Below, piece after piece: positions 1-64,000 of a stretch of DNA of 64,000 nucleotides. Every line of letters begins with the position of its first letter. The first letter of the stretch is position 1. Origin of the DNA: Herbiconiux solani NBRC 106740 (lineage in GTDB: Bacteria > Actinomycetota > Actinomycetes > Actinomycetales > Microbacteriaceae); NCBI RefSeq assembly GCF_001571005.1, contig NZ_BCST01000011.1, positions 1 to 64,000 on the forward strand, written 5' to 3'. The notes beneath the pieces are model-generated. The model ran no database searches. It was not told where the DNA came from and was given only the letters and a program-made list of their open reading frames with translations. Position numbers and translations under genes: made by a program.

Positions 1-7
1 AACTTAG

Positions 8-34
8 AAAGGGCCGCCCATTGGGCGGCCCTTT
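8..34. terminator. Bidirectional-looking hairpin terminator after xylB
   Basis: A perfect 13-bp inverted repeat (8-20 and 22-34) with a very short loop, AAA on one side and TTT on the other. It lies 31 bp past the xylB stop codon and would end minus-strand transcription of the xyl genes. Confidence 0.75.
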
Positions 35-65
35 CGCTTTTAACCCGTAGTTCGACGAGACCCGA

Positions 66-1478
66 TCAGACCCCCGCGTACTGGGTGCGGATGATCGGGC
101 GGGTATCGGCCGGCAGCTCGACGTCGATGCTCGTCGACCACTCGGGCCAGGCTCCGGTCAGCGCCGCAGCGGCTTGACGCGCGGCTCCGGCCGCCACGTA
201 CTCTCCCGGCGCTGGGATCGAGACGGGGACGTCGAAGACTTGCGCGGCGATCGCCTGCACGGCGGGGTTCAGCGCGGCTCCACCGATCAGCAGGGTGCGG
301 CGCGGTTCGACGCCGACGCGACGCAGCGCATCCAGGCCGTCGGCGAGACCGCAGAGGAGGCCCTCGATCGCGGCCCGTGCGACGTGCCTCCGGGTCGTGG
401 AGCGGAGGGTCATCCCCGAGAGGGTGGCCGTGGCGTCCGGCAGGTTGGGGGTGCGCTCACCCTCGAAGTACGGGTGCAGCATGAGTCCGTCGGATCCGGC
501 GGGGGCCTCGAGCGCCAGGCGCCCGAGCTCGTCGTGGTCGACCCCCAGCAGCTGGGCCATCGAGTCGAGCACGCGGGCCGCGTTGAGCGTGGCCACCAGG
601 GGGAGATAGGCGCCGGAGGCGTCGGCGAAGCCGGCGACCGTTCCCGTGGTGTCCTGGGCCGGCCGATCGGTAACGGCGAACACCGTTCCGCTCGTGCCGA
701 TCGAGACGATGACGTCGCCGATGCCGGCGCCCAGCCCGAGGGCGGCGCCGGCGTTGTCGCCCGCTCCGGCTCCCACGACGATCCCTGAGGGGATGCCGGG
801 GAGGCCGTCGGCGGTGACGCCGGCACGCTCGAGCGGGCCGAGCACGCGGGGGAGGACCGGGGCATGGCCGAGGGAGGCCTCGATGATCTCGAGGTCGTAC
901 TCGCCGGTGCCGGGGTTCCAGTAGGAGGTGCCGCTCGCATCCGATCGATCGGTCACGAGCTCCTCGAGCACGGGGCCCAGCGGGCTCCCGCCGGCCGGGC
1001 CGAAGCCGCGCAGCCGCCAGGTGAGCCAGTCGTGGGGGAGTGCGACGGCCGCCACCTTCGCGGCCGACTCGGGCTCCGCATCCCGGAGCCAGCGGAGCTT
1101 CGTCGCGGTGAAGGAGGCGACCGGCACGGAGCCGGTGCGCTCGGCCAGCGGGCCGGCGCCGAACTCCTCGATCAGCGCGGCTGCGGCCGCCGCCGAACGC
1201 GTGTCGTTCCAGAGCAGGGCGGGGCGGATGACGCGACCCGCGTCATCCAGCACCACCATGCCGTGCTGCTGACCGCCGACCGCGAGGGCGTCGACGTCGT
1301 CGAGTCCTCCCGCGTCGGCGGCCGCGGCGAGCAGCGCCTCCCACCAGGCACCGGGATCGACCTCGGTGCCCGGCGGGTGGGGCGCGCGACCGGAACGGAT
1401 GATCCGCCCGGTCGCCGCATCGCGGATGACGATCTTGCAGCTCTGCGTCGAGGAGTCGACGCCGGCGACCAGGCTCAT
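66..1478 (-). CDS. xylB: Xylulokinase (FGGY family)
   Basis: A 470-residue FGGY carbohydrate kinase that would phosphorylate D-xylulose to xylulose 5-phosphate in the cytoplasm, feeding the pentose phosphate pathway. Visible marks are the N-terminal phosphate-binding stretch [10 protein letters not shown], the GGQQHGM and WNDTRS substrate-site motifs and GAGAGDN, which carries the likely catalytic Asp near residue 240. Length is normal for actinobacterial XylB. It lies 16 bp downstream of xylA on the same strand and is followed by a strong hairpin terminator, so it is the last gene of the unit. FGGY kinases differ in sugar preference; the adjacent xylose isomerase makes xylulose the obvious substrate. 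Confidence 0.93.
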
Positions 1479-1494
1479 CGGGTCGTCGACGCGA

Positions 1495-2685
1495 TCAGCG
1501 GGCGCCGAGCAGGTGCTCGATCGCGAGCTGCTGCAGCTGCACGAAGCCGAAGCCCTTGCCGCCGAAGTAGGCGGCGGCGTCGAAGTCCTCGTAGGCCGAG
1601 CGGTCGGCGATCAGGGCGTCGTAGGTCTCGCCCTCGTTGAGCGTGGGCACGGCGATCTCGGCGACCTTCGACGCGGCGAGAGCCTCCTGCACGGCGGGGT
1701 CGGCGCGGAAGGCGGCGGCGCGCTCCTTGAGGAGCAGGTACATCCGCATGTTGGCGTCGACCGATGCCCAGACGCCCTCGGCGTCCTCGGTGCGGGACGG
1801 CTTGTAGTCGAAGTGACGGGGGCCGTCGTAGGAGGGCGTGCCGTCGGGGCCGCCGTTCTCCAGGAGGTCGACGAGCGAGAAGGCGTTCTGCACGTCGCCG
1901 TGGCCGAACACCAGGTCCTGATCGAACTTCACGCCGCGCTGGCCGTTGAGGTCGATGTGGAAGAGCTTGCCCGCATCCAGCGCCTGCGCGATGCCGTGGG
2001 TGAAGTTGAGGCCGGCCATCTGCTCGTGCCCGGTCTCGGGGTTGAGGCCCACGAGCTCGGGGCGCTCGAGCGTGTTGATGAACGCGAGGGCGTGGCCCAC
2101 CGTCGGCAGCAGGATGTCGCCGCGGGGCTCGTTGGGCTTGGGCTCGATCGCGAAACGCAGGTCGTAGCCCTTCTCGACCACGTAGTCGCCGAGGAGGTTG
2201 ACGGCCTCGCGGTAGCGGGCGAGCGCGCCCTGGATGTCCTTGGCCGCGTCGTACTCGCTGCCCTCGCGGCCACCCCACATGACGAACGTGGTCGCGCCGA
2301 GCTCGGCGGCGAGGTCGATGTTGCGGATGACCTTGCGGAGCGCGAAGCGGCGGACGCCGCGGTCGTTCGAGGTGAAGCCGCCGTCTTTGAAGACGGGGTG
2401 CGAGAAGAGGTTGGTGGTGACCATCTCGACGACGACGCCGGTGTCGGCGGTCACCTTCTTCAGGCGGTCGATCTCGTGCTGGCGCTCCGCATCCGTCGAC
2501 TCGAAGGGGAAGAGGTCGTCGTCGTGGAAGGTGATTCCCCAGACGCCGCGCTCGGCGAGCCCTTCGACGGCCTCGACGGTGTCGAGGGGCGGGCGGGTCG
2601 CGCCGCCGAACTGGTCTTGCGCGGCCCAGCCCAAGGTCCAGAGACCGAAGGAGAACTTGTCGTCGCGAGTGGGCGTGAGTGTCAT
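1495..2685 (-). CDS. xylA: Xylose isomerase, class I (actinobacterial type)
   Basis: A 396-residue TIM-barrel enzyme interconverting D-xylose and D-xylulose. Residues match the well-studied actinobacterial enzymes: His54 and Asp57 in [11 protein letters not shown], and Glu181 and Lys183 in [10 protein letters not shown], which bind the metals and substrate. The frame stays open far upstream. The ATG at 2685 is chosen because it follows a GAGAGAAAG ribosome-binding site and gives the family length and numbering. xylB follows after 16 bp, and the ABC permease gene ends 50 bp upstream on the same strand, so transport and catabolism probably share a transcript. Confidence 0.96.
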
Positions 2686-2735
2686 GATGGGCTTTCTCTC
2701 AGAAGGTGGAGCTGGTTGTTCGGACGGTGTTCGGG

Positions 2736-3791
2736 CTATTTCTTTCGTGCGGCACGAGCGGCGAAGCGCTGCTGCAGCAGCACGGCGACCACGATGATCG
2801 CGCCCTTCGCGATGGCCTGCACGGAGGTGGAGAGGTTGTTCTGGGTGAACACGTTGGTCAGCGTCGAGAAGATCAGCACGCCGAGCACGGTGCCCATGAT
2901 GGTTCCGCGGCCACCGACGAGCAGGGTGCCACCGACCACGACCGCCGCGATGGCGTCGAGCTCGTAGAGCGTGCCGTGCGTCGAGGTGCCCGCCGTGGTG
3001 CGGCCGAGCATCATGACGCCGGCGATGCCGGCGGTCAGGCCCGCGAGCACGTACAGGTACATGATGTGGCGCTTCACCTTGATGCCGGCCAGACGCGCGG
3101 CCTCGAGGTTTCCGCCGATCGCGACGGTGCGGCGGCCGAAGGTGGTGCGGTTGAGCAGGAACCAGCCCGCGACCACCACCAGCACGAAGATCCAGATCAG
3201 GATCGGGATGCCCAGGATGTCGGAGCGGAAGAAGTCGAGGAAGCCCTGCACCTTGACGATCTGCGTCGTGCGGTTGGCCAGCACCTCGGCGAGACCGCGC
3301 GCCGCGACCAGCATGGCGAGGGTCGCTATGAACGCCACCACGTTGCCGTAGGCGATCACGATCCCGTTGATCAGACCCGCACCGGCGCCGACCGCGAGGG
3401 CGATGACGACCATCACGATCCAGTTGGTGTCGCTGGCGAAGTCCTGGATCCACGACAGTGTGGCCACGACGGTCGCGAGCCCCATCACCGAACCGACGGA
3501 GAGGTCGATGCCGCCCGCGGTGATGACGAAGGTCATGCCGATGCTGATCACACCCGTGATCGAGGCGAACCGCACGATCGTGAGCACGTTCTCGACGTTC
3601 GCGAAGCGATCGCCCGCCGTGATCGTGCCGACCAGGAAGAGCGCGACGAGGGCGATGATGAGGCCGATGCTGCGCCCCGCGGAACCTCCGAGGATGCGGC
3701 TGAGCGGATTCTGCCTGTGCTCCTCCGGCGGCAGGCCGCCGGAGATGTGGTACTCGTCGGTCGCGACCGCGGCCGGGTTCTGCTCGCTCAC
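2736..3791 (-). CDS. Sugar ABC transporter permease (RbsC/XylH type)
   Basis: A 351-residue multi-spanning membrane protein of the branched ribose/xylose permease family, forming the channel of a sugar importer. The family motif GIDLSVGS sits about a quarter of the way in, and hydrophobic segments fill the rest (roughly eight to ten helices). A polar N-terminus of about 45 residues precedes the first helix. Its start overlaps the ATPase stop by 4 bp (ATGA), so the two are translationally coupled. No second permease is present, as expected when one subunit forms a homodimer. Substrate is inferred from xylAB to be xylose or a related sugar. Confidence 0.92.
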
Positions 3792-5308
3792 GCGGCACTT
3801 CCTTTCATGACCAGATCGAGCACGCCGTGCTCGTCGATCTCACTGGCATCGGTGGTGTGGATGACGCGGCCCTCGGCGACCACGAGGACGCGGTCCGAGA
3901 GGCCGAGGACTTCTTCGATCTCGCTGGAGATCACGACGATCGCCGCGCCCTGGGCGGCCAGGTCGCGGATGAGGCTGTAGATCTCGGCACGGGCGCCGAC
4001 GTCGACGCCGCGGGTCGGTTCATCCAGGAGCAGGACGCGGGTGCCGTGCACCAGCCACCTGGCCAGGAGGATCTTCTGCTGGTTGCCGCCCGAGAGGGTG
4101 CGGGCCGGTCGGTCGGGATCGGCCGGGCGCAGTTCGAGCGCCTCGAGCTGGGTGCGGGCCGCGGAGCGCTCGGCGCGCTCGTTGAGGAACCCGCCGCGCG
4201 CCCAGCGCGTGAAGGTCGCGAGCGTGACGTTGCGGTAGACCGGCTCGTCGAGGATGAGGCCCTGGCTCTTCCGCTCCTCCGGCGAGAGGCCCATGCCGGC
4301 ATGGACGCCCGCCCGGACGGAGCCGGTCGTGATCGCGCGGCCGCCGATGCTGACGGAGCCGCTCGTCGCCTTGCGGGCTCCGTAGACCGTCTCGATGATC
4401 TCGGAGCGGCCGGAACCGACGAGCCCGGCGAGGCCCACGATCTCGCCGGCACGGACGTCGAAGCTGACGTCTTCGAAGACACCGCGGAGACCCAGTTCCT
4501 TCACGGAGAGCACGACGGGCGCATCCGGAGCGAGGGGCTGCGCGGCCGGGAAGACGTTCTCCACCGTGCGACCGGTCATCAGCCGGATCAGGTCCTGCGT
4601 GGGGGTCTCGGCCACCGAGAGGTTGGTCGCCATGGTGCGGCCGTCCTTGATGACGGTGATGCGATCGCCGATCTGGCGGATCTCCTCGAGACGGTGCGAG
4701 ATGTAGATGACCGCGATGCCGGCGGCCGTGAGCTCGCGGACCACGCGGAACAGGTTCTTGACCTCTTCGGAGTCGAGCACCGCGGAGGGCTCGTCCATCA
4801 CGATCAGGCGGGTGTCGTGGCTGAGGGCTCGCGCCATGCTCACGATCTGCTTGTTCGCCGCCGAGAGCGAGGAGACCTCGCGGTTGACCGAGAGCGAACC
4901 GTGGCCCAGGCGGGCCATGATCTGCTGCGCCTGGCGCGCGGTCTTGCGCCGCTGGGTGATGCCGCCGCGAGCGTGCTCGTGGCCGAGGAAGATGTTCTCG
5001 GCGATGCTCAGGCCATCGACGACGTCGAGCTCCTGGTACATCGTCGCGATGCCGAGCTCGAGGGCGGCGACCGGGTCGCTGATCGAGATCGGCTCACCGC
5101 GCCAGATGATCTCGCCGGCATCGGGCTGGTTGACCCCGGAGAGCGTCTTGATGAGCGTCGACTTGCCGGCACCGTTCTGGCCGAGCACGCAGTGGACCTC
5201 ACCCGGGAGGATCTCGAGATCCACCCCTTTCAGCGCCTGCACTCCGGCGAAGGACTTCGTCAGCCCACGCACCGTGAGCAGCGGCACCACCTGGTCGTCA
5301 TTGATCAT
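3788..5308 (-). CDS. Sugar ABC transporter ATP-binding protein (tandem ATPase, RbsA/XylG type)
   Basis: A 506-residue duplicated ABC ATPase energising monosaccharide import. The first half has Walker [10 protein letters not shown], a degenerate signature (LSAANKQ) and Walker B LIVMDEP. The second half has the degenerate P-loop GLVGSGRSE typical of this family, an intact LSGGNQQK signature and Walker [13 protein letters not shown]. One site is therefore expected to hydrolyse ATP poorly, as in RbsA relatives. ATG at 5308 gives the usual family length; upstream residues in the same frame look non-coding. No good ribosome-binding site precedes this ATG, so the mRNA may be leaderless or near-leaderless. 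The gene is divergent from the binding-protein gene. Confidence 0.92.
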
Positions 5309-5326
5309 GGTGGCAAAGTAGCAGAA

Positions 5327-5346
5327 TTGTTGCGGGCATGCATCAA
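5327..5346. promoter_or_regulatory. Imperfect XylR/ROK-like operator
   Basis: TTGTTGC (5327-5333), six bases, then GCATCAA (5340-5346): an inverted repeat with one mismatch, 18 bp upstream of the ATPase start codon. The half-site resembles the CAACAAA/TTTGTTG arms of the Bacillus XylR operator. Two ROK regulators are encoded in the same locus. Confidence 0.4.
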
Positions 5347-5413
5347 AATCGCGAAAGCCGTTTTCCGCTCCGGTCCATGCCCTCGACTTCCGCATAGTTG
5401 CAGTGCGTAAAGG

Positions 5414-5421
5414 TTTGTTGC
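5414..5421. promoter_or_regulatory. TTTGTTGC half-site in the divergent intergenic region
   Basis: An eight-base match to the half-site found at 5327, 10161, 11517 and 11604, here midway between the divergent transporter genes. No clear second arm is seen, so it may be a single weak site. Confidence 0.25.
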
Positions 5422-5573
5422 TGCCATCCCGCTACGAGATGAACGGGATAGTTCCGCCTCGAAAACACCGGCGACAAATGATGATGACTCTGTTATGTTG
5501 CATGAAACGTCAATGTGGACGGGCACCTCCACGTTGTCGTGCAGACATCTGCATTCACAACCAAGGAGGAACA

Positions 5574-6623
5574 ATGCTTGCACCACGCACGCTGCGCAGC
5601 CGGTTGCTGCTCGCGTCAGGCGTCTCGATCACAGCGATCGCGCTCATGACCGGCTGTACCTCGGGAGGCGCGGGTTCGACCGGCGCCGCTGTCCAGGAGA
5701 ACACCGTCGAGGACAACGCCGCCACCGGCGAGACCATGACGATCGGCTTCTCCGGCCCCGCCGCCGACCACGGCTGGCTCGGCGCCATCAACTCCGCCGC
5801 CATCGCCGAGGCCGGCAAGTACCCCGACGTCAACCTGGTCGTCGCCGAGGGCACGAACGACGCCAACCTGCAGATCAGCCAGGTCGAGACCTTCATCAAC
5901 GACAAGGTCGACGCGATCGTGCTGCTGCCGACCGACGGCGCCGCACTGACCGACGTCGCCATCAAGGCGATGAACGCCGGAATCCCCGTGATCAACGTCG
6001 ACCGCGAGTTCTCCAGCACCTTCGCCGCCCGCACCACGATCCTCGGTGACAACTACGGCATGGGCGTGAGCGCCGGTACCTACATCTGCGAGCAGCTCGA
6101 GGGCAAGTCGAACCCGATCGTGGCCGAGATCGCCGGCATCGACAGCCTGCCGCTGACCCAGGAGCGCAGCAAGGGCTTCGCCGACGCTCTGGACGACTGC
6201 GGTCTCAAGGTGAACAACCGCGTCGCCGCGGACTTCACCGTGCAGGGTGGTGAGGCGGCCGCGTCGCAGCTGCTGGCCTCCGCTCCGAAGATCGACGCGA
6301 TCTGGAACCATGACGACGACCAGGGCGTCGGCGTCCTCGCCGCCATCGGCGCCGCAGGCCGCGACGAGTTCTTCATGGTCGGCGGCGCCGGCTCGGCGAA
6401 CGTGATGCGCGACATCCAGGCCGACAACACCGTGCTGAAGGCGACGGTCATCTACCCGTCGACGCAGGCCGCGGACGGCATCAGCGCCGCGCGCCTGATC
6501 GTGCAGAACAAGGGCATGAGCGACCTCGTCGAGGGCGCTGTGCCGCGCAAGATCCAGCTCTACGCTCCCGTCGTGACGAAGGAGAACGTCGACCTGTACC
6601 TGCCGAGCGCGTTCGAGTCGTAG
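5574..6623 (+). CDS. Sugar-binding lipoprotein of the ABC importer (Peripla_BP_4 type)
   Basis: A 349-residue ribose/xylose-type solute-binding protein tethered outside the membrane, delivering sugar to the divergent permease/ATPase. It starts at ATG 5574 after a strong AAGGAGGA ribosome-binding site. The signal peptide ends in lipobox LMTGC with Cys28 as lipidation site. The mature part has the two-lobe fold pattern: [15 protein letters not shown] at the start, [21 protein letters not shown] and a WNHDDDQG stretch of the kind that lines the pocket. An open frame reaches back to 5403 but lacks a signal start there. It is separated from the next gene by a hairpin, which may make it the most abundant product of the unit. 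Confidence 0.93.
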
Positions 6624-6634
6624 GAACCGCTCCC

Positions 6635-6670
6635 GCCGGGCCCGTGGGCGCACCCGCTCACGGGCCCGGC
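6635..6670 (+). terminator. Hairpin between binding protein and dehydrogenase genes
   Basis: Perfect 12-bp GC arms (6635-6646 and 6659-6670) around a 12-base loop, 12 bp past the binding-protein stop. There is no T-run. It may be a leaky terminator or an mRNA-stabilising hairpin that raises binding-protein yield over downstream genes. Confidence 0.5.
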
Positions 6671-6728
6671 TCCGTCCCCCCCGCCCCCATCGCAGCACAC
6701 CGCATCCCTCCGGAAGGACCTTCAGACA

Positions 6729-7898
6729 GTGACAGAGAACAGACCGCTCCGGGTGGCGATGATCGGCATCGGCTTCATGGGGGCCGCCCATTCGCAGGGC
6801 TGGCGGACCGCCCCGCGCTTCTTCGACCTCCCCCGCCGGCCCGAGATGGCCGTCGTGGTGGGGCGCGACCTCGCCCGGACGGAGGAGGCGGCGACCCGGT
6901 GGGGGTGGGCCGAGGCCTCCGCCGACTGGCGCGAGGTCGTCGCGCGGCCCGACATCGACGTGATCGACATCGTGACCCCGGGCGACAGCCACGCGGAGAT
7001 CGCGATCGCGGCGCTCGCCGCCGGCAAGCACGTGCTCTGCGAGAAGCCCCTCGCGAACACCGTCGAGGAGGCGGAGGAGATGGCGGCTGTGGCCGAGGCC
7101 GCCGCCGAGCGCGGCGTGTTCGCCATGGTCGGCTTCACCTACCGCCGCGTGCCCGCCGTCACCTTCGCCCGCGACCTCGTCGCCGCGGGCAGGATCGGCA
7201 CCGTGCGCCAGGTGCGCGCCGCCTACCTGCAGGACTGGCTGGCCGACGAGGAGGCGCCGATGACCTGGCGCCTCGACAAGGAGAAGGCGGGATCCGGTGC
7301 GCTCGGCGACATCGGAGCCCACGCCATCGACCTCGCCCAGTTCATCACCGGGCACCCGATCGCCACGGTCTCCGGCATCCTCGAGACCCTCGTCGCCGAA
7401 CGGCCGCTGCTGGCCGACTCCCGCGGCCTCTCCGGCACCGCCTCGGAGGAGCGCGGCACCGTGACGGTGGACGACCTGGCGCTGTTCACCGCTCGCTTCG
7501 ACGACGGCGTGCTCGGCTCCTTCGAGGCCAGCCGGTTCAGCACCGGCCGGAAGAACGCGCTCCGGATCGAGGTCTCGGGATCCGCCGGAGCGATCGCCTT
7601 CGACCTCGAAGACCTCAACTCCCTGGAGTTCTACGACGCGACGGCCGAGCCGGCCACCCGCGGCTTCACGAAGATCCTCGTGACCGAGCCCGAGCATCCG
7701 TATGTCGGCGCCTGGTGGCCCGCGGGCCACATGCTCGGCTACGAGCACGGCTTCTCGCACCAGACCAAGGACTTCGTCGAGGCGATCGCCTCCGGAGTGC
7801 AGCCGACCCCCTCGTTCACCGACGGCCTCGCCGTGCAGCGGGTGCTCGCAGCGGTCGAGGCGAGCTCCGGCGCCGGCAGCGCCTGGACGACGGTCTGA
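6729..7898 (+). CDS. Gfo/Idh/MocA-family NAD(P)-dependent sugar dehydrogenase
   Basis: A 389-residue cytoplasmic oxidoreductase. The N-terminal Rossmann fold has [13 protein letters not shown]; the conserved Lys follows in CEKPLANT near residue 100; the C-terminal alpha/beta domain continues to the end. GTG at 6729 is the start, preceded by GGAAGG. Members oxidise hydroxyl groups of sugars, inositols or sugar derivatives, often to 3-keto intermediates. The gene is followed closely by a TIM-barrel isomerase/epimerase, a common partner in pathways for inositol, rare sugars or 3-keto-glycosides. The exact substrate cannot be read from sequence, and the pair is not needed for simple xylose isomerase catabolism. 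Confidence 0.88.
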
Positions 7899-7939
7899 CC
7901 CCCGCCCCACCGGCATCCCTATATATAAGGAGTACGACG

Positions 7940-8941
7940 ATGTCACGACCGATCACTCTCTTCACCGGCCAGTGGGCCGACCTGCCGCTCGAGGAGGTCG
8001 CACGGCTCGCCGCGGGCTGGGGCTACGACGGCCTGGAGATCGCCTGCTGGGGCGATCATCTGGATCCCTGGCGCTGGGACGACGAGGAGTACGTGCAGGG
8101 CAAGCTCGATCTGCTCGAGCGGCACGGGCTGAAGGTCTGGGCGATCTCGAACCACCTCAAGGGCCAGGCCGTCTGCGACGACCCGATCGACCAGCGGCAC
8201 CGCGACATCCTGCCCGACGTGGTCTGGGGCGACGGCGACCCCGAGGGCGTGCGCCAGCGGGCGGCCGAGGAGATGAAGAACACCGCGCGGCTCGCCGCCA
8301 AGCTCGGCGTCAAGACCGTGGTGGGATTCACCGGATCGAGCATCTGGAAGTACGTGGCCATGTTCCCGCCGGTCTCGCAGGAGCTGGTCGACGCCGGCTA
8401 CCAGGACTTCGCCGACCGCTGGAACCCGATCCTCGACGTCTTCGACGAGGTGGGCGTGCGGTTCGCGCACGAGGTGCACCCGAGCGAGATCGCCTACGAC
8501 TACTGGACGACGGTGCGGACGCTCGAGGCCATCGGCCACCGGAAGGCCTTCGGGCTGAACTGGGACCCGAGCCACTTCGTCTGGCAGGAGCTGGACCCGG
8601 TGGACTTCATCCTCGAGTTCGCCGACCTGATCTACCACGTGGACTGCAAGGACGTGAAGATGAACACCGGCAACGGCCGCAACGGCCGGCTCGGCTCGCA
8701 CCTGGCCTGGGCCGACCTGCGACGCGGCTGGGACTTCGTCTCGACCGGCCACGGGGACGTGCCGTGGGAGAAGAGCTTCCGTGCCCTGAACGCGATCGGC
8801 TACGACGGCCCGATCTCGGTCGAGTGGGAGGACGCCGGGATGGACCGGCTCGTCGGCGCCCCCGAGGCGCTCGAGCTCGTGCAGAAGCTCGCTTTCGACG
8901 CACCCGACGCGGCGTTCGACGCGGCCTTCAGCGCTCGCTGA
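7940..8941 (+). CDS. Sugar phosphate isomerase/epimerase family TIM-barrel protein
   Basis: A 333-residue protein of the xylose-isomerase-like TIM-barrel (AP endonuclease 2) superfamily, typically metal-dependent sugar isomerases, epimerases or dehydratases. Likely metal-site segments are [11 protein letters not shown] and [10 protein letters not shown], with VEWEDAGMD near the C-terminus. ATG at 7940 follows an AAGGAG ribosome-binding site seven bases upstream. The frame remains open upstream of this ATG but lies within the dehydrogenase gene, so it is ignored. The gene is 41 bp downstream of the dehydrogenase and 7 bp upstream of the first ROK regulator, indicating one operon. Substrate unknown. 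Confidence 0.88.
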
Positions 8942-8948
8942 TCCGCCC

Positions 8949-10160
8949 ATGTCACTGACCGAACCGCCGGTCTTCGGGGCGGCGAGCTCCGCGACGAGCA
9001 ACGATCAGACCCGGCGGACGAACCTGTCGCTGGTGCTCTCGCTCGTGCATCACCGCGGAAGCCTCACGCGCGCGGAGCTCGCCCGGGTCACCGGCCTCAA
9101 CCGGTCGACCGTGGCGAACCTGACGAGCCAGCTCAGTGACCTGGCCCTGCTCTACGAGACCTCGCCGGCGGCCAGCACGAACGTGGGACGGCCGAGTCCC
9201 GAGGTGCACGCGAACGCGTCGACCGCCGCGCTCGCCATCAATCCCGAGATCGACGCGATCACGATCGGTCTGGTGGGGCTCGGCGGGCGGGTGATCCGCC
9301 GCATCCGCTACGAGACCGACCGGGTGCCTTCGGCCGGGGAGGTCGCCCGGGTCTCGGCGGCCGTCATCGACGGGATGCGCGCCGAGCTCGACAACTCGTA
9401 CCGGATCGTCGGCATCGGGATGGCGGTGCCCGGACTCGTGCGGGCGGAGGACGGCGAGGTGAAGTACGCCCCCCACCTGGGCTGGATCGACGAACCGATC
9501 GCCCAGATGGTGGCGATGGCCACCGGCTACCCGACCTGGGCGGCCAACGACGCCTCGCTCGGCGCCGGCTCGGAGATCATCTTCGGCGCCGGGCAGGGCT
9601 CGCTCGACCTGCTGTACCTCAACGGCGGATCGAGCGGCATCGGCGGGGGAGTGGTCGCGGGCGGGTCGCTGCTCACTGGGACGGACGGCTACGCCGGGGA
9701 GCTCGGTCACACCCTCGTGAACTCGGACGGTCAGCGCTGCCACTGCGGCGCGCTCGGCTGCCTCGAGGTGGAGGTCTCGAAGAAGCGCCTGCTCGCGGCG
9801 GTCGGCCTCGAGAGCGCCGACAACGACGAGCTCGGTGCGGCGCTCGCCGCCTCGGACGACCCGGCGGCGATGCAGGAGGTGCGGCGGCAGCTCGACTACC
9901 TGGCCGTGGCGCTCCGGAACGCGGTCAACGTGCTGAACCCCGAGCGGATCGTGCTCGGCGGATTCCTCGCCACGGTCTACTCGCTCGACCCTGCGCGACT
10001 GAACGACCGGGTGAGCGGCGAATCGCTCGACGGATCGGCGCAGGTGGCGCAGATCATCCCGGCCCGTCTGGGTGCGGATCTGCTGCTGATCGGGGCCGCG
10101 GAACTCGCATTCTCGGGTGTGCTCTCGGACCCGGCCGGGGTCATCCTGAGCCGTGCATAA
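8949..10160 (+). CDS. ROK-family transcriptional regulator (first of tandem pair)
   Basis: A 403-residue repressor-type ROK protein. A winged helix-turn-helix spans about residues 20-75 (SLTRAELARVTGLNRSTVANL). The sugar-kinase-like ROK domain follows, with the zinc motif CHCGALGCLE around residue 265 just after GELGHTLVN. It probably binds a sugar effector and controls this locus. It is clearly paralogous to the next gene: helix-turn-helix, GELGHTLVNS and the zinc loop align closely. Start ATG 8949 lies 7 bp after the isomerase gene, so expression is likely coupled to the catabolic genes. Confidence 0.92.
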   Translation: MSLTEPPVFGAASSATSNDQTRRTNLSLVLSLVHHRGSLTRAELARVTGLNRSTVANLTSQLSDLALLYETSPAASTNVGRPSPEVHANASTAALAINPEIDAITIGLVGLGGRVIRRIRYETDRVPSAGEVARVSAAVIDGMRAELDNSYRIVGIGMAVPGLVRAEDGEVKYAPHLGWIDEPIAQMVAMATGYPTWAANDASLGAGSEIIFGAGQGSLDLLYLNGGSSGIGGGVVAGGSLLTGTDGYAGELGHTLVNSDGQRCHCGALGCLEVEVSKKRLLAAVGLESADNDELGAALAASDDPAAMQEVRRQLDYLAVALRNAVNVLNPERIVLGGFLATVYSLDPARLNDRVSGESLDGSAQVAQIIPARLGADLLLIGAAELAFSGVLSDPAGVILSRA

Positions 10161-10169
10161 TTTGTTGCA
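10161..10169. promoter_or_regulatory. TTTGTTGCA half-site before second ROK gene
   Basis: The same TTTGTTGC motif as in the transporter promoter region, directly after the first ROK stop codon and about 90 bp before the second ROK gene. It is a plausible autoregulatory half-site. Confidence 0.35.
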
Positions 10170-10258
10170 CGGACCCTGCTAATATCGAGTCCTTGTTCAA
10201 TGAGGCGACGAGGGACCTCGATCTTCGCCGCCCCCCGGCGGAGAGGATGGCGGGTCAG

Positions 10259-11494
10259 ATGGCGCACGACACGACGGCGATCTCCGCCAAGACCGGATCC
10301 CGGGGCAACAACCTCGACGACGTCCGTCGCAACAACCTCTCCACGGTGCTGAAGCTCGTGAACGCCGCGGGATCGCTCACGCGTGCCGAGCTCACCCGGG
10401 CCACTGGCCTGAACCGCAGCACCATCGGCGCGCTCGTGGCCGAGCTCGTGAGCCTCGGGCTCGTGACCGAATCCGATCCCGACACCAAGCGGCAGGTCGG
10501 CCGCCCCAGCCTCGTGATCGCGCCCGGCCGCCACACGGTGGCCCTCGCGGTGAACCCCGAGCTCGACGCGGTCTCGATCGCCCTGGTGGCGCTCGGCGGC
10601 CAGGTGGTCAAGCGCATCCGCTATTCGACCGTGCGCATCCCCGAGGTCGACGAGGTCGTCAACATCGTCTCGGCCGTCGTGGCCGGGATGCGCGGCGAGC
10701 TCGACTCGGCGTACTCCACCGTGGGCGTGGGGCTGGCCGTGCCCGGTCTCGTGCGGGCCGGCGACGGGATGGTGAACCTCGCTCCCCACCTGGGCTGGCA
10801 CGACGAGCCGCTGTCGGAGAAGCTCTCGGCCGCCCTGGGGCTGCCGGTGTACGCGGCCAATGACGCCGCCGTCGGCGCGCTCGGCGAGAGCATGTTCGGC
10901 GCGGGCCGTGGCGTGCGCAACCTGGTCTATCTCAACGGCGGGGCGAGCGGCATCGGCGGCGGTGTCGTGAGCAACGGCGCCCTGCTCACCGGGCAGAACG
11001 GCTACGCCGGCGAGCTCGGGCACACCCTCGTGAACAGCAACGGCATCCTCTGCCACTGCGGTGCGCGCGGATGCCTCGAGACCGAGGTGACCCGCGCGGC
11101 CCTGCTCGACGCGGTGGGCCTCGTCGGCAGTCAGGCCGACGAGCTCGACCGGGTGCTGCGGGAGCGCTTCGCCGACCCGGAGGGCGTGGACCCCGCGCTC
11201 GCCGAACTGGTCGACCGCCAGGCCGACTACCTCTCGGTCACCGTGCGCAACATCGTGAACCTCTTCAACCCCGAGCTGATCGTGCTGGGCGGATTCCTCG
11301 GGTCGCTGTTCGAGGTCGCCCCCGACCGGATCACCGAGGCCGTGCAGCGCTCGGCGATGATGGGTTCGCGCGAATCGGTGCGGATCACCCGTTCGTCGCT
11401 CGGGCCGGACCTCCTGGCGATCGGAGCCGCTCAGCTGGCCTTCGCGCCGGTTCTGGCGGACCCCGCTGGGGCCACGCTCTCGATCGGTGCTTGA
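10259..11494 (+). CDS. ROK-family transcriptional regulator (second of tandem pair)
   Basis: A 411-residue ROK repressor paralogous to its upstream neighbour. It has an N-terminal winged helix (RAELTRATGLNRSTIGALV), a ROK fold, GELGHTLVNS and a CHCGARGCLE zinc loop near residue 265. The start is uncertain: ATG 10259 lies about 11 bases after GGAGAGGA, ATG 10247 abuts it, and a TTG at 10193 is also in frame. Alignment with the paralogue starts well inside all three. A 98-bp gap holding a TTTGTTGC motif separates the two, so it may have its own promoter. Tandem ROK genes suggest two related inducers or operators. Confidence 0.9.
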   Translation: MAHDTTAISAKTGSRGNNLDDVRRNNLSTVLKLVNAAGSLTRAELTRATGLNRSTIGALVAELVSLGLVTESDPDTKRQVGRPSLVIAPGRHTVALAVNPELDAVSIALVALGGQVVKRIRYSTVRIPEVDEVVNIVSAVVAGMRGELDSAYSTVGVGLAVPGLVRAGDGMVNLAPHLGWHDEPLSEKLSAALGLPVYAANDAAVGALGESMFGAGRGVRNLVYLNGGASGIGGGVVSNGALLTGQNGYAGELGHTLVNSNGILCHCGARGCLETEVTRAALLDAVGLVGSQADELDRVLRERFADPEGVDPALAELVDRQADYLSVTVRNIVNLFNPELIVLGGFLGSLFEVAPDRITEAVQRSAMMGSRESVRITRSSLGPDLLAIGAAQLAFAPVLADPAGATLSIGA

Positions 11495-11523
11495 CAAACC
11501 AGTTAATCTGGCCTATCAACAAA
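11491..11523 (+). promoter_or_regulatory. Promoter P1 of the surface-protein gene with CAACAAA site
   Basis: TTGACA (11491-11496), a 17-base spacer and TATCAA (11514-11519) make a near-consensus housekeeping promoter overlapping the end of the second ROK gene. CAACAAA (11517-11523) overlaps the -10 box and start region, where a ROK repressor would block initiation. Confidence 0.6.
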
Positions 11524-11596
11524 CCGCTTCGCCGCGCGCTTCTGCGGGGGTCTTGACCTCGTTCTGCCCGCCATTCGCGCATTCCGCCAATTTGGC

Positions 11597-11625
11597 TTGA
11601 CGCGCAACAAAACCCTCCGTACGAT
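11597..11625 (+). promoter_or_regulatory. Promoter P2 of the surface-protein gene with GCAACAAAA in the spacer
   Basis: TTGACG (11597-11602), a 17-base spacer and TACGAT (11620-11625). The spacer carries GCAACAAAA (11604-11612), the inverse of the TTTGTTGC motif seen elsewhere in the locus. P2 lies about 59 bp upstream of the chosen TTG start. Confidence 0.6.
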
Positions 11626-11683
11626 CGGCAGCAGTGTCCAGCGCGCATCGCAGCGCGCACGTGAACCGAGGGGTGGATCCACG

Positions 11684-14600
11684 TTGAACAGAGTCGTCCA
11701 ACACAAGCCGTCGTGGCGATCGAGGCTGGTCGCCTCGCTCGCCGCCTTCGCCATGGTCGCCGGTGGCGCCCTGGCCGCCGGAGGGGCCGCGAACGCGAAC
11801 ACGGTCGCCGCTCCCGGCGATCCCGTGCTCGCAGCCGAACCGGGCTTCAAGGTGCTGGTCTTCTCCAAGACCGCCGGATTCCGCCACGGCTCCATCCCGG
11901 CCGGAATCGCCGCGATCCAGAAACTGGGTGCGGAGAACGACTTCCAGGTCGACACGACCGAGGACGGCGCTTCGTTCAACGAGGCGAACCTCGCGCAATA
12001 CGACGCGGTGGTCTGGATGTCGACGACCGGTGACGTGCTGGACGCGACGCAGCAGACGGCGTTCGAGGAGTACATCGAGGCCGGCGGCGGCTACGCGGGC
12101 GTGCACGCTGCATCCGACACCGAATACGACTGGCCCTGGTACGGGAAGCTCGTCGGCGCCTACTTCGCGGGCCACCCCGCCGAACAGAACGCCACGGTCG
12201 AGATCGAGGACCACGCGCACCCCTCGACCGCCGGCCTCGGCGACACCTGGGACCGCTTCGACGAGTGGTACAACTTCCGCTCGAACCCGCGTGACACGGT
12301 GCACGTGCTGGCCTCGCTCGACGAGAGCTCGTACACCGGCGGCACGATGGGCATCGACCACCCGACCACCTGGTGCCAGAACTACGACGGCGGTCGCAGC
12401 TGGTACACCGGTGGCGGCCACACCGACGCCTCGTACAGCGACCCGGCCTTCCTCGGTCACCTGCTCGGCGGCATCAAGACCGCCGCCGGCGTCCAGTCGG
12501 CCGACTGCAGTGCGAGCCAGACGGGCAGCTACGAGCTGGTCCCGCTGGACACCGAGACCGGCAACCCGATGGCCCTCGACGTGGCCTCGGACTCCACCGT
12601 CTTCTACGCCGAGCGCAACGGCCGCGTGCAGCGGATCGATGCCGCCTCGCGCGAGACGAGCACGGCGCTGGCCCTCCCGGTGACCCAGGCGAACGAGGAC
12701 GGCCTGCTCGGCATCGTGCTCGACCCCGACTTCGCGACCAACAACTGGGTCTACGTCTACTGGGCGCCGGCCGATGTCGGAAGCGACGGGCCGCACAACC
12801 GGATCTCGCGCTACACCTACAACCCGGCGGCGAAGACCTTCGACCCGGCGTCCGAGAAGGTCCTGCTCAAGGTCACCACCCAGCGGAACACCTGCTGCCA
12901 CGCCGGCGGCGACATGCTGTTCGACAACGACGGCAACCTGGTGCTCGCGGTCGGTGACAACACCAACCCGTTCGAGTCCGACGGCTACGCTCCCATCGAC
13001 GAGCGCGGCGGACGTCAGGACTACGACGCCCAGCGCAGCGCCGGCAACACCAACGACCTCCGCGGCAAGATCCTCCGGATCACGCCCACGGACGCCGGCG
13101 GCTACACCGTCCCCGAAGGCAACCTCTTCGCCGAGGCGAGCGACTCGACCGGCAAGACCCGCCCCGAGATCTACGCCATGGGCTTCCGGAACCCGTTCCG
13201 GATCGGCCTCGACCCGTTCACCAACAACCTCATGGTCGCGGACTACGGCCCCGACGCCGGCTCCGCCAGCACGACCCGCGGGCCCGGCGGAACCGTCGAG
13301 TGGAACATCGTCAAGCAGCCCGGCAACTACGGCTGGCCCTTCTGCGTCGGCGTGAAGTGCTACAAGGACTACAACTTCAGCACCGCGACCTCCGGCGCGG
13401 AGTTCAACCCCGCGGCCATCGTCAACAACAGCCCGAACAACACCGGCCTGACGAACCTGCCCCCGGTCATCGTGCCGGAGTGGTGGACCGAGAACGGCCA
13501 GACGGCGATCTACCAGGAGATCGGCAACAGCGGAGCGCCCATGGGCGGCCCGGTGTACCGGTACGACGCGGACAACCCCTCCGAGACCAAGTGGCCGGAG
13601 TACTGGGACGGCAAGGCGATGTTCGCCGAGTGGAACCAGGGCAAGATGTACTCCTTCCAGCTCAACGAGGACACCGACTCCGCACCGCGTCACACCGAGA
13701 TCCAGGACATCAACCGGATGCTGCCGGGGATCTTCGACCCGTCGAAGGGCTTCAACAAGCCGATGGACTTCGAGTTCGGACCCGACGGTGCACTCTACGT
13801 GATCGACTGGGGCTCGGAGTTCGGCGGCAACAACGCCAACTCCGGCGTCTACCGGGTCGACTACGTGCAGGCCAACCCGTCGCCGATCGCCCGCGCCTCC
13901 GCGGACGTGACGAACGGACCCGGCCCGTCGCTCGCCGTGCAGTTCTCCTCGGAGGGCACCCGGCACCCGATCTCTAAGCCGTTCACGCTCGAGTGGGACT
14001 TCGGCGACGGATCCCCGACCACGACCGAGGCCGACCCCGCCCACACCTACACGGAGAACGGCGACTACACCGCCCGCCTCACGGTGACGGATGAGGACGG
14101 CAAGACCGCGATCGCCAACGTGCGCGTCGTGGTCGGCAACGCCACCCCCCAGGTCTCGATCGAGTTCCCGGAGAACGGCGGCTTCTTCACCTGGGGCGAC
14201 GACATCGCCTACAAGGTGACGGTGACCGACCCCGACGCGAGTGCTCCCATCGACTGCGAGAAGGTGACGCTGATCCCGGCCCTGGGCCACGATTCGCACA
14301 ACCACGACTTCGGTGAGATCCACGGCTGCGAGGGCAGCTTCCCGACCGCCCGCGACGCGGGACACGGCCTGGAGGCGAACCTGTTCTGGGTCGTCAACGT
14401 CAACTACACCGACGACGGCGGCGCCGTGGGCGTGCCCCAGACGGGCTACGCCACGCACGTGCTCAACTCCACCCACATGGAGGCCGAGTACTTCGACCAG
14501 ACCGGACGGGTGAACGGAATCGGCGGCCCCGACGACGGAGTGAAGGTCGAGACCACCGGCGACAGCGCCGGCGGCGGCAAGAGCCTCGGCTTCGTCGAGG

Positions 14601-17600
14601 AGGGTGACTGGTGGTCGTACTCGCCCATCAACCTGAAGGGCATGGACAGCGTCTCGCTGCGTCTGGCCAAAGGCTTCGACGGCCCCGGCACGATCCAGGT
14701 GCGCTGGAACGACCCGGCGAACGGGCAGCTGCTCGCCACCATCCCGTTCACCCCGACCCTCAAGGGCGGTGTGGCCGACTGGCAGACGTACTCCGACTTC
14801 ACGGCGAACTTCGACGGCGGACTGCCGGCGGAGACCGGGACGGTGTACTTCGTGCTCACCCAGGGTGGTGTCAACGTCAACTACCTCAACTGGGGCGGTG
14901 ACGGCGTCGACTCCAACTCCCCGCCGGTCGTGACCTTCGCGGCGACGCCGAAGAGCGGGTCCGCCCCGCTGGTGGTCGACGCGGACGCCTCGGCGACCGA
15001 CCCGGAGGGCACCGCGCTCAGCTACCGCTGGAACGACGGTCTCACCGACGGCTGGGTCGACGGCGAAGCCACCCGGCAGGTGACGTACACCGAGCCCGGA
15101 ACCTACGAGCTGCGGGTGCGCGTCTACGACGAGCAGAACGGCTACACCGAGAAGAGCCAGACGATCACCGTCTCGGTGCCGGGTGAGACCCTGTGCCTGA
15201 CCGGTCGCTCCGACGGCTTCGACGGCACGACGCTCGACACCTCGCGCTGGACCAGCATCATCCGTCCTTCGCAGGACATGCGGGTGGAGAACGGTGCGCT
15301 GGTGATCCCGGCGTCGAAGACCGACATCTACGGTGCCGGTGCCGGAACCGTGCCGAACATCACGCTGCAGGATCTGCCCTCGGGCGCCTGGCAGGCCACC
15401 ACCAAGGTGACCTTCGAGGCCCGTTCGCAGTACCAGCAGGCCGGTCTCATCGTCTACGGCGATGACGACAACTACGCGAAGTTCGTGATGCAGAGCCGCA
15501 GCACCACCGGTGATGCCGCTCAGCGGGTCTTCCAGTACATCAGGGAGGAGAACGGGACACCGAACGAGGTGGCTGCATCCAACTCGGCCAACCTCGGAGC
15601 GGCGTTCCCTGACACCTTCTTCGTGCGGATGACCAGCGACGGCACCAACCTGAACGCCTCGTACTCGGCTGACGGGACCACCTGGGTCGCCATGGCGGAG
15701 ACGAAGTCCCTCGCGGGCATCGTCAACCCGAAGATCGGCCTCGCGTCGTTCGCCAACTCGGGATCGACCCCCGCGGTCATCGATGCCAAGTTCGACTGGT
15801 TCAACATCACGCCCGACGACACCGCTGTGGCCGAGACCCCGGATGACGAGTTCACCGGCTCGACGCTCAGCACGTGCCGCTGGACCGTGGTGAACGAGCA
15901 GCCGGCCGGCTACCGCGTCTCCGACGGAGCGCTGCGGATCGACACCACGCCGAACGACATCTACGGCGGCGACGTCGGAGTGCCGAACTTCGTGCTGCAG
16001 GCTCAGCCCGAGGGCGACGAGTGGACGGTGGAGACCAAGGTCGACGCCTCCGACCTCGACCGCCGCTACCAGCAGGGTGGTCTGATCCTCCACGGTGACG
16101 ACGACAACTACGTCAAGATCGACATCGTCGCGACGAACGAGGGGGGATCGGCGATCACCCGGAACCTCGAGATGCGCAGCGAGATCGGCGGAGTCGTGCA
16201 GAACCCGCAGCCGAACGCTCCGGCGCCGGCGAACGGGACCGTGTGGCTGCGGCTGTCGAAGGCGGCTGACGTCTACACCGGCTGGTACAGCTCGGACGGC
16301 ACCACCTGGACGCAGATCGCGGACACCTTCACCAACGCCGGACTGGGAGGGGCCCGGGTCGGACTCTTCGCACTCGGCAACTCCGCCCAGGGCCAGGTCT
16401 CGAACACGGCCGCCTTCGACTACTTCCACGTGGTCGGAGCGGACGTGCCGGAGGAGCCGGTGACGGTCTCCGCCACGGTGACGCCGACGGCGCCGAACGG
16501 CCTGAACGACTGGTACACCCAGGCGGTCACCGTCTCGGTGCAGACCGAGGGCGGCGGGACGAGCACGGTCTACCGTGAGTACAACGTCGACGGAGCCGGC
16601 TGGCTGGAGTACACCACTCCCGCCATCGTCACCACCGACGGGACTCACACGGTGGAGTACCGCGCCTCGGCCCCCGGCCACACCACGGTGACCGGTTCCG
16701 TCGGCTTCAAGGTCGACAAGACGGCTCCGGATGCGACGGCTCAGCTCGTCGTGAACGGCACCGCCCGGACCGTGGCGATCTCCGCCACGGACGCCACCAG
16801 CGGGGTCGACAGCATCCAGTACCGGATCGGGGAGGGTGCTTGGCTCACCTACTCCGCGCCGGTCGCGGTCGACGGCACCGCCCAGACGGTGACCTACCGT
16901 GCGACGGACAAGGCGGGCAACGCCGGAGCGGAAGGGGCCCTCGCGGTCCCGGCCGTCCCGGTCGACCCCGAGGAGCCGGTCATCTCGGTCAGCGCGGTCG
17001 TCTCCCCCGAGACGCCCGGCGGCCTGGCCGGCTGGTACACCGGAGCCGTGACCGTCACGGCCACCGGCACCAGCACGGACGAGGCGGCCGAGGTCTCGGC
17101 CGAGTACTCCACGGACGGCACGGCCTGGACGGCCTTCGCCGGCCCGCTCGTGCTCGACGCCCAGGGTGAGACCACCCTGCGGATCCGCGCCACGGACGGC
17201 GACAGCCACTACTCGGCCATCGTCACCCGGGTGCTGCGGATCGACACGCAGGTCCCGACCGCGACGGCCTCGGCCGCCGGACGGGTCGTCACCCTCTCGG
17301 CCGAGGACGCCACCAGTGGCGTCGACCGGATCGAGTACCGGCTGAGCGGAGACGCCGAGGGCGCCTGGCGCACCTACACCGGGGCCGTCACGGTCTCCGG
17401 CACGGCGGCCGAGACGGTGTCCTACCGGGCGGTCGACGTGGCGGGCAACGCCGGGACGACCGGGACCGTGCAGGTGGCGGCGGGCGAACAGCCCCAGCCG
17501 GTGCCGACGGTGGTCGTGGACGACACCACGGTGACCCAGGGCGGTCTCGTGACCGCCACCGGCACGGGCTTCACGCCCGGTGCGTCGCTCCAGGTCTGGC

Positions 17601-17998
17601 TCTACTCGGAGCCCCTCCAGGTCGGCACCGTCACCGCGAGCGCCCAGGGTGGGTTCACCTTCACCTTCGCCATCCCCGCAGGGTTCGAGGTCGGCGAGCA
17701 CCACGTGGTGATCCGCAGCGGCGAGACGATCCTGGCCACCAGCCAGGCGCTCACCGTCTCGGCCGCGGCGATCGATCCGGGTCAGGGCAACGGGCAGAAC
17801 CCGGGAACGCCCGGCAACCCGGTGACGCCGGCGAAGCCCGGGGTCGCGGGTCAGCCCGGATCCTCGGTCGGCGGCGGCCTCGCCAACACCGGTGCGGACG
17901 GCTGGCTCACGCTGCTGCCGCTGTCGCTCATCCTGCTCATCGGTGGACTCGGCGGGCTCCTGCTCGTCGACATCCGCCGGAAGCGGCTGAGCGAGTGA
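11684..17998 (+). CDS. Giant wall-anchored ThuA / glucose-sorbosone dehydrogenase-like multidomain protein
   Basis: A 2104-residue exported protein. TTG at 11684 is chosen because it follows GAGGGGTGG and lies downstream of two promoters; it gives a signal peptide ending near ANA. Approximate order: ThuA domain 55-275; PQQ-type glucose/sorbosone dehydrogenase beta-propeller 285-730; PKD domain 735-810 (DFGDGSP); CBM6-like sugar-binding domain 930-1070; second PKD 1080-1165; two DUF1349/concanavalin-like domains 1170-1585; Ig/OmpL47-like repeats 1590-1935; a further beta domain to 2025; Pro/Gly linker; sorting signal LANTG (2066-2070), membrane segment and basic tail. It probably oxidises or processes sugars at the cell surface. 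PQQ dependence is not shown. The stop overlaps the next gene by 4 bp. Confidence 0.88.
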   Translation: MNRVVQHKPSWRSRLVASLAAFAMVAGGALAAGGAANANTVAAPGDPVLAAEPGFKVLVFSKTAGFRHGSIPAGIAAIQKLGAENDFQVDTTEDGASFNEANLAQYDAVVWMSTTGDVLDATQQTAFEEYIEAGGGYAGVHAASDTEYDWPWYGKLVGAYFAGHPAEQNATVEIEDHAHPSTAGLGDTWDRFDEWYNFRSNPRDTVHVLASLDESSYTGGTMGIDHPTTWCQNYDGGRSWYTGGGHTDASYSDPAFLGHLLGGIKTAAGVQSADCSASQTGSYELVPLDTETGNPMALDVASDSTVFYAERNGRVQRIDAASRETSTALALPVTQANEDGLLGIVLDPDFATNNWVYVYWAPADVGSDGPHNRISRYTYNPAAKTFDPASEKVLLKVTTQRNTCCHAGGDMLFDNDGNLVLAVGDNTNPFESDGYAPIDERGGRQDYDAQRSAGNTNDLRGKILRITPTDAGGYTVPEGNLFAEASDSTGKTRPEIYAMGFRNPFRIGLDPFTNNLMVADYGPDAGSASTTRGPGGTVEWNIVKQPGNYGWPFCVGVKCYKDYNFSTATSGAEFNPAAIVNNSPNNTGLTNLPPVIVPEWWTENGQTAIYQEIGNSGAPMGGPVYRYDADNPSETKWPEYWDGKAMFAEWNQGKMYSFQLNEDTDSAPRHTEIQDINRMLPGIFDPSKGFNKPMDFEFGPDGALYVIDWGSEFGGNNANSGVYRVDYVQANPSPIARASADVTNGPGPSLAVQFSSEGTRHPISKPFTLEWDFGDGSPTTTEADPAHTYTENGDYTARLTVTDEDGKTAIANVRVVVGNATPQVSIEFPENGGFFTWGDDIAYKVTVTDPDASAPIDCEKVTLIPALGHDSHNHDFGEIHGCEGSFPTARDAGHGLEANLFWVVNVNYTDDGGAVGVPQTGYATHVLNSTHMEAEYFDQTGRVNGIGGPDDGVKVETTGDSAGGGKSLGFVEEGDWWSYSPINLKGMDSVSLRLAKGFDGPGTIQVRWNDPANGQLLATIPFTPTLKGGVADWQTYSDFTANFDGGLPAETGTVYFVLTQGGVNVNYLNWGGDGVDSNSPPVVTFAATPKSGSAPLVVDADASATDPEGTALSYRWNDGLTDGWVDGEATRQVTYTEPGTYELRVRVYDEQNGYTEKSQTITVSVPGETLCLTGRSDGFDGTTLDTSRWTSIIRPSQDMRVENGALVIPASKTDIYGAGAGTVPNITLQDLPSGAWQATTKVTFEARSQYQQAGLIVYGDDDNYAKFVMQSRSTTGDAAQRVFQYIREENGTPNEVAASNSANLGAAFPDTFFVRMTSDGTNLNASYSADGTTWVAMAETKSLAGIVNPKIGLASFANSGSTPAVIDAKFDWFNITPDDTAVAETPDDEFTGSTLSTCRWTVVNEQPAGYRVSDGALRIDTTPNDIYGGDVGVPNFVLQAQPEGDEWTVETKVDASDLDRRYQQGGLILHGDDDNYVKIDIVATNEGGSAITRNLEMRSEIGGVVQNPQPNAPAPANGTVWLRLSKAADVYTGWYSSDGTTWTQIADTFTNAGLGGARVGLFALGNSAQGQVSNTAAFDYFHVVGADVPEEPVTVSATVTPTAPNGLNDWYTQAVTVSVQTEGGGTSTVYREYNVDGAGWLEYTTPAIVTTDGTHTVEYRASAPGHTTVTGSVGFKVDKTAPDATAQLVVNGTARTVAISATDATSGVDSIQYRIGEGAWLTYSAPVAVDGTAQTVTYRATDKAGNAGAEGALAVPAVPVDPEEPVISVSAVVSPETPGGLAGWYTGAVTVTATGTSTDEAAEVSAEYSTDGTAWTAFAGPLVLDAQGETTLRIRATDGDSHYSAIVTRVLRIDTQVPTATASAAGRVVTLSAEDATSGVDRIEYRLSGDAEGAWRTYTGAVTVSGTAAETVSYRAVDVAGNAGTTGTVQVAAGEQPQPVPTVVVDDTTVTQGGLVTATGTGFTPGASLQVWLYSEPLQVGTVTASAQGGFTFTFAIPAGFEVGEHHVVIRSGETILATSQALTVSAAAIDPGQGNGQNPGTPGNPVTPAKPGVAGQPGSSVGGGLANTGADGWLTLLPLSLILLIGGLGGLLLVDIRRKRLSE

Positions 17999-18747
17999 CC
18001 ACCCGTCAGGGGCACGGCGGCGCCGGGACTTCGGTCCCGGCGCCTGCCGGCGCCCGGAAGGGTGTGCGTGCCGCCGGGGGCGCCGTGGCGGGATTCCTCG
18101 CCGCACTGGTGCTCCTGGCCCTGTCGCTGTTCTCCGCGGCCCCGGCCTCGGCGCACGGCGGCCCGTTCCAGCTCTCGATCGCGCCGGACGGCGCGGGCGG
18201 GCTGAGCGTCTCGGCCAGCTACGTGGAGGACGGGCACGCGGTCACGGGGATCATCGATCCCGTGGCGACCGCGGTCTCGCCCGACGGCACGACCGCCGGC
18301 CCTGTCGCGCTCATCTCCTCGGCCGAGGGCGAGGGTGTCTGGGTGACGCCCGAGCCGTTCCTCGGTGAGGGGCAGTGGGCGGTCACGGTGACCACGACGA
18401 CGCCCGAATCGGTGACCTCGACGCTCGACGTCACGGTCGCGCCGATCGCGCCGCCGGTGCAGCCCGGTGAGTCGATCGTCGCGGAGGACGGGGCTGCTGC
18501 GGGGGAGGCGGGTGCCTCGGGCGGGGCCTCCGGGTCGTCGGACCCGGCCTCCGGGTCGGGCTCGGCCACCGCTGAGCAGGCCGGCTCTGAGCAGGCCGGC
18601 TCTGAGCAGGCCGCCGAGGGTGCTTCGGCCTCCGGAGAAGTCTCCGGAGTGGCGGTCGCGCTGTGGATCGGGGTGGGCGTCGTGGTGATCGCCGCCCTGG
18701 TCGTCGGCGCGCTCGTCTGGCGGAGAAGGGCGGCCACGGGCCGCTGA
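17995..18747 (+). CDS. Secreted/membrane-anchored small partner protein, C-terminal membrane helix
   Basis: A 250-residue protein beginning with GTG at 17995, overlapping the giant surface-protein stop by 4 bp (GTGA) and so translationally coupled to it. It has an Arg-rich N-terminus, a signal helix ending ASAHGGPF, an extracytoplasmic beta-rich domain of about 115 residues, a Ser/Gly/Ala/Glu-rich stalk with three EQAG repeats, then a membrane helix and basic tail (WRRRAATGR). The His right after the cleavage site recalls CopC/YtkA-like domains, but metal binding is only a guess. I do not recognise a family with certainty. Confidence 0.75.
   Translation: MTTRQGHGGAGTSVPAPAGARKGVRAAGGAVAGFLAALVLLALSLFSAAPASAHGGPFQLSIAPDGAGGLSVSASYVEDGHAVTGIIDPVATAVSPDGTTAGPVALISSAEGEGVWVTPEPFLGEGQWAVTVTTTTPESVTSTLDVTVAPIAPPVQPGESIVAEDGAAAGEAGASGGASGSSDPASGSGSATAEQAGSEQAGSEQAAEGASASGEVSGVAVALWIGVGVVVIAALVVGALVWRRRAATGR
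18571..18615 (+). repeat. Three 15-bp in-frame tandem repeats
   Basis: Three near-identical 15-bp units (18571, 18586, 18601) encode repeated SEQAG pentapeptides in the stalk of the membrane partner protein. Copy-number changes would keep the frame. Confidence 0.85.
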
Positions 18748-18752
18748 GACGA

Positions 18753-18800
18753 CCGCAGCCGGTCGGGGTGCCTTCGGGTGGTCGTCCCGGCCGGCTGCGG
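18753..18800. terminator. Bidirectional terminator hairpin between convergent genes
   Basis: Perfect 10-bp arms CCGCAGCCGG (18753-18762) and its complement (18791-18800), with further partial pairing inside, between the end of the sugar locus and a convergent lipoprotein gene. Confidence 0.55.
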
Positions 18801-18804
18801 TGCG

Positions 18805-19257
18805 TCAGCCGATGTCGAAGCGCACCGGGGGAGCCGTGTGCTGGCCGCCGCACTCCGGCGTGCCGCCCACCTGCTTCCAGGTGAGGGACACGGTCTTCTC
18901 CATCAGCACGTGCCCGACGGCGTCGTACGCCCGCACGGTCACCGTGTCGGGGGTGTCGGTCTTGGTGGTGATGCGCCAGTCGTGGTCGTCGACCCGGGTG
19001 GCGGTGTAGGGCGTCTTCGAGGGGTCGGCCCCGGGTGACGGCGTCGGGGTCCCGGTGCCGTCGCCGTAGGCCGAGCAGGAGTCGCCGGCGCACAGCTCGA
19101 CGTGGTCGACCGAGGTGACGTCGCCGTTGAGGGTGACGGATGCCGCGTTCGTCCAGGTGGTGGCCGGGCAGTCGGCCGAGGTCATGCATCCGGACAGCAC
19201 CAGGACCGACCCGAGCGCGATCGCGCCGAGGAGGGCGCCTGCGCCTGGCCTGTTCAC
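18805..19257 (-). CDS. Small secreted lipoprotein, unknown function
   Basis: A 150-residue lipoprotein with a hydrophobic signal and lipobox LVLSGC near residue 24. The mature part has several cysteines (C30, the CAGDSC pair, C near the end) that could form disulfides, a Pro/Thr/Ser-rich low-complexity insert (TGTPTPSPG) and a beta-rich domain resembling an Ig-like fold (VTVRAYDAVGHVLMEKTVSL). I do not recognise the family. It is convergent with the sugar locus and separated from it by a hairpin. Confidence 0.75.
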   Translation of the reverse strand: MNRPGAGALLGAIALGSVLVLSGCMTSADCPATTWTNAASVTLNGDVTSVDHVELCAGDSCSAYGDGTGTPTPSPGADPSKTPYTATRVDDHDWRITTKTDTPDTVTVRAYDAVGHVLMEKTVSLTWKQVGGTPECGGQHTAPPVRFDIG

Positions 19258-19275
19258 CCTTCCATCATGCCCGGG

Positions 19276-20316
19276 TCAGGCGGTCTCCGCCGGAACGGCG
19301 CTCGAGGGCGCCCAGAGGTTGAGGTCGCGGTCGCCCGCGAACTCGTCGATGCGCCCGAGCTCGTCCTCGGTGAAGTCGAGGTGCTCGACCGCGGCGAGGT
19401 TGTCGTCGAGCTGCGAGATCGAGGAGGCCCCGATCAGCACCGAGGTCACCCGGTCGTCGCGGAGCGCCCAGGACAGGGCGAGCTGGGCGAGGGTCTGGCC
19501 GCGGGCCTCTGCGATCTCGTTGAGACTCCGCACGCGGTGGAGGGTCTCGTCGGTGATCATCGAGGTCGACATCGAGCCGCCCTTGGCCGCGCGCGAGTCC
19601 TCCGGGACCCCGTCGAGGTAGCGGCTGGTCAGGAGGCCCTGCGCGAGCGGGGAGAAGGCGATGCAGCCGACGCCGAGCTCGCCCAGGGTGTCGAGCAGGC
19701 CGTCCTCGATCCAGCGGTTGAACATCGAGTACGAGGGCTGGTGGATGAGGAGCGGCGTCCCGAGGTCGGCCAGGATCTCGGCCGCCCGGCGGGTGCGCTC
19801 GGGGGAGTAGCTCGAGATGCCGGCGTACAGGGCGCGGCCGGACTGCACCGCGGTGTGCAGGGCCCCCATGGTCTCCTCGAGCGGGGTGTCGGGGTCGGCG
19901 CGGTGGGAGTAGAAGATGTCGACGTAGTCCAGCCCCATCCGCTCGAGCGACTGGTCGAGCGAGGAGAGCAGGTACTTGCGCGAGCCGAAGTTGCCGTACG
20001 GGCCCGGCCACATGTCGTACCCCGCCTTGGTCGAGATGACGAGCTCGTCGCGGTACGGGCGGAAGTCCTCCTTGAACAGCCGACCGAAGTTGATCTCCGC
20101 ACTGCCGTAGGGCGGGCCGTAGTTGTTGGCCAGGTCGAAGTGGGTCACCCCGCGGTCGAAGGCACGGCGGAGGATCCCGCGCTGCGTGTCGAGCGGCGTG
20201 ACGTCGCCGAAGTTCTGCCAGAGGCCGAGCGAGACGGCGGGCAGGAGGAGACCGCTGCGGCCGGTGCGACGGTAGGGGAGGGATTCGTAGCGGGAGTCGT
20301 CGGCGAGATACGTCAT
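19276..20316 (-). CDS. Aldo/keto reductase (YghZ / voltage-gated channel beta-subunit type)
   Basis: A 346-residue NADPH-dependent aldo/keto reductase, exactly the length of E. coli YghZ, which reduces L-glyceraldehyde 3-phosphate and other aldehydes. Motifs: FDLANNYGPPYGSAE with the catalytic Tyr, LVISTKAGYDMWPGPYG with the Lys, YVDIFYSHRADPDTPLEETM, and the C-terminal cofactor segment SVLIGASSISQLDDNL. ATG at 20316 is used because it gives the family N-terminus; the frame is open further upstream but not protein-like. It appears monocistronic, with a small membrane-protein gene ending 65 bp upstream. A role in aldehyde detoxification is inferred from family. Confidence 0.93.
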   Translation of the reverse strand: MTYLADDSRYESLPYRRTGRSGLLLPAVSLGLWQNFGDVTPLDTQRGILRRAFDRGVTHFDLANNYGPPYGSAEINFGRLFKEDFRPYRDELVISTKAGYDMWPGPYGNFGSRKYLLSSLDQSLERMGLDYVDIFYSHRADPDTPLEETMGALHTAVQSGRALYAGISSYSPERTRRAAEILADLGTPLLIHQPSYSMFNRWIEDGLLDTLGELGVGCIAFSPLAQGLLTSRYLDGVPEDSRAAKGGSMSTSMITDETLHRVRSLNEIAEARGQTLAQLALSWALRDDRVTSVLIGASSISQLDDNLAAVEHLDFTEDELGRIDEFAGDRDLNLWAPSSAVPAETA

Positions 20317-20381
20317 GGGACGAGTCTTCCGCATCCGCGACCGGTCCGCACCGGGGCGGCGGGCCCGGTCGACGGGGGCTG

Positions 20382-20684
20382 TCAGCGCGTGAGGGCGATG
20401 GTGACGAGGAGCGCCGTGCCCGAGAGCAGGCAGACAGCGGCGAGGATGCGGAGGACGACGAGGGCGGCGACGCCCGGCCGGCGTGCGCGGCGGGGGCGGG
20501 CGGGGGCCGTCGGGGTGGTCGGGGGCGGCGGCACCGCATCCACTGTCCACGGCCGGGTGGAGGGGGCGGCGGTGCGCAGTCGCGGGTCGGGGCGATCCGG
20601 GTTGGCGCGCGTCACGTCGAGCTCCCAGAGGAAGTCCTCGAAGGTCTCGTCGTCGGCGGGGCCGGTGGTGCCGGATCGTGTCAT
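20382..20684 (-). CDS. Small single-pass membrane protein, hypothetical
   Basis: A 100-residue protein: an acidic N-terminus (DDETFEDFLWELDV), a Pro/Arg-rich middle (VPPPPTTPT, then PRRARRPG), and a single C-terminal membrane helix of about 25 residues. Such an arrangement is common among short actinobacterial membrane proteins of unknown role. It lies upstream of the aldo/keto reductase on the same strand. Coding is supported by the sensible hydrophobic segment after basic residues, not by a recognised domain. Confidence 0.65.
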   Translation of the reverse strand: MTRSGTTGPADDETFEDFLWELDVTRANPDRPDPRLRTAAPSTRPWTVDAVPPPPTTPTAPARPRRARRPGVAALVVLRILAAVCLLSGTALLVTIALTR

Positions 20685-20903
20685 CGGTGCGCGTCCTTCC
20701 GGCGTCCGGTCGGGGGAGCGCGTCGTGGTGGCCGCGAACCCGGGGGATCATCCGAGGCTAGGCGGATGCGCGGGGCCGGGCGATGGGGAGAAGTCCCCAT
20801 TCCGGTGGACACGGGTGCGGGTCTCGCGGGGTCGTTCCCGGATGAACGCCGGGATCCCGGCGTGGCCGCTTCCAATGTCGGTGGTGCGGCGGACAATGGC
20901 CGC

Positions 20904-21062
20904 ATGAACGAATACGACACGTGCGACCGCTGCGAAGGGTCCGGCGCCGACCCCGTCCAGTCCTTCGAGATCGATGAGATCGCTCTGTGCGTCGAGTGCC
21001 GGGGCGACGGGATCGTGGTCTCTTTCGACATCCGTCGCGACGAGCTTCGACTCACGGCGTGA
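20904..21062 (+). CDS. 52-residue DnaJ-type zinc-finger miniprotein
   Basis: A short protein carrying two CXXCXGXG-like motifs, CDRCEGSG and CVECRGDG, spaced as in a DnaJ cysteine-rich zinc finger, followed by a short beta-like tail (IVVSFDIRRDELRL). ATG at 20904 is preferred because the residues before it in the open frame do not look like protein. The ribosome-binding site is weak. Function unknown; a small zinc-binding redox or chaperone accessory is possible. It stands alone between divergent and co-directional small genes. Confidence 0.6.
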   Translation: MNEYDTCDRCEGSGADPVQSFEIDEIALCVECRGDGIVVSFDIRRDELRLTA

Positions 21063-21165
21063 TCCCGGCCCGGTGACGGGCTGAAAAGAAACGAACAGGT
21101 AACGAAACGCCCTGGGCGATGCGTTTCGGGCGCGTTCGCGGGACCATTTTCGCAGGGAGGAAGCG

Positions 21166-21456
21166 ATGGCGTTCAGACAGTACCGTCGATCGTCTCCTCA
21201 GAGCGCCTCGGTGCAGACCGCCGATCCCTCCGACCCGTACACCGCGTATCTGAGCTGGATCGCGAGCGGGCGGCCGTCACTGGCATCCGACGCCCCCTTC
21301 CGGAGCGAGTCGGGCGCGTTGATCGTCGAGCCCGTGCTGGTGGATGCCCTCCGGGTGGAGCAGCACGTCCAGGTGCAGGAGCTCGGCGGTGAGGCCGACC
21401 CGGCGTCGCGGCCGTCGGCCTGGCGGCGCATCACCGACGTCTTCCGGCGGGGCTAG
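21166..21456 (+). CDS. Small hypothetical protein
   Basis: A 96-residue protein with no recognised domain. ATG at 21166 follows a good GGGAGGAAG ribosome-binding site. The protein is basic at both ends (FRQYRRSS at the start, WRRITDVFRRG at the end), with a mixed middle that includes VEQHVQVQELGGEA. About 100 bp upstream is an A-rich stretch unusual for this region (21084-21107), which may hold its promoter. A short hairpin (21476-21490) follows. Confidence 0.6.
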   Translation: MAFRQYRRSSPQSASVQTADPSDPYTAYLSWIASGRPSLASDAPFRSESGALIVEPVLVDALRVEQHVQVQELGGEADPASRPSAWRRITDVFRRG

Positions 21457-21472
21457 GCCGCGCCGAGCCGCC

Positions 21473-21493
21473 GTAAAGGCCTAAGGCCTTCAC
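21473..21493. terminator. Short hairpin between convergent small genes
   Basis: AAGGCC-TAA-GGCCTT (21476-21490), with partial flanking pairing, between two convergent small genes. It is short for a terminator and has no clear T-run. Confidence 0.35.
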
Positions 21494-21521
21494 GTAGCCG
21501 GGCTGTCAGCCGCCCGGGCCG

Positions 21522-21857
21522 TCAGGCCGTGCGGCGGGAGTCGGACGAGTGCGCGTCGAGCTCGCCGATCAGACGCCAGACCGAGCGGGTCAGCCCGGGG
21601 TGGTCGAGCGCGATCTGACGGAGTACCCGGTAGTCGCGCGCTGAGGTGGGCCGGGCGCCGCCGTTCTCGGTGATCGAGTCGGCGCGGAGCAGGTAGACCA
21701 CGAGCTCGTCGACGGTCGGCAGCTCCTCCATGAACTCCCACGGATCCTCGCCCGCGAGCAGCCGCTCGTGCACGATGGTCTCGAGCTCGTCGGCCGCCTC
21801 GGCGCGCAGCACCTCGAGGCTCGCCCGCCCGCGCGGAGGATGCTCGAACTCGTTCAC
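21522..21857 (-). CDS. Conserved hypothetical protein, helical
   Basis: A 111-residue acidic, mainly helical protein (LEVLRAEAADELETIVHERLLAG, then EFMEELPTVDELVVYLLRADS). I do not recognise a domain. It is divergent from the GntR regulator of the methylcitrate operon; their start codons are about 145 bp apart, with two TGTATACA palindromes between. It could therefore be co-regulated with that operon or simply adjacent to it. Confidence 0.65.
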   Translation of the reverse strand: MNEFEHPPRGRASLEVLRAEAADELETIVHERLLAGEDPWEFMEELPTVDELVVYLLRADSITENGGARPTSARDYRVLRQIALDHPGLTRSVWRLIGELDAHSSDSRRTA

Positions 21858-21915
21858 GCGTCGAGCCTAAGCGTCTCGATCGCGAAGCTCGAACCGGAGG
21901 AACACTCAGGCTCTT

Positions 21916-21923
21916 TGTATACA
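21916..21923. promoter_or_regulatory. TGTATACA palindrome, GntR operator (distal)
   Basis: A perfect 8-bp palindrome, identical to the one at 21978 and 62 bp upstream of it. The sequence matches the usual FCD-type GntR operator core. It lies upstream of the -35 box of the regulator promoter. Confidence 0.6.
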
Positions 21924-21940
21924 GCGCGCAGCGGGAAGCC

Positions 21941-21969
21941 TTGAATCGCGCCTCGAGCGGGAGTAGTCT
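21941..21969 (+). promoter_or_regulatory. Promoter of the GntR regulator gene
   Basis: TTGAAT (21941-21946), a 17-base spacer and TAGTCT (21964-21969). The predicted transcription start falls next to the second TGTATACA at 21978, the expected layout for autorepression. Confidence 0.6.
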
Positions 21970-21977
21970 GGCCGCAC

Positions 21978-21985
21978 TGTATACA
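21978..21985. promoter_or_regulatory. TGTATACA palindrome, GntR operator (proximal)
   Basis: The second identical copy of the palindrome, overlapping the predicted start of transcription and 17 bp before the regulator start codon. Bound repressor here would block the promoter. Confidence 0.65.
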
Positions 21986-22001
21986 CGAGGATCGGAGCGT
22001 G

Positions 22002-22673
22002 ATGGCACGCGCAAGCGAGACGGCCTACTCGGTCCTGCGATCCGAGATCCTCGCGTGGGATCTGGCGCCGGGCACCATGCTCGCCGAGGTCGAGCTCTCC
22101 AGCCGCCTCGGCATCTCCCGCACTCCCGTCCGTGAAGCGCTCGCCCGGCTCGTCGCCGACGGCCTCGCGGAGCCCCAGGGCGGCCGCGGTCTGATCGTCT
22201 CGCCGGTCTCGGCCGAGAACGTCACCGAGCTGTTCGAGCTCCGCCAGGCGCTCGAGGCGCAGGCCGCGGCGCTCGCCGCCCGCCGACGCGAACTCGCCCC
22301 CTTCCTCGAGCTGCAGGATCAGCTTCGCGAGGTTCCGGCGCTCCTGGCCGACCCCGACCCCGGTCGGCACGCGTACTACGACCTCGTCGCGCGCTTCGAC
22401 GGCGCGGTCGACGTCGCTGTGCAGAACCCGTTCCTGGTGCAGGCGCTCGCCGGCGTGCGGACGCACCTCGTGCGCATCCGCCGGCTCTCCCGCGACAACC
22501 CGGCACGGCTGCTTGAGGCAGCCCGCGAGCATCTGCTGATCGTCGACGCGATCGTCGACGGCGACGCGGCGCTCGCGGTCGACGCGACGCGGGTGCACCT
22601 GCACCGCAGCCTGCGGTCGACCCTCGGCTCGCTCGTGCAGCTGCCGGCCACGCCGATGAGCCCCACCCGATGA
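22002..22673 (+). CDS. GntR-family (FCD) regulator of the methylcitrate operon
   Basis: A 223-residue regulator. The N-terminal winged helix has LGISRTPVREALARLVADGLAE; the FCD all-helical effector domain follows, with the Asp/His metal-ligand pattern (DLVARFD, then EHLLIVDAI). ATG 22002 is preferred to the GTG one codon earlier. Two TGTATACA palindromes upstream suit this family, and one overlaps its own promoter. It stands 112 bp before prpD on the same strand, so it probably represses propionate catabolism until a pathway intermediate (methylcitrate or methylisocitrate is the usual guess) releases it. Confidence 0.88.
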   Translation: MARASETAYSVLRSEILAWDLAPGTMLAEVELSSRLGISRTPVREALARLVADGLAEPQGGRGLIVSPVSAENVTELFELRQALEAQAAALAARRRELAPFLELQDQLREVPALLADPDPGRHAYYDLVARFDGAVDVAVQNPFLVQALAGVRTHLVRIRRLSRDNPARLLEAAREHLLIVDAIVDGDAALAVDATRVHLHRSLRSTLGSLVQLPATPMSPTR

Positions 22674-22785
22674 CCACGGTGCGCTGACCCTCCCGCCCGG
22701 CCGGGCGTCCCGGTCGATGAGCCGTGCCCGAACAACTTGCCCTACCCGATGACCGGCCCCGCCCGATGAAGGAGACCACCCCCTG

Positions 22786-24294
22786 ATGGAACAGCACGAG
22801 GTGCGGGTCCACCGCAGCGACGAGAACCTGCCCCGCGAAGACCAGCTGGCCTGGAAGATCGCGGAGGTCGCCACCGATCCCGTGACCGTCCCCGACGAGG
22901 TCGTCGAGATGGTGATCAACCGGATGATCGACAACGCCGCCGTCGCGACCGCCTCGATCACGCGCGGTCCCGGCATCGCGGCACGGGCCCAGGCCCTCGA
23001 CCACCCGTACAGCCCGGGCTCGACGGTGTTCGGCGTCGCCGGCCGGTACAGCCCCGAGTGGGCGGCCTGGGCGAACGGGGTCGCCGTGCGCGAGCTCGAC
23101 TACCACGACACCTTCCTCGCTGCCGAGTACTCGCACCCGGGCGACAACATCCCGCCGATCCTGGCCGTCGCCCAGCACCGGGGTTCCACCGGCGCCGACC
23201 TCGTCCGGGGCATCGCGACCGGGTACGAGATCCAGGTCGACCTCGTACGAGCGATCAGCCTGCACAAGCACAAGATCGACCACGTCGCCCACCTCGGCCC
23301 CTCGGCCGCCGCCGGAATCGGCACGCTGCTCGGGCTCGACACGACCACGATCTTCCAGGCCATCGGCCAGGCGCTGCACACCACCACTGCCACCCGCCAG
23401 TCGCGGAAGGGCGAGATCTCGACCTGGAAGGCGCACGCCCCCGCGTTCGCCGGCAAGATGGCGGTCGAGGCGGTCGACCGTGCGATGCGCGGCCAGACCA
23501 GCCCCACCCCGATCTACGAGGGCGAGGACGGCGTGATCGCCTGGCTGCTCGACGGCCCGGGCGCGCTCTACACGGTTCCGCTGCCGGGGCGCGGCGAGGC
23601 CAAGCGCGGCATCCTCGACACCTACACGAAGGAGCACTCGGCCGAGTACCAGGCCCAGGCCTGGATCGACCTGGCCCGCAAGCTGCACTACGCGCATCCC
23701 GAGCTCACCGACCCGGCGAACATCGGGAGCGTCACCATCCACACCAGCCACCACACGCACAACGTGATCGGCTCGGGCGCGAACGACCCGCAGAAGTACG
23801 ACCCGACCGCCTCGCGCGAGACGCTGGACCACTCGATCCCGTACATCTTCACGGTCGCGCTGCAGGACGGCACCTGGCACCACGTCGACTCCTACGCCCC
23901 CGAGCGTGCGGGACGGCCGGACACGGTCGAGCTGTGGAACAAGGTGCGCACGCTCGAGGATCCGGAGTGGACCCGGCGGTACCACTCGATCGACCCGGCC
24001 GAGAAGGCCTTCGGCGGTCGCGTGGAGATCATCCTGCACGACGGCCGCACGATCACCGACGAGATCGCGGTCGCCGACGCGCATCCGCTCGGCGCCCGGC
24101 CCTTCGCCCGCGCCGACTACGTGCGGAAGTTCCAGACCCTCGCCGAGGGCGTGGTCGAGGAGGCCGAGATCAGCCGGTTCCTCGACCTGGTGCAGCGGCT
24201 GCCCGAGCTCGCGCCCGACGAGGTCGCCGGGCTCACGGTCACCGCCCGCCCGGGCCTCCTCGAGCAGTACCCGACCCCGAAGGGCCTCTTCTGA
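22786..24294 (+). CDS. prpD: 2-methylcitrate dehydratase
   Basis: A 502-residue MmgE/PrpD-family enzyme dehydrating 2-methylcitrate to methylaconitate in the methylcitrate cycle, which disposes of propionyl-CoA from odd-chain and branched substrates. Typical segments are [12 protein letters not shown] near residue 105, [36 protein letters not shown] and [28 protein letters not shown] 22786 follows AAGGAG 11 bases upstream. Its TGA overlaps the prpB start (TGATG). The gap upstream, after the GntR gene, contains repeated CCCGATGA motifs but no clear second operator. Confidence 0.95.
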
Positions 24295-25199
24295 TGCTGT
24301 ACTCCACCGTTCCCGCCTCCGAGAAGCGGGCGGCGTTCCGCGCCGCGCTCGCCTCCGGCCGCCTGCTCCGGATGCCCGGGGCCTTCAACCCGCTGTCGGC
24401 CCGCCTGATCCAGGAGAAGGGCTTCGAGGGGGTCTACATCTCGGGCGCCGTGATCGCGGCCGACCTGGGCCTGCCCGACATCGGCCTCACCACGCTCACC
24501 GAGGTCGCCGGCCGCGGCGCCCAGATCGCACGGATGACCGACCTCCCGGCCCTGATCGACGCCGACACCGGGTTCGGCGAGCCGATGAACGTCGCCCGCA
24601 CGGTGCAGACGCTCGAGGACGCCGGGCTCGCCGGCCTCCACATCGAGGACCAGGTGAACCCCAAGCGGTGCGGCCACCTCGACGGCAAGGCCGTGGTCGA
24701 CTCGGACACGGCGGTCAAGCGGATCCGGGCGGCGGCCGACGCGCGCCGCGACCCGAACCTGCTGATCATGGCGCGCACCGATATCCGCGGGGTGGACGGC
24801 CTGGGTGCCGCGATCGATCGGGCGAAGCAGCTCGTCGACGCGGGGGCGGATGCGATCTTCCCCGAGGCGATGGCCGACCTCTCCGAGTTCGAGGCCATCC
24901 GCTCGGCCGTGGACGTGCCGATCCTGGCGAACATGACCGAGTTCGGCAAGAGCGAGCTCTTCTCGGTGCAGCAGCTGGAGAGCGTCGGCGTCAATCTCGT
25001 GATCTACCCCGTCTCGCTGCTGCGCATCGCGATGGGCGCCGCCGAGCGCGGGCTCGACGCACTCGTCGCCGAAGGTTCACTCGCGAGCGAGGTGCCCGGC
25101 ATGCAGACGCGTGCCAGGCTGTACGAGCTGCTCGACTACGAGTCGTACAACGCCTTCGACACCTCCGTCTTCAATTTCGACGTCCCGACCGCTCGCTGA
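24294..25199 (+). CDS. prpB: Methylisocitrate lyase
   Basis: A 301-residue isocitrate-lyase-superfamily TIM barrel cleaving 2-methylisocitrate to pyruvate and succinate. The family signature KRCGHLDGK, with the catalytic Cys, sits in a HIEDQVNPKRCGH stretch near residue 122; the metal-site Asp residues are in LIDADTGFGE; and MARTDIRGVDGL and NMTEFGKSELFS are typical PrpB segments. The ATG overlaps the prpD stop by one base, so the two are coupled, and prpC begins 12 bp after the stop. The reading frame is open far upstream, but only this ATG gives the family N-terminus. Confidence 0.96.
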   Translation: MLYSTVPASEKRAAFRAALASGRLLRMPGAFNPLSARLIQEKGFEGVYISGAVIAADLGLPDIGLTTLTEVAGRGAQIARMTDLPALIDADTGFGEPMNVARTVQTLEDAGLAGLHIEDQVNPKRCGHLDGKAVVDSDTAVKRIRAAADARRDPNLLIMARTDIRGVDGLGAAIDRAKQLVDAGADAIFPEAMADLSEFEAIRSAVDVPILANMTEFGKSELFSVQQLESVGVNLVIYPVSLLRIAMGAAERGLDALVAEGSLASEVPGMQTRARLYELLDYESYNAFDTSVFNFDVPTAR

Positions 25200-25211
25200 G
25201 GAGTGACCACC

Positions 25212-26330
25212 ATGACCGATACGCAGGAGATCAAGAAAGGGCTCGCGGGGGTCGTCGTCGACTACACCGCGATCTCGAAGGTCAACCCCGAGACCAACTC
25301 GCTGCTCTACCGCGGCTACCCCGTGCAGGAGCTGGCCGCATCCTGCAGCTTCGAGCAGGTCGCGTACCTGCTCTGGAACGGCGAGCTGCCGAGCGACGCC
25401 GAGCTCGCCGCGTTCGAGCAGAGCGAGCGCTCGCAGCGGGCGCTCGACCCGGCCGTCAAGCGCGTGATCGACGAGCTGCCGCTCACCGCGCATCCGATGG
25501 ACGTCGTGCGCACCGCCGTCTCGGTGATCGGTGCACTCGACCCCGAGTGGGAGGACGCGACGCCCGCCGGCAACCTCCGGAAGTCGGTCGCCCTGCTCGC
25601 GAAGATCCCCGCGATCGTCGCCTACGACCAGCGCCGCCGCCGCGGCCAGGAGCTGGTGGAGCCGGACGAGTCGCTCGGCTACTCGGCCAACTTTCTCAAG
25701 ATGACCTTCGGCGAGGTGCCGTCGGACGTCGTGGTCAAGGCCTTCGACGTGTCGATGATCCTCTACGCCGAGCACTCCTTCAACGCCTCGACCTTCACCG
25801 CCCGGGTCGTCACCTCGACCCTGTCCGACCTCTACTCGGCCGTCGTCGCCGGCATCGGCGCGCTCAAGGGCCCGCTGCACGGTGGCGCGAACGAGGCCGT
25901 GATGCACGTCTTCGACGAGATCGGCACGGCGGATGCGGCCGAGGGCTGGCTCGAGGACGCGCTGGCGTCGAAGAAGAAGATCATGGGCTTCGGTCACCGG
26001 GTCTACAAGAACGGCGACTCGCGGGTGCCGACCATGAAGGCCTCGCTCGACACGCTCGTCGAGGAGTACGACCGCCCGGATCTGCTCGAGCTCTACGTCG
26101 CGCTCGACGAGGCGATGCAGTCGCGCAAGTCGATCAAGCCGAACCTCGACTACCCCTCCGGCCCGGCGTACCACCTGATCGGCTACGACACCGAGATGTT
26201 CACGCCGCTGTTCGTCGCCTCGCGGGTGACCGGCTGGACGGCGCACATCATGGAGCAGCTCGCCTCGAACGCGCTCATCCGGCCCCTGTCCGAGTACAAC
26301 GGCCCCGATGAGCGGCACCTGGAGGGCTAG
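25212..26330 (+). CDS. prpC: 2-methylcitrate synthase / citrate synthase
   Basis: A 372-residue citrate-synthase-fold enzyme condensing propionyl-CoA with oxaloacetate. Catalytic His residues lie in PLHGGANEAV and MGFGHRVYKNGDSR, and the Asp in the C-terminal part (NLDYPSGPAYHLIG). ATG 25212 is chosen because GAGGAG lies eight bases before it; a GTG at 25203 falls inside that site. It is the last gene of the prp unit. No propionyl-CoA synthetase or extra aconitase gene is next to it, so those steps must be encoded elsewhere. Confidence 0.95.
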   Translation: MTDTQEIKKGLAGVVVDYTAISKVNPETNSLLYRGYPVQELAASCSFEQVAYLLWNGELPSDAELAAFEQSERSQRALDPAVKRVIDELPLTAHPMDVVRTAVSVIGALDPEWEDATPAGNLRKSVALLAKIPAIVAYDQRRRRGQELVEPDESLGYSANFLKMTFGEVPSDVVVKAFDVSMILYAEHSFNASTFTARVVTSTLSDLYSAVVAGIGALKGPLHGGANEAVMHVFDEIGTADAAEGWLEDALASKKKIMGFGHRVYKNGDSRVPTMKASLDTLVEEYDRPDLLELYVALDEAMQSRKSIKPNLDYPSGPAYHLIGYDTEMFTPLFVASRVTGWTAHIMEQLASNALIRPLSEYNGPDERHLEG

Positions 26331-26390
26331 TCGCCGGTAGTCTGCCTCTGAGCGGCAGGCCCGGGGGCGAGGCCGCGGAGCGGGGGTCTC

Positions 26391-27614
26391 ATGAACGCGT
26401 CGGATCCGATCGGGATCGTCGTGATCGCCGGTCTCGCGGTGGTCGCGCCGATCCTCGCCGGTGTCATCGGCCGGGTGGCCAAGGTGCCGTTGGTGGTCTT
26501 CGAGATCCTGCTCGGCGTGCTCGTCGGCCCGAGCATCCTCGGCTGGGTGCCGGTGAGCCCGTTCACCGACGCGCTCGCCAACTTCGGGCTCGCGATGCTC
26601 TTCTTCATGGCCGGCAACGAGATCGACTTCGCGGCCATCAAGGGGCGGCCGTTGCGGCGAGCCGCGCTCGGCTGGCTGATCTCGCTCGTCGGCGGGGTCG
26701 TCATCGGCATCCTCCTGGCGCCCACCATCGAGGCCGGGGTCTTCATCGGCATCGCGCTGACCTCGACCGCGCTCGGCACGATCATGCCGATGCTGCGGGA
26801 TGCGGGCGAGCTGACGACCCCGTTCGGCCGGGCCGTCACCGCGGTCGGCGCCGCGGGGGAGTTCGGGCCGCTGCTGGCGATCTCGATCTTCCTGAGCGGC
26901 CGCGACCCGGGAGCCGCCACGGTCGTGCTGATCGGCTTCGCGGTGATCGCGGGGCTCGGCATCCTGCTGGCCTCGCGCGGGCCGCACCGACGGCTGCACG
27001 CGCTCGTCACGGCGACCCTGCACACCAGCGGGCAGTTCGCGGTGCGGCTGGTGCTGCTGATCGTGGCCGCGCTCGTCTGCCTCAGCATCGCGCTCGGGCT
27101 CGACATGCTGCTCGGGGCGTTCGCCGCCGGCATCCTGTTCCGGGTGCTGCTGTCGGGCGCGGATGCACGGGGCCACGAGGTGATCGAGGCCAAGCTCGAG
27201 GCGGTCGCCTTCGGGTTCCTCGTGCCGATCTTCTTCCTCTACACAGGCGTGACCTTCGATCTGCACTCCCTGCTCACGGCGCCGAACGCGATGCTGCTGC
27301 TCCCGGTGTTCCTGGTGCTGCTGCTGATCGTGCGGGGGCTGCCCGGGCTGCTCGCGGCCCCGCCGGGATCGAGCGGGAACGACCGGGTGGCGATCGGGCT
27401 GTTCAGTGCCACCGGGCTGCCGATCATCGTCGCGGTCACCGCGATCGGGCTGGACGAGCACATCCTCGAGCCGGGGACGGCCGCGGCGCTGGTCGGGGCG
27501 GGGATGCTGTCGGTGCTGCTGTTCCCGCTGATCGCGCTCTGGCGGCGGAAGGCGAGTCTCGGCGGGCAGCTGCGGCCGCCGGATGAGGGTGTGCTGGTTC
27601 CCGAGGAGGGTTAG
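26391..27614 (+). CDS. Cation:proton antiporter (CPA2 / KefB-like)
   Basis: A 407-residue membrane protein with about 12 hydrophobic segments and the Na+/H+ exchanger fold, exchanging K+ or Na+ for protons across the membrane. Recognisable stretches are VVFEILLGVLVGPSILGW in helix 2, FFMAGNEIDF and a long run to SATGLPIIVAVTAIG. No C-terminal TrkA-N/RCK domain is present; the tail after the last helix is only about 25 residues, so it is shorter than KefB/KefC. ATG 26391 follows GCGGGGG. Its TAG overlaps the convergent RidA stop codon by several bases. Confidence 0.88.
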   Translation: MNASDPIGIVVIAGLAVVAPILAGVIGRVAKVPLVVFEILLGVLVGPSILGWVPVSPFTDALANFGLAMLFFMAGNEIDFAAIKGRPLRRAALGWLISLVGGVVIGILLAPTIEAGVFIGIALTSTALGTIMPMLRDAGELTTPFGRAVTAVGAAGEFGPLLAISIFLSGRDPGAATVVLIGFAVIAGLGILLASRGPHRRLHALVTATLHTSGQFAVRLVLLIVAALVCLSIALGLDMLLGAFAAGILFRVLLSGADARGHEVIEAKLEAVAFGFLVPIFFLYTGVTFDLHSLLTAPNAMLLLPVFLVLLLIVRGLPGLLAAPPGSSGNDRVAIGLFSATGLPIIVAVTAIGLDEHILEPGTAAALVGAGMLSVLLFPLIALWRRKASLGGQLRPPDEGVLVPEEG

Positions 27615-28000
27615 GCCGGCGGGAGGGCGGCGATCGCCTCGATCTCGATCAGCGCCTCGGGGCGGCCGAGGCCGACGACCCGGAGCATCGACACCGCCGT
27701 CGGGACGTCGCCCCAGACCTCGCGGGACGCGCCGAACGCGGCCATCAGGTCGGCCGACTCGACGATCATGATCGTCATCTTCGCCACGTCCGTCTTCTCG
27801 CCGCCCGCCGCCTCGAGCACGGCGATCAGGTTGCGCAGCGCGGTGCGGGTCTGCTCGGCGATGTCGCCGGTGATCGCGCCGTCCGGGCCGACGCCGTTCT
27901 GGCCGCCGATGTAGAGCGTGCGGCCGGCCTCGGCGATCGTGCCCTGCGAGTAGGCCGGGTGGCCCGGGATGCCGGGCGGGTTGATGTGGGTGATGGGCAT
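27611..28000 (-). CDS. RidA-family enamine/imine deaminase
   Basis: A 129-residue YjgF/YER057c/UK114 protein. Members hydrolyse reactive enamine/imine intermediates, such as 2-aminoacrylate, released by pyridoxal-phosphate enzymes. The trimer-fold pattern is clear: YSQGTIAEAGRTLYIGGQNG early, then DVAKMTIMIVESADLMAAF, and the C-terminal ALIEIEAIAALP with the conserved Glu. ATG 28000 follows GGAAGGA. The open frame extends to 28384, but the added part is low-complexity and lies over the divergent deaminase region. It is convergent with the antiporter; their stop codons interlock (TTAG, 27611-27614). Confidence 0.9.
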   Translation of the reverse strand: MPITHINPPGIPGHPAYSQGTIAEAGRTLYIGGQNGVGPDGAITGDIAEQTRTALRNLIAVLEAAGGEKTDVAKMTIMIVESADLMAAFGASREVWGDVPTAVSMLRVVGLGRPEALIEIEAIAALPPA

Positions 28001-28022
28001 GGTCGCGATCCTTCCGTCGTCG

Positions 28023-28078
28023 CCGGTGTCGTGCATCCGGTTGTCGTGGTCTCGTGCAGTCCGGTGTCGTGCATCCGG
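28023..28078. repeat. 18-bp direct repeat, 38-bp period, between divergent genes
   Basis: CCGGTGTCGTGCATCCGG occurs at 28023-28040 and 28061-28078, with a degenerate related copy between. It sits in the spacer between the RidA and deaminase start codons, so it could be regulatory or simply a slippage duplication. Confidence 0.8.
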
Positions 28079-28143
28079 GGGTGCGTCCAGTGTCGCGCCG
28101 GGGGTGCCGGAGGGGAAGGGCCCGGGTGTGCCAGGGTGGGGGC

Positions 28144-28644
28144 ATGGAGAACGCCGCCCTCGCCCCTCAGGATATCGAGCCCGCCGACCTCGCCCACCTC
28201 GAGCGGGCGATCGCGCTCGCCCAGGCGGCCCGCGACCGCGGCGACCACCCGTTCGGCGCCGTGCTGGTGACCGCGGAGGGTGTGGTGGTCGAGGCCATGA
28301 ACACCGTGAACACCGGGCACAACCCGATCGGGCACGCCGAGACGAACCTCGTCTACGACTCCGGGCAGCAGCTCGAGGTCGCACAGCTGGCCGGCAGCAC
28401 GCTGTTCACGAGCACCGAGCCGTGCGCGATGTGCACCGGGGCGATCTACTGGGCCGGGATCCCGCGGGTGGTGTTCGCGCTCTCCGAGGCCGACCTCGGA
28501 GCCATGGTCACCGAGCAGTCGGGGGTGCCGACGCTGGCGCTGCCGAGCCGCGAGGTGCTGGCGCACGGCGGCCGGGTCGTCGAGGTCGTGGGGCCGGTCG
28601 CGCTGCCGGCGGCGACCGAGGTGCACCTGGAGTTCTGGGACTAG
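28144..28644 (+). CDS. Zinc-dependent nucleoside/guanine deaminase family protein
   Basis: A 166-residue cytidine/deoxycytidylate deaminase-fold enzyme. The HAE motif (IGHAETNLV) supplies a zinc ligand and the proton-shuttle Glu, and PCAMC supplies two Cys ligands. The C-terminal PRVVFALSEADLGAM stretch resembles guanine deaminase/tRNA adenosine deaminase relatives, but the length and N-terminus do not settle the substrate. ATG 28144 follows a G-rich ribosome-binding region. It is divergent from RidA and convergent with the Lrp regulator gene, with interlocked stop codons (CTAG, 28641-28644). A role in purine or pyrimidine salvage is an inference. Confidence 0.88.
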   Translation: MENAALAPQDIEPADLAHLERAIALAQAARDRGDHPFGAVLVTAEGVVVEAMNTVNTGHNPIGHAETNLVYDSGQQLEVAQLAGSTLFTSTEPCAMCTGAIYWAGIPRVVFALSEADLGAMVTEQSGVPTLALPSREVLAHGGRVVEVVGPVALPAATEVHLEFWD

Positions 28645-29162
28645 GGCGTCCGCAGGGCGCGCGGGTCGGCGACGCCGTCGCGCACCTGGGTCCACGACCC
28701 GCCCTCGGCCATGTGCTCCACGCCGATCAGGTGGTCGAAGACGATGTTCGTCTGGGTCGAGGCGACCGAGTTGTCCATGCTGAGCTCGCTCGCCACGAAG
28801 TCGCGCAGCTGCCCGGTCGAGGTGCAGGCGACGTGGATGAGGAAGTCGTCCGCGCCGCCGAGGAAGAAGACGTTCAGCACATTCGGCAGGGTGATCACGC
28901 GCTGCGCGTAGGTCTTGATCTCGGCCCGGGCCTGCGCCTTCAGCCGCACCGCGACGATCGCCTCGATCGGCAGGCCGAGGGAGGCCCAGTCGGGCTGCGC
29001 GTGGAACGAGCGGAGCACGCCCTTCTCGAGCAGGGCGCGCACCCGCACCAGGCAGGTCGACGCGGCGATGCCCACGCGCTCGGCCAGCTCCTTGTTCGGC
29101 AGTCGCGCCTCGCGGCAGAGCTCCCAGACGATCCGTTCGTCGATCTCGTCGATTCCCTCCAC
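28641..29162 (-). CDS. Lrp/AsnC-family regulator, AldR-like
   Basis: A 173-residue leucine-responsive-type regulator. The N-terminal helix-turn-helix is DERIVWELCREARLPNKELAERVGIAASTC; the C-terminal RAM ligand-binding domain has VLNVFFLGGADDFLIHVACTS. GTG 29162 is chosen for its AGGAGAGGG ribosome-binding site and normal length; the frame is open to 29210. It is divergent from alanine dehydrogenase, the classic arrangement of AldR and Ald in actinobacteria. A 17-bp palindrome in the shared spacer (29214-29230) is the probable operator. Alanine or another amino acid is the likely effector. Confidence 0.9.
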   Translation of the reverse strand: MEGIDEIDERIVWELCREARLPNKELAERVGIAASTCLVRVRALLEKGVLRSFHAQPDWASLGLPIEAIVAVRLKAQARAEIKTYAQRVITLPNVLNVFFLGGADDFLIHVACTSTGQLRDFVASELSMDNSVASTQTNIVFDHLIGVEHMAEGGSWTQVRDGVADPRALRTP

Positions 29163-29213
29163 GGGGACCTTCCCTCTCCTCTGCCGAACGCATCCGCTCA
29201 ATAGTGGCATGCG

Positions 29214-29230
29214 ACCGAATCATATTCGGT
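29214..29230. promoter_or_regulatory. Perfect palindrome, probable Lrp/AldR operator
   Basis: ACCGAAT-CAT-ATTCGGT: perfect 7-bp arms around three bases, midway between the divergent Lrp-type regulator and alanine dehydrogenase genes. Size and symmetry suit an Lrp-family dimer site. Confidence 0.65.
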
Positions 29231-29251
29231 ACTGATGACAGGATGACGAAT

Positions 29252-29276
29252 CGCCTCGATAATCGTTGTCGAGGCG
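29252..29276. promoter_or_regulatory. Second inverted repeat in the ald leader
   Basis: CGCCTCGA (29252-29259) and TCGAGGCG (29269-29276), perfect 8-bp arms around nine bases, about 35 bp before the ald start codon. It is either a second operator or an mRNA leader hairpin. Confidence 0.45.
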
Positions 29277-29310
29277 GCGCACAGGCCTCATCGGCAAAGG
29301 AGACGGTCGC

Positions 29311-30456
29311 GTGATCATCGGTGTTCCCAAGGAGATCAAGAACAACGAGTTCCGGGTGGCGATGACGCCGTCCGGAGTGTTCGAACTGGTGAAGCACGGG
29401 CACACCGTGCTGGTCGAGGCTGGCGCGGGGGCGGGAGCCGCCATCACCGACGCGGAGTATGCGGCGGCCGGCGCATCCGTCACCGATGTCGACGCGGTCT
29501 GGGCCGCGGAGATGATCGTCAAGGTCAAGGAGCCGATCGCGCCGGAGTACGGGCGGATGCGCGAGGGCCAGCTGATCTTCACCTACCTCCACCTCGCCGC
29601 GGCCGAGCCGCTCGTGCAGGCGCTGCTCGACTCGCGCGCCACCGCGATCGCCTACGAGACCGTGCAGCTGCCGGATCGCACGCTGCCGCTGCTCGCTCCG
29701 ATGTCCGAGGTGGCCGGCCGCCTCTCGGTGATGGTCGGCAGCTACCACCTGATGGGTTCGCAGGGCGGCCGCGGGGTGCTGCTCGGCGGGGTGCCCGGGG
29801 TCAGGCCCGCCAAGGTGACCGTGATCGGCGGCGGGATGGCGGGCGAGAACGCGGTGCAGCAGGCGGTCGCCGCCGGGGCCGACGTCACGGTGCTCGACCT
29901 CAGCATCCCGCGCCTGCGGCACATCGACGAGGTCTTCGCAGGCCGGGTGAAGACCGTCGTCTCGAACGCCTTCGAGGTCGAGCGGTCGGTGCTCGAGGCC
30001 GACCTCGTGATCGGCGCCGTGCTCGTGCCCGGTGCCGCCGCGCCGAAGCTCGTGACGCACGACCTCGTGCTGCGGATGAAGCCCGGTTCGGTGCTCGTGG
30101 ACATCGCGATCGACCAGGGCGGCTGCTTCGAGGACTCGCGGCCGACCACGCACGACGACCCCACCTACCGGGTGGGCGACGCCATCTTCTACTGTGTCGC
30201 GAACATGCCGGGCGCGGTCTCGTCGACCTCGACCGCGGCGCTGACGAACGCGACGCTGCCGTATGTCGTGAAGCTCGCCGACCTGGGCTGGCGAGCCGCG
30301 ACCGCGCGGGACGAGGCGCTGGCGCTGGGGGTCTCGACGGTCGACGGGCGGCTGACGCACCGGGCGACGGCGGATGCCTTCCCGCACTTCGGGTACACGC
30401 CGCTGGAGGAGGTCGTGGGAGCCGGGGCCGAGGCGGTCGGGGTGGCGCGCGGCTGA
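29311..30456 (+). CDS. ald: Alanine dehydrogenase
   Basis: A 381-residue NAD-dependent enzyme interconverting L-alanine and pyruvate plus ammonia. It begins [20 protein letters not shown], the standard Ald N-terminus, at GTG 29311, eight bases after AAAGGAGA. Other marks are the catalytic Lys in IVKVKEP, His in YLHLAA, the NAD-binding [13 protein letters not shown] and the late [16 protein letters not shown]. It is divergent from the Lrp-type regulator, with a palindromic operator between, so it is probably induced by alanine and used to take alanine as a nitrogen or carbon source. Confidence 0.96.
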
Positions 30457-30462
30457 TCCGGC

Positions 30463-33636
<3,174 letters not shown>

Positions 33637-33676
33637 GCCTCCATCGTCTCATCGACCCCGGACACCGAGCCTGGTT

Positions 33677-33704
33677 TTGACAGCCCCGAACCGCATGCTA
33701 GGCT
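33677..33704 (+). promoter_or_regulatory. Promoter of tRNA-Arg
   Basis: TTGACA (33677-33682), a 16-base spacer and TAGGCT (33699-33704), ending 30 bp before the mature tRNA. TAGGCT-like -10 boxes are usual for stable RNA genes in actinobacteria. Confidence 0.65.
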
Positions 33705-33734
33705 CTGTTGTTCGTGCGGTGTTGCACTGCACTT

Positions 33735-33811
<77 letters not shown>

Positions 33812-33813
33812 AT

Positions 33814-33855
33814 AACTCCCCCGACATCTCCGGATGCCGGGGGAGTTCTTTTTCT
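33814..33855 (+). terminator. Intrinsic terminator of tRNA-Arg
   Basis: AACTCCCCC (33814-33822) and GGGGGAGTT (33839-33847) form a perfect 9-bp stem with possible extra pairing inside, followed by CTTTTTCT. Confidence 0.85.
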
Positions 33856-34360
33856 CCCCGACTTCTTCTCGACGTGACGAGCTGGACCAGGACTCCTTAG
33901 CTTTGAGGTGCTGCCGACCAGTTCAGTATCGGTCTGGGGTATTACCAACCCCTCTGCTCCCTGCTCAAGCACGGGCGCATCCCACGGCGGGCGAGCATGC
34001 GCGAATGAGGGCTATTGATAATTACTGATATATCCTCAATCTGTGACCCTATCCAAACGGCGGAATCCCCGATGCACGAGGCGCGGAGAATGGGACAACA
34101 CTGTCGCTCTGCCGGGGTTGCCGTATCTCGGTGTCCTTTTCGCGGCTCTCCGGGGGCGACTCCGAGACAGCCTCGCCGGTAGGTGTCATCCTTGCGAAAA
34201 CGGTTGCGGAAGGTCAGTCGATCCTTCATGGCGCTTCTGCAGTCAGGAGTGCGCACAGGAATTTTCCGGATTGACGGCGTGGTGAGCGTACGAGTCGCTC
34301 GCCGGTCTGAGTAGCTCCGATGCAGTCGCGAACAACTTGGGAGAGTGATCCGAAAGCAAT
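33856..34360. other. Compositionally odd stretch after tRNA-Arg
   Basis: About 500 bp with visibly lower GC than its surroundings, including an A/T-rich patch at 34010-34042 (ATTGATAATTACTGATATAT). No integrase, transposase or repeat of the tRNA 3' end is visible here. The one plausible gene is the small zinc-motif protein at 34043. It may be the remnant of an element inserted at the tRNA. Confidence 0.5.
34043..34285 (+). CDS. Small Cys-rich putative zinc-binding protein
   Basis: An 80-residue open frame from GTG 34043, just after an A/T-rich promoter-like patch. The N-terminus is basic (SKRRNPRCTRRG), and the C-terminal third holds C48-X2-C51-X3-C55 and, after ten residues, C66-X3-C70 in a WRFCSQECAQEF context. 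This resembles treble-clef or MYM-like zinc fingers. I do not recognise a named family. It sits in the atypical DNA after tRNA-Arg with no ribosome-binding site that I can see. It could be a small DNA-binding or phage-derived protein, or a chance frame; the ordered Cys pattern argues for a real gene. Confidence 0.45.
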   Translation: MTLSKRRNPRCTRRGEWDNTVALPGLPYLGVLFAALRGRLRDSLAGRCHPCENGCGRSVDPSWRFCSQECAQEFSGLTAW

Positions 34361-34741
34361 TCATGGGCGGAGGTGGGCCGCCACGTTGACGACGTGGCCG
34401 GCGAGGTCGCGGACAAAGAAGCGGCGGATGCCCCAGACCTCGTCGCGGAGGCCGCGCACGATCGGCCATCCCTCCTCTTCAGCGCGGGCGAACGCGCGGT
34501 CGGCGTCGTCGACCTCGATCGAGATGTCGACCTCGAGCAGCTCGGGATCGAGCGCCGTGGGACTCGGCCAGATCACGATCACCTGGGTCGTGGGGGTGCT
34601 GCGGGAGACGAACAGGAGCATGCCGTCCTGCTCCATCGACACCCGCATCCCGAGCAGGCCCTCGTAGAACGACCGCGCCGCGGCCGGGTCGTCGCCGTGC
34701 ACCACCGGGATCGCCCGGCGCACGTCCAACCCCTCGCTCAT
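34361..34741 (-). CDS. VOC-superfamily glyoxalase/dioxygenase-like protein
   Basis: A 126-residue vicinal-oxygen-chelate protein with the paired beta-alpha-beta-beta-beta modules: VRRAIPVVHGDDPAAARSFYEGLLGMRV at the start and FARAEEEGWPIVRGLRDEVWGIRRFFVRDLAGHVVNVAAH at the end. Members include glyoxalase I, antibiotic-binding and dioxygenase proteins; the WGIRRFFVRDLAGHVVN ending is common in bleomycin-resistance-like members. ATG 34741 gives the family N-terminus, although the frame continues upstream through a neighbouring gene. Substrate unknown. It lies 31 bp downstream of an acidic protein gene on the same strand. Confidence 0.85.
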   Translation of the reverse strand: MSEGLDVRRAIPVVHGDDPAAARSFYEGLLGMRVSMEQDGMLLFVSRSTPTTQVIVIWPSPTALDPELLEVDISIEVDDADRAFARAEEEGWPIVRGLRDEVWGIRRFFVRDLAGHVVNVAAHLRP

Positions 34742-34772
34742 CTCCCCTCGCCTGCTTCGGCCTCTGGTTCGA

Positions 34773-35195
34773 TCAGAGGTCGTCGATGTCGGGGTCGGGG
34801 TTGTCGGGGTGCTCGTCGGCGCCGGGCGCGGGGTCGGGGCCGTTCTGGTAGCCGGTCTCGGCGGGGTCGGGGTCGACCGCCGCGGACTCCGTGGACTGGT
34901 CGGCCGCGGGGACGTCGGGGTCGTCGGGAGCGAGGTTCGCATCGGGGTCACTGACCGAGCGGCCGGAACCGGAATCGGCGCTGGAACCGGAATCGCCGCC
35001 CGCGCCTTCCGTGGCCGGAGTACCGGCGTCTCCGCGCGCTCGGCCGTCGGCGCCGGAGGCCGAGTCGGTCTCGGGGAAGGAGTAGTCGTATTCGTCCATG
35101 TTGGGATCCATTTCGCGTTCGCCGGACATCTCGGCTCCGATCTGCTCCACTCCGACCGGCCTCGCCGGCGGCGCGGCTCCGGTGCCTGACTCCAT
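34773..35195 (-). CDS. Acidic, intrinsically disordered hypothetical protein
   Basis: A 140-residue protein rich in Asp, Pro, Ser, Gly and Ala, strongly acidic throughout (for example DPNMDEYDYSFPETD, and DNPDPDIDDL at the end). There is no hydrophobic core or known domain, so it is expected to be disordered. ATG 35195 has GGGAG nearby; internal ATGs at residues 23, 29 and 33 are alternatives. Coding is supported by the coherent amino-acid bias and lack of rare codons, but function is unknown. It is divergent from the DUF4397 gene. Confidence 0.5.
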   Translation of the reverse strand: MESGTGAAPPARPVGVEQIGAEMSGEREMDPNMDEYDYSFPETDSASGADGRARGDAGTPATEGAGGDSGSSADSGSGRSVSDPDANLAPDDPDVPAADQSTESAAVDPDPAETGYQNGPDPAPGADEHPDNPDPDIDDL

Positions 35196-35382
35196 GGTGC
35201 GCTCCCGGCGCCCATCCGCACAGCCTCTCGGCCGAAATCGGCCGGACGAGGCGCGCGCTGAGCCGACTCGGGAAAGAAGTTCGAAAAAAATCCGACAGGG
35301 TGCATCCGGATGGCCCGTTCCGCCGGAAGTGGGGGTGTAAGACGTTTTCCCGCTGCTCTTCGGAGCTGATCAGGAGGTACTC

Positions 35383-36216
35383 ATGCGCAAGACCCTCATC
35401 GCCGGCATCGCCGCCGGCGCCCTCATCGCGGTCGCCACCGCCATCCCCGCGTCGGCCGCCGACGGCGACGCCAAGCTCTCGGTGCTCCACGCCGTCCCGG
35501 GCCTCACCGTCGACGTCTACGTCAACAACGCCCTCACCCTCGACGACTTCACCCCCGGCACCCTCGCCGGCCCACTGGAGCTCCCGGCGGGCACCTACAC
35601 GGTCGCCATCACCGCGGCCGACGCCGCCGACGCGAGCGCCCCGGCCATCGGGCCCATCGACCTGACGCTGGCAGCCGGAGGCAACTACACCGCCGTGGCC
35701 CACCTCGACCCGGCTGGCAAGCCCACCGCGACGCTCTACACCAACGACACCTCGACGTTGGCCGCCGGCCAGGGGCGCCTCACGGTGCGCCATGACGCCG
35801 CGGCCCCCGCGGTCGACGTGCTCGCCGGCGGAGCCGCCGTGATCTCGAACCTGTCCAACCCGGGCGAGCAGTCGCTGACCCTCCCGGCCGGCACCGTCTC
35901 GGCCTCGGTCGCGGCCACCGGCACCACGGCGCCCGTCATCGGCCCGGCCGATGTCACGGTCGCCGAGGGCACCAACACGATCGTCTACGCCTGGGGCAGC
36001 CTCGAGGCGGGCAACCTCGCGCTCGCCACGCAGACCATCGACGGCCTGCACTCGAACCCGGGCGGAGTCCCGGCCGGTGAAGCGGGCCTGGTCGCCACCA
36101 ACCGCCCCGCCGACGCCGCACCCCTGTGGGCCGGAGCCGCGATCATCCTGCTGATCGGCGCCGCGTTCGGTGGCCTTCGCCTCCGCCGCCTCGCCTCGGC
36201 CAAGGCGGACCGCTGA
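35383..36216 (+). CDS. DUF4397-domain secreted protein with C-terminal membrane anchor
   Basis: A 277-residue exported protein. ATG 35383 follows a perfect AGGAGGT. The signal peptide ends PASAAD. Two DUF4397 Ig-like modules follow: KLSVLHAVPGLTVDVYVNN at about 31-49, and GRLTVRHDAAAPAVDVLAGG starting near 130. A C-terminal helix (PLWAGAAIILLIGAAFGGL) and Arg/Lys tail complete an anchor. No perfect LPXTG is visible before the helix (VATNRPADAAPLW), so it may simply stay in the membrane. It is first in an operon with a sortase-like protein, sigma factor and anti-sigma factor, suggesting a cell-envelope role. Confidence 0.9.
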   Translation: MRKTLIAGIAAGALIAVATAIPASAADGDAKLSVLHAVPGLTVDVYVNNALTLDDFTPGTLAGPLELPAGTYTVAITAADAADASAPAIGPIDLTLAAGGNYTAVAHLDPAGKPTATLYTNDTSTLAAGQGRLTVRHDAAAPAVDVLAGGAAVISNLSNPGEQSLTLPAGTVSASVAATGTTAPVIGPADVTVAEGTNTIVYAWGSLEAGNLALATQTIDGLHSNPGGVPAGEAGLVATNRPADAAPLWAGAAIILLIGAAFGGLRLRRLASAKADR

Positions 36217-36317
36217 TCCGGTCACCCCGCCCCATCCGTCCCCGGCCGGGATCCCTCACCCGAGGATCCCGGCCGGGGGCTCCCGAGCGCACGGCCGGGG
36301 CCCCTGCAGCCCCGGCC

Positions 36318-36995
36318 GTGTCCGGCATCGCGCTCGCCGCAGCGACCCTCCTGCTCCTCGCCGGCTGCGCGGGAGGGGCGGATGCGGGGCAGGCGGCCGG
36401 TTCGAACAGCACGCCGACCGTCACCGCGACCGAGACCCCCACTCCCACGCCGACCCCCGCATCCGGAACCGGGGCCGCAGCAGCCCCGGTCATTCCCGAC
36501 GTGCCGCGCACCGACGCTTCGATCGGCGCCGCCGCGGCCGCCCCCACGGTCGTGCCGGTGCGGGTGGAGGTGCCCGACCTCGGCGTCGACGTCTCGGTCG
36601 CCCCCGAGGGCACGGATGCGGACGGGGCCCTGGCCCTGCCCTCGGACCCGGGGATCGCATCCTGGTACCGGTTCGGGCCGTCGCCGTGGAGCGCCGCGGG
36701 CAGCACCGTGATCGCCTCACACGTCGACTCGCTCGAGTACGGCATCGGCCAGTTCGCCCGGCTCACGGATGCCGCACCGGGCACCGTCGTGCTCGTCACG
36801 GCCGAGGACGGACGGGTCGAGCGCTTCGTCGTGCAGACCGTCGACGTCGAGGCCAAGAACGGCATCGACTGGGCCACCGTCTTCGACCGCACCGGGCCGC
36901 CCCGGCTCTCCCTGATCACCTGCGGCGGCGAGTTCGACTACTCGACTGGTCACTACCTCAGCAACGTCATCGTGACCGCTGTCCCGGACGCGTGA
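36318..36995 (+). CDS. Class F-like sortase, predicted lipoprotein
   Basis: A 225-residue extracytoplasmic transpeptidase-like protein. The catalytic His lies in VIASHVDS, the Cys in LSLITCGGEFD and the Arg is probably near the C-terminus; this matches class F sortases. The N-terminus is a short hydrophobic signal ending LLLLAGC, so it looks lipid-anchored. Start is uncertain: GTG 36318 lacks a good ribosome-binding site, and GTG 36126 would overlap the DUF4397 gene by 91 bp but adds a basic N-region. A Thr/Pro-rich linker follows the lipobox. The conserved core is clear. It would join surface proteins to the wall or pili; its substrate is not obvious, as the DUF4397 neighbour lacks a clean sorting motif. 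Confidence 0.82.
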   Translation: MSGIALAAATLLLLAGCAGGADAGQAAGSNSTPTVTATETPTPTPTPASGTGAAAAPVIPDVPRTDASIGAAAAAPTVVPVRVEVPDLGVDVSVAPEGTDADGALALPSDPGIASWYRFGPSPWSAAGSTVIASHVDSLEYGIGQFARLTDAAPGTVVLVTAEDGRVERFVVQTVDVEAKNGIDWATVFDRTGPPRLSLITCGGEFDYSTGHYLSNVIVTAVPDA

Positions 36996-37100
36996 GAGGA
37001 GCCCGCCGCTATGCTCGACCCAGCGGTCGACCCCCGTACGAGACGCACACCCGAACCGGTGCGCCGCGGCGGTGGGCCGAGCAGGAGGCGGCACGCTGAC

Positions 37101-37655
37101 GTGAACGACGATCCGATGGACGAGACCGCGATCGCCGACGCCTTCGCGGCCGGCGACGAGGCCGGGCTGGCCGCGGCCTACACGCGCTGGTCGGCGCTCG
37201 TGCACACACTCGCCCTGCGGTCGCTCGGCGACCACGGCGAGGCCGAGGACGTGACGCAGAAGGTGTTCGTGGCGGCCTGGCGCAGTCGGCACCGCTACGA
37301 CTCCTCGAAGTCACGGCTCGGCGCGTGGCTGGTCGGCATAACGCGGCACTGCATCGCCGACGCGCACGAGGCGCGCAGCCGGGTGCGGCGGGCCGAGGAG
37401 GCGCACGCCGCCGATCGGCCGGTGGCCGTGATGGACCACTCCGACGAGCTCGTCGAGCGGCTCACCATGGCAGAGGAGCTCGATCGCCTCGAACCCGTGC
37501 CCCGCGATGTCATGAGACTCGCGTTCTACTCCGACCTGACGCACACCGAGATCGCCGATGATCTGGGGTTGCCGCTCGGTACGGTGAAAAGTCATATCCG
37601 CCGAAGTCTGGTCCGGCTACGAACACGTTTGGAGGTGAACGATGACGCATATTGA
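37101..37655 (+). CDS. ECF RNA polymerase sigma factor (SigK-like)
   Basis: A 184-residue extracytoplasmic-function sigma factor. Region 2 spans roughly 10-80 (AEDVTQKVFVAAWRSRHRYD) and region 4 roughly 125-180 (HTEIADDLGLPLGTVKSHIRRSLVRLR). Two starts compete. ATG 37011 has a good GAGAGGAG, but the 30 codons it adds use AGA, AGG, CCA and ACA, rare here. GTG 37101 has AGGAGG 12 bases upstream and is preferred. The last 14 bp overlap the anti-sigma gene, so stoichiometry is coupled. It probably directs transcription in response to envelope stress, held back by the next gene product. Confidence 0.9.
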   Translation: MNDDPMDETAIADAFAAGDEAGLAAAYTRWSALVHTLALRSLGDHGEAEDVTQKVFVAAWRSRHRYDSSKSRLGAWLVGITRHCIADAHEARSRVRRAEEAHAADRPVAVMDHSDELVERLTMAEELDRLEPVPRDVMRLAFYSDLTHTEIADDLGLPLGTVKSHIRRSLVRLRTRLEVNDDAY

Positions 37656-38475
37656 CGACGAGGCCCTGGCGCTGATCGCGCTCGGCGACCTGACACCGGA
37701 TGACGGCGAGCGCGCCCATCTGGCCGCGTGCGCGCTCTGCACCGAGGAGCTGGCGGCCCTGACCCGCACGGTCGGGGTCGGCCGCGCGGCCGAGGGGATC
37801 GAATTCGTGGCCCCGCCGGCCGAGGTGTGGTCGCGTATCCGCTCGGAGCTGCGGCTGGGGGACGAGGATGCTGCGGGTGAGCCGGCTGCGCCCGCTGTGC
37901 CCGCTGAGCCCGTCGCGCCCGCTGTTCCCGTCGATGACTCGCCTGGTGCCGCTCCTGTCGCCGGCCCCGCCCCCGTCATCGACCTCGATGCCGAGCGGCC
38001 GCGCCGACGACGCCCGCGGCCCCGCTTCGTGATCCTGGTCGCCGCATCCGCTCTGCTGTTCGGTCTGGTCGCCGGTGCGGGCATCGGCGTCTGGGTGCAG
38101 ACGAGCCGGCAGGCGGATGCGGGGGTCGTGCTCGCGGGCGCGGACCTCTCGCCGTTCCCGGACTGGCCGGATGCCCGGGGCAGCGCGGTGATCGAGGAGA
38201 ACTCCGAGGGCGTCCGCCAACTGGTGGTCGACGTGGATGCGGCGACGAGCGCCGGCCCCTCGGTGGACGGTCTGCGCGAGGTGTGGCTGATCCGGAGCGA
38301 CGGGACCGCGCTCGTGAGCGTCGGCTACCTCGAGGGCTCGGAGGGGCGCTTCGACGTGCCGGAGGGGATCGACCTGACCCAGTACTCGCTCGTCGACATC
38401 TCTGCCGAGACCGACGACGGCGACCCGGGGCACTCGGGCAACTCGATCATCCGCGGCGAGCTGCACCCGATCTGA
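37642..38475 (+). CDS. Zinc anti-sigma factor with RskA-type extracytoplasmic domain
   Basis: A 277-residue membrane anti-sigma factor. The cytoplasmic N-terminus carries a ZAS-type H-X3-C-X2-C motif (HLAACALC). Then come an Ala/Pro-rich linker, an Arg-rich stretch, one membrane helix (about 130-155) and an extracytoplasmic RskA-like domain (VWLIRSDGTALVSVGYLEG). ATG 37642 follows GGAGGTG and overlaps the sigma gene by 14 bp. It should bind the adjacent sigma factor and release it after regulated proteolysis or redox change; the signal is unknown. The linker has imperfect Ala-Pro-Val repeats. Confidence 0.9.
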   Translation: MTHIDDEALALIALGDLTPDDGERAHLAACALCTEELAALTRTVGVGRAAEGIEFVAPPAEVWSRIRSELRLGDEDAAGEPAAPAVPAEPVAPAVPVDDSPGAAPVAGPAPVIDLDAERPRRRRPRPRFVILVAASALLFGLVAGAGIGVWVQTSRQADAGVVLAGADLSPFPDWPDARGSAVIEENSEGVRQLVVDVDAATSAGPSVDGLREVWLIRSDGTALVSVGYLEGSEGRFDVPEGIDLTQYSLVDISAETDDGDPGHSGNSIIRGELHPI

Positions 38476-38488
38476 GTTGCGGATGAAC

Positions 38489-38536
38489 GGGGCTGCAGCT
38501 GGTCTGGGCTGCGGCTGGACTGGGCTGCGGCCGGTC
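38489..38536. repeat. Three 16-bp tandem repeats between convergent genes
   Basis: Units at 38489, 38505 and 38521 of the form (G/T)GGGCTGC(A/G)GC(T/C)GG(T/A)C. They start just after the anti-sigma stop codon and reach the stop of the convergent gene. Slippage repeat; a transcription-end role is possible. Confidence 0.85.
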
Positions 38537-38888
38537 AGCGCTCGAGGGGCCGCAGCACCTCCGCGGTGACCGGGAAGGGCACCGAGTAGTAGATCTGCGT
38601 GGCCGTCATGTCGCCCCAGTCGTCCTTCTTGACCCGGATCGTGCTGGGCGTCGCCTCGGCGATCCGCACCCGAAGCCACGACCCGTCGTCGAGCCGCAGC
38701 TCGTAGGGGTCGGCGAGGTAGCCCAGGCCGAGCGCGTCGAGCGTCTCCTCGGCGGTCAGCCAGTCGACCGGATCGGTGCGCGGCCGTCCGAGGAGATCGA
38801 TCGCGACGAACCCGTCGCCGTCGGGTTCCATCCATCCCACCCGTTCGCCGTCGTCGGCGCGCCGGTGCTCGATCCAGTCCGCTCGCAT
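38535..38888 (-). CDS. Conserved hypothetical protein
   Basis: A 117-residue soluble acidic protein with a beta-rich pattern: RRADDGERVGWMEPDGDGFVAIDLLGR, then PYELRLDDGSWLRVRIAEATPSTIRVKKDD. It resembles small uncharacterised actinobacterial proteins but I recognise no domain. ATG 38888 is used; a GTG ten codons upstream (38918) is possible, and neither has a strong ribosome-binding site. It is convergent with the anti-sigma gene; the tandem repeat between them reaches its stop codon. Confidence 0.7.
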   Translation of the reverse strand: MRADWIEHRRADDGERVGWMEPDGDGFVAIDLLGRPRTDPVDWLTAEETLDALGLGYLADPYELRLDDGSWLRVRIAEATPSTIRVKKDDWGDMTATQIYYSVPFPVTAEVLRPLER

Positions 38889-38956
38889 GCGCCAAGGGTA
38901 CCGGGGGCCGTGCGTCACGGGCCGGGCGGGGCGGGGTGGGTCGATCGGTCGTCGCG

Positions 38957-39355
38957 TCAGACGGCGTCGACGTAGAACCAGCGGCCGTCGGTGCGGAGAA
39001 AGCGGCTGAGTTCGTGCTGCTCGCCGGCCGGGCCACCGGGCGTCTTGTAGCGCGCGGTGAACTCGACGGTGCCCTCGCGCTCGCCGAGGCCGCCGCCGGT
39101 GCGGGAGAGGATGTCGAGTCGGTACCAGCGCATGCCGTCGTCGAGCTCGAGCGCGGCCGGCCGGGTCGACGGATGCCAGGTGCGCAGCAGGTAGTCGGCG
39201 TCGCCGATCGCGAACGCCGAGTAGCGCGACCGCATCAGGCGTTCGGCGGTGGGGGCCTCAGCGATTCCGCGGTGCAACGGGCCGCAGCACGCGCCGTAGG
39301 TCTCGCCGCTCAGGCAGGGGCAGCGGGCGCCGTCGTCCAGGGGAGCCGTGGTCAT
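38957..39355 (-). CDS. YchJ/UPF0225-family SEC-C motif protein
   Basis: A 132-residue protein starting with a SEC-C zinc-binding motif (CPCLSGETYGACCGPLHRG), followed by the YchJ NTF2-like domain (RLMRSRYSAFAIGDADYLLRTWH, then FTARYKTPGG). Family members are uncharacterised; the SEC-C motif chelates zinc and mediates interactions, as in SecA tails. Length is about that of the E. coli protein. ATG 39355 lies close to the divergent hydrolase gene at 39430. It is probably a stand-alone cytoplasmic protein. Confidence 0.9.
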   Translation of the reverse strand: MTTAPLDDGARCPCLSGETYGACCGPLHRGIAEAPTAERLMRSRYSAFAIGDADYLLRTWHPSTRPAALELDDGMRWYRLDILSRTGGGLGEREGTVEFTARYKTPGGPAGEQHELSRFLRTDGRWFYVDAV

Positions 39356-39429
39356 CCTCCAATTATCGGTGGGCCTCGATCGGGATGCCCGTCGTCCGGC
39401 ACAGCCCGAGCCGGACGTAGGGTTCTGGG

Positions 39430-40290
39430 GTGGACGGATCGACAGTGACGGATGGCTCGACTGCAGCGGGGACGGCGATGACGGCGGGGAAAGCGGCGAC
39501 GGCGGACGCGGTGACGGCGGAAGCCGTGACGGTCCGCGGGGTGCGGATCGCCTACGAGACCGCGGGGGATCCGCGGAACCCGGCCGTGATGCTCGTGCAC
39601 GGGTTCGCGTCGAACCGCTCGGCCAACTGGGTGCGCGCGCGGTGGACCGGGCCGCTCACCGACGCCGGCTTCTTCGTGATCGCGCCCGATCTGCGCGGCC
39701 ACGGCGAGAGCGACCGGCCGCGCCGGCTGAGCGAGTACGCGCTCGCGCGGTTCCGCGACGACCTGCTCGCGGTGCTCGACGACCAGGGCGTGGGGGCGGC
39801 GCACCTGATCGGCTACTCGCTCGGCGCGCGACTGGTCTGGGATCTCGCGGTGCGGCATCCCGACCGCGTGCGCTCGCTGGTGCTGGGCGCCCCCGCGGTC
39901 ACCGGGTCCTTCGCGGGCTTCGACCTCGCCGCGGCCCGGGCGGCCCTAGCGGTCGAGGCGCCCGGCGTGGGCCGGGGCGGCGAGGCGGATGCTGTGACGG
40001 CTCGGTACGTCGCCATGATGCGCGGGGTGGCCGGGAACGATCCGCATGCGCTGGCGCGGCTCGCGGAGGCGCAGCGGCGGGCGGGGTTCCGGCCGCGGGC
40101 GGCGATCCCGCGGCAGCCGATGCTGTTCGCGGCGGGGACGGAGGATCCGCTGGCGCCGGCCGTGGAGGAGCTCGCCGCCGAGCTGCCGCACGCGTCCTTC
40201 GTCGCCCTGCCGGGCCGCAACCACGTGACCGCGGTGACCTCGCGCGAGTTCAAGGCGGCGGTCGTGGAGTTCCTGACGGCGCTCGACTGA
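39430..40290 (+). CDS. Alpha/beta hydrolase
   Basis: A 286-residue serine hydrolase. The oxyanion segment VMLVHGFASNRS precedes the nucleophile elbow GYSLGA, the acid is probably in GTEDPLAPAVEEL and the His in GRNHVTAV. It starts at GTG 39430 after TTCTGGG. The first 35 residues are a low-complexity Ala/Thr/Val stretch with repeated ACGGCGG-type codons, so a later start (for example ATG 39478) is possible. Substrate unknown; the broad family includes esterases, lactonases and haloperoxidases. It is convergent with a GntR gene, with a hairpin between. Confidence 0.85.
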   Translation: MDGSTVTDGSTAAGTAMTAGKAATADAVTAEAVTVRGVRIAYETAGDPRNPAVMLVHGFASNRSANWVRARWTGPLTDAGFFVIAPDLRGHGESDRPRRLSEYALARFRDDLLAVLDDQGVGAAHLIGYSLGARLVWDLAVRHPDRVRSLVLGAPAVTGSFAGFDLAAARAALAVEAPGVGRGGEADAVTARYVAMMRGVAGNDPHALARLAEAQRRAGFRPRAAIPRQPMLFAAGTEDPLAPAVEELAAELPHASFVALPGRNHVTAVTSREFKAAVVEFLTALD

Positions 40291-40362
40291 GCCCCGCCGC
40301 CGGGCGCCCTGGCCGCCAAGTCCCCGCGCCGTCGGCCGCTCACGCCGTCCACCGGTCGCGCG

Positions 40363-40385
40363 GTCCGACGGTCACGCCGTCGGAC
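40363..40385. terminator. Hairpin between convergent hydrolase and GntR genes
   Basis: GTCCGACGG (40363-40371) and CCGTCGGAC (40377-40385), a perfect 9-bp stem with a five-base loop, flanked by two copies of CGGTCGCGC. No T-run. Confidence 0.5.
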
Positions 40386-40434
40386 GGTCGCGCCTCAGGC
40401 CGGTCACATCGGCGGGCGCCGGGCCGGTGGCGGG

Positions 40435-41202
40435 TCAGGCCGGGGTGGCCTCGACCGCCAGGCCGCTCGCCCGGAAGCGCGTGCGCTCGGCGGTGAGGAA
40501 GGCGACCAGGCGCTCGTCGGTCTCGCGGATGTGACGCTCGATCAGCGCGGCCGCACCCTCCGCATCCCCTGCCAGGAGCGCGTCGAGCACGGCCCGGTGC
40601 TCGACCCAGGCGCGCTCGCTCGACTCCGGCGTGCGCACCTCGAGGTAGCGCGTGCGGGCGAGCCGGGTCATCGCGCCCTGGATCGCCTCGGTCATCGGGG
40701 CGTTTCCCGAGAGCGCCGCCAGCTCGACGTGGAACCGGCTGCCCGCCTCGAGCGCGGCCGGGGCCGACGACTCCTCTCGCGGGGCAGTGGATGGCCGCAT
40801 CCGGTCAAGCTGCTGCGAGAGACCGGTCAGCGCGATCGCTGCCGAGCCTACGAGCTCCGCCTCCGCCTGCACGACCGAACCTGCCGACTCGGCCTCCGCA
40901 CTCAGCCGCGCAGCGGCCAGGCGGACGGCCGCCGGCTCGAGGGCGGCCCGAAGCTCGGCGAGCGCGTGGACCTCGGCGATGTCGATCGGCGAGACCCGCC
41001 AGCCGCGACCCTCGCGCCGCACCAGCCCTTCACCCTCGAGCCGGGCCAGCGCCGCCCTGACCGGAGTGCGTGACGCACCGAAAGCGGCCTCGATCCCGCG
41101 CTCGGTCAGCCGTTCGCCCGGCAGGAGTTCCAGCGTGAGCACAGCGGTTCGGAGCCGCTCGAACACCTGCGCGGCCCCGGAGGGGGAGGAGAGCTCGGTC
41201 AT
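40435..41202 (-). CDS. GntR-family (FCD) transcriptional regulator
   Basis: A 255-residue regulator. The winged helix is GERLTERGIEAAFGASRTPVRAALARLEGEGLV; an FCD domain follows with likely metal ligands in SRFHVELAAL and WVEHRAVLDALLAG. ATG 41202 is preferred; the frame opens to 41226, within a candidate operator. It is divergent from an MFS transporter gene about 100 bp away and probably controls it in response to a carboxylate or amino-acid-like ligand, the usual effectors of this subfamily. Confidence 0.88.
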   Translation of the reverse strand: MTELSSPSGAAQVFERLRTAVLTLELLPGERLTERGIEAAFGASRTPVRAALARLEGEGLVRREGRGWRVSPIDIAEVHALAELRAALEPAAVRLAAARLSAEAESAGSVVQAEAELVGSAAIALTGLSQQLDRMRPSTAPREESSAPAALEAGSRFHVELAALSGNAPMTEAIQGAMTRLARTRYLEVRTPESSERAWVEHRAVLDALLAGDAEGAAALIERHIRETDERLVAFLTAERTRFRASGLAVEATPA

Positions 41203-41214
41203 CGCCGTCCGTTC

Positions 41215-41226
41215 TTGGTATCCCAA
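41215..41226. promoter_or_regulatory. Inverted repeat in the GntR/MFS intergenic region
   Basis: TTGG-TATC-CCAA, with one further symmetric C/G pair outside, followed by a related TGGTGTACC at 41230-41238. FCD GntR operators often have this TGGTAT-type core. It overlaps the alternative upstream start of the regulator. Confidence 0.4.
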
Positions 41227-41303
41227 AGTGGTGTACCGTCACTCTAACGTGCTGGCATCCCGCAGAGGCTCCGCCGCGCGCACCGACCCACGAAGGAGAC
41301 ACC

Positions 41304-42587
41304 GTGTCCGGCCCCCGCCGTCCCGACCGCGCGCCCATGCCCCACGCCGCCCGGGCCTGGCGCGTGCTCGCCCTCGGCCTCGGCGCGCAGATCTCCGGCA
41401 CGGTCTTCGTGAGCACCCCCGCCTTCCTCATCCCGCTCCTGCACGCCGAACGCGGCCTCAGCCTCGCCGAGGCCGGGCTGCTCTCGGCCGCTCCCTCGGT
41501 CGGCCTGGTCCTGACCCTGATCGCCTGGGGTGCGCTCGCCGACCGCATCGGCGAACGCTGGGTGATCGCGGGCGGGATGGCGCTGACCGCGCTCGCCGCG
41601 GCCGGGGCGATGCTCGCGGGCGGGTACGTCGCGCTGGGGTTCTTCCTGCTGCTCGGCGGCGCCGCATCCGCCAGCACGAACGCCGCGAGCGGGCGGGTCG
41701 TCGTGGGCTGGTTCCCGAAGGATCGCCGCGGACTCGCGATGGGCATCCGTCAGATGGCCCAGCCGCTCGGCGTCACGATCGCGGCCCTCGTCGTGCCCGG
41801 GGTCGCCGCGACGGCCGGGATCGCCGCCGCCCTGCTCGTGCCGTTCGTGCTCACCGCCGTGTTCGCGGTGGCCTGCGCGATCGGCATCGTGAACCCGCCG
41901 CGGGCGACGCCCGCTGCCCAGGCCCAACGACAAGCACAAGCACAAGCACACCAGGCCCAGACCCCCGGCGCACCGGTGCTGAAGCCCGTCTCCGCCAACC
42001 CCTACCGCTCCAGCAGCTTCCTCTGGCGCATCCACGCCGTCTCGGTGCTGCTCGTCGTGCCCCAGTTCACCCTCTCGACCTTCGGCCTGGTCTGGCTGAT
42101 CACCCAGGTCGGCCTCGACCCGCTGCTCGCCGGCGTGATCGTCGGGGTCGCGCAGTTCGTGGGCGCTCTCGGCCGTATCGCGGTGGGCGTCTGGAGCGAC
42201 CGGATGGGCAGCCGCGTGCGCCCCCTCGCCATCGTGGCCGTGCTCGCGGCGGCCGTCATGCTCCTGCTGGCCGGAACGGGGGCGCTGCCCGAGCCGGGGT
42301 TCGCGATCGCCGCCGCGATCGTGTTCGTCGTCGCGACCACCGTCTCGGTCGCCGACAACGGGCTCGCCTTCACCTCCGTGGCCGAGGTCGCCGGATCCGC
42401 CTGGGCGGGCCGGGCGCTCGGTGCGCAGAACACGGCGCAGTTCCTCGCCGCAGCGATCGTGGGCCCCGGGGTCGGCGCCCTGATCGGACTGATCGGCTAC
42501 CCGGCCGCCTTCGCCGTGGTCGCACTGTTCCCGGTCGCTGCGACCCCGCTCATCCCGCGGCCGTCGGCCGAGCTCGATCGTCTCTGA
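41304..42587 (+). CDS. MFS transporter, 12-helix
   Basis: A 427-residue major-facilitator permease. GTG 41304 follows AAGGAG. Six helices, a cytoplasmic loop and six more are visible, with motif A GALADRIGERWV between helices 2 and 3, and GVWSDRMGSRVRP at the matching site in the second half. The central loop carries an Ala-Gln repeat (AQRQAQAQAHQAQ) encoded by a CACAAG-type microsatellite at about 41929-41955. It is divergent from a GntR gene that probably regulates it. Substrate unknown; the pattern resembles cyanate/nitrate and organic-acid MFS members. Its 3' end overlaps the convergent channel gene by 38 bp. Confidence 0.88.
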   Translation: MSGPRRPDRAPMPHAARAWRVLALGLGAQISGTVFVSTPAFLIPLLHAERGLSLAEAGLLSAAPSVGLVLTLIAWGALADRIGERWVIAGGMALTALAAAGAMLAGGYVALGFFLLLGGAASASTNAASGRVVVGWFPKDRRGLAMGIRQMAQPLGVTIAALVVPGVAATAGIAAALLVPFVLTAVFAVACAIGIVNPPRATPAAQAQRQAQAQAHQAQTPGAPVLKPVSANPYRSSSFLWRIHAVSVLLVVPQFTLSTFGLVWLITQVGLDPLLAGVIVGVAQFVGALGRIAVGVWSDRMGSRVRPLAIVAVLAAAVMLLLAGTGALPEPGFAIAAAIVFVVATTVSVADNGLAFTSVAEVAGSAWAGRALGAQNTAQFLAAAIVGPGVGALIGLIGYPAAFAVVALFPVAATPLIPRPSAELDRL

Positions 42588-43173
42588 CCCGCAGCAGGTG
42601 CTGGATCGGCCCGGTGAGGGCCACCGCGAACAGCGCGAACAGCCCGACGGCGGGGAAGATCAGTGCGATCAGCAGGGCCAGCGCCATCAGGGCGAGCGCG
42701 ATGAGCGCCGGCCGCATCCGCACCGTCCCCCGGATCTCCTCCCGCTGAAGCTGCGGGTGTCGCACGATGATCCATTGCAGCCAGGCGCTGGTGAAACTGG
42801 TCAGCACCATCGTGCCGATGTAGAGCAGCGAGGTCGTCGCCGACGAACCGCCGTCGGTCGCGATCAGCTCGGTCGGGAAGGGGAGGAACACGATCGTCAG
42901 CAGCCACGCGAGGTTCACCCACATCAGGCCCGGCGTGTAGTCCTGGATGTTCTCGAAGATGCGGTGATGGGCCAGCCAGAACCGTCCGATCACCGCGAAG
43001 CTGATGACGAAGACGAGCAGCTTCGAGCTGTCCTGCTCGAGCAGCTGGACGACCGAGATCTCGCTGAGCTCGGTGGCCGTCTCGACCAGCGGCAGGATCA
43101 GCAGAGTGATCGCGATCGCCACCACCGCGTCGCTGAAATTGACGAGCCGATCGAAGCCCCGCTCGGTGTGCAT
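42550..43173 (-). CDS. TMEM175/DUF1211-family membrane protein (putative K+ channel)
   Basis: A 207-residue protein with about six membrane helices and the TMEM175 signature RLVNFSDAVVAIAITLLILPL at residues 9-29; the conserved F-S-D lies in helix 1. Bacterial members of about 200 residues form tetrameric potassium-selective channels without the usual selectivity filter. ATG 43173 is the only sensible start. The last 38 bp run antisense to the end of the MFS gene. It is likely monocistronic and divergent from the second MFS gene. Confidence 0.88.
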   Translation of the reverse strand: MHTERGFDRLVNFSDAVVAIAITLLILPLVETATELSEISVVQLLEQDSSKLLVFVISFAVIGRFWLAHHRIFENIQDYTPGLMWVNLAWLLTIVFLPFPTELIATDGGSSATTSLLYIGTMVLTSFTSAWLQWIIVRHPQLQREEIRGTVRMRPALIALALMALALLIALIFPAVGLFALFAVALTGPIQHLLRVRDDRARPTAAG

Positions 43174-43229
43174 GGTCCATTATCCCGATGGATGCGCCGG
43201 GCCCGGGAATACCCGCCCGGTCCGGCGGG

Positions 43230-44774
43230 TTGGAGAAGCGTAAACTTATTTCACAGGGGGTAACTATCATCAGCGCCAACGACACCTGGCTGAGCGAAGC
43301 CGAACGCGAGCGCCTGCGGAAGCCCGTGAACCAGCGGGCCGTCGTGTTCGCCCTGGCCTTCACCGGTCTGGTGGCCGCGTTCATGATGACGCTGCTGACC
43401 CCGCTCGTGCCCGAACTGCCCCAGATCCTGGGCGTCTCGGCCGAGGACTCGCAGTGGGCCGTGACCGTGACGCTGCTCGCCGCAGCGGTCGCCACGCCCA
43501 TCACCGGCCGCCTCGGCGACCTCTATGGCAAGCGCCGGATGGTGCTGGTCGTGCTCGCCCTGGTCGTCGTCGGCTCGGTCGTCGCGTTCTTCGCGACCTC
43601 GCTCATCCCCCTGATCATCGGGCGCGGGCTGCAGGGTGCCGGCATCGGCGTGATCCCGCTCGGTATCAGCATCCTGCGCGACGTGCTGCACCGCGACAAG
43701 CTCGGCGGCGGTGTGGCCCTGGTCAGCGCCACGCTCGGCGTCGGCGGCGCTGTCGGTCTTCCGGTCGCCGCCCTGATCTCGCAGTACCTCGACTGGCACT
43801 TCCTGTTCGTGCTCTCCGGCGCGCTCGCGCTGATCGGCCTCGTCCTCGTCTGGCGCCTGATCCCGGTCAGCACCCTCCGGAGCGAGGGCCGCTTCGACTT
43901 CCTCGGCGCGATCGGGCTCGGCATCGGGCTCACGGCCATCCTGCTCGCCGTCTCGAAGGGCAACAGCTGGGGCTGGGGCAGCCCCGTCACCCTCGGGTCG
44001 CTCGCGGCCGGCGTGGTCGTGCTCGTGCTCTGGGGCGTGTTCGAGCTGCGCATCCCGAGCCCGCTGATCGACCTGCGGGTCGCGGCGCGCCGCACGGTGC
44101 TGCTGACGAACCTCGCCTCGGTGACGGTCGGCTTCGCCTTCTTCGCCAGCACCGTCGTGCTGCCGCAGCTGCTCGAGGCCCCGACCGGGACCGGGGTCGG
44201 GCTCGGGCAGCCGATGCTCGTCGCGAGCCTGTGTCTCGTGCCCAGCGGCCTGGTGATGTGGGCGATGTCCCCCGTCGCCTCGCGCCTGACCCGCGCTCGC
44301 GGTGCCCGGACGAGCCTGCTCCTCGGCATCGCGATCATCGCCGTGGGCTACGTGCTCGCCCTGTTCCTGATGAGCGAGGTCTGGCACACGGTGGTGATCG
44401 CCACGGCGATCGGCTTCGGCGTGGGCTTCGCGTACGCGGCCATGCCGACGCTGATCATGGCCGCCGTACCGGCGTCCGAGACGGCCGCCTCGAACGGTCT
44501 CAACTCCGTCATGCGCACCCTCGGGTCGACCGTCGCGAGTGCGGTGCTGGGCGTCGTCCTCTCGGCCAACCTGGTCACGGCGAACGGTGTCACCACGCCG
44601 AGCGCCTCGGGATTCCAGACCGCTTTCGTCATCTCGGCCGTCGCCGCGGTGGTCGGCGTGCTCTGCGCCGTGTTCCTGCCCAAGCACCACACCCGGTACG
44701 ACCGCGCGAGCATCCCGGATGCCGACGATGTCGTCGCGGTCCCGGCCTCCGAGACGGTCAAACCCGCTGTGTAG
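43230..44774 (+). CDS. MFS transporter, DHA2 (EmrB/QacA) type, start uncertain
   Basis: A proton-driven exporter of about 500 residues with 14 predicted helices. Motif A is GRLGDLYGKRRMVL; GRGLQGAGIGVIPLG is motif C-like; and LDWHFLFVLSGAL is typical of the family. Drug or metabolite export is inferred. The start is a puzzle: the only good ribosome-binding site, AGGGGG at 43255-43260, is followed five and eight bases later by ATC codons (43266, 43269), not by ATG, GTG or TTG. TTG 43230 and ATG 43188 are in frame but lack ribosome-binding sites; TTG is given here. The conserved region begins at about 43320. Confidence 0.85.
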   Translation: MEKRKLISQGVTIISANDTWLSEAERERLRKPVNQRAVVFALAFTGLVAAFMMTLLTPLVPELPQILGVSAEDSQWAVTVTLLAAAVATPITGRLGDLYGKRRMVLVVLALVVVGSVVAFFATSLIPLIIGRGLQGAGIGVIPLGISILRDVLHRDKLGGGVALVSATLGVGGAVGLPVAALISQYLDWHFLFVLSGALALIGLVLVWRLIPVSTLRSEGRFDFLGAIGLGIGLTAILLAVSKGNSWGWGSPVTLGSLAAGVVVLVLWGVFELRIPSPLIDLRVAARRTVLLTNLASVTVGFAFFASTVVLPQLLEAPTGTGVGLGQPMLVASLCLVPSGLVMWAMSPVASRLTRARGARTSLLLGIAIIAVGYVLALFLMSEVWHTVVIATAIGFGVGFAYAAMPTLIMAAVPASETAASNGLNSVMRTLGSTVASAVLGVVLSANLVTANGVTTPSASGFQTAFVISAVAAVVGVLCAVFLPKHHTRYDRASIPDADDVVAVPASETVKPAV

Positions 44775-44889
44775 CCGGCGGTCGACTTCCGAGTAATACT
44801 CCGGCCCTCCGTCGAATTGTCCTGCCGACGCGGCTGCTTCACGGTAGCCTTCGAAGCACCTTGGAGCATCCAACGAGAGGGGACGTCCG

Positions 44890-45285
44890 ATGACAGACCA
44901 GAACCAGCCGCCCGTGAACGGCCAGCCGACACCGCCGCCTGCGCCCGCCGCACCGCAGTACCAGGCGGCACCGCCCGCCCAGGGCTACGCCGCACCCGGG
45001 CCCGTGCCCGGCAAGACGCTCGGCATCGTGGGCCTCATCCTGGCGTTCCTCGCGCCGGTGATCGGCCTCATCCTGAGCATCGTCGCGAAGGTGCAGTCGC
45101 GGAAGGCGGGTGTCCCGAACGGCATCGCCACCGCCGGCATCATCGTCGGCGCGATCCTGACCGTGATCGGGATCATCATCGTGATCATCTCGATCGTCGC
45201 CGCATCCGCGCTCGTCAGCCAGTGCGCCGACCTCGGCCCCGGTGAGCACATCATCGACGGCGTCCGCTACACCTGCGGCTACTGA
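44890..45285 (+). CDS. DUF4190-type small membrane protein
   Basis: A 131-residue protein. A Pro/Gln/Ala-rich cytoplasmic N-terminus (about 40 residues, including PTPPPAPAAPQ) precedes two closely spaced membrane helices (TLGIVGLILAFLAPVIGLILSIVA and GIATAGIIVGAILTVIGIIIVIISIVAA), then a short extracellular tail with two Cys (SQCADLGPGEH, YTCGY). This two-helix hairpin is the DUF4190 pattern common in actinobacteria. ATG 44890 follows GAGAGGGG. A possible -10 box, TAGCCT, lies 40 bp upstream. Function unknown. A strong hairpin follows. Confidence 0.82.
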   Translation: MTDQNQPPVNGQPTPPPAPAAPQYQAAPPAQGYAAPGPVPGKTLGIVGLILAFLAPVIGLILSIVAKVQSRKAGVPNGIATAGIIVGAILTVIGIIIVIISIVAASALVSQCADLGPGEHIIDGVRYTCGY

Positions 45286-45330
45286 TCCGTCGCCCGTCCG
45301 TCGCGTGACACCACGCGACGACCCGGCGAT

Positions 45331-45371
45331 CGAGAGCCCCGTCCGCCCCTCGAGGGCAGGCGGGGCTCTCG
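45331..45371. terminator. Terminator after the DUF4190 gene
   Basis: CGAGAGCCCCG (45331-45341) and CGGGGCTCTCG (45361-45371), perfect 11-bp arms, preceded by a smaller stem (TCGCGTG/CACGCGA, 45301-45318). No T-run, as is common in high-GC genomes. Confidence 0.7.
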
Positions 45372-45458
45372 TCATCCCTGGACGCGGAACGGCGGGGCCG
45401 AACTAGAGTTGGAGAGACGCTCCACCCGAACCGCCCGCTCGCAGAAAGCCGCCATCGC

Positions 45459-46397
45459 ATGTCAGCTCGCATCTACAACGACGTCACCGAACTCGTCGGG
45501 CGCACCCCGCTCGTGCGAATCAACAAGCTCGCCGAGGGCATCGACGCCACCGTGCTCGGCAAGCTCGAGTTCTACAACCCCGCGAACAGCGTGAAAGACC
45601 GGATCGGCGTCGCCATCGTCGACGCTGCCGAGAAGTCCGGCGCCCTGCAGCCCGGCGGCACGATCGTCGAGGGCACGAGCGGCAACACGGGCATCGCGCT
45701 CGCCATGGTCGGCGCCGCCCGCGGCTACCGCGTGGTGATCACGATGCCGGAGACCGCTTCGACCGAGCGCCGCGTCGTGATGCGCGCGTACGGCGCCGAG
45801 ATCGTGCTCACCCCGGGTGCCGAGGGCATCCGCGGGGCGCTCGCGAAGGCGACCGAGATCGTCGACTCGACCCCGAACTCGATCCTGGCCCGCCAGTTCG
45901 AGAACGAGGCGAACCCCGCGGTGCACCGTGCGACCACGGCCGAGGAGATCTGGGACGACACGGACGGCGCCGTCGACATCTTCGTCGCCGGCATCGGCAC
46001 CGGAGGCACCATCACCGGCGTCGGCCAGGTGCTGAAGGAGCGCAAGCCCGGCGTGCAGATCGTCGGCGTCGAGCCGCTGGACTCGCCGCTGCTGACCCAG
46101 GGCACCGCCGGGCCGCACAAGATCCAGGGCATCGGCGCGAACATCGTGCCCCCGATCCTCGACCGCACGGTCTACGACGAGATCGTCGACGTGAGCCTGG
46201 ACGACGCGATCCGGGTCGGCCGCGAGCTGGCGAGCGAGGAGGGCATCATGGCGGGCATCTCCTCCGGTGCGATCATGTACGCCGCCCTCGAGGTCGCGAA
46301 GCGCCCCGAGAACGCGGGCAAGACGGTCGTGGCCGTGGTGTGCGACCTGGGTGAGCGCTACATCTCGACCCCGCTCTGGGCCGGCTACGGCGACTGA
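45459..46397 (+). CDS. cysK: Cysteine synthase A (O-acetylserine sulfhydrylase)
   Basis: A 312-residue pyridoxal-phosphate enzyme making L-cysteine from O-acetylserine and sulfide. Lys46 in [11 protein letters not shown] is the Schiff-base residue; [12 protein letters not shown] is the substrate loop and GTGGTITG binds the cofactor phosphate. ATG 45459 follows AGAAAG, and a TAGAGT -10-like box lies 50 bp upstream. It is followed 13 bp later by the serine acetyltransferase gene, so both steps of cysteine synthesis are in one operon, and the two products are expected to form the cysteine synthase complex. Confidence 0.96.
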
Positions 46398-46410
46398 CCG
46401 GGCATCCGGA

Positions 46411-47007
46411 GTGGCATCGGCCGGCGGCCTGCTGTCGCGGCTGCGCGAAGACGTGCGCACCGCGCGATTGCGCGACCCCGCCGCCCGGAGCTCGCTCGAG
46501 ATCGTGCTCGCCTACCCCGGCGTGCACGCGGTCTGGTTCCACCGGGTCGCCCACCGCTGGTGGCGGGCGCCGGGGCTGAAGCTGCCGGCGCGGTTGCTGT
46601 CGCAGTACGCGCGCTTCCTCACCGGCGTCGAGATCCACCCCGGCGCACGGATCGGCCGGCGCCTGTTCATCGATCACGGCATGGGCGTCGTGATCGGTGA
46701 GACCGCGGTGATCGGCGACGACGTCATGCTGTACCACGGCGTGACCCTGGGCGGGAAGAGCGTGCGCCGCGAGAAGCGGCATCCGACGCTCGGCGACCGG
46801 GTGACGGTCGGCGCGAACGCGACGATCCTCGGTCCGGTGACTGTGGGCTCGGACAGCAGTGTCGGCGCGGGCGCGGTGGTGGTGCGGGATGCGCCGGCCG
46901 GCTCGATCCTCGTCGGAATCCCAGCCCGCGACCTCGCGCACCGGGGCGGGGGCGCCGAATCGCTGAGCGACCCCGCCTTCTACCTCGATCCGGCGATCTA
47001 CATCTGA
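46411..47007 (+). CDS. cysE: Serine O-acetyltransferase
   Basis: A 198-residue left-handed beta-helix acyltransferase converting serine and acetyl-CoA to O-acetylserine. It has an N-terminal helical part ([38 protein letters not shown]), then hexapeptide repeats ([38 protein letters not shown]) with the catalytic His/Asp. The C-terminal tail ends in Ile, the residue that docks into CysK in the complex. GTG 46411 is chosen for normal length; the frame reaches upstream into cysK. It is the last gene of the cysKE operon. Confidence 0.94.
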
Positions 47008-47081
47008 GCGGTTCCGCCGTCGCGCCTACGTGATCCCCCGGCCCCCGTGCGGGAGGGGGCGCGTCATGGCACAGTGAACGG

Positions 47082-47429
47082 ATGCGCTGCATCACCTATG
47101 CCGGAGGAACGCTCATAACGACCGACGACGTCGCCGAGCGGCTCATCGATCTCACCGCCGCACTGGCCGACCGGGGCAAGGCCCAGGCCGTCGAGATCCC
47201 GATCGTGCCCGAGGCGGGTGGCGGGCCGAGTACCGCCGAACTCGTGATCGGCGTCGGCAACGACGTGCTCTCGGTGCCGGAGGACTGGGACGGCGAGGAG
47301 CCCGACTTCTCGGAGGCCGCAGGCGAGCTGGAGCGGCTGCTGCAGCGGCAGACTCCGGTGGCGAGGGCCGTCGTCATCCCCGACGACGACTCGGGCGAGC
47401 TGTACACCGAGGACTACCCGGTCCAGTAG
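47082..47429 (+). CDS. Conserved hypothetical protein
   Basis: A 115-residue acidic soluble protein with no domain I can name. It starts MRCITYAGGTLITTDDVAERLIDLTAALADRG and has a central LVIGVGNDVLSVPED strand region and an acidic tail (DDDSGELYTEDYPVQ). The alternation of strand and helix suggests a small alpha/beta fold. The end of the gene, including the TAG stop, is duplicated 16 bp further on. The next gene starts 32 bp downstream on the same strand. Confidence 0.7.
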   Translation: MRCITYAGGTLITTDDVAERLIDLTAALADRGKAQAVEIPIVPEAGGGPSTAELVIGVGNDVLSVPEDWDGEEPDFSEAAGELERLLQRQTPVARAVVIPDDDSGELYTEDYPVQ

Positions 47430-47446
47430 CGGGCCGGTCCAGTAGC
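47418..47446. repeat. 13-bp direct repeat spanning a stop codon
   Basis: CCGGTCCAGTAGC at 47418-47430 contains the TAG stop of the upstream gene. The same 13 bases recur at 47434-47446, giving a 16-bp period. Confidence 0.85.
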
Positions 47447-47461
47447 AGGAGGGTTCGCGCG

Positions 47462-47914
47462 ATGGAGCACGAGGCACGGCAGCAGGGTCCGGATGCGGAG
47501 CACACCCGCCCCGAGGGCGTCGACGACGCGACGGTGGCGGCGCTCGGCAAGCTCTCCGAGGTGCTCGAGGTGGTGGAGCAGGCCCGCGGCTTCCTCTACG
47601 GCTTCCACCGTCTGACGGGGAAGGCCGATCTCGCCCTGGGCGAGGCCGTGGATGCGCTGCGGGAAGCCGGTCACACCGAGCGGGCCGACGAGATCGAGCG
47701 CGACCTGATCGGGCGGAACGTGCTCGAGGGGCGCTGGACGTTCCAGCTCGTCGAGGAGTTCGACGACGGGTACTACGACGCCTTCAAGGCCGCGGAGAAG
47801 TCGGCTCGGGACGAGCTCGCCGGTGGCAGGCGGCACCTCTTCGAAGCGGAGATGAAGGAGGATCGGCGGACGCCGGGCCGGAGGCACCACGAAGCGGTGC
47901 CCCCGGCGCCGTAA
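47462..47914 (+). CDS. Conserved hypothetical helical protein
   Basis: A 150-residue, mostly helical, highly charged protein (ALGKLSEVLEVVEQARGFLYGFHRLTGKADLALGEAVDALREAGH, then VEEFDDGYYDAFKAAEKSARDELAGG). I do not recognise a named domain, but the length and the RGFLYGFHRLTG stretch recall uncharacterised actinobacterial proteins. ATG 47462 follows an AGGAGGG site. It has a basic Arg/His-rich tail. The stop codon lies in the first of four 8-bp tandem repeats. Confidence 0.7.
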   Translation: MEHEARQQGPDAEHTRPEGVDDATVAALGKLSEVLEVVEQARGFLYGFHRLTGKADLALGEAVDALREAGHTERADEIERDLIGRNVLEGRWTFQLVEEFDDGYYDAFKAAEKSARDELAGGRRHLFEAEMKEDRRTPGRRHHEAVPPAP

Positions 47915-47940
47915 CGGCGTGACGCCGTGACGCTGTAACG
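47909..47940. repeat. Four 8-bp tandem units starting at a stop codon
   Basis: Units at 47909, 47917, 47925 and 47933 of the form (C/G)(C/T)GT(A/G)ACG. The first contains the TAA stop of the upstream gene; the others place TGA or TAA triplets in series. Confidence 0.85.
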
Positions 47941-47988
47941 ACCGGCGGCCGTCAGGGTCCGGCTGCGGCCGTCGATCCGCGGAGCGGT

Positions 47989-48207
47989 CTACTCCTCGTA
48001 GCCGAAGTTGTCGTGCAGCACCTCGGCGTCGTCGTCGAAGACCGGGTCGATCGCGATCTCGTCGGTGACCTCGGGGTCGGCGTCGATGTCCGAGGTCTCG
48101 TCCAGGTCGACGTCCTGGTCGAGGTCGGCGTTCTGCAGCTCCTGGTCGGAGAGCGAGAACTCCTTGGTCTCGTCGGGCTCGTTGATGCGCTCGTTCAGGT
48201 CGGCCAT
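47989..48207 (-). CDS. Small acidic hypothetical protein
   Basis: A 72-residue, very acidic protein with no basic cluster and no predicted core: DLNERINEPDETKEFSLSDQELQNADLDQDVDLDETSD, ending VLHDNFGYEE. ATG 48207 follows a good AAGGAG site. Likely disordered; function unknown. It is divergent from the FAD/Rieske oxidoreductase gene, whose start lies 143 bp away. A small acidic regulator or a partner of that enzyme is possible, but nothing in the sequence proves it. Confidence 0.7.
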   Translation of the reverse strand: MADLNERINEPDETKEFSLSDQELQNADLDQDVDLDETSDIDADPEVTDEIAIDPVFDDDAEVLHDNFGYEE

Positions 48208-48350
48208 TGCTGCTCCTTGAGGTGGTGGGGACGCCCGGTCATGCGGCGTCCGAGTCGTGTGAGACAACCGTAGGCACGAATCGGGCACGCTGTCGACAGA
48301 CCGTTGTCGAAGCCCCTACCGGCGCGGCGCGTGCGGGGGTCAACTGGAGA

Positions 48351-49943
48351 ATGACCTCCTTGTGGCGAGCAGGCCGGGCGCCGTTCCCGGGCACACCCTT
48401 CGAACCGGGACGGGCCTACGACGACGTGGTCGTCGGCGCCGGCCTCACCGGGCTGACCACCGCCCTCCTCCTGGCCGAGGCGGGCCGCCGGGTGGTGGTG
48501 CTCGAGGCAAGGGACATCGGAGCCCTCGCCTCCGGCAACACGACCGGCAAGCTCTCGCTGCTGCAGGGCAGCCGGCTCTCGACGATCCGGAAGCACCATT
48601 CCCGCCGCATCCTTCGCGCCTACGTCGATATGAACCGCGACGGGCAGGACTGGCTGCTGGAGTTCTGCGAGCGCGCCGGCGTGCCCGTCGAGCGGCGCAC
48701 CGCGTACAGCTACGCCCAGCATCCGGATGCGGCCGACACCGTCGACTCCGAGTATCACGCGGCCCGCGAGGCAGGGCTCCCCGTGTCGCTGGTCGACGGC
48801 GACGCGCTCGACCTGCCCTTCCCGTTCGCGTTCGGGGTGGCGCTGCCGGACCAGGCCCAGTTCGACTCGATGGACGTGCTCGACGCCCTCGCCGGGGCGT
48901 TCGTCGCAGCCGGAGGCGTCATCCACACCGGCGCCCGGGTCGTCGGGGTGCGGGCCTCCGACCCGGCCGTCGTGCGGGTCGAGGGCGATGCGGCCACGGG
49001 CTCGGTCGGGGGAGCGGTCACCGGCCGGTCGGTCGTGCTCGCCACCGGGACGCCGATCCTCGACCGCGGCCTCTACTTCGCCAAGCTGCACGGGATGCGC
49101 AGCTACGCCACCTCCTTCGTCGTGCCCGGCGAGGAGGCCGACTCCCTCCCGCTCGGCATGTTCCTCTCGATCGGCGACCCGGATTCCGGCGGCCCGGCCG
49201 CGTCGCGGTCGGTGAGGTCGGCACCGCACGAGGAGGGCGGGGTGCAGCTCGTGATCGGCGGCAACGGCCACGAGGTGGGCCGGCCCGGGTCGATGAGCGA
49301 GGAGGAGCGGGTCGAGGATCTCGTCGCGTGGACGGGCCGGTTCTGGCCGGGCGCCCGGCTGACCCACTCCTGGTCGGCCCAGGACTACGAGTCGCACAAC
49401 CTGATCCCCTTCGTCGGCGCTCTGCCCCGTGGTCGGGGGCGCGTCTACATCGCCACGGGCTACGCCAAGTGGGGGCTGACGAACGGCGTCGCGGCGGCGC
49501 TCCGCCTGCGCTCCGAGATCCTCGGCGAGCCGCGGTCGGAGCGGGCCGGCTGGCACCAGGTGCTCGGCACCCGGCTCACCAAGCCGGCCGACATCGGGCG
49601 CGGCGCGAGCGCCGGTGCGGCCGTGGGCCTCGAGGCCGCCAAGGGCTGGCTGGGAGCCGAGCGCCGCCCGGTGCCCGTGCCGCGCCCGGCCGAGGGCGAG
49701 GGCGTGGTGGCGAACACGAAGGGCCGGCCCGTCGGCATCTCGACGGTCGACGGCGTGACCTGTGCGGTCAGCGCGGTCTGCCCGCACCTCGGCGGCGTGC
49801 TGGAGTGGAACGACGCGGAGCGCTCCTGGGACTGCCCGCTGCACTCCTCGCGGTTCGCCGCCGACGGCACGCGGCTCGAGGGCCCGGCGGTCGAGGACCT
49901 TCCGGTGCTGCCCCGGGTGCGCGCGCGGCACGGGGCGCGCTGA
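48351..49943 (+). CDS. FAD-dependent oxidoreductase with C-terminal Rieske [2Fe-2S] domain
   Basis: A 530-residue two-domain protein. The DAO-type FAD domain begins VVVGAGLTGLTTALLLAEAGRRVVVLEA near residue 25 and continues with GASAGAAVGL to about 430. The Rieske domain follows with both ligand pairs, CPHLGG and CPLHSSRF. Such fusions oxidise amines or similar substrates, passing electrons from FAD to the iron-sulfur cluster. Substrate is not readable. ATG 48351 gives the family N-terminus; the GGAG touching it is too close to be ideal. The last 21 bases of the gene are part of a tandem duplication continuing past the stop. Confidence 0.9.
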   Translation: MTSLWRAGRAPFPGTPFEPGRAYDDVVVGAGLTGLTTALLLAEAGRRVVVLEARDIGALASGNTTGKLSLLQGSRLSTIRKHHSRRILRAYVDMNRDGQDWLLEFCERAGVPVERRTAYSYAQHPDAADTVDSEYHAAREAGLPVSLVDGDALDLPFPFAFGVALPDQAQFDSMDVLDALAGAFVAAGGVIHTGARVVGVRASDPAVVRVEGDAATGSVGGAVTGRSVVLATGTPILDRGLYFAKLHGMRSYATSFVVPGEEADSLPLGMFLSIGDPDSGGPAASRSVRSAPHEEGGVQLVIGGNGHEVGRPGSMSEEERVEDLVAWTGRFWPGARLTHSWSAQDYESHNLIPFVGALPRGRGRVYIATGYAKWGLTNGVAAALRLRSEILGEPRSERAGWHQVLGTRLTKPADIGRGASAGAAVGLEAAKGWLGAERRPVPVPRPAEGEGVVANTKGRPVGISTVDGVTCAVSAVCPHLGGVLEWNDAERSWDCPLHSSRFAADGTRLEGPAVEDLPVLPRVRARHGAR

Positions 49944-49984
49944 GGGGGAGCCGGATATGTGCGCGGCACGGAGCGCGCTGAGGG
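49923..49984. repeat. 24-bp direct repeat spanning a stop codon, 38-bp period
   Basis: The segment 49923-49946 includes the TGA stop of the Rieske oxidoreductase. It recurs with one mismatch at 49961-49984. Confidence 0.85.
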
Positions 49985-50061
49985 TGCCCCGGATGGGCGT
50001 TCGACGCGGCGTCGCGGCGGTGTCCGGGCTGCGGTCCAGGCGGGGCCGGTAGCATTCGGGC

Positions 50062-51732
50062 ATGACGCTCGTGGGGCCGGAGTCGCTGATCCGTCAGACG
50101 CGCGCGGGCGCGGTGCGCGGATCCCGTGAGGACGGCGTGCTCAGCTGGAAGGGCGTGCCGTTCGCCGCGCCGCCCGTCGGGGAGCGGCGGTTCCGCCGGC
50201 CCGCCCCGCCCGAACCCTGGCCGGAGCTGCGCGACGCGACCCGGTTCGGCCCGATGGCACCTCAGCGGGTGCTGCGCTCGATGGAGGTCGTGCCCGGCGT
50301 CGGCATCGACGAGGACTGCCTCACGCTCAACATCTGGGCGCCCCCGGGCGACGAGCCGAAGCCGGTGATGGTCTGGATCCACGGCGGCGGCTACTTCCAG
50401 GGATCGACCGCGCAGCGGTACTACGACGGGCGGGCCCTCGTCGCGAACGGCGACGTGATCGTGGTCAGCGTCAACTACCGGCTGGGCGTGCTGGGGTTCG
50501 TCGACTTCTCGAGCCTCGACGACTCGGACTCGGACTCGGACGAGGATGCTGACGCCGGCGATCGTCTCGACGCCGCCCACCTCGACCACGCCGACCGCCT
50601 CGACGATGCCGAACCGGACGGGCAGCGTGCGAACGCCGGCGCCAGCTTCTCCCACGGCTTCGACTCGAACCTCGGCCTCCGCGACCAGATCGCCGCCCTC
50701 GAGTGGGTGCGCGAGAACATCGCGGTCTTCGGCGGCGACCCCGATGACGTGACGCTCTTCGGCGAGTCCGCGGGCGGCGCCTGCGTGATCGCGCTGATGG
50801 CCTCCCCGCTCGCCGAGGGACTGTTCCACCGCGCGATCGCCCAGAGCGCACCCGTGACCAGCATCTACGGCCGGCACCGGGCGAAGGCGGTCGCCCGGCG
50901 CTTCCTCGAGATCGTCGGCATCGACCCGGGCGAGGCGCACCGGCTGCGCGACCTCGACGCCTTCGACCTGGTCGACGCGGGGGCCGAGCTCATCCACGAG
51001 GTCTCCTCGGGCACCCCGGGCACGCTCGCGATGGCGCCGATGCAGGGCGACGACGTGCTGCCGGAGTACCCGCTCACGGTCATCCGCGAGGGGCGCGCCC
51101 CGCGCATCCCGCTGATCATCGGCACCAACCGCGACGAGTCGTCGTTCTTCAAGCTCATGCGCTCGCCGCTGCTGCCCATCACGGGCGAGTCGGTCGAGCA
51201 GATGTTCGCCGAGATCGCCGCCGACCGCCCCGAGTTCGCCGACGCGGGCCAGCGCATCACGAGCGCCTACCCGGCCTACCCACGCCGTCGGACTCCCGCC
51301 GAGGTCTCGCGCGACGCGGGGTTCCGGATGCCGTCGATCTGGCTCGCCGAGGCCCACAGCCGCTTCGCGCCGACCTGGATGTACCGCTTCGACCACGCCA
51401 CCCCGCTCCTCCGCGTCACCGGCATCGGAGCCACGCACGCCGCCGAGCTGGCCTACGTCTTCGGGTCGTTCGCGCCGCGCGGCAAGGACATCGTGTTCGG
51501 GCTCGGCGGCCGTGCCGAGGCCCAGCGCGTCTCCGAGCGCCTGCAGTCGCGCTGGCTGGCGTTCGCGCACGGCGGCGACCCCGACACGACGGTCCAGGAT
51601 GCGCCGGGCTGGCCACGCTACGACGAGACGCTCCGCAGCACCCTCATCATCGACCGGGACGACACGATCGTCGACGACCCGGACGCCGAGATCCGGGAGG
51701 CCTGGGGGCCCGAGGTGCTCGCCTTCCGCTGA
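50062..51732 (+). CDS. Type B carboxylesterase
   Basis: A 556-residue alpha/beta-hydrolase of the carboxylesterase/lipase type B family. EDCLTLNIWAP and WIHGGGYFQG (oxyanion hole) precede the nucleophile FGESAGGA; the acid is in GTNRDESSF and the His in GATHAAELAYVFG. A low-complexity insert of about 45 residues (DDSDSDSDEDADAGDRL and onward), starting near residue 153 right after VNYRLGVLGF, breaks a normally conserved stretch. It is encoded by a GACTCG-type repeat at about 50520-50545. Likely acts on aryl or alkyl esters. Start ATG 50062 follows a G-rich region. Confidence 0.92.
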   Translation: MTLVGPESLIRQTRAGAVRGSREDGVLSWKGVPFAAPPVGERRFRRPAPPEPWPELRDATRFGPMAPQRVLRSMEVVPGVGIDEDCLTLNIWAPPGDEPKPVMVWIHGGGYFQGSTAQRYYDGRALVANGDVIVVSVNYRLGVLGFVDFSSLDDSDSDSDEDADAGDRLDAAHLDHADRLDDAEPDGQRANAGASFSHGFDSNLGLRDQIAALEWVRENIAVFGGDPDDVTLFGESAGGACVIALMASPLAEGLFHRAIAQSAPVTSIYGRHRAKAVARRFLEIVGIDPGEAHRLRDLDAFDLVDAGAELIHEVSSGTPGTLAMAPMQGDDVLPEYPLTVIREGRAPRIPLIIGTNRDESSFFKLMRSPLLPITGESVEQMFAEIAADRPEFADAGQRITSAYPAYPRRRTPAEVSRDAGFRMPSIWLAEAHSRFAPTWMYRFDHATPLLRVTGIGATHAAELAYVFGSFAPRGKDIVFGLGGRAEAQRVSERLQSRWLAFAHGGDPDTTVQDAPGWPRYDETLRSTLIIDRDDTIVDDPDAEIREAWGPEVLAFR

Positions 51733-51782
51733 GCTGTCCGCCCGGGCCCGACCACGTCCCGTCCGCGTGATAGGAATTGAGC

Positions 51783-52472
51783 ATGGTCGCCGAGCAGTTC
51801 GTCACGCCGTTCTGGATCGACCTCGCCGCGACCGCGCTCGGCAGCGTGCAGGGCGCCATGTTCGCCGCCCAGTTCAAGGACAAGCGCCTCGACCTGCTCG
51901 GCGTCGGCGTGATCGGGGTCGTCGCGGGCTTCGGCGGCGGTGTGATCCGCGACCTGCTGCTCAACCAGGTGCCGATCGCGCTCGAGACGAACTGGTTCAT
52001 CCCGATCGCCATCGTCGCGGCCCTGCTCGGCATGCTGCTCGAGCGGCTCTTCACCCGGCTCAACGTCGTCATCACGATCCTCGACGCGCTGAGCCTCGGG
52101 CTCTTCGCGGCCATCGGCACGAGCAAGGCGCTGTCGGTCGGGCTGCCGGTGGTGCCGGCGATCTTCGTGGGCCTGGTCGCCGCGGTCGGGGGCGGCATGC
52201 TGCGCGACATCCTGCTCGGGATGCCCATCGGCGTCATGCACGTCGGCTCGCTCTACGCGGTCGCCGCGGGCGCCGGGTCGACCGTGCTGGTGGTGATGGT
52301 CGCGCTCGGCGGCGACGTGACGATCGCGGGCATCGGCTGCGTGATCGTGACCACTGCGATCCGTCTGCTCGCCGTACGCTACGGCTGGAGTCTCCCCGAG
52401 CAGCGCACGATCAGCACGCTCCGGCGACTGCGGCGGCAGCGCACCGCGCGCACCGGCGACAACGGCTTTTGA
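51783..52472 (+). CDS. UPF0126 / TRIC-like cation channel membrane protein
   Basis: A 229-residue protein with seven predicted helices and two copies of the glycine-rich UPF0126 domain, each bearing GGG..RD (GGGVIRDLLL near 60, GGGMLRDILL near 140). Prokaryotic relatives share the TRIC trimeric intracellular cation channel fold and conduct K+ and similar ions. ATG 51783 follows AGGAA; a TTG two codons earlier is also possible. The C-terminus is an Arg-rich cytoplasmic tail. It lies 50 bp after the esterase gene, apparently in its own unit. Confidence 0.9.
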   Translation: MVAEQFVTPFWIDLAATALGSVQGAMFAAQFKDKRLDLLGVGVIGVVAGFGGGVIRDLLLNQVPIALETNWFIPIAIVAALLGMLLERLFTRLNVVITILDALSLGLFAAIGTSKALSVGLPVVPAIFVGLVAAVGGGMLRDILLGMPIGVMHVGSLYAVAAGAGSTVLVVMVALGGDVTIAGIGCVIVTTAIRLLAVRYGWSLPEQRTISTLRRLRRQRTARTGDNGF

Positions 52473-52659
52473 ACGTTTCGCGGCACCTCTCCGTTGACCC
52501 CAGATGAGGCCGACGGGCGCCCTCGAGCCGCTGGGCCGCCTCACACGAGGTGCATCGACGGCTCTGGGGAATCTGCCAGGCCTGATCCATACGTTCGACA
52601 TCAGCTGACCGTCTCCACGGTCTCGTCCCCTCGAGATCCGCCCCAGACAGGGAGTCCCC

Positions 52660-53178
52660 ATGAACACTCGTCAGAAGAAGTTCGCCCTCGCCACGATGAC
52701 CGGCGTCTCGATCTCGGTGGCCCTCGCCGGCTGCTCCACCGGCACCACCACGGCCGACGCGGGAGCGGGCGCTGCCGCTCCCGGCACCGCGGCCTCGACC
52801 CCCACCGCGGGCGGCTCGACCGGCTCGGGCGGCTCGACCGGTTCTGCGCCGGCGGCCGGCGGAAGCGCCTCGGGCGCGAGCACCTACGCCGACGGCACCT
52901 ACGAGGCCACCGGCGGTTACACCTCGCCGAACGGCAAGGAGGAGATCGACGTCTCGATCACCCTCGCCGGCGACGTCATCACGGCCGTGACGGTCACCCC
53001 CGAGGCGACCAACCCCAACTCCGTCAACTACCAGACCCAGTTCGCCGACGGCATCTCCTCGGTCGTCGTCGGCAAGGACATCGACGAGATCGACGTCTCG
53101 CGCGTCGCCGGTTCGAGCCTCACCAGCGGCGGCTTCAACGCGGCCGTCGAGACCATCAAGGGCGACGCCGCCGCGTGA
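52660..53178 (+). CDS. FMN-binding-domain lipoprotein (likely flavinylated electron carrier)
   Basis: A 172-residue lipoprotein. The signal ends with lipobox ALAGC (Cys25); a Gly/Ser/Thr linker of about 45 residues follows, then one FMN-binding domain (about 75-170, DGTYEATGGYTSPNGKEEIDVSITLAGD). The segment VAGSSLTSGGFNAA aligns with the (S/T)GA(S/T) site where ApbE attaches FMN to Ser or Thr; here it reads AGSS. It is followed 14 bp later by apbE and then a flavoprotein membrane partner, so it is probably the terminal extracytoplasmic electron carrier. ATG 52660 follows a purine-rich leader. Confidence 0.87.
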   Translation: MNTRQKKFALATMTGVSISVALAGCSTGTTTADAGAGAAAPGTAASTPTAGGSTGSGGSTGSAPAAGGSASGASTYADGTYEATGGYTSPNGKEEIDVSITLAGDVITAVTVTPEATNPNSVNYQTQFADGISSVVVGKDIDEIDVSRVAGSSLTSGGFNAAVETIKGDAAA

Positions 53179-53192
53179 CGGCGGGTAGCGCC

Positions 53193-54194
53193 ATGACCGT
53201 GCAGGAGCGCGGGCCGGGCTCGGGGACCGGGCCAGCGGTGCCCCCGCCGTCAGCGCCCGGGTCGTCGGAGCCCGGGTCGGTGGCCTCCGGTTCGACCGCG
53301 GGCGGGCCGGCGGTGCTCGAGTTCGAGGCGATCGGCACCCACTGGCAGATCGAGACGCCCGAACCACTCGGGCTCGAGGTGCGCGGAGCCGTCTCGGCCC
53401 GCATCGCCGACTTCGACCGGGCCTACTCCCGCTTCCGCGACGACTCGGTGGTGGCAGCGGCCGCCCGCGGCGCGGGGCGCTACGAGTTCCCGCCCGACGC
53501 CGTGCCGCTCTTCGAGCTCTACGACCGGCTCTTCGCCGCGACCGGCGGTGCGGTCGACCCCCTCGTCGGGCGCGAGCTCGAACTGCTCGGCTACGACCGC
53601 GAGTACACCTTGGTTCCGGTGCCCGCCGCCGACCGGGCCGGTGAGGATGCGCTGCCCCGCGCATCCTGGACCGTCGACGTCGAGCGCGACGGCCCCGCGA
53701 TCACCACCCGGCGCCCGCTGGTGATCGACGTCGGGGCGGCCGGCAAAGGCTACCTCGTCGATCTCGTGGCCGCGGTGCTGCGCGAGCACGGGGTCAGCTC
53801 GTTCGTGGTCGACGCCAGCGGCGACCTCGTGCACGCGGGGCCCGTGGGAGGCGAGCCGATCCGCATCGGCCTCGAGCATCCGTCGCAGCCCGGTACCGCG
53901 ATCGGCGTGGCCCGGCTCCAGGATGCGTCGCTCTGCGCCTCGGCCGTCAACCGGCGGGCCTGGGGCGAGGGCCTCCACCACGTCCTCGACGCGCGCACGG
54001 GGCAGCCGGCCCGCAGCGTCGTCGCCACCTGGGTCGTCGCCCGGACCACGGCACTCGCCGACGGCCTCGCGACCGCCCTGTTCTTCACGAGCGCCCACGA
54101 GCTCGCGAAGAGCTTCCACTTCAGCTGTGTCCGCATGTACGCCGACGGGCGAGCCGAGATCTCGCGCGACTTCCCAGGAGAGCTCTTCACATGA
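53193..54194 (+). CDS. apbE: FAD:protein FMN transferase (ApbE family)
   Basis: A 333-residue flavin transferase that uses FAD to attach FMN covalently to Ser/Thr of target proteins. Features: EFEAIGTHWQIE near residue 40, RFRDDSVVA, GAVDPLVGRELELLGYD, the nucleotide/metal segment VIDVGAAGKGYLVDLVAAVL, VVDASGDLVHAG and HHVLDARTGQPA. It lacks an obvious signal peptide and is therefore probably cytoplasmic or membrane-loosely bound, despite its likely substrate being exported; some actinobacterial ApbE proteins look this way. GTG 53175 (overlapping the previous stop) and ATG 53193 are both possible. Its stop overlaps the next start by 4 bp. Confidence 0.92.
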   Translation: MTVQERGPGSGTGPAVPPPSAPGSSEPGSVASGSTAGGPAVLEFEAIGTHWQIETPEPLGLEVRGAVSARIADFDRAYSRFRDDSVVAAAARGAGRYEFPPDAVPLFELYDRLFAATGGAVDPLVGRELELLGYDREYTLVPVPAADRAGEDALPRASWTVDVERDGPAITTRRPLVIDVGAAGKGYLVDLVAAVLREHGVSSFVVDASGDLVHAGPVGGEPIRIGLEHPSQPGTAIGVARLQDASLCASAVNRRAWGEGLHHVLDARTGQPARSVVATWVVARTTALADGLATALFFTSAHELAKSFHFSCVRMYADGRAEISRDFPGELFT

Positions 54195-55855
54195 GATCAC
54201 GCATCGACACCCTCATCGGGCGCGTCACGATGTACAACCTGCTGATCATCGTGCTCGCGGTGATCGCCGTCGTCGCGGTCATCGCGAGCGTCGCCGGTCA
54301 GCTGTTCTACACCCCGGCCGCGCTGGCGCTGAGCCTCGTCGTCGCCGTGCTGGCGACGGTGGGGTCGAGCTGGCTCGCGGCATGGATCTTCCGCACCCGG
54401 GCGCACCTGCCGTCGGCGGTGATCTCGGGGCTGCTGATCTTCTTCGTCTTCCTGCCGAGCGCGACGCTGCCGGGGCTCGGGTTCATCGCGCTCGCCGGAG
54501 TCATCGCCTCGGCGTCGAAGTACGTGCTCGCGATCCGCGGCCGGCACGTGCTGAACCCGGTCGCCGTGGCGGCGGTCGTGCTCTCGGTTACGGCCCTCTA
54601 CCCGTCGGGCTGGTGGGTGGCGACGCCGGTGCTGCTGCCCTTCGTCGCCGTGGGCGCGCTGCTCGTGCTCTACCGCACCCGCAAGCTGGCGATGGGCCTG
54701 GTCTTCGTGGTGGTCGCCGCCGGTGTCGTGATCGTGCGCGTCACCGCGGGCGGGCTTGAGCTCGGGGAGTCGGTGCAGCTGGCGTTCGCCTCGTTCCCGA
54801 TCGTCTTCCTCGCCGGCTTCATGCTGAGCGAGCCGCTCACCCTCCCGCCCCGGCGGCTGCAGCAGCTGCTGGTCGCGGCGGTCGTCGCGGTGCTGTTCGC
54901 GATCCCGTTCCAGCTCGGGCCGATCTACTCCAGCCCCGAGATCGCGCTCGTCATCGGCAACATCGTGGCCTTCGCCTTCGGGCAGCGCCGCAGCATCCGG
55001 ATGCGCTACCTCGGCGTCCGCGACCTCACGCCGACGGCCGTCGCCTTCGACTTCGAGCCGGCCTCGCCCGTGCGCTTCCGGCCCGGGCAGTACCTCGAGC
55101 TCGGGCTGCCGCACGGCCGGAGCGACTCGCGGGGTTCCCGCCGCGCCTTCAGCATCGCCTCCGCACCCGGGGCCGACGTCCTGAGCCTCGGGGTGAAGCT
55201 CTCGCAGCCCTCGAGCTCGTTCAAGCGGGCGCTCGTGGCGCTCGAGCCGGGCGCGACCGTGCGCGCGACCTGGGTCGGCGGCGACTTCCTCCTGCCGGCC
55301 GATCCGGCCACCCCCGTCATCCTCGCGGCGGGCGGCATCGGCATCACCCCCTTCATCAGCCAGCTCCAGTCCGCGGCCCGCGTCCCGGCCGCGGCCGGTG
55401 CCCGCGGTGGTCACGGCGCCGGCAGCGCTGGCGGCCGCGCGCCCGTTGGCGGCGCCAGCAGCCGCGGGTCCGGTGGCAGCGCCGGCAGCCGCGACACCGG
55501 CGGCAGCGCCGACAGCGGGGGGACCGGCGGCAGCGCTGGCTCGGGGGCGATCCGGGATGCGGTTCTCGTGTATTCGGTCTCGTCGGCCGACGAGCTCGCG
55601 TACCTCCCCGAGCTCGTGGCGTCGGGCATCCGGGTGCTCGTGACCGCCCCGCAGCCGCCCGCCGACCTGCCGCCGAATTGGCGCTACCTCGGTGCCGGAC
55701 GCCTCAGCCCCGACGTGCTCGCGGGGGCCGTCCCCGACCTCTCCTCGCGCCGCGGCTACGTCTCCGGCCCGCCCGGCTACGTCGACCACGTCTCGACGGT
55801 CCTCCGTCGTGCGGGCGCCCACAGCATCCGCACCGACCAGTTCGCGGGCTACTAG
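54191..55855 (+). CDS. NqrB/RnfD-like membrane protein fused to a ferredoxin:NAD(P)H reductase domain
   Basis: A 554-residue fusion. Residues 1-265 hold about nine membrane helices with NqrB/RnfD-like character (SKYVLAIRGRHVLNPVAVAAVVLS). Residues 275-554 form an FNR module: FAD site RFRPGQYLELGLP and RRAFSIASAPG, NAD(P)-site AAGGIGITPFIS, and C-terminal RRGYVSGPPGYVDHVS. A Gly/Ser/Ala-rich insert of about 60 residues (397-456) splits the nucleotide-binding half, from repetitive GGCAGCGC-type DNA at about 55395-55550. It would take electrons from NAD(P)H across the membrane to the flavinylated lipoprotein. It overlaps apbE by 4 bp and ends the operon. Confidence 0.88.
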   Translation: MRSRIDTLIGRVTMYNLLIIVLAVIAVVAVIASVAGQLFYTPAALALSLVVAVLATVGSSWLAAWIFRTRAHLPSAVISGLLIFFVFLPSATLPGLGFIALAGVIASASKYVLAIRGRHVLNPVAVAAVVLSVTALYPSGWWVATPVLLPFVAVGALLVLYRTRKLAMGLVFVVVAAGVVIVRVTAGGLELGESVQLAFASFPIVFLAGFMLSEPLTLPPRRLQQLLVAAVVAVLFAIPFQLGPIYSSPEIALVIGNIVAFAFGQRRSIRMRYLGVRDLTPTAVAFDFEPASPVRFRPGQYLELGLPHGRSDSRGSRRAFSIASAPGADVLSLGVKLSQPSSSFKRALVALEPGATVRATWVGGDFLLPADPATPVILAAGGIGITPFISQLQSAARVPAAAGARGGHGAGSAGGRAPVGGASSRGSGGSAGSRDTGGSADSGGTGGSAGSGAIRDAVLVYSVSSADELAYLPELVASGIRVLVTAPQPPADLPPNWRYLGAGRLSPDVLAGAVPDLSSRRGYVSGPPGYVDHVSTVLRRAGAHSIRTDQFAGY

Positions 55856-55874
55856 CCCCACCCCGTGAGGCGAA

Positions 55875-56152
55875 CCGTCACAAACCGCCCTAAACAGGGG
55901 CGGGAAGGGCGGTTTGTGACGGCTCGCGGACGCGGGAGGGGCTCGCATCCCAGCCACCCCACCTCACCCGTGGGGCGAACCGTCACTAAATGCCCGAAAC
56001 GTGGGCGGGAAGGGCGGTTTGTGACGGCTTGCGAATGTGGGGAATCCGCATCCCACCCACCCCATCGCTGGGGCGAGCCGTCAGAAATCGCCCTAAACGG
56101 GGGCGGGAGGGGCGGTTTGTGACGGGTCGCGGGTTGGGCGGTTTGTGACGGG
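55875..56152. repeat. Array of long hairpin repeats (3.5 copies, about 100-bp period)
   Basis: Copy 1 has perfect 17-bp arms (55875-55891 and 55906-55922) around a 14-base loop. Copy 2 (55980-56027) and copy 3 (56078-56125) keep the right arm GGCGGTTTGTGACGG but have altered left arms. A fourth right arm alone lies at 56136-56152. Spacer segments with GCATCCCA..CCACCCCA are also repeated. The 353 bp between the flavoprotein and the convergent photolyase gene hold no gene; they look like a REP/BIME-type element and would also stop transcription. Confidence 0.9.
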
Positions 56153-56208
56153 TCGCCGGACGAGGGGGCGGGCGGGTCGCGGGACGAGGGCGGGGCGGGC
56201 GGGACGGG

Positions 56209-57612
56209 TCAGCGGATGGTGGCGTAGGCGTCTAGGGCCGCTCGACGCGACTCCTTGAGGTCGACGAGGGGCTCGGGGTAGGCGTCGGTGCCGTACTCGG
56301 GCACGTAGCGGCGGATGTACTCCGCGTGCGGATCGAACTTCGACGCCTGCAACTCCGGGTTGAAGACCCGGAAGTACGGCGCCGCATCCGGCCCCGACCC
56401 CGCGACCCACTGCCAGTTCAGGGCGTTCGAGGCGGGGTCGGCGTCGACCAGCGTGTCCCAGAACCAGGCCTCGCCCACCCGCCAGTCGACAAGCAGGTTC
56501 TTGATCAGGAACGACGCCACGACCATCCGCACCCGGTTGTGCATCACGCCCGTCTGCCAGAGCTCGCGCATCCCGGCGTCGACGAGGGGGATGCCCGTGC
56601 GCCCCTGCTCCCAGCGCTCGAGTTCGTCGTCGTCCGGCGTGCGCCACGGGAACCGGTCGAACTCCGACCGCATGTTCTCAGTCGTGATCGAGGGCAGGTG
56701 GAAGAGCAGGTGGTACGCGAACTCGCGCCAGATCAGCTGCCGGATGTAGGCGCTCGCGCCGGCGGCGTCTCCCGGATGCTGCGCCCGGTGCGCGTCGACG
56801 GCATGCCACAGCTCGAAGGGGCTGAGCTCACCGAAACGCAGGTGGGGGGAGAGCCGGGAGGTGGCGTCCTCGGCCGGGAAGTCCTGCTCGTCGGGGTAGG
56901 CGCCGATGCCGTCCTCGAGGAAAGTGGCGAGCTGACGGTGGGCCGCAGCAGACCCCGGCTCCCAGCGCTCGCGCAGCCCACCCGCCCAGTCCGGGTGGGT
57001 CGGCAGGAGGCCCCACGACCCGAGCTCGTCGCTCGCGACCCGACGGTGATGGAGCCCCGCGTCGGGAGCCGGCAGCGGATGCCGCGGCTCGGGCCGCGAG
57101 GTCATCGCACGCCAGAACGGGGTGAAGACCTTGTACCAGCCGCCCTGCCCGGTCAGCACCGTCCACGGCTCGGCGAGCAACGCGGCCTGGAAGCTCTCGA
57201 CCGTGCGGCCCTCCTCGCGGAGCGATGTCTTCAGGGCCGTGTCGATCCGGCGCTCGGCCTCGCCGTACCGCCGGTTCCAGAACACGGCCGACGCATCCAC
57301 CTCCTCGGCCACCGCGTGCACGACCGTCTCGGCCGGGCCGCGACGCAGGGTCAGCGTGAGGCCGATCGTCTTCAGCTCCTCCTCGAGCGCCTCCAGGCTG
57401 CCGTGCAGCCACCAGCGCGAGGCGCCGCCGAGCGGCCGGATGCCCTCGCTCTCGTCGTCGAGCACGTAGAGGCAGACGATCGGGTCACCCCTCAGTGCGG
57501 CCTCGTGCAGGGCGGGGTTGTCGTGGATGCGCAGGTCGTCGCGAAACCAGACGAGGGTGGTGCGGGTTCCGGTCGCGCTGTCAGTCACTGTGTCAGTCAC
57601 GGTGTCAGTCAA
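56209..57612 (-). CDS. phrB: Deoxyribodipyrimidine photolyase, class I
   Basis: A 467-residue light-driven DNA repair flavoprotein. The N-terminal antenna domain has TLVWFRDDLRIHDNPALHEAAL near residue 19, and the FAD-binding domain has SRLSPHLRFGELSP, RTGIPLVDAGMRELWQTGVMHNRVRMVVASFLIK and WDTLVDADPASNALNWQWVAG with the Trp/Asn region that holds FAD. It cleaves cyclobutane pyrimidine dimers. The start is blurred by a 12-bp repeat, so TTG 57612, GTG 57600 and GTG 57588 are equivalent in-frame options. It lies 18 bp after the MarR gene on the same strand and is probably co-transcribed. Confidence 0.93.
   Translation of the reverse strand: MTDTVTDTVTDSATGTRTTLVWFRDDLRIHDNPALHEAALRGDPIVCLYVLDDESEGIRPLGGASRWWLHGSLEALEEELKTIGLTLTLRRGPAETVVHAVAEEVDASAVFWNRRYGEAERRIDTALKTSLREEGRTVESFQAALLAEPWTVLTGQGGWYKVFTPFWRAMTSRPEPRHPLPAPDAGLHHRRVASDELGSWGLLPTHPDWAGGLRERWEPGSAAAHRQLATFLEDGIGAYPDEQDFPAEDATSRLSPHLRFGELSPFELWHAVDAHRAQHPGDAAGASAYIRQLIWREFAYHLLFHLPSITTENMRSEFDRFPWRTPDDDELERWEQGRTGIPLVDAGMRELWQTGVMHNRVRMVVASFLIKNLLVDWRVGEAWFWDTLVDADPASNALNWQWVAGSGPDAAPYFRVFNPELQASKFDPHAEYIRRYVPEYGTDAYPEPLVDLKESRRAALDAYATIR
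57588..57612. repeat. 12-bp in-frame repeats at the photolyase start
   Basis: GTGACTGACAC-type 12-bp units, two and a part, encode repeated VTDT at the N-terminus of the photolyase. Each unit carries a possible GTG or TTG start, so slippage would move the start codon by four residues. Confidence 0.75.
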
Positions 57613-57630
57613 TCACGGTGGCGCCGCGCG

Positions 57631-58074
57631 TCACCGGCCCGAGATGCCCGCTCTCAGCTTGTCGCAGAGCCGCGCGAGGTCGTCGAGCTCGTCGGGGGAG
57701 AGGTGCCCGGACATGTGCGCCGTGATCGAGGCCGCGTGCACGACCGCGGCCTCGCGGTAGACGGCCACGCCGTGGTCGGTGAGGCGCACCAGCGTGCCCC
57801 GGCCGTCGTTCGGGTCGTCGGCCTTCTCGATGATGCCCCGGGCGACGAGCCGGTCTACCAGCCGGCTGATGCTCGGCTGGGTGAGCAGCACCTTCTCGCC
57901 CAGGTCGCGGATGCGGAGCACCTTGCCGGGCTGCACGAAGAGGTTGAACATCACGTCGTACTCGTTGAACGACACGATGTCGGTCGGGAACTCGGCGGCC
58001 AGCTCCCGCATCACGCTGACCTGCGCGCGGAAGAGCGATTCCCACGCGGCGACGGGTGAGACCTCCGGGGCCAT
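57631..58074 (-). CDS. MarR-family transcriptional regulator
   Basis: A 147-residue winged-helix regulator. The core is VLRIRDLGEKVLLTQPSISRLVDRLVARGIIEKADDPNDGRGTLVRLTDHG, with recognition helix TQPSISRLVDRL and wing DPNDGRGTLVRLT; dimer helices flank it. ATG 58074 follows a good AGGAG site; the frame is open to 58095. It precedes the photolyase gene by 18 bp on the same strand, so it may control that transcript, although a light or DNA-damage link for MarR proteins is not established. No inverted repeat was found just upstream. Confidence 0.88.
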   Translation of the reverse strand: MAPEVSPVAAWESLFRAQVSVMRELAAEFPTDIVSFNEYDVMFNLFVQPGKVLRIRDLGEKVLLTQPSISRLVDRLVARGIIEKADDPNDGRGTLVRLTDHGVAVYREAAVVHAASITAHMSGHLSPDELDDLARLCDKLRAGISGR

Positions 58075-58184
58075 GCTGCTCCTGACTGGGGACAAGAAAG
58101 GTGAAGATCATCATGACACGATCCGGCGACGCCGAAGCCGACGCCGACGCCGATGCCGGAGCCGCCGCGGCAGCCGCCGCCGGC

Positions 58185-59867
58185 TCAGGCGCCGAAGACC
58201 CTCACCCCGCCGAGCCAGGTCGACTCCACCCTCAGCCCAGGCAGCTCGGCGGCCTCGACGGCCGAGGGGTCGCCCGAGAGCACGACCAGGTCGGCCAGCT
58301 TGCCCACCTCCAGGCTCCCGACCTCGTGATCGCTGAACAGCTGCCAGGCGGCGTCGAGGGTCTGGGCGCGGAGGGCTTCGTCGAAGGTGATGCCGTCGGC
58401 ACCCGGCATCCGTCGCCCGCTGCGGGTCGTGCGGGTCATCGCGACCGCCATGTTGCGGAGCGGTTCGGCCGGGGTGACCGTGCCGTCGTTGTGCAGCGAG
58501 ATGCGGAGCCCGGCATCCAGCGCCGCCCGCGCGTTCGCCCAGGGGCCGCCGTGCTCGGGCCCGAACAGCTCGTCGACCAGCACGTCGCCCCAGTAGTAGA
58601 CGTGGTCGATCAGCAGGCTGACGGTGACGCCGAGCCGGGCCGCGCGCTCGAACTGCGCGGGGGTCATGGTGCCGACGTGCTCCATCCTCAGCCGGTGGTC
58701 GTCGCGCGGATGCCGCTCGAGCAGCGCCTCCCAGGCGTCGAGCACGCGGTCGATCGCGAGGTCGCCGTGCACGTGGCAGGCCAGCTGCCAGCCGTCGGGG
58801 AAGTACTGCTCGACCACCGCATCCAGCTGGTCACGGCTGTAGTTCGCCGAACCGCGGGAGCCGGGCTCGACACCGATAGACCGGGTGCCCTCGGTGTCGA
58901 GGTAGGGGAAGGAGATCAGGATGTTGCCGACCCACGGCGATCCGTCGGCCCAGGTCTTGATCCCCACCTGCCGCACCAGCCCGTCGCCGTTCGCGACCGG
59001 CACGCTCGCCGTCCGGCCCGGGCCGGACATCTCGTACAGCCGGAGCCGTGCCGACAAGCCTCCGGCCGCGCGGGCCGCGTCGACCGCGGGCTGCTTCGCG
59101 GCGTCCCAGCTGAGGTCGCCGACGGTGGTGAGGCCGACCGCGTTCAGGCCGCGGAGGTAGTCGGCGAGCATGGCGGGAAGCTCCTTGGCCGCCGGCCCGA
59201 GCGTCGGCCCGAGCATCGCGAAGACGGTGCCGACCTCGAAGCCCTTGCCGGTCAGGCGGCCCTCGGCATCCTTCTCCCAGTGCGAGCCCACGGGATCGGG
59301 GGAGTCGTCGTCGATGCCGGCCCGGGCCGCGGCGGCGGAGTTGAAGTAGACGACGTGGCCCGAGTTGTGCAGGATCACGACCGGCGTCGCACCGCCGATC
59401 TCGTCCAGCTGCTCGAGCGTGGGGTCGTCGAGGCCCTTCTGCAGCAGGCCGTCCCAGCCGTTGAAGGCGACGCCCTCCGGATGCGCGGCCACGCCGGCGC
59501 GGAGGGCGGCCCGCACCTCGTCCGCCGTCTCGAGCGTGACCGGCCTGATGTCGATCATGACGTGGCTGAGCACGATCGCGCTGTCGGTGGGATGCCCGTG
59601 GGCCTCGACGAAGCCGGGCAGCAGGGCGCGCTCGCCGAGCTCGATGACCTCGAGGGCGGGGTCGTCGGCAGATGATCCCGACCCTCCGCCCGCAGCTGGC
59701 GTCGCATCCGCATCCGCACCCGCTCGCGCGCCGCTCACGGCGGCGCGCACGCTCGCCTCGTCGCCGACCGCGACGATCCGCCCATCCCGCACGAGCAGCG
59801 CCTCCGCCCGCGGAGCGGCCGCGTCGACGGTGATGATCGTCCCCAGGAAAAGCGTCTCGCTGCCCAC
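58185..59867 (-). CDS. Metal-dependent amidohydrolase (YtcJ-like)
   Basis: A 560-residue amidohydrolase-superfamily enzyme. The beta-sandwich N-terminus has FLGTIITVDAAAPRAEALLVRDGRIVAVG; the HXH metal site is in LPGFVEAHGHPTDSA; later ligands lie in ACHVHGDLAID and RMEHVG, and HNDGTV holds the catalytic Asp. This is the YtcJ/LAF3-like subgroup, whose natural substrates are largely unknown. An Ala/Gly/Ser insert (residues 47-68) is encoded by repetitive DNA. The 100 bp past its stop (58100-58184) is GACGCC-type low-complexity sequence with no gene that I would accept. Confidence 0.9.
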   Translation of the reverse strand: MGSETLFLGTIITVDAAAPRAEALLVRDGRIVAVGDEASVRAAVSGARAGADADATPAAGGGSGSSADDPALEVIELGERALLPGFVEAHGHPTDSAIVLSHVMIDIRPVTLETADEVRAALRAGVAAHPEGVAFNGWDGLLQKGLDDPTLEQLDEIGGATPVVILHNSGHVVYFNSAAAARAGIDDDSPDPVGSHWEKDAEGRLTGKGFEVGTVFAMLGPTLGPAAKELPAMLADYLRGLNAVGLTTVGDLSWDAAKQPAVDAARAAGGLSARLRLYEMSGPGRTASVPVANGDGLVRQVGIKTWADGSPWVGNILISFPYLDTEGTRSIGVEPGSRGSANYSRDQLDAVVEQYFPDGWQLACHVHGDLAIDRVLDAWEALLERHPRDDHRLRMEHVGTMTPAQFERAARLGVTVSLLIDHVYYWGDVLVDELFGPEHGGPWANARAALDAGLRISLHNDGTVTPAEPLRNMAVAMTRTTRSGRRMPGADGITFDEALRAQTLDAAWQLFSDHEVGSLEVGKLADLVVLSGDPSAVEAAELPGLRVESTWLGGVRVFGA

Positions 59868-59906
59868 CTGCTCACCGTACCCGATCGCATTTAGTGAGAA
59901 TTAATC

Positions 59907-59915
59907 TGTTATATT
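59907..59915 (+). promoter_or_regulatory. Extended -10 promoter of the CWB2 protein gene
   Basis: TG-T-TATATT (59907-59915) within an A/T-rich stretch (59889-59919), about 34 bp before the start codon. The extended -10 motif can act without a good -35 box, and none is seen. Confidence 0.55.
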
Positions 59916-59948
59916 AAAGCGAGGATTCCCCAGGAGAGATGGATACTC

Positions 59949-61544
59949 ATGACCTTGCACACCCTCGTAAATAGGCGCGCTTTCCTAGCAGGCCTTCTTT
60001 CTGCCGCCATGGGGTTGGGCCTCTTCTCTGGAACTCAAACGGCTGAAGCGCGCGTCACCTCGGTGGCTAACGACGACTCGTTCACATTTCTCACGGGTCT
60101 CGTAGGACGCGTGCCATCCCCCGGGATCCTCGCGAATGACAGCGGGGTCGAAGGGCTGGCCGGTCTGCGAATCGTCGATCGACCCCGTGCAGGGGTGCTC
60201 TCCGGAGGCCCCGGCGCAGGACTAGGCGGGTTTACGTACACGCCGAACGACGCTCGATATGTGGGGGATGACTCTTTCACATACTGCATGTTCGATATCA
60301 GTGATTGCGTGACAAACACGGCCACCGTGCGCATCAAGTACGTCCGCCCATTGGCTGTTCCAGACCGTTACGCGACCCCAGCCGGGGTCCCGCTTTCCGT
60401 TCCCGCACCCGGTCCCGTAGGAAATGATCAAGATCCGTCGCTAGGCTGGGCCGCGACGACCAGTCCAGCCCACGGAACGTTGAGCGTCCTGCCGACTGCG
60501 CTGAATGGGTTCGTGTATACCCCTTCGCCGGGATACGTGGGCGAGGATCGCTTCGCTTACTGCATCTCGCTCGCACAGGGGTCGAAAGCTGATTGCGTGT
60601 CTGACGATTCGACAGTGACAATCAGAGTCGGGGGGCCGGCGGTGACACGGATCGCCGGAATGGATCGGTATGAGGGGGCCGCGCTCGTGGCTCGGCAGAC
60701 GCATCCCGGGACTTCGGTGCCGATGTTCGTCGCGTCGGGGGAGAACTTCGCGGATGCGCTGAGTGCTGGGCCTGCCGCTGTGAAAGCCGGGGCTCCGCTT
60801 CTGCTCGCGAGACGGGATGAACTGCCTGCGGCGACGGCCTCGGAGATCATGCGGCTTCAGCCTCAGCAGATCACTGTCGTGGGCGGGCCGGCAACGATCT
60901 CCGAAAGCGTCTTGGGGCAGATCCGTAATCTGGTGCCTACGACGACGATGGTTACCCGGGTCTCCGGGATCGACCGTTACGAGGTCAGCCGCAATCTTGC
61001 GCAGCGGGTGTTCGGCTCCGCGACGCACGGGTATGTGGCGACGGGCACGAACTTCCCTGATGCGCTTTCCGCTGGCGCGGCTGCCGGGGGGAAGGGCGAG
61101 CCACTCGTGCTCGTGGACGGGTCACAGGGCGCGGCGGACGCCGCGACGCTCGAGACGTTCCGATCGCTCAGGACGATGTCGAACACCGTCGTTGGTGGCG
61201 GTGGTTCTGTATCGGCCGGAGTGGAGGGCTCGCTGAATGCGGTGGGATCCGTGAACCGACTTGCCGGAGTGGATCGGTACGGGACCTCGATCGCCGTCAA
61301 TCAGGCGACGTTCACCCGGACCCTCTCGACGGTCTATCTCGCGACCGGCTTGAACTACCCGGACGCGTTAGTCGGAAGTGTGATCGCCGGCCGGACCCAG
61401 TCTCCGTTGTACGTTGTGCCTGGCACGTGCGCACCTCAACCGGTGTTGGACGAGATCGCGCGGCTGGGGGCGACGAGCGTGGTCTTGCTGGGCGGAACTG
61501 CATCCCTCAGCCCGGCGGTCGCCGACCTGGTGCCGTGTCCCTGA
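59949..61544 (+). CDS. Secreted surface protein with Ig/cadherin-like modules and three CWB2 repeats
   Basis: A 531-residue exported protein. NRRAFLAGLLSAAMGLGLFSG resembles a twin-arginine signal. Two beta-sandwich modules with tandem-95-type patterns (FTYTPNDARYVGDDSFTYC; FVYTPSPGYVGEDRFAYC) span about 35-235. Three cell-wall-binding-repeat-2 units follow (TRIAGMDRYEGAALVA, TRVSGIDRYEVSRNLA, NRLAGVDRYGTSIAVN), which hold such proteins non-covalently to wall polymers. Codon use is less GC-biased than in neighbours, especially in the first half, suggesting horizontal acquisition or relaxed selection. ATG 59949 is preceded by GGAGAG. A strong terminator follows. Confidence 0.9.
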   Translation: MTLHTLVNRRAFLAGLLSAAMGLGLFSGTQTAEARVTSVANDDSFTFLTGLVGRVPSPGILANDSGVEGLAGLRIVDRPRAGVLSGGPGAGLGGFTYTPNDARYVGDDSFTYCMFDISDCVTNTATVRIKYVRPLAVPDRYATPAGVPLSVPAPGPVGNDQDPSLGWAATTSPAHGTLSVLPTALNGFVYTPSPGYVGEDRFAYCISLAQGSKADCVSDDSTVTIRVGGPAVTRIAGMDRYEGAALVARQTHPGTSVPMFVASGENFADALSAGPAAVKAGAPLLLARRDELPAATASEIMRLQPQQITVVGGPATISESVLGQIRNLVPTTTMVTRVSGIDRYEVSRNLAQRVFGSATHGYVATGTNFPDALSAGAAAGGKGEPLVLVDGSQGAADAATLETFRSLRTMSNTVVGGGGSVSAGVEGSLNAVGSVNRLAGVDRYGTSIAVNQATFTRTLSTVYLATGLNYPDALVGSVIAGRTQSPLYVVPGTCAPQPVLDEIARLGATSVVLLGGTASLSPAVADLVPCP

Positions 61545-61591
61545 GCGAAGGCTCAATCGAATCAAGGGCTGCGAGTCCAGGTTAAATGATT

Positions 61592-61632
61592 GAGGGCCCG
61601 TCGTAGAGGCTAACGACGGGCCCTCTCCCTTG
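61592..61632. terminator. Terminator after the CWB2 gene
   Basis: GAGGGCCCGTCGT (61592-61604) and ACGACGGGCCCTC (61613-61625), perfect 13-bp arms around eight bases, then TCCCTT. Between here and the next gene (to 61798) are an A/T-rich patch and no open frame of interest. Confidence 0.85.
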
Positions 61633-61798
61633 CACCAAGAGTGTCCTGCAATCACATTCCGCGGAACCTGCCACAGCAAACAACTTCCGCTCTTCGAATA
61701 TATAACGGAGAGGTAACGGTGCGCTAGTTACCGAATCGTTATTTTCCTGGGAAATAGCTGGAGGCCCTCAACGGGGGGGGCGGTGCGGCGCCGCAGGG

Positions 61799-62365
61799 TC
61801 AGCCGAGGCCGCAGCTCTGGCTGACGGCCTCGCCGCACATGACCCCGAGCGCCACCCACTGGATGCCGAGGATCGCCCAGACGAGGAAGCCGAGGATCGG
61901 GTTGCCGATCACGAGGATCCACCCGAAGGTCAGTAGCGTCGCTTGGGCCCGCTGGGCCGAGGAGCCGGGTGCGACGAAGCGCCGGGCGGCCCAGCCGCGA
62001 CGGTAGGCGGTCAGGTGGATGATCAGGCACGCCAGCGCCACGATCCAGAGCGGGCCGGTGACGACCGCGTAGTAGCCGATCGTCGCCCCGACCCCGTCGA
62101 GCGCTGCCAGCGTCGCGCGTGGCCCGCCGGGTTCGACCCAGATCGAGACGGGCCACACGACGGTGATGGCTGCGAAGGCCACTCCCAGGACGACCGAGAT
62201 CACCAGCAGCCAGAGCCCGCCCGTGCGCACGGGCGGCCAGACCGAGGAGACGACCGACCGCGCGGCGGCCGGAGCCCAGCCCGTCGACCTCAGCTCGGCG
62301 GCGACCTTCTCCGGGTCGGCCTCCGAGGAGGCCCGCCATTGCACGTACCGCTGAGCCTCGTCCAC
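61799..62365 (-). CDS. Membrane protein of unknown function
   Basis: A 188-residue protein. About 45 N-terminal cytoplasmic residues form a helical, charged segment (DEAQRYVQWRASSEADPEKVAAELRSTGW), then about four hydrophobic helices follow (GLWLLVISVVLGVAFAAITVV; GYYAVVTGPLWIVALACLIIHLTAY; ATLLTFGWILVIGNPILGFLVWAILG; and IQWVALGVMCGEAV). GTG 62365 is the start. I do not recognise a named family. It lies downstream of, and on the same strand as, a winged-helix regulator gene about 90 bp away. Confidence 0.75.
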   Translation of the reverse strand: MDEAQRYVQWRASSEADPEKVAAELRSTGWAPAAARSVVSSVWPPVRTGGLWLLVISVVLGVAFAAITVVWPVSIWVEPGGPRATLAALDGVGATIGYYAVVTGPLWIVALACLIIHLTAYRRGWAARRFVAPGSSAQRAQATLLTFGWILVIGNPILGFLVWAILGIQWVALGVMCGEAVSQSCGLG

Positions 62366-62456
62366 GTGCCCACCCTAGCGACAGGTGTGGTGAAGCGGCC
62401 GGGGAATCAGGGCCGCCGCGAGCCCGAGCCACGGGCTCGGGGCGGCAGCCGCGAAC

Positions 62457-63236
62457 TCAGAACAGGTCGGGCGACGGGGTGCTCGTGTGCCGCACCGCGA
62501 CATCCGCGTGCCGGTCGAACCGGTAGCCGACGCCGCGCACGGTGCGCACGATGTCCTCGTAGTCACCGAGCTTCGAGCGCAGCCGGCGCACGTGCACGTC
62601 GATGGTGCGCTCGTTCGGCACCTCGTCGTCACCCGCGCTCCAGAGCGACGAGATCAACTCGGCGCGCTCGATCGTGCGGCCCTCGCGGAGCACGAGGTAC
62701 TGCAGCAACTCGAACTCCTTGTAGGTGAGGTTGGCGGCGTTGTTGTCCAGCAGCACGCGCTTCCGCGAGAGGTCGACGACCACGCCGTCGCGGGCGCGGT
62801 CGGCCGCATCCGGAACCTGGCGGTGCTTGGCGAGGGCGGCCGGATCCTGCAGCGCGAGCCGCACGACCTCGACGTCGCTGCCCCCGACACCCTGGGGGGC
62901 GAGGGCGACGGCGGCGTAGGTCTCGGAGGAGGGGGCGAGCTCGGCGGCCAGGGCCTTCAGGGCCTCGACGATCCGGCCGAGGTCGGTGCCGTCGGCCGCG
63001 GCCTTGACCTCGTCGATGCCGACGTAGAGCACGAAGCCGCGAGCTTCTGCCCCTTCGGGGACGGCACGGATGCGCGGGGCGGCCGCGGCGGACGAGCCGG
63101 CGACAGAGACCGCGGAAGCAGAGGCGGAAGAAGCGGCGGCGGCCGACACAGCCGCCACAGCCGACACGGCGGTGGCGCCGACGGCGCTGATCGGGGTGAT
63201 GTGGGCGGGACGGGTCTGGAGAGGGGCGATCGACAT
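62457..63236 (-). CDS. Winged-helix (OmpR/PhoB-type) regulator without a receiver domain
   Basis: A 259-residue protein. The C-terminal 105 residues form a clear OmpR/PhoB winged helix (KEFELLQYLVLREGRTIERAELISSLW, then NERTIDVHVRRLRSKLGDYEDIVRTVRGVGYRF). In place of the phospho-receiver, the N-terminus has an Ala/Ser/Val-rich disordered tract (about 18-50), then a small alpha/beta region (FVLYVGIDEVKAAADGTDLGRIVEALKAL) of unknown role. It therefore looks like a one-component regulator. Palindromes lie 65-110 bp upstream of its ATG (63236). Similar receiver-less PhoB-like proteins are common in actinobacteria. Confidence 0.85.
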   Translation of the reverse strand: MSIAPLQTRPAHITPISAVGATAVSAVAAVSAAAASSASASAVSVAGSSAAAAPRIRAVPEGAEARGFVLYVGIDEVKAAADGTDLGRIVEALKALAAELAPSSETYAAVALAPQGVGGSDVEVVRLALQDPAALAKHRQVPDAADRARDGVVVDLSRKRVLLDNNAANLTYKEFELLQYLVLREGRTIERAELISSLWSAGDDEVPNERTIDVHVRRLRSKLGDYEDIVRTVRGVGYRFDRHADVAVRHTSTPSPDLF

Positions 63237-63299
63237 GGGGGAGTTGTCCTTGCGGAAGCGGCTCGTGTTCGACGAACCGGGATGTGCGTGCTGTTCTCG

Positions 63300-63345
63300 G
63301 GATCCGGATACGGATCCGCAGGGAGCATCCGGAAGATCTCCGGAT
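63300..63345. promoter_or_regulatory. Paired palindromes upstream of the winged-helix regulator
   Basis: GGATCCG-GATA-CGGATCC (63300-63317) and ATCCGGA-AGATC-TCCGGAT (63327-63345). Both are perfect 7-bp inverted repeats sharing a TCCGGAT core, 64-110 bp before the regulator start codon; candidate autoregulatory sites. Confidence 0.45.
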
Positions 63346-63561
63346 ACGGGAGCACCGCGCTCTTCGTAGCTGGCGGGCGGATGGCCTTCAGTGGCTACGG
63401 GCGAGGGTGCTCGGCGAGTGAATTCTCGTCAGGCACACATTCGACAACACATGACGACGCTGCCGGCCATCATCATGCCGGCATCCCCAGGGGCCTCAAA
63501 GGAGGTCAGGGTGTGCACGTTGTCAGTCATGTGCAGAATTCAACCGGATGCAGGACCCCGA

Positions 63562-63601
63562 TGTCAAGGAATCTGCGCGACTGTCAAGGAATCTGCGCGA
63601 C
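63562..63601. repeat. Exact 20-bp tandem duplication
   Basis: TGTCAAGGAATCTGCGCGAC occurs twice in a row (63562-63581 and 63582-63601), about 70 bp upstream of the MFS start codon. It may double a regulatory site. Confidence 0.9.
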
Positions 63602-63668
63602 GGACCGGCCGAAGAGTCCTCCATCCGTCTGATCCGCCGCCCCCGGAGCGGGGAGTAGCGTGAAATCC

Positions 63669-64000
63669 ATGCCTCACGATTCCGACACGACCACCGTCAC
63701 GGGCCGTGCTCGCTGGCAGGCCTTCGCCGTCTGCGTCGGGGTCGCCGCGCTCACGATCCTCGACCTGTCCAAGGTCAACGTCGGCCTGCCGTCGATCGAG
63801 CGCTCGCTCGGCGCCGACTCGACCGCGCTGCAGATCATCGTGGCCGGGTACGCCCTCGCCTTCGGTCTCGCGCTCGTGCCCTCGGGCCGGCTCGGCGATC
63901 TCTACTCGCGGCGGGTGATGTTCATCGTCGGCCTCAGCGGGTTCACGGTGGCGAGCGCTCTCTGCGCGATCGCGCCGAACATCCAGATCCTTCTGATCGC
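63669..64000 (+). CDS. MFS transporter, DHA2-like (cut by the window end)
   Basis: The first 110 codons of a gene running off the window. From ATG 63669 the product begins MPHDSDTTTVTGRARWQAF, then helix 1 (AVCVGVAALTILDLSKVNVGLPSIERSLG, with the DHA2-type D..KVNVGLPSI pattern), helix 2 (LQIIVAGYALAFGLALVPSG) and motif A (GRLGDLYSRRVMFIVGL). Most family members have Asp-x3-x-Val-Asn in helix 1, as here. Drug or metabolite export is inferred. It is divergent from the winged-helix regulator, across a repeat-rich control region. Its end and full helix count cannot be seen. Confidence 0.88.
   Translation, partial: MPHDSDTTTVTGRARWQAFAVCVGVAALTILDLSKVNVGLPSIERSLGADSTALQIIVAGYALAFGLALVPSGRLGDLYSRRVMFIVGLSGFTVASALCAIAPNIQILLI

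Follow-up and report, generated by a model that had tools for sequence, protein, structure and literature searches.

The three genes at positions 52660-55855 of the window (the whole 64,000-nucleotide stretch of DNA analysed) probably constitute a minimal Nqr/Rnf-like electron-export system, which would transfer electrons from intracellular NAD(P)H to the FMN of a lipoprotein outside the cell (probability around 0.78). We infer that the cytosolic FNR domain of a fused membrane protein oxidises NAD(P)H via FAD and passes the electrons to a non-covalent flavin in the RnfD/NqrB-like membrane domain of the same chain and then across the membrane. There they would be accepted by a covalently attached FMN at Ser153 of the lipid-anchored lipoprotein, and the lipoprotein would hand them to an acceptor outside the cell. 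The ApbE encoded by the gene lying between the other two would attach the FMN to the lipoprotein, and it may do so in the cytosol, on the precursor, before export through Sec. Such a module would represent a two-protein route pushing electrons out of soil actinobacteria without haem or Fe-S. The parts, their sites, their co-inheritance and the absence of ligands for Fe-S or haem were established by sequence and fold. The genes are the following:

52660..53178, + strand: FMN-binding lipoprotein gene (open reading frame, 172 aa)
53193..54194, + strand: ApbE gene (ATG start; PF02424, E 8.7e-44)
54191..55855, + strand: fused membrane/reductase gene (open reading frame, 554 aa)

The start of the fused gene and the stop of the ApbE gene share a 4-bp ATGA overlap. 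An alternative in-frame GTG for ApbE was located at 53175, and from this codon the gene would overlap the lipoprotein stop. The original prediction of three overlapping or closely spaced reading frames was borne out by these positions, and the identities that it had assigned (FMN-binding lipoprotein, ApbE and NqrB/RnfD-FNR fusion) were upheld by Pfam, by the relatives and by the folds. The order lipoprotein-ApbE-fused protein was kept in about 50 genomes of Actinomycetota and Saccharibacteria with membrane protein identities of 32-63%, thus reflecting a conservation far beyond chance. At two loci (L040 and L071) ApbE was not found between the other two genes, and the lipoprotein gene still adjoined the fused gene. 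Each of the 15 same-genus genomes searched encoded the fused protein, and 27 of 60 genomes overall, the genome under study included, gave a match; scanning genome contigs extended its range to Microbacteriaceae, Micrococcaceae, Nocardioidaceae, Promicromonospora and Candidatus Saccharibacteria. The flanking genes (carboxylesterase, glycine-transporter family protein, photolyase, MarR and amidohydrolase) were common to only 8-13 loci, which indicated that the three genes form the unit. Its earlier description as self-contained also stood, since the three genes were the only conserved members of the cluster outside the genus, and the genome contained a single ApbE, a single FMN_bind protein and no match to PF03116 (NQR/RNF).

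One relative (L036) seemed to have ApbE fused with the membrane protein; this fusion was discarded, since its mid-frame sequence was out of frame and a frameshift or assembly error is the more likely cause. Recent transfer into Saccharibacteria was also rejected: in the unrooted tree these organisms made up one side of a supported branch and were not nested. Scans for promoters and terminators and an Rfam search yielded nothing.

The lipoprotein displayed an NqrC/RnfG-like FMN_bind domain on a lipid-anchored linker rich in Ala, Gly, Ser and Thr, with two features of interest:

52723..52734, + strand: lipobox LAGC, residues 22-25 (from the sequence; lipobox in 46/53 homologues)
53107..53118, + strand: candidate flavinylation site A150-G151-S152-S153 (S153 codon at 53116-53118; G151, S153 and T155 invariant in 40 sequences)

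The seven homologues without a lipobox were all from Saccharibacteria and presented an N-terminal hydrophobic segment in its place. Searched alone against Pfam, NCBIfam and PDB sequences, the lipoprotein gave nothing credible, its score against PF04205 (FMN_bind) being 17.6 bits, below the Pfam cut-off of 22; PF04205 was matched by 24 of 40 family sequences. The structural model was of high confidence (pLDDT >90 across most of residues 77-172), and its best fold match was domain 2 of SaFMN3 (8p2a; Z 10.7, rmsd 2.1, 87 aligned residues), with Z values of 8.8 for NqrC and 8.4 for RnfG. As IscU-like and lipoyl-ligase folds came next at Z 7-9, it is the combination of fold, motif and neighbouring ApbE that supports the FMN_bind assignment. 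The site consensus over 40 rows was mostly [S/D/T]-x-V-[A/S]-G-S-S-L-T, deviating from the canonical flavinylation motif D-x-x-[S/T]-G-A-[S/T] (PMC12052999) at -3 (Ala in 32/40), at -1 (Ser in 39/40) and often at -6. The second Ser of GSS had been chosen beforehand as the likely FMN site, and the invariance of S153 and G151 agrees with that choice; S153 is thus the likely point of covalent attachment, well supported by conservation.

The C-terminal half of the fused protein was assigned to the ferredoxin reductases, with the following features:

54986..55852, + strand: FAD/NAD(P)H domain of ferredoxin-reductase type, residues 266-554 (FNR and NqrF structures matched by phmmer/hmmsearch; fold)
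55139..55153, + strand: R317-R-A-F-S321, which we take, from knowledge of the FNR family, to be the FAD-binding motif (R317 and R318 invariant in 40 sequences)
55331..55351, + strand: NAD(P)H-binding motif GGIGITP, residues 381-387 (G382, G384, T386 and P387 invariant)
55385..55540, + strand: strain-specific Gly/Ser/Ala insert of ~52 residues within an NAD(P)H-subdomain loop (27-bp in-frame minisatellite)

FNR/NqrF folds were matched by this half at Z 22-25.5 (NqrF, Z 23), and profile comparison with NqrF structures gave E values of about 1e-10 to 1e-7. The C-terminal NqrF-like NAD-binding domain (PF00175) was recognised in 35/40 family members. The loop that follows the NAD(P) motif comprised 62 residues in the protein under study vs. 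4-13 in 39 relatives, the insert being encoded by tandem in-frame copies of a 27-bp unit (55420-55540). It was predicted to be disordered (pLDDT 35-44), and outside residues 400-452 the fused model was confident. The insert probably changes little functionally, and it may be the reason why the NAD domain of this protein escapes Pfam.

The N-terminal half corresponds to the membrane domain:

54191..54985, + strand: RnfD/NqrB-like membrane domain, residues 1-265 (AF2 model, mean pLDDT 87.9; RnfD fold)

The fold matched RnfD chains of Azotobacter, Acetobacterium and Clostridium tetanomorphum (Z 23.6 for 8rbq_D, 23.4 for 8ahx_D, 23.2 for 9eri_D and 21.8 for 7zc6_D; 238-257 aligned residues, rmsd 3.1-4.5). 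PF03116 was matched by 9/40 family members (best 1.6e-9), and the fused sequence of this strain, searched alone against Pfam, gave no match above the cut-off, PF03116 included. Alignment of the membrane-half profile with five RnfD/NqrB proteins by hhalign was weak (probability 62% global, 6% local), so the RnfD/NqrB assignment leans on the fold and on the Pfam matches in relatives. The invariant residues of the fused protein included N122-P123 and E214-P215 (40 sequences).

No Cys occurred in the fused chain and a single invariant His (H119) was found in its membrane half, which makes carriage of Fe-S or bis-His haem unlikely; an Fe-S or haem route was therefore rejected. It is very improbable, for the same lack of bis-His ligands, that the fused protein works like a flavin/ferric reductase or an NADPH oxidase and reduces the outside acceptor directly via haem, the lipoprotein being incidental. 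Its FNR half does resemble the dehydrogenase domains of NOX, flavohaemoprotein and ferric reductase, and PF08030 was matched by 27/40 family members, but the bis-His haem ligation that marks MsrQ-like, ferric reductase and NOX cytochromes was lacking, the membrane fold was that of RnfD, and the lipoprotein gene stayed beside the fused gene at the two loci where ApbE had been relocated. A covalent FMN in the membrane half was considered for the WWVATP stretch following NP(A/V) and was rejected as well: T145, matched to the flavin-bearing Thr of NqrB/RnfD by motif order in a stretch that hhalign did not align, was variable among the sequences (T24/N8/S5/A3) and was not preceded by [S/T]G, leaving no ApbE site.

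Electron export to the lipoprotein, the reading that we prefer, was also weighed against an opposite flow, with electrons taken inward, and against a coupling of the redox reaction to Na+/H+ as in NQR/RNF; both seem improbable to us. The remaining NQR/RNF subunits were missing from the cluster and PF03116 had no match elsewhere in the genome, and the direction from NAD(P)H to the outside is the thermodynamically natural one with a flavin acceptor. A reversed direction is nevertheless possible in principle according to Meheust et al. (PMC8238504).

ApbE matched solved FAD:protein FMN transferases (4e-17) and contained the motifs HHVLDxxTG and ADGLATA. Its N-terminus (MTVQERGPGSG...) was without signal peptide, lipobox, transmembrane segment or hydrophobic helix, and the signal peptide or lipobox of an extracytosolic ApbE was equally missing from its 50 cluster homologues. 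As a rough proxy for signal-peptide prediction we used the hydrophobicity score maxH15, that of the most hydrophobic 15-residue stretch within the first 60 residues. This score was 0.79 for the ApbE under study and ranged from -0.17 to 1.23 in 50 cluster ApbEs vs. 1.65-3.55 in 51 of 52 substrates; the substrate below this range (L073) probably has a wrong start. Control ApbEs from three gammaproteobacterial genomes with NQR/RNF presented a lipobox and maxH15 values of 2.2-2.6. Among the class-wide Actinomycetes ApbEs parsed by profile none showed a convincing export signal by maxH15, and the Actinomycetes FMN_bind proteins encoded beside leaderless ApbEs did possess an N-terminal hydrophobic segment. 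The leaderless ApbE, the membrane half without an ApbE motif and the 52-aa reductase insert were points absent from the original prediction.

In Listeria, the extracytosolic ApbE depends on FAD export by EetB, a known subunit of an FAD exporter (PMC9973259). A search for EetB (PF07456) found it neither in the genome under study nor in 148 Actinomycetes genomes, 92 of which contained ApbE. A leaderless ApbE is at odds with the standard picture of extracytosolic flavinylation and, taken together with the finding of no EetB, suggests a cytosolic attachment of FMN, ahead of export through Sec. The sequences thus suggest that this ApbE would flavinylate the lipoprotein precursor inside the cell, a conclusion weaker than that on the electron route. 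Extended to Actinomycetes and Saccharibacteria as a whole, the idea that FMN-binding lipoproteins or membrane-anchored proteins receive their flavin from a cytosolic ApbE, ahead of passage through the Sec channel, is tentative, and we give it somewhat less than even odds. Export of the lipoprotein by Tat following cytosolic loading was discarded, as none of the 53 homologues showed the Tat consensus and just five contained RR.

Flavinylation might instead follow the conventional scheme, with ApbE exported without a recognisable signal (by a non-classical pathway or together with its substrate) and modifying the lipoprotein outside, where another FAD exporter would supply FAD, exporters besides EetB being known or conceivable; the electron route would be unchanged. 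The well-studied systems of this type all flavinylate outside, and knock-out of a periplasmic ApbE was not rescued by ApbE expressed in the cytosol (PMC12052999); in addition, Sec substrates cross the membrane unfolded and usually acquire their cofactors outside (PMC9973259). Nevertheless, we consider an exported ApbE rather unlikely here, since a hydrophobic N-terminus was seen in no cluster ApbE, nor in other Actinomycetes ApbEs beside anchored FMN_bind proteins, EetB occurred in 0/148 Actinomycetes and an ApbE located in the cytosol is already known from Klebsiella (PMC12052999). Should cytosolic attachment be true, Actinomycetes and Saccharibacteria could do without an FAD exporter, the covalent cofactor leaving the cell within the unfolded chain. 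Extracytosolic flavoproteins would then arise in a way that differs from the scheme of periplasmic ApbE plus FAD exporter. A leaderless ApbE with an exported substrate also turns the attachment of FMN before or after membrane passage, in Gram-positives without EetB, into a testable question. Within the literature available to our search we found no paper on leaderless ApbE in Actinobacteria, and the main text of PMC8238504 and PMC10979944 does not mention it. Secreted proteins are marked in Figure 4E and in the supplementary material of Meheust et al. (PMC8238504), where leaderless ApbEs may already be visible.

Compared with the NQR and RNF complexes, the cluster shares the RnfD membrane fold, the NqrC/RnfG FMN-binding fold and the NqrF-like FAD/NAD(P)H fold. 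In contrast with NQR/RNF proper, no other membrane and Fe-S subunits were encoded alongside: NqrA/D/E, RnfA/B/C/E, the ferredoxin domain, Fe-S and the covalent-FMN motif of the membrane half were all missing. Among solved structures, the lipoprotein domain came nearest in fold to SaFMN3 from Streptomyces azureus, a multi-flavinylated protein on which ApbE attaches flavin upon co-expression (8p2a, PMC10339131); SaFMN3 consists of three FMN domains with a transmembrane anchor, whereas the lipoprotein has one domain and a lipobox. The ApbE resembles the cytosolic enzyme of Klebsiella pneumoniae in being without a signal peptide, but the substrate of the latter is a soluble cytosolic fumarate reductase and not an exported lipoprotein (PMC12052999).

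The nearest counterpart was the class of NQR/RNF-like systems defined by Meheust et al. in 2021, which comprises 127 clusters, mainly from Actinobacteria and CPR, is defined by an NqrB/RnfD-NqrF fusion within a flavinylation (ApbE/FMN-binding) gene cluster, and is proposed to transfer electrons from NAD(P)H outward, the VIT1 iron transporter being encoded in six of the clusters (PMC8238504). A system of this kind was modelled by Huang et al. in 2024, who state that the flavinylation Thr of NqrB/RnfD is not conserved in the class (PMC10979944). Consequently the minimal actinobacterial version of the original prediction is not new. In the part of the literature available to us, an acceptor was named for no member of the class. 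As described there, the class and the cluster studied here have in common the extracytosolic FMN-binding protein with its lipidation site, the ApbE, the NqrB/RnfD-NqrF-type fusion, the lack of further subunits and the unconserved flavinylation Thr (T, N, S or A at T145). The locus is a further member of this published class, in which every tested feature fits and the composition is identical, the member described here adding the 52-aa repeat insert in the reductase. Thus, what this work adds to the published account is a leaderless ApbE with an exported substrate and a reductase insert unique to this strain.

The gene for the fused protein, which joins an RnfD/NqrB-like membrane domain to a C-terminal ferredoxin-reductase-like FAD/NAD(P)H domain, carries one repeat tract within it and is followed directly by another:

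55385-55540, 27-bp minisatellite, in frame, within the reductase domain of the fused gene (+ strand)
55862-56151, units of about 105 bp with REP-like palindromes (CCGTCACAAACCGCCC ... GGGCGGTTTGTGACGG), arrayed directly 3' of the fused gene

The minisatellite added about 52 Gly/Ser/Ala-rich residues to the reductase domain, an insert that 39 relatives lack. The arm of the REP-like palindrome occurred genome-wide in 48 copies at ≤1 mismatch vs. 0 for the reversed control, and inverted pairs were a frequent arrangement of these copies.

Lack of a recognizable export signal on ApbE (the FAD:protein FMN transferase) seems to be a general feature of Actinomycetes (loci L128-L157 and L165-L194). EetB, the FAD exporter subunit, was not found in 148 sampled Actinomycetes genomes. 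At one locus in another genome (L036 in G024), the fused protein had its first TM helix out of frame, running on from the ApbE reading; an assembly frameshift is the probable cause. An actinobacterial MAG presented two FMN_bind matches in tandem upstream of ApbE (L067:3205-4073), possibly a duplicated substrate.

The fused protein was also present in Saccharibacteria (L054, L056, L058, L060, L062, L066, L071, and L083), with 32-45% identity over the best segments; in the unrooted tree these members were set apart from the others by a supported branch and, in loci where the FMN protein was found, it displayed a TM anchor instead of a lipid anchor.
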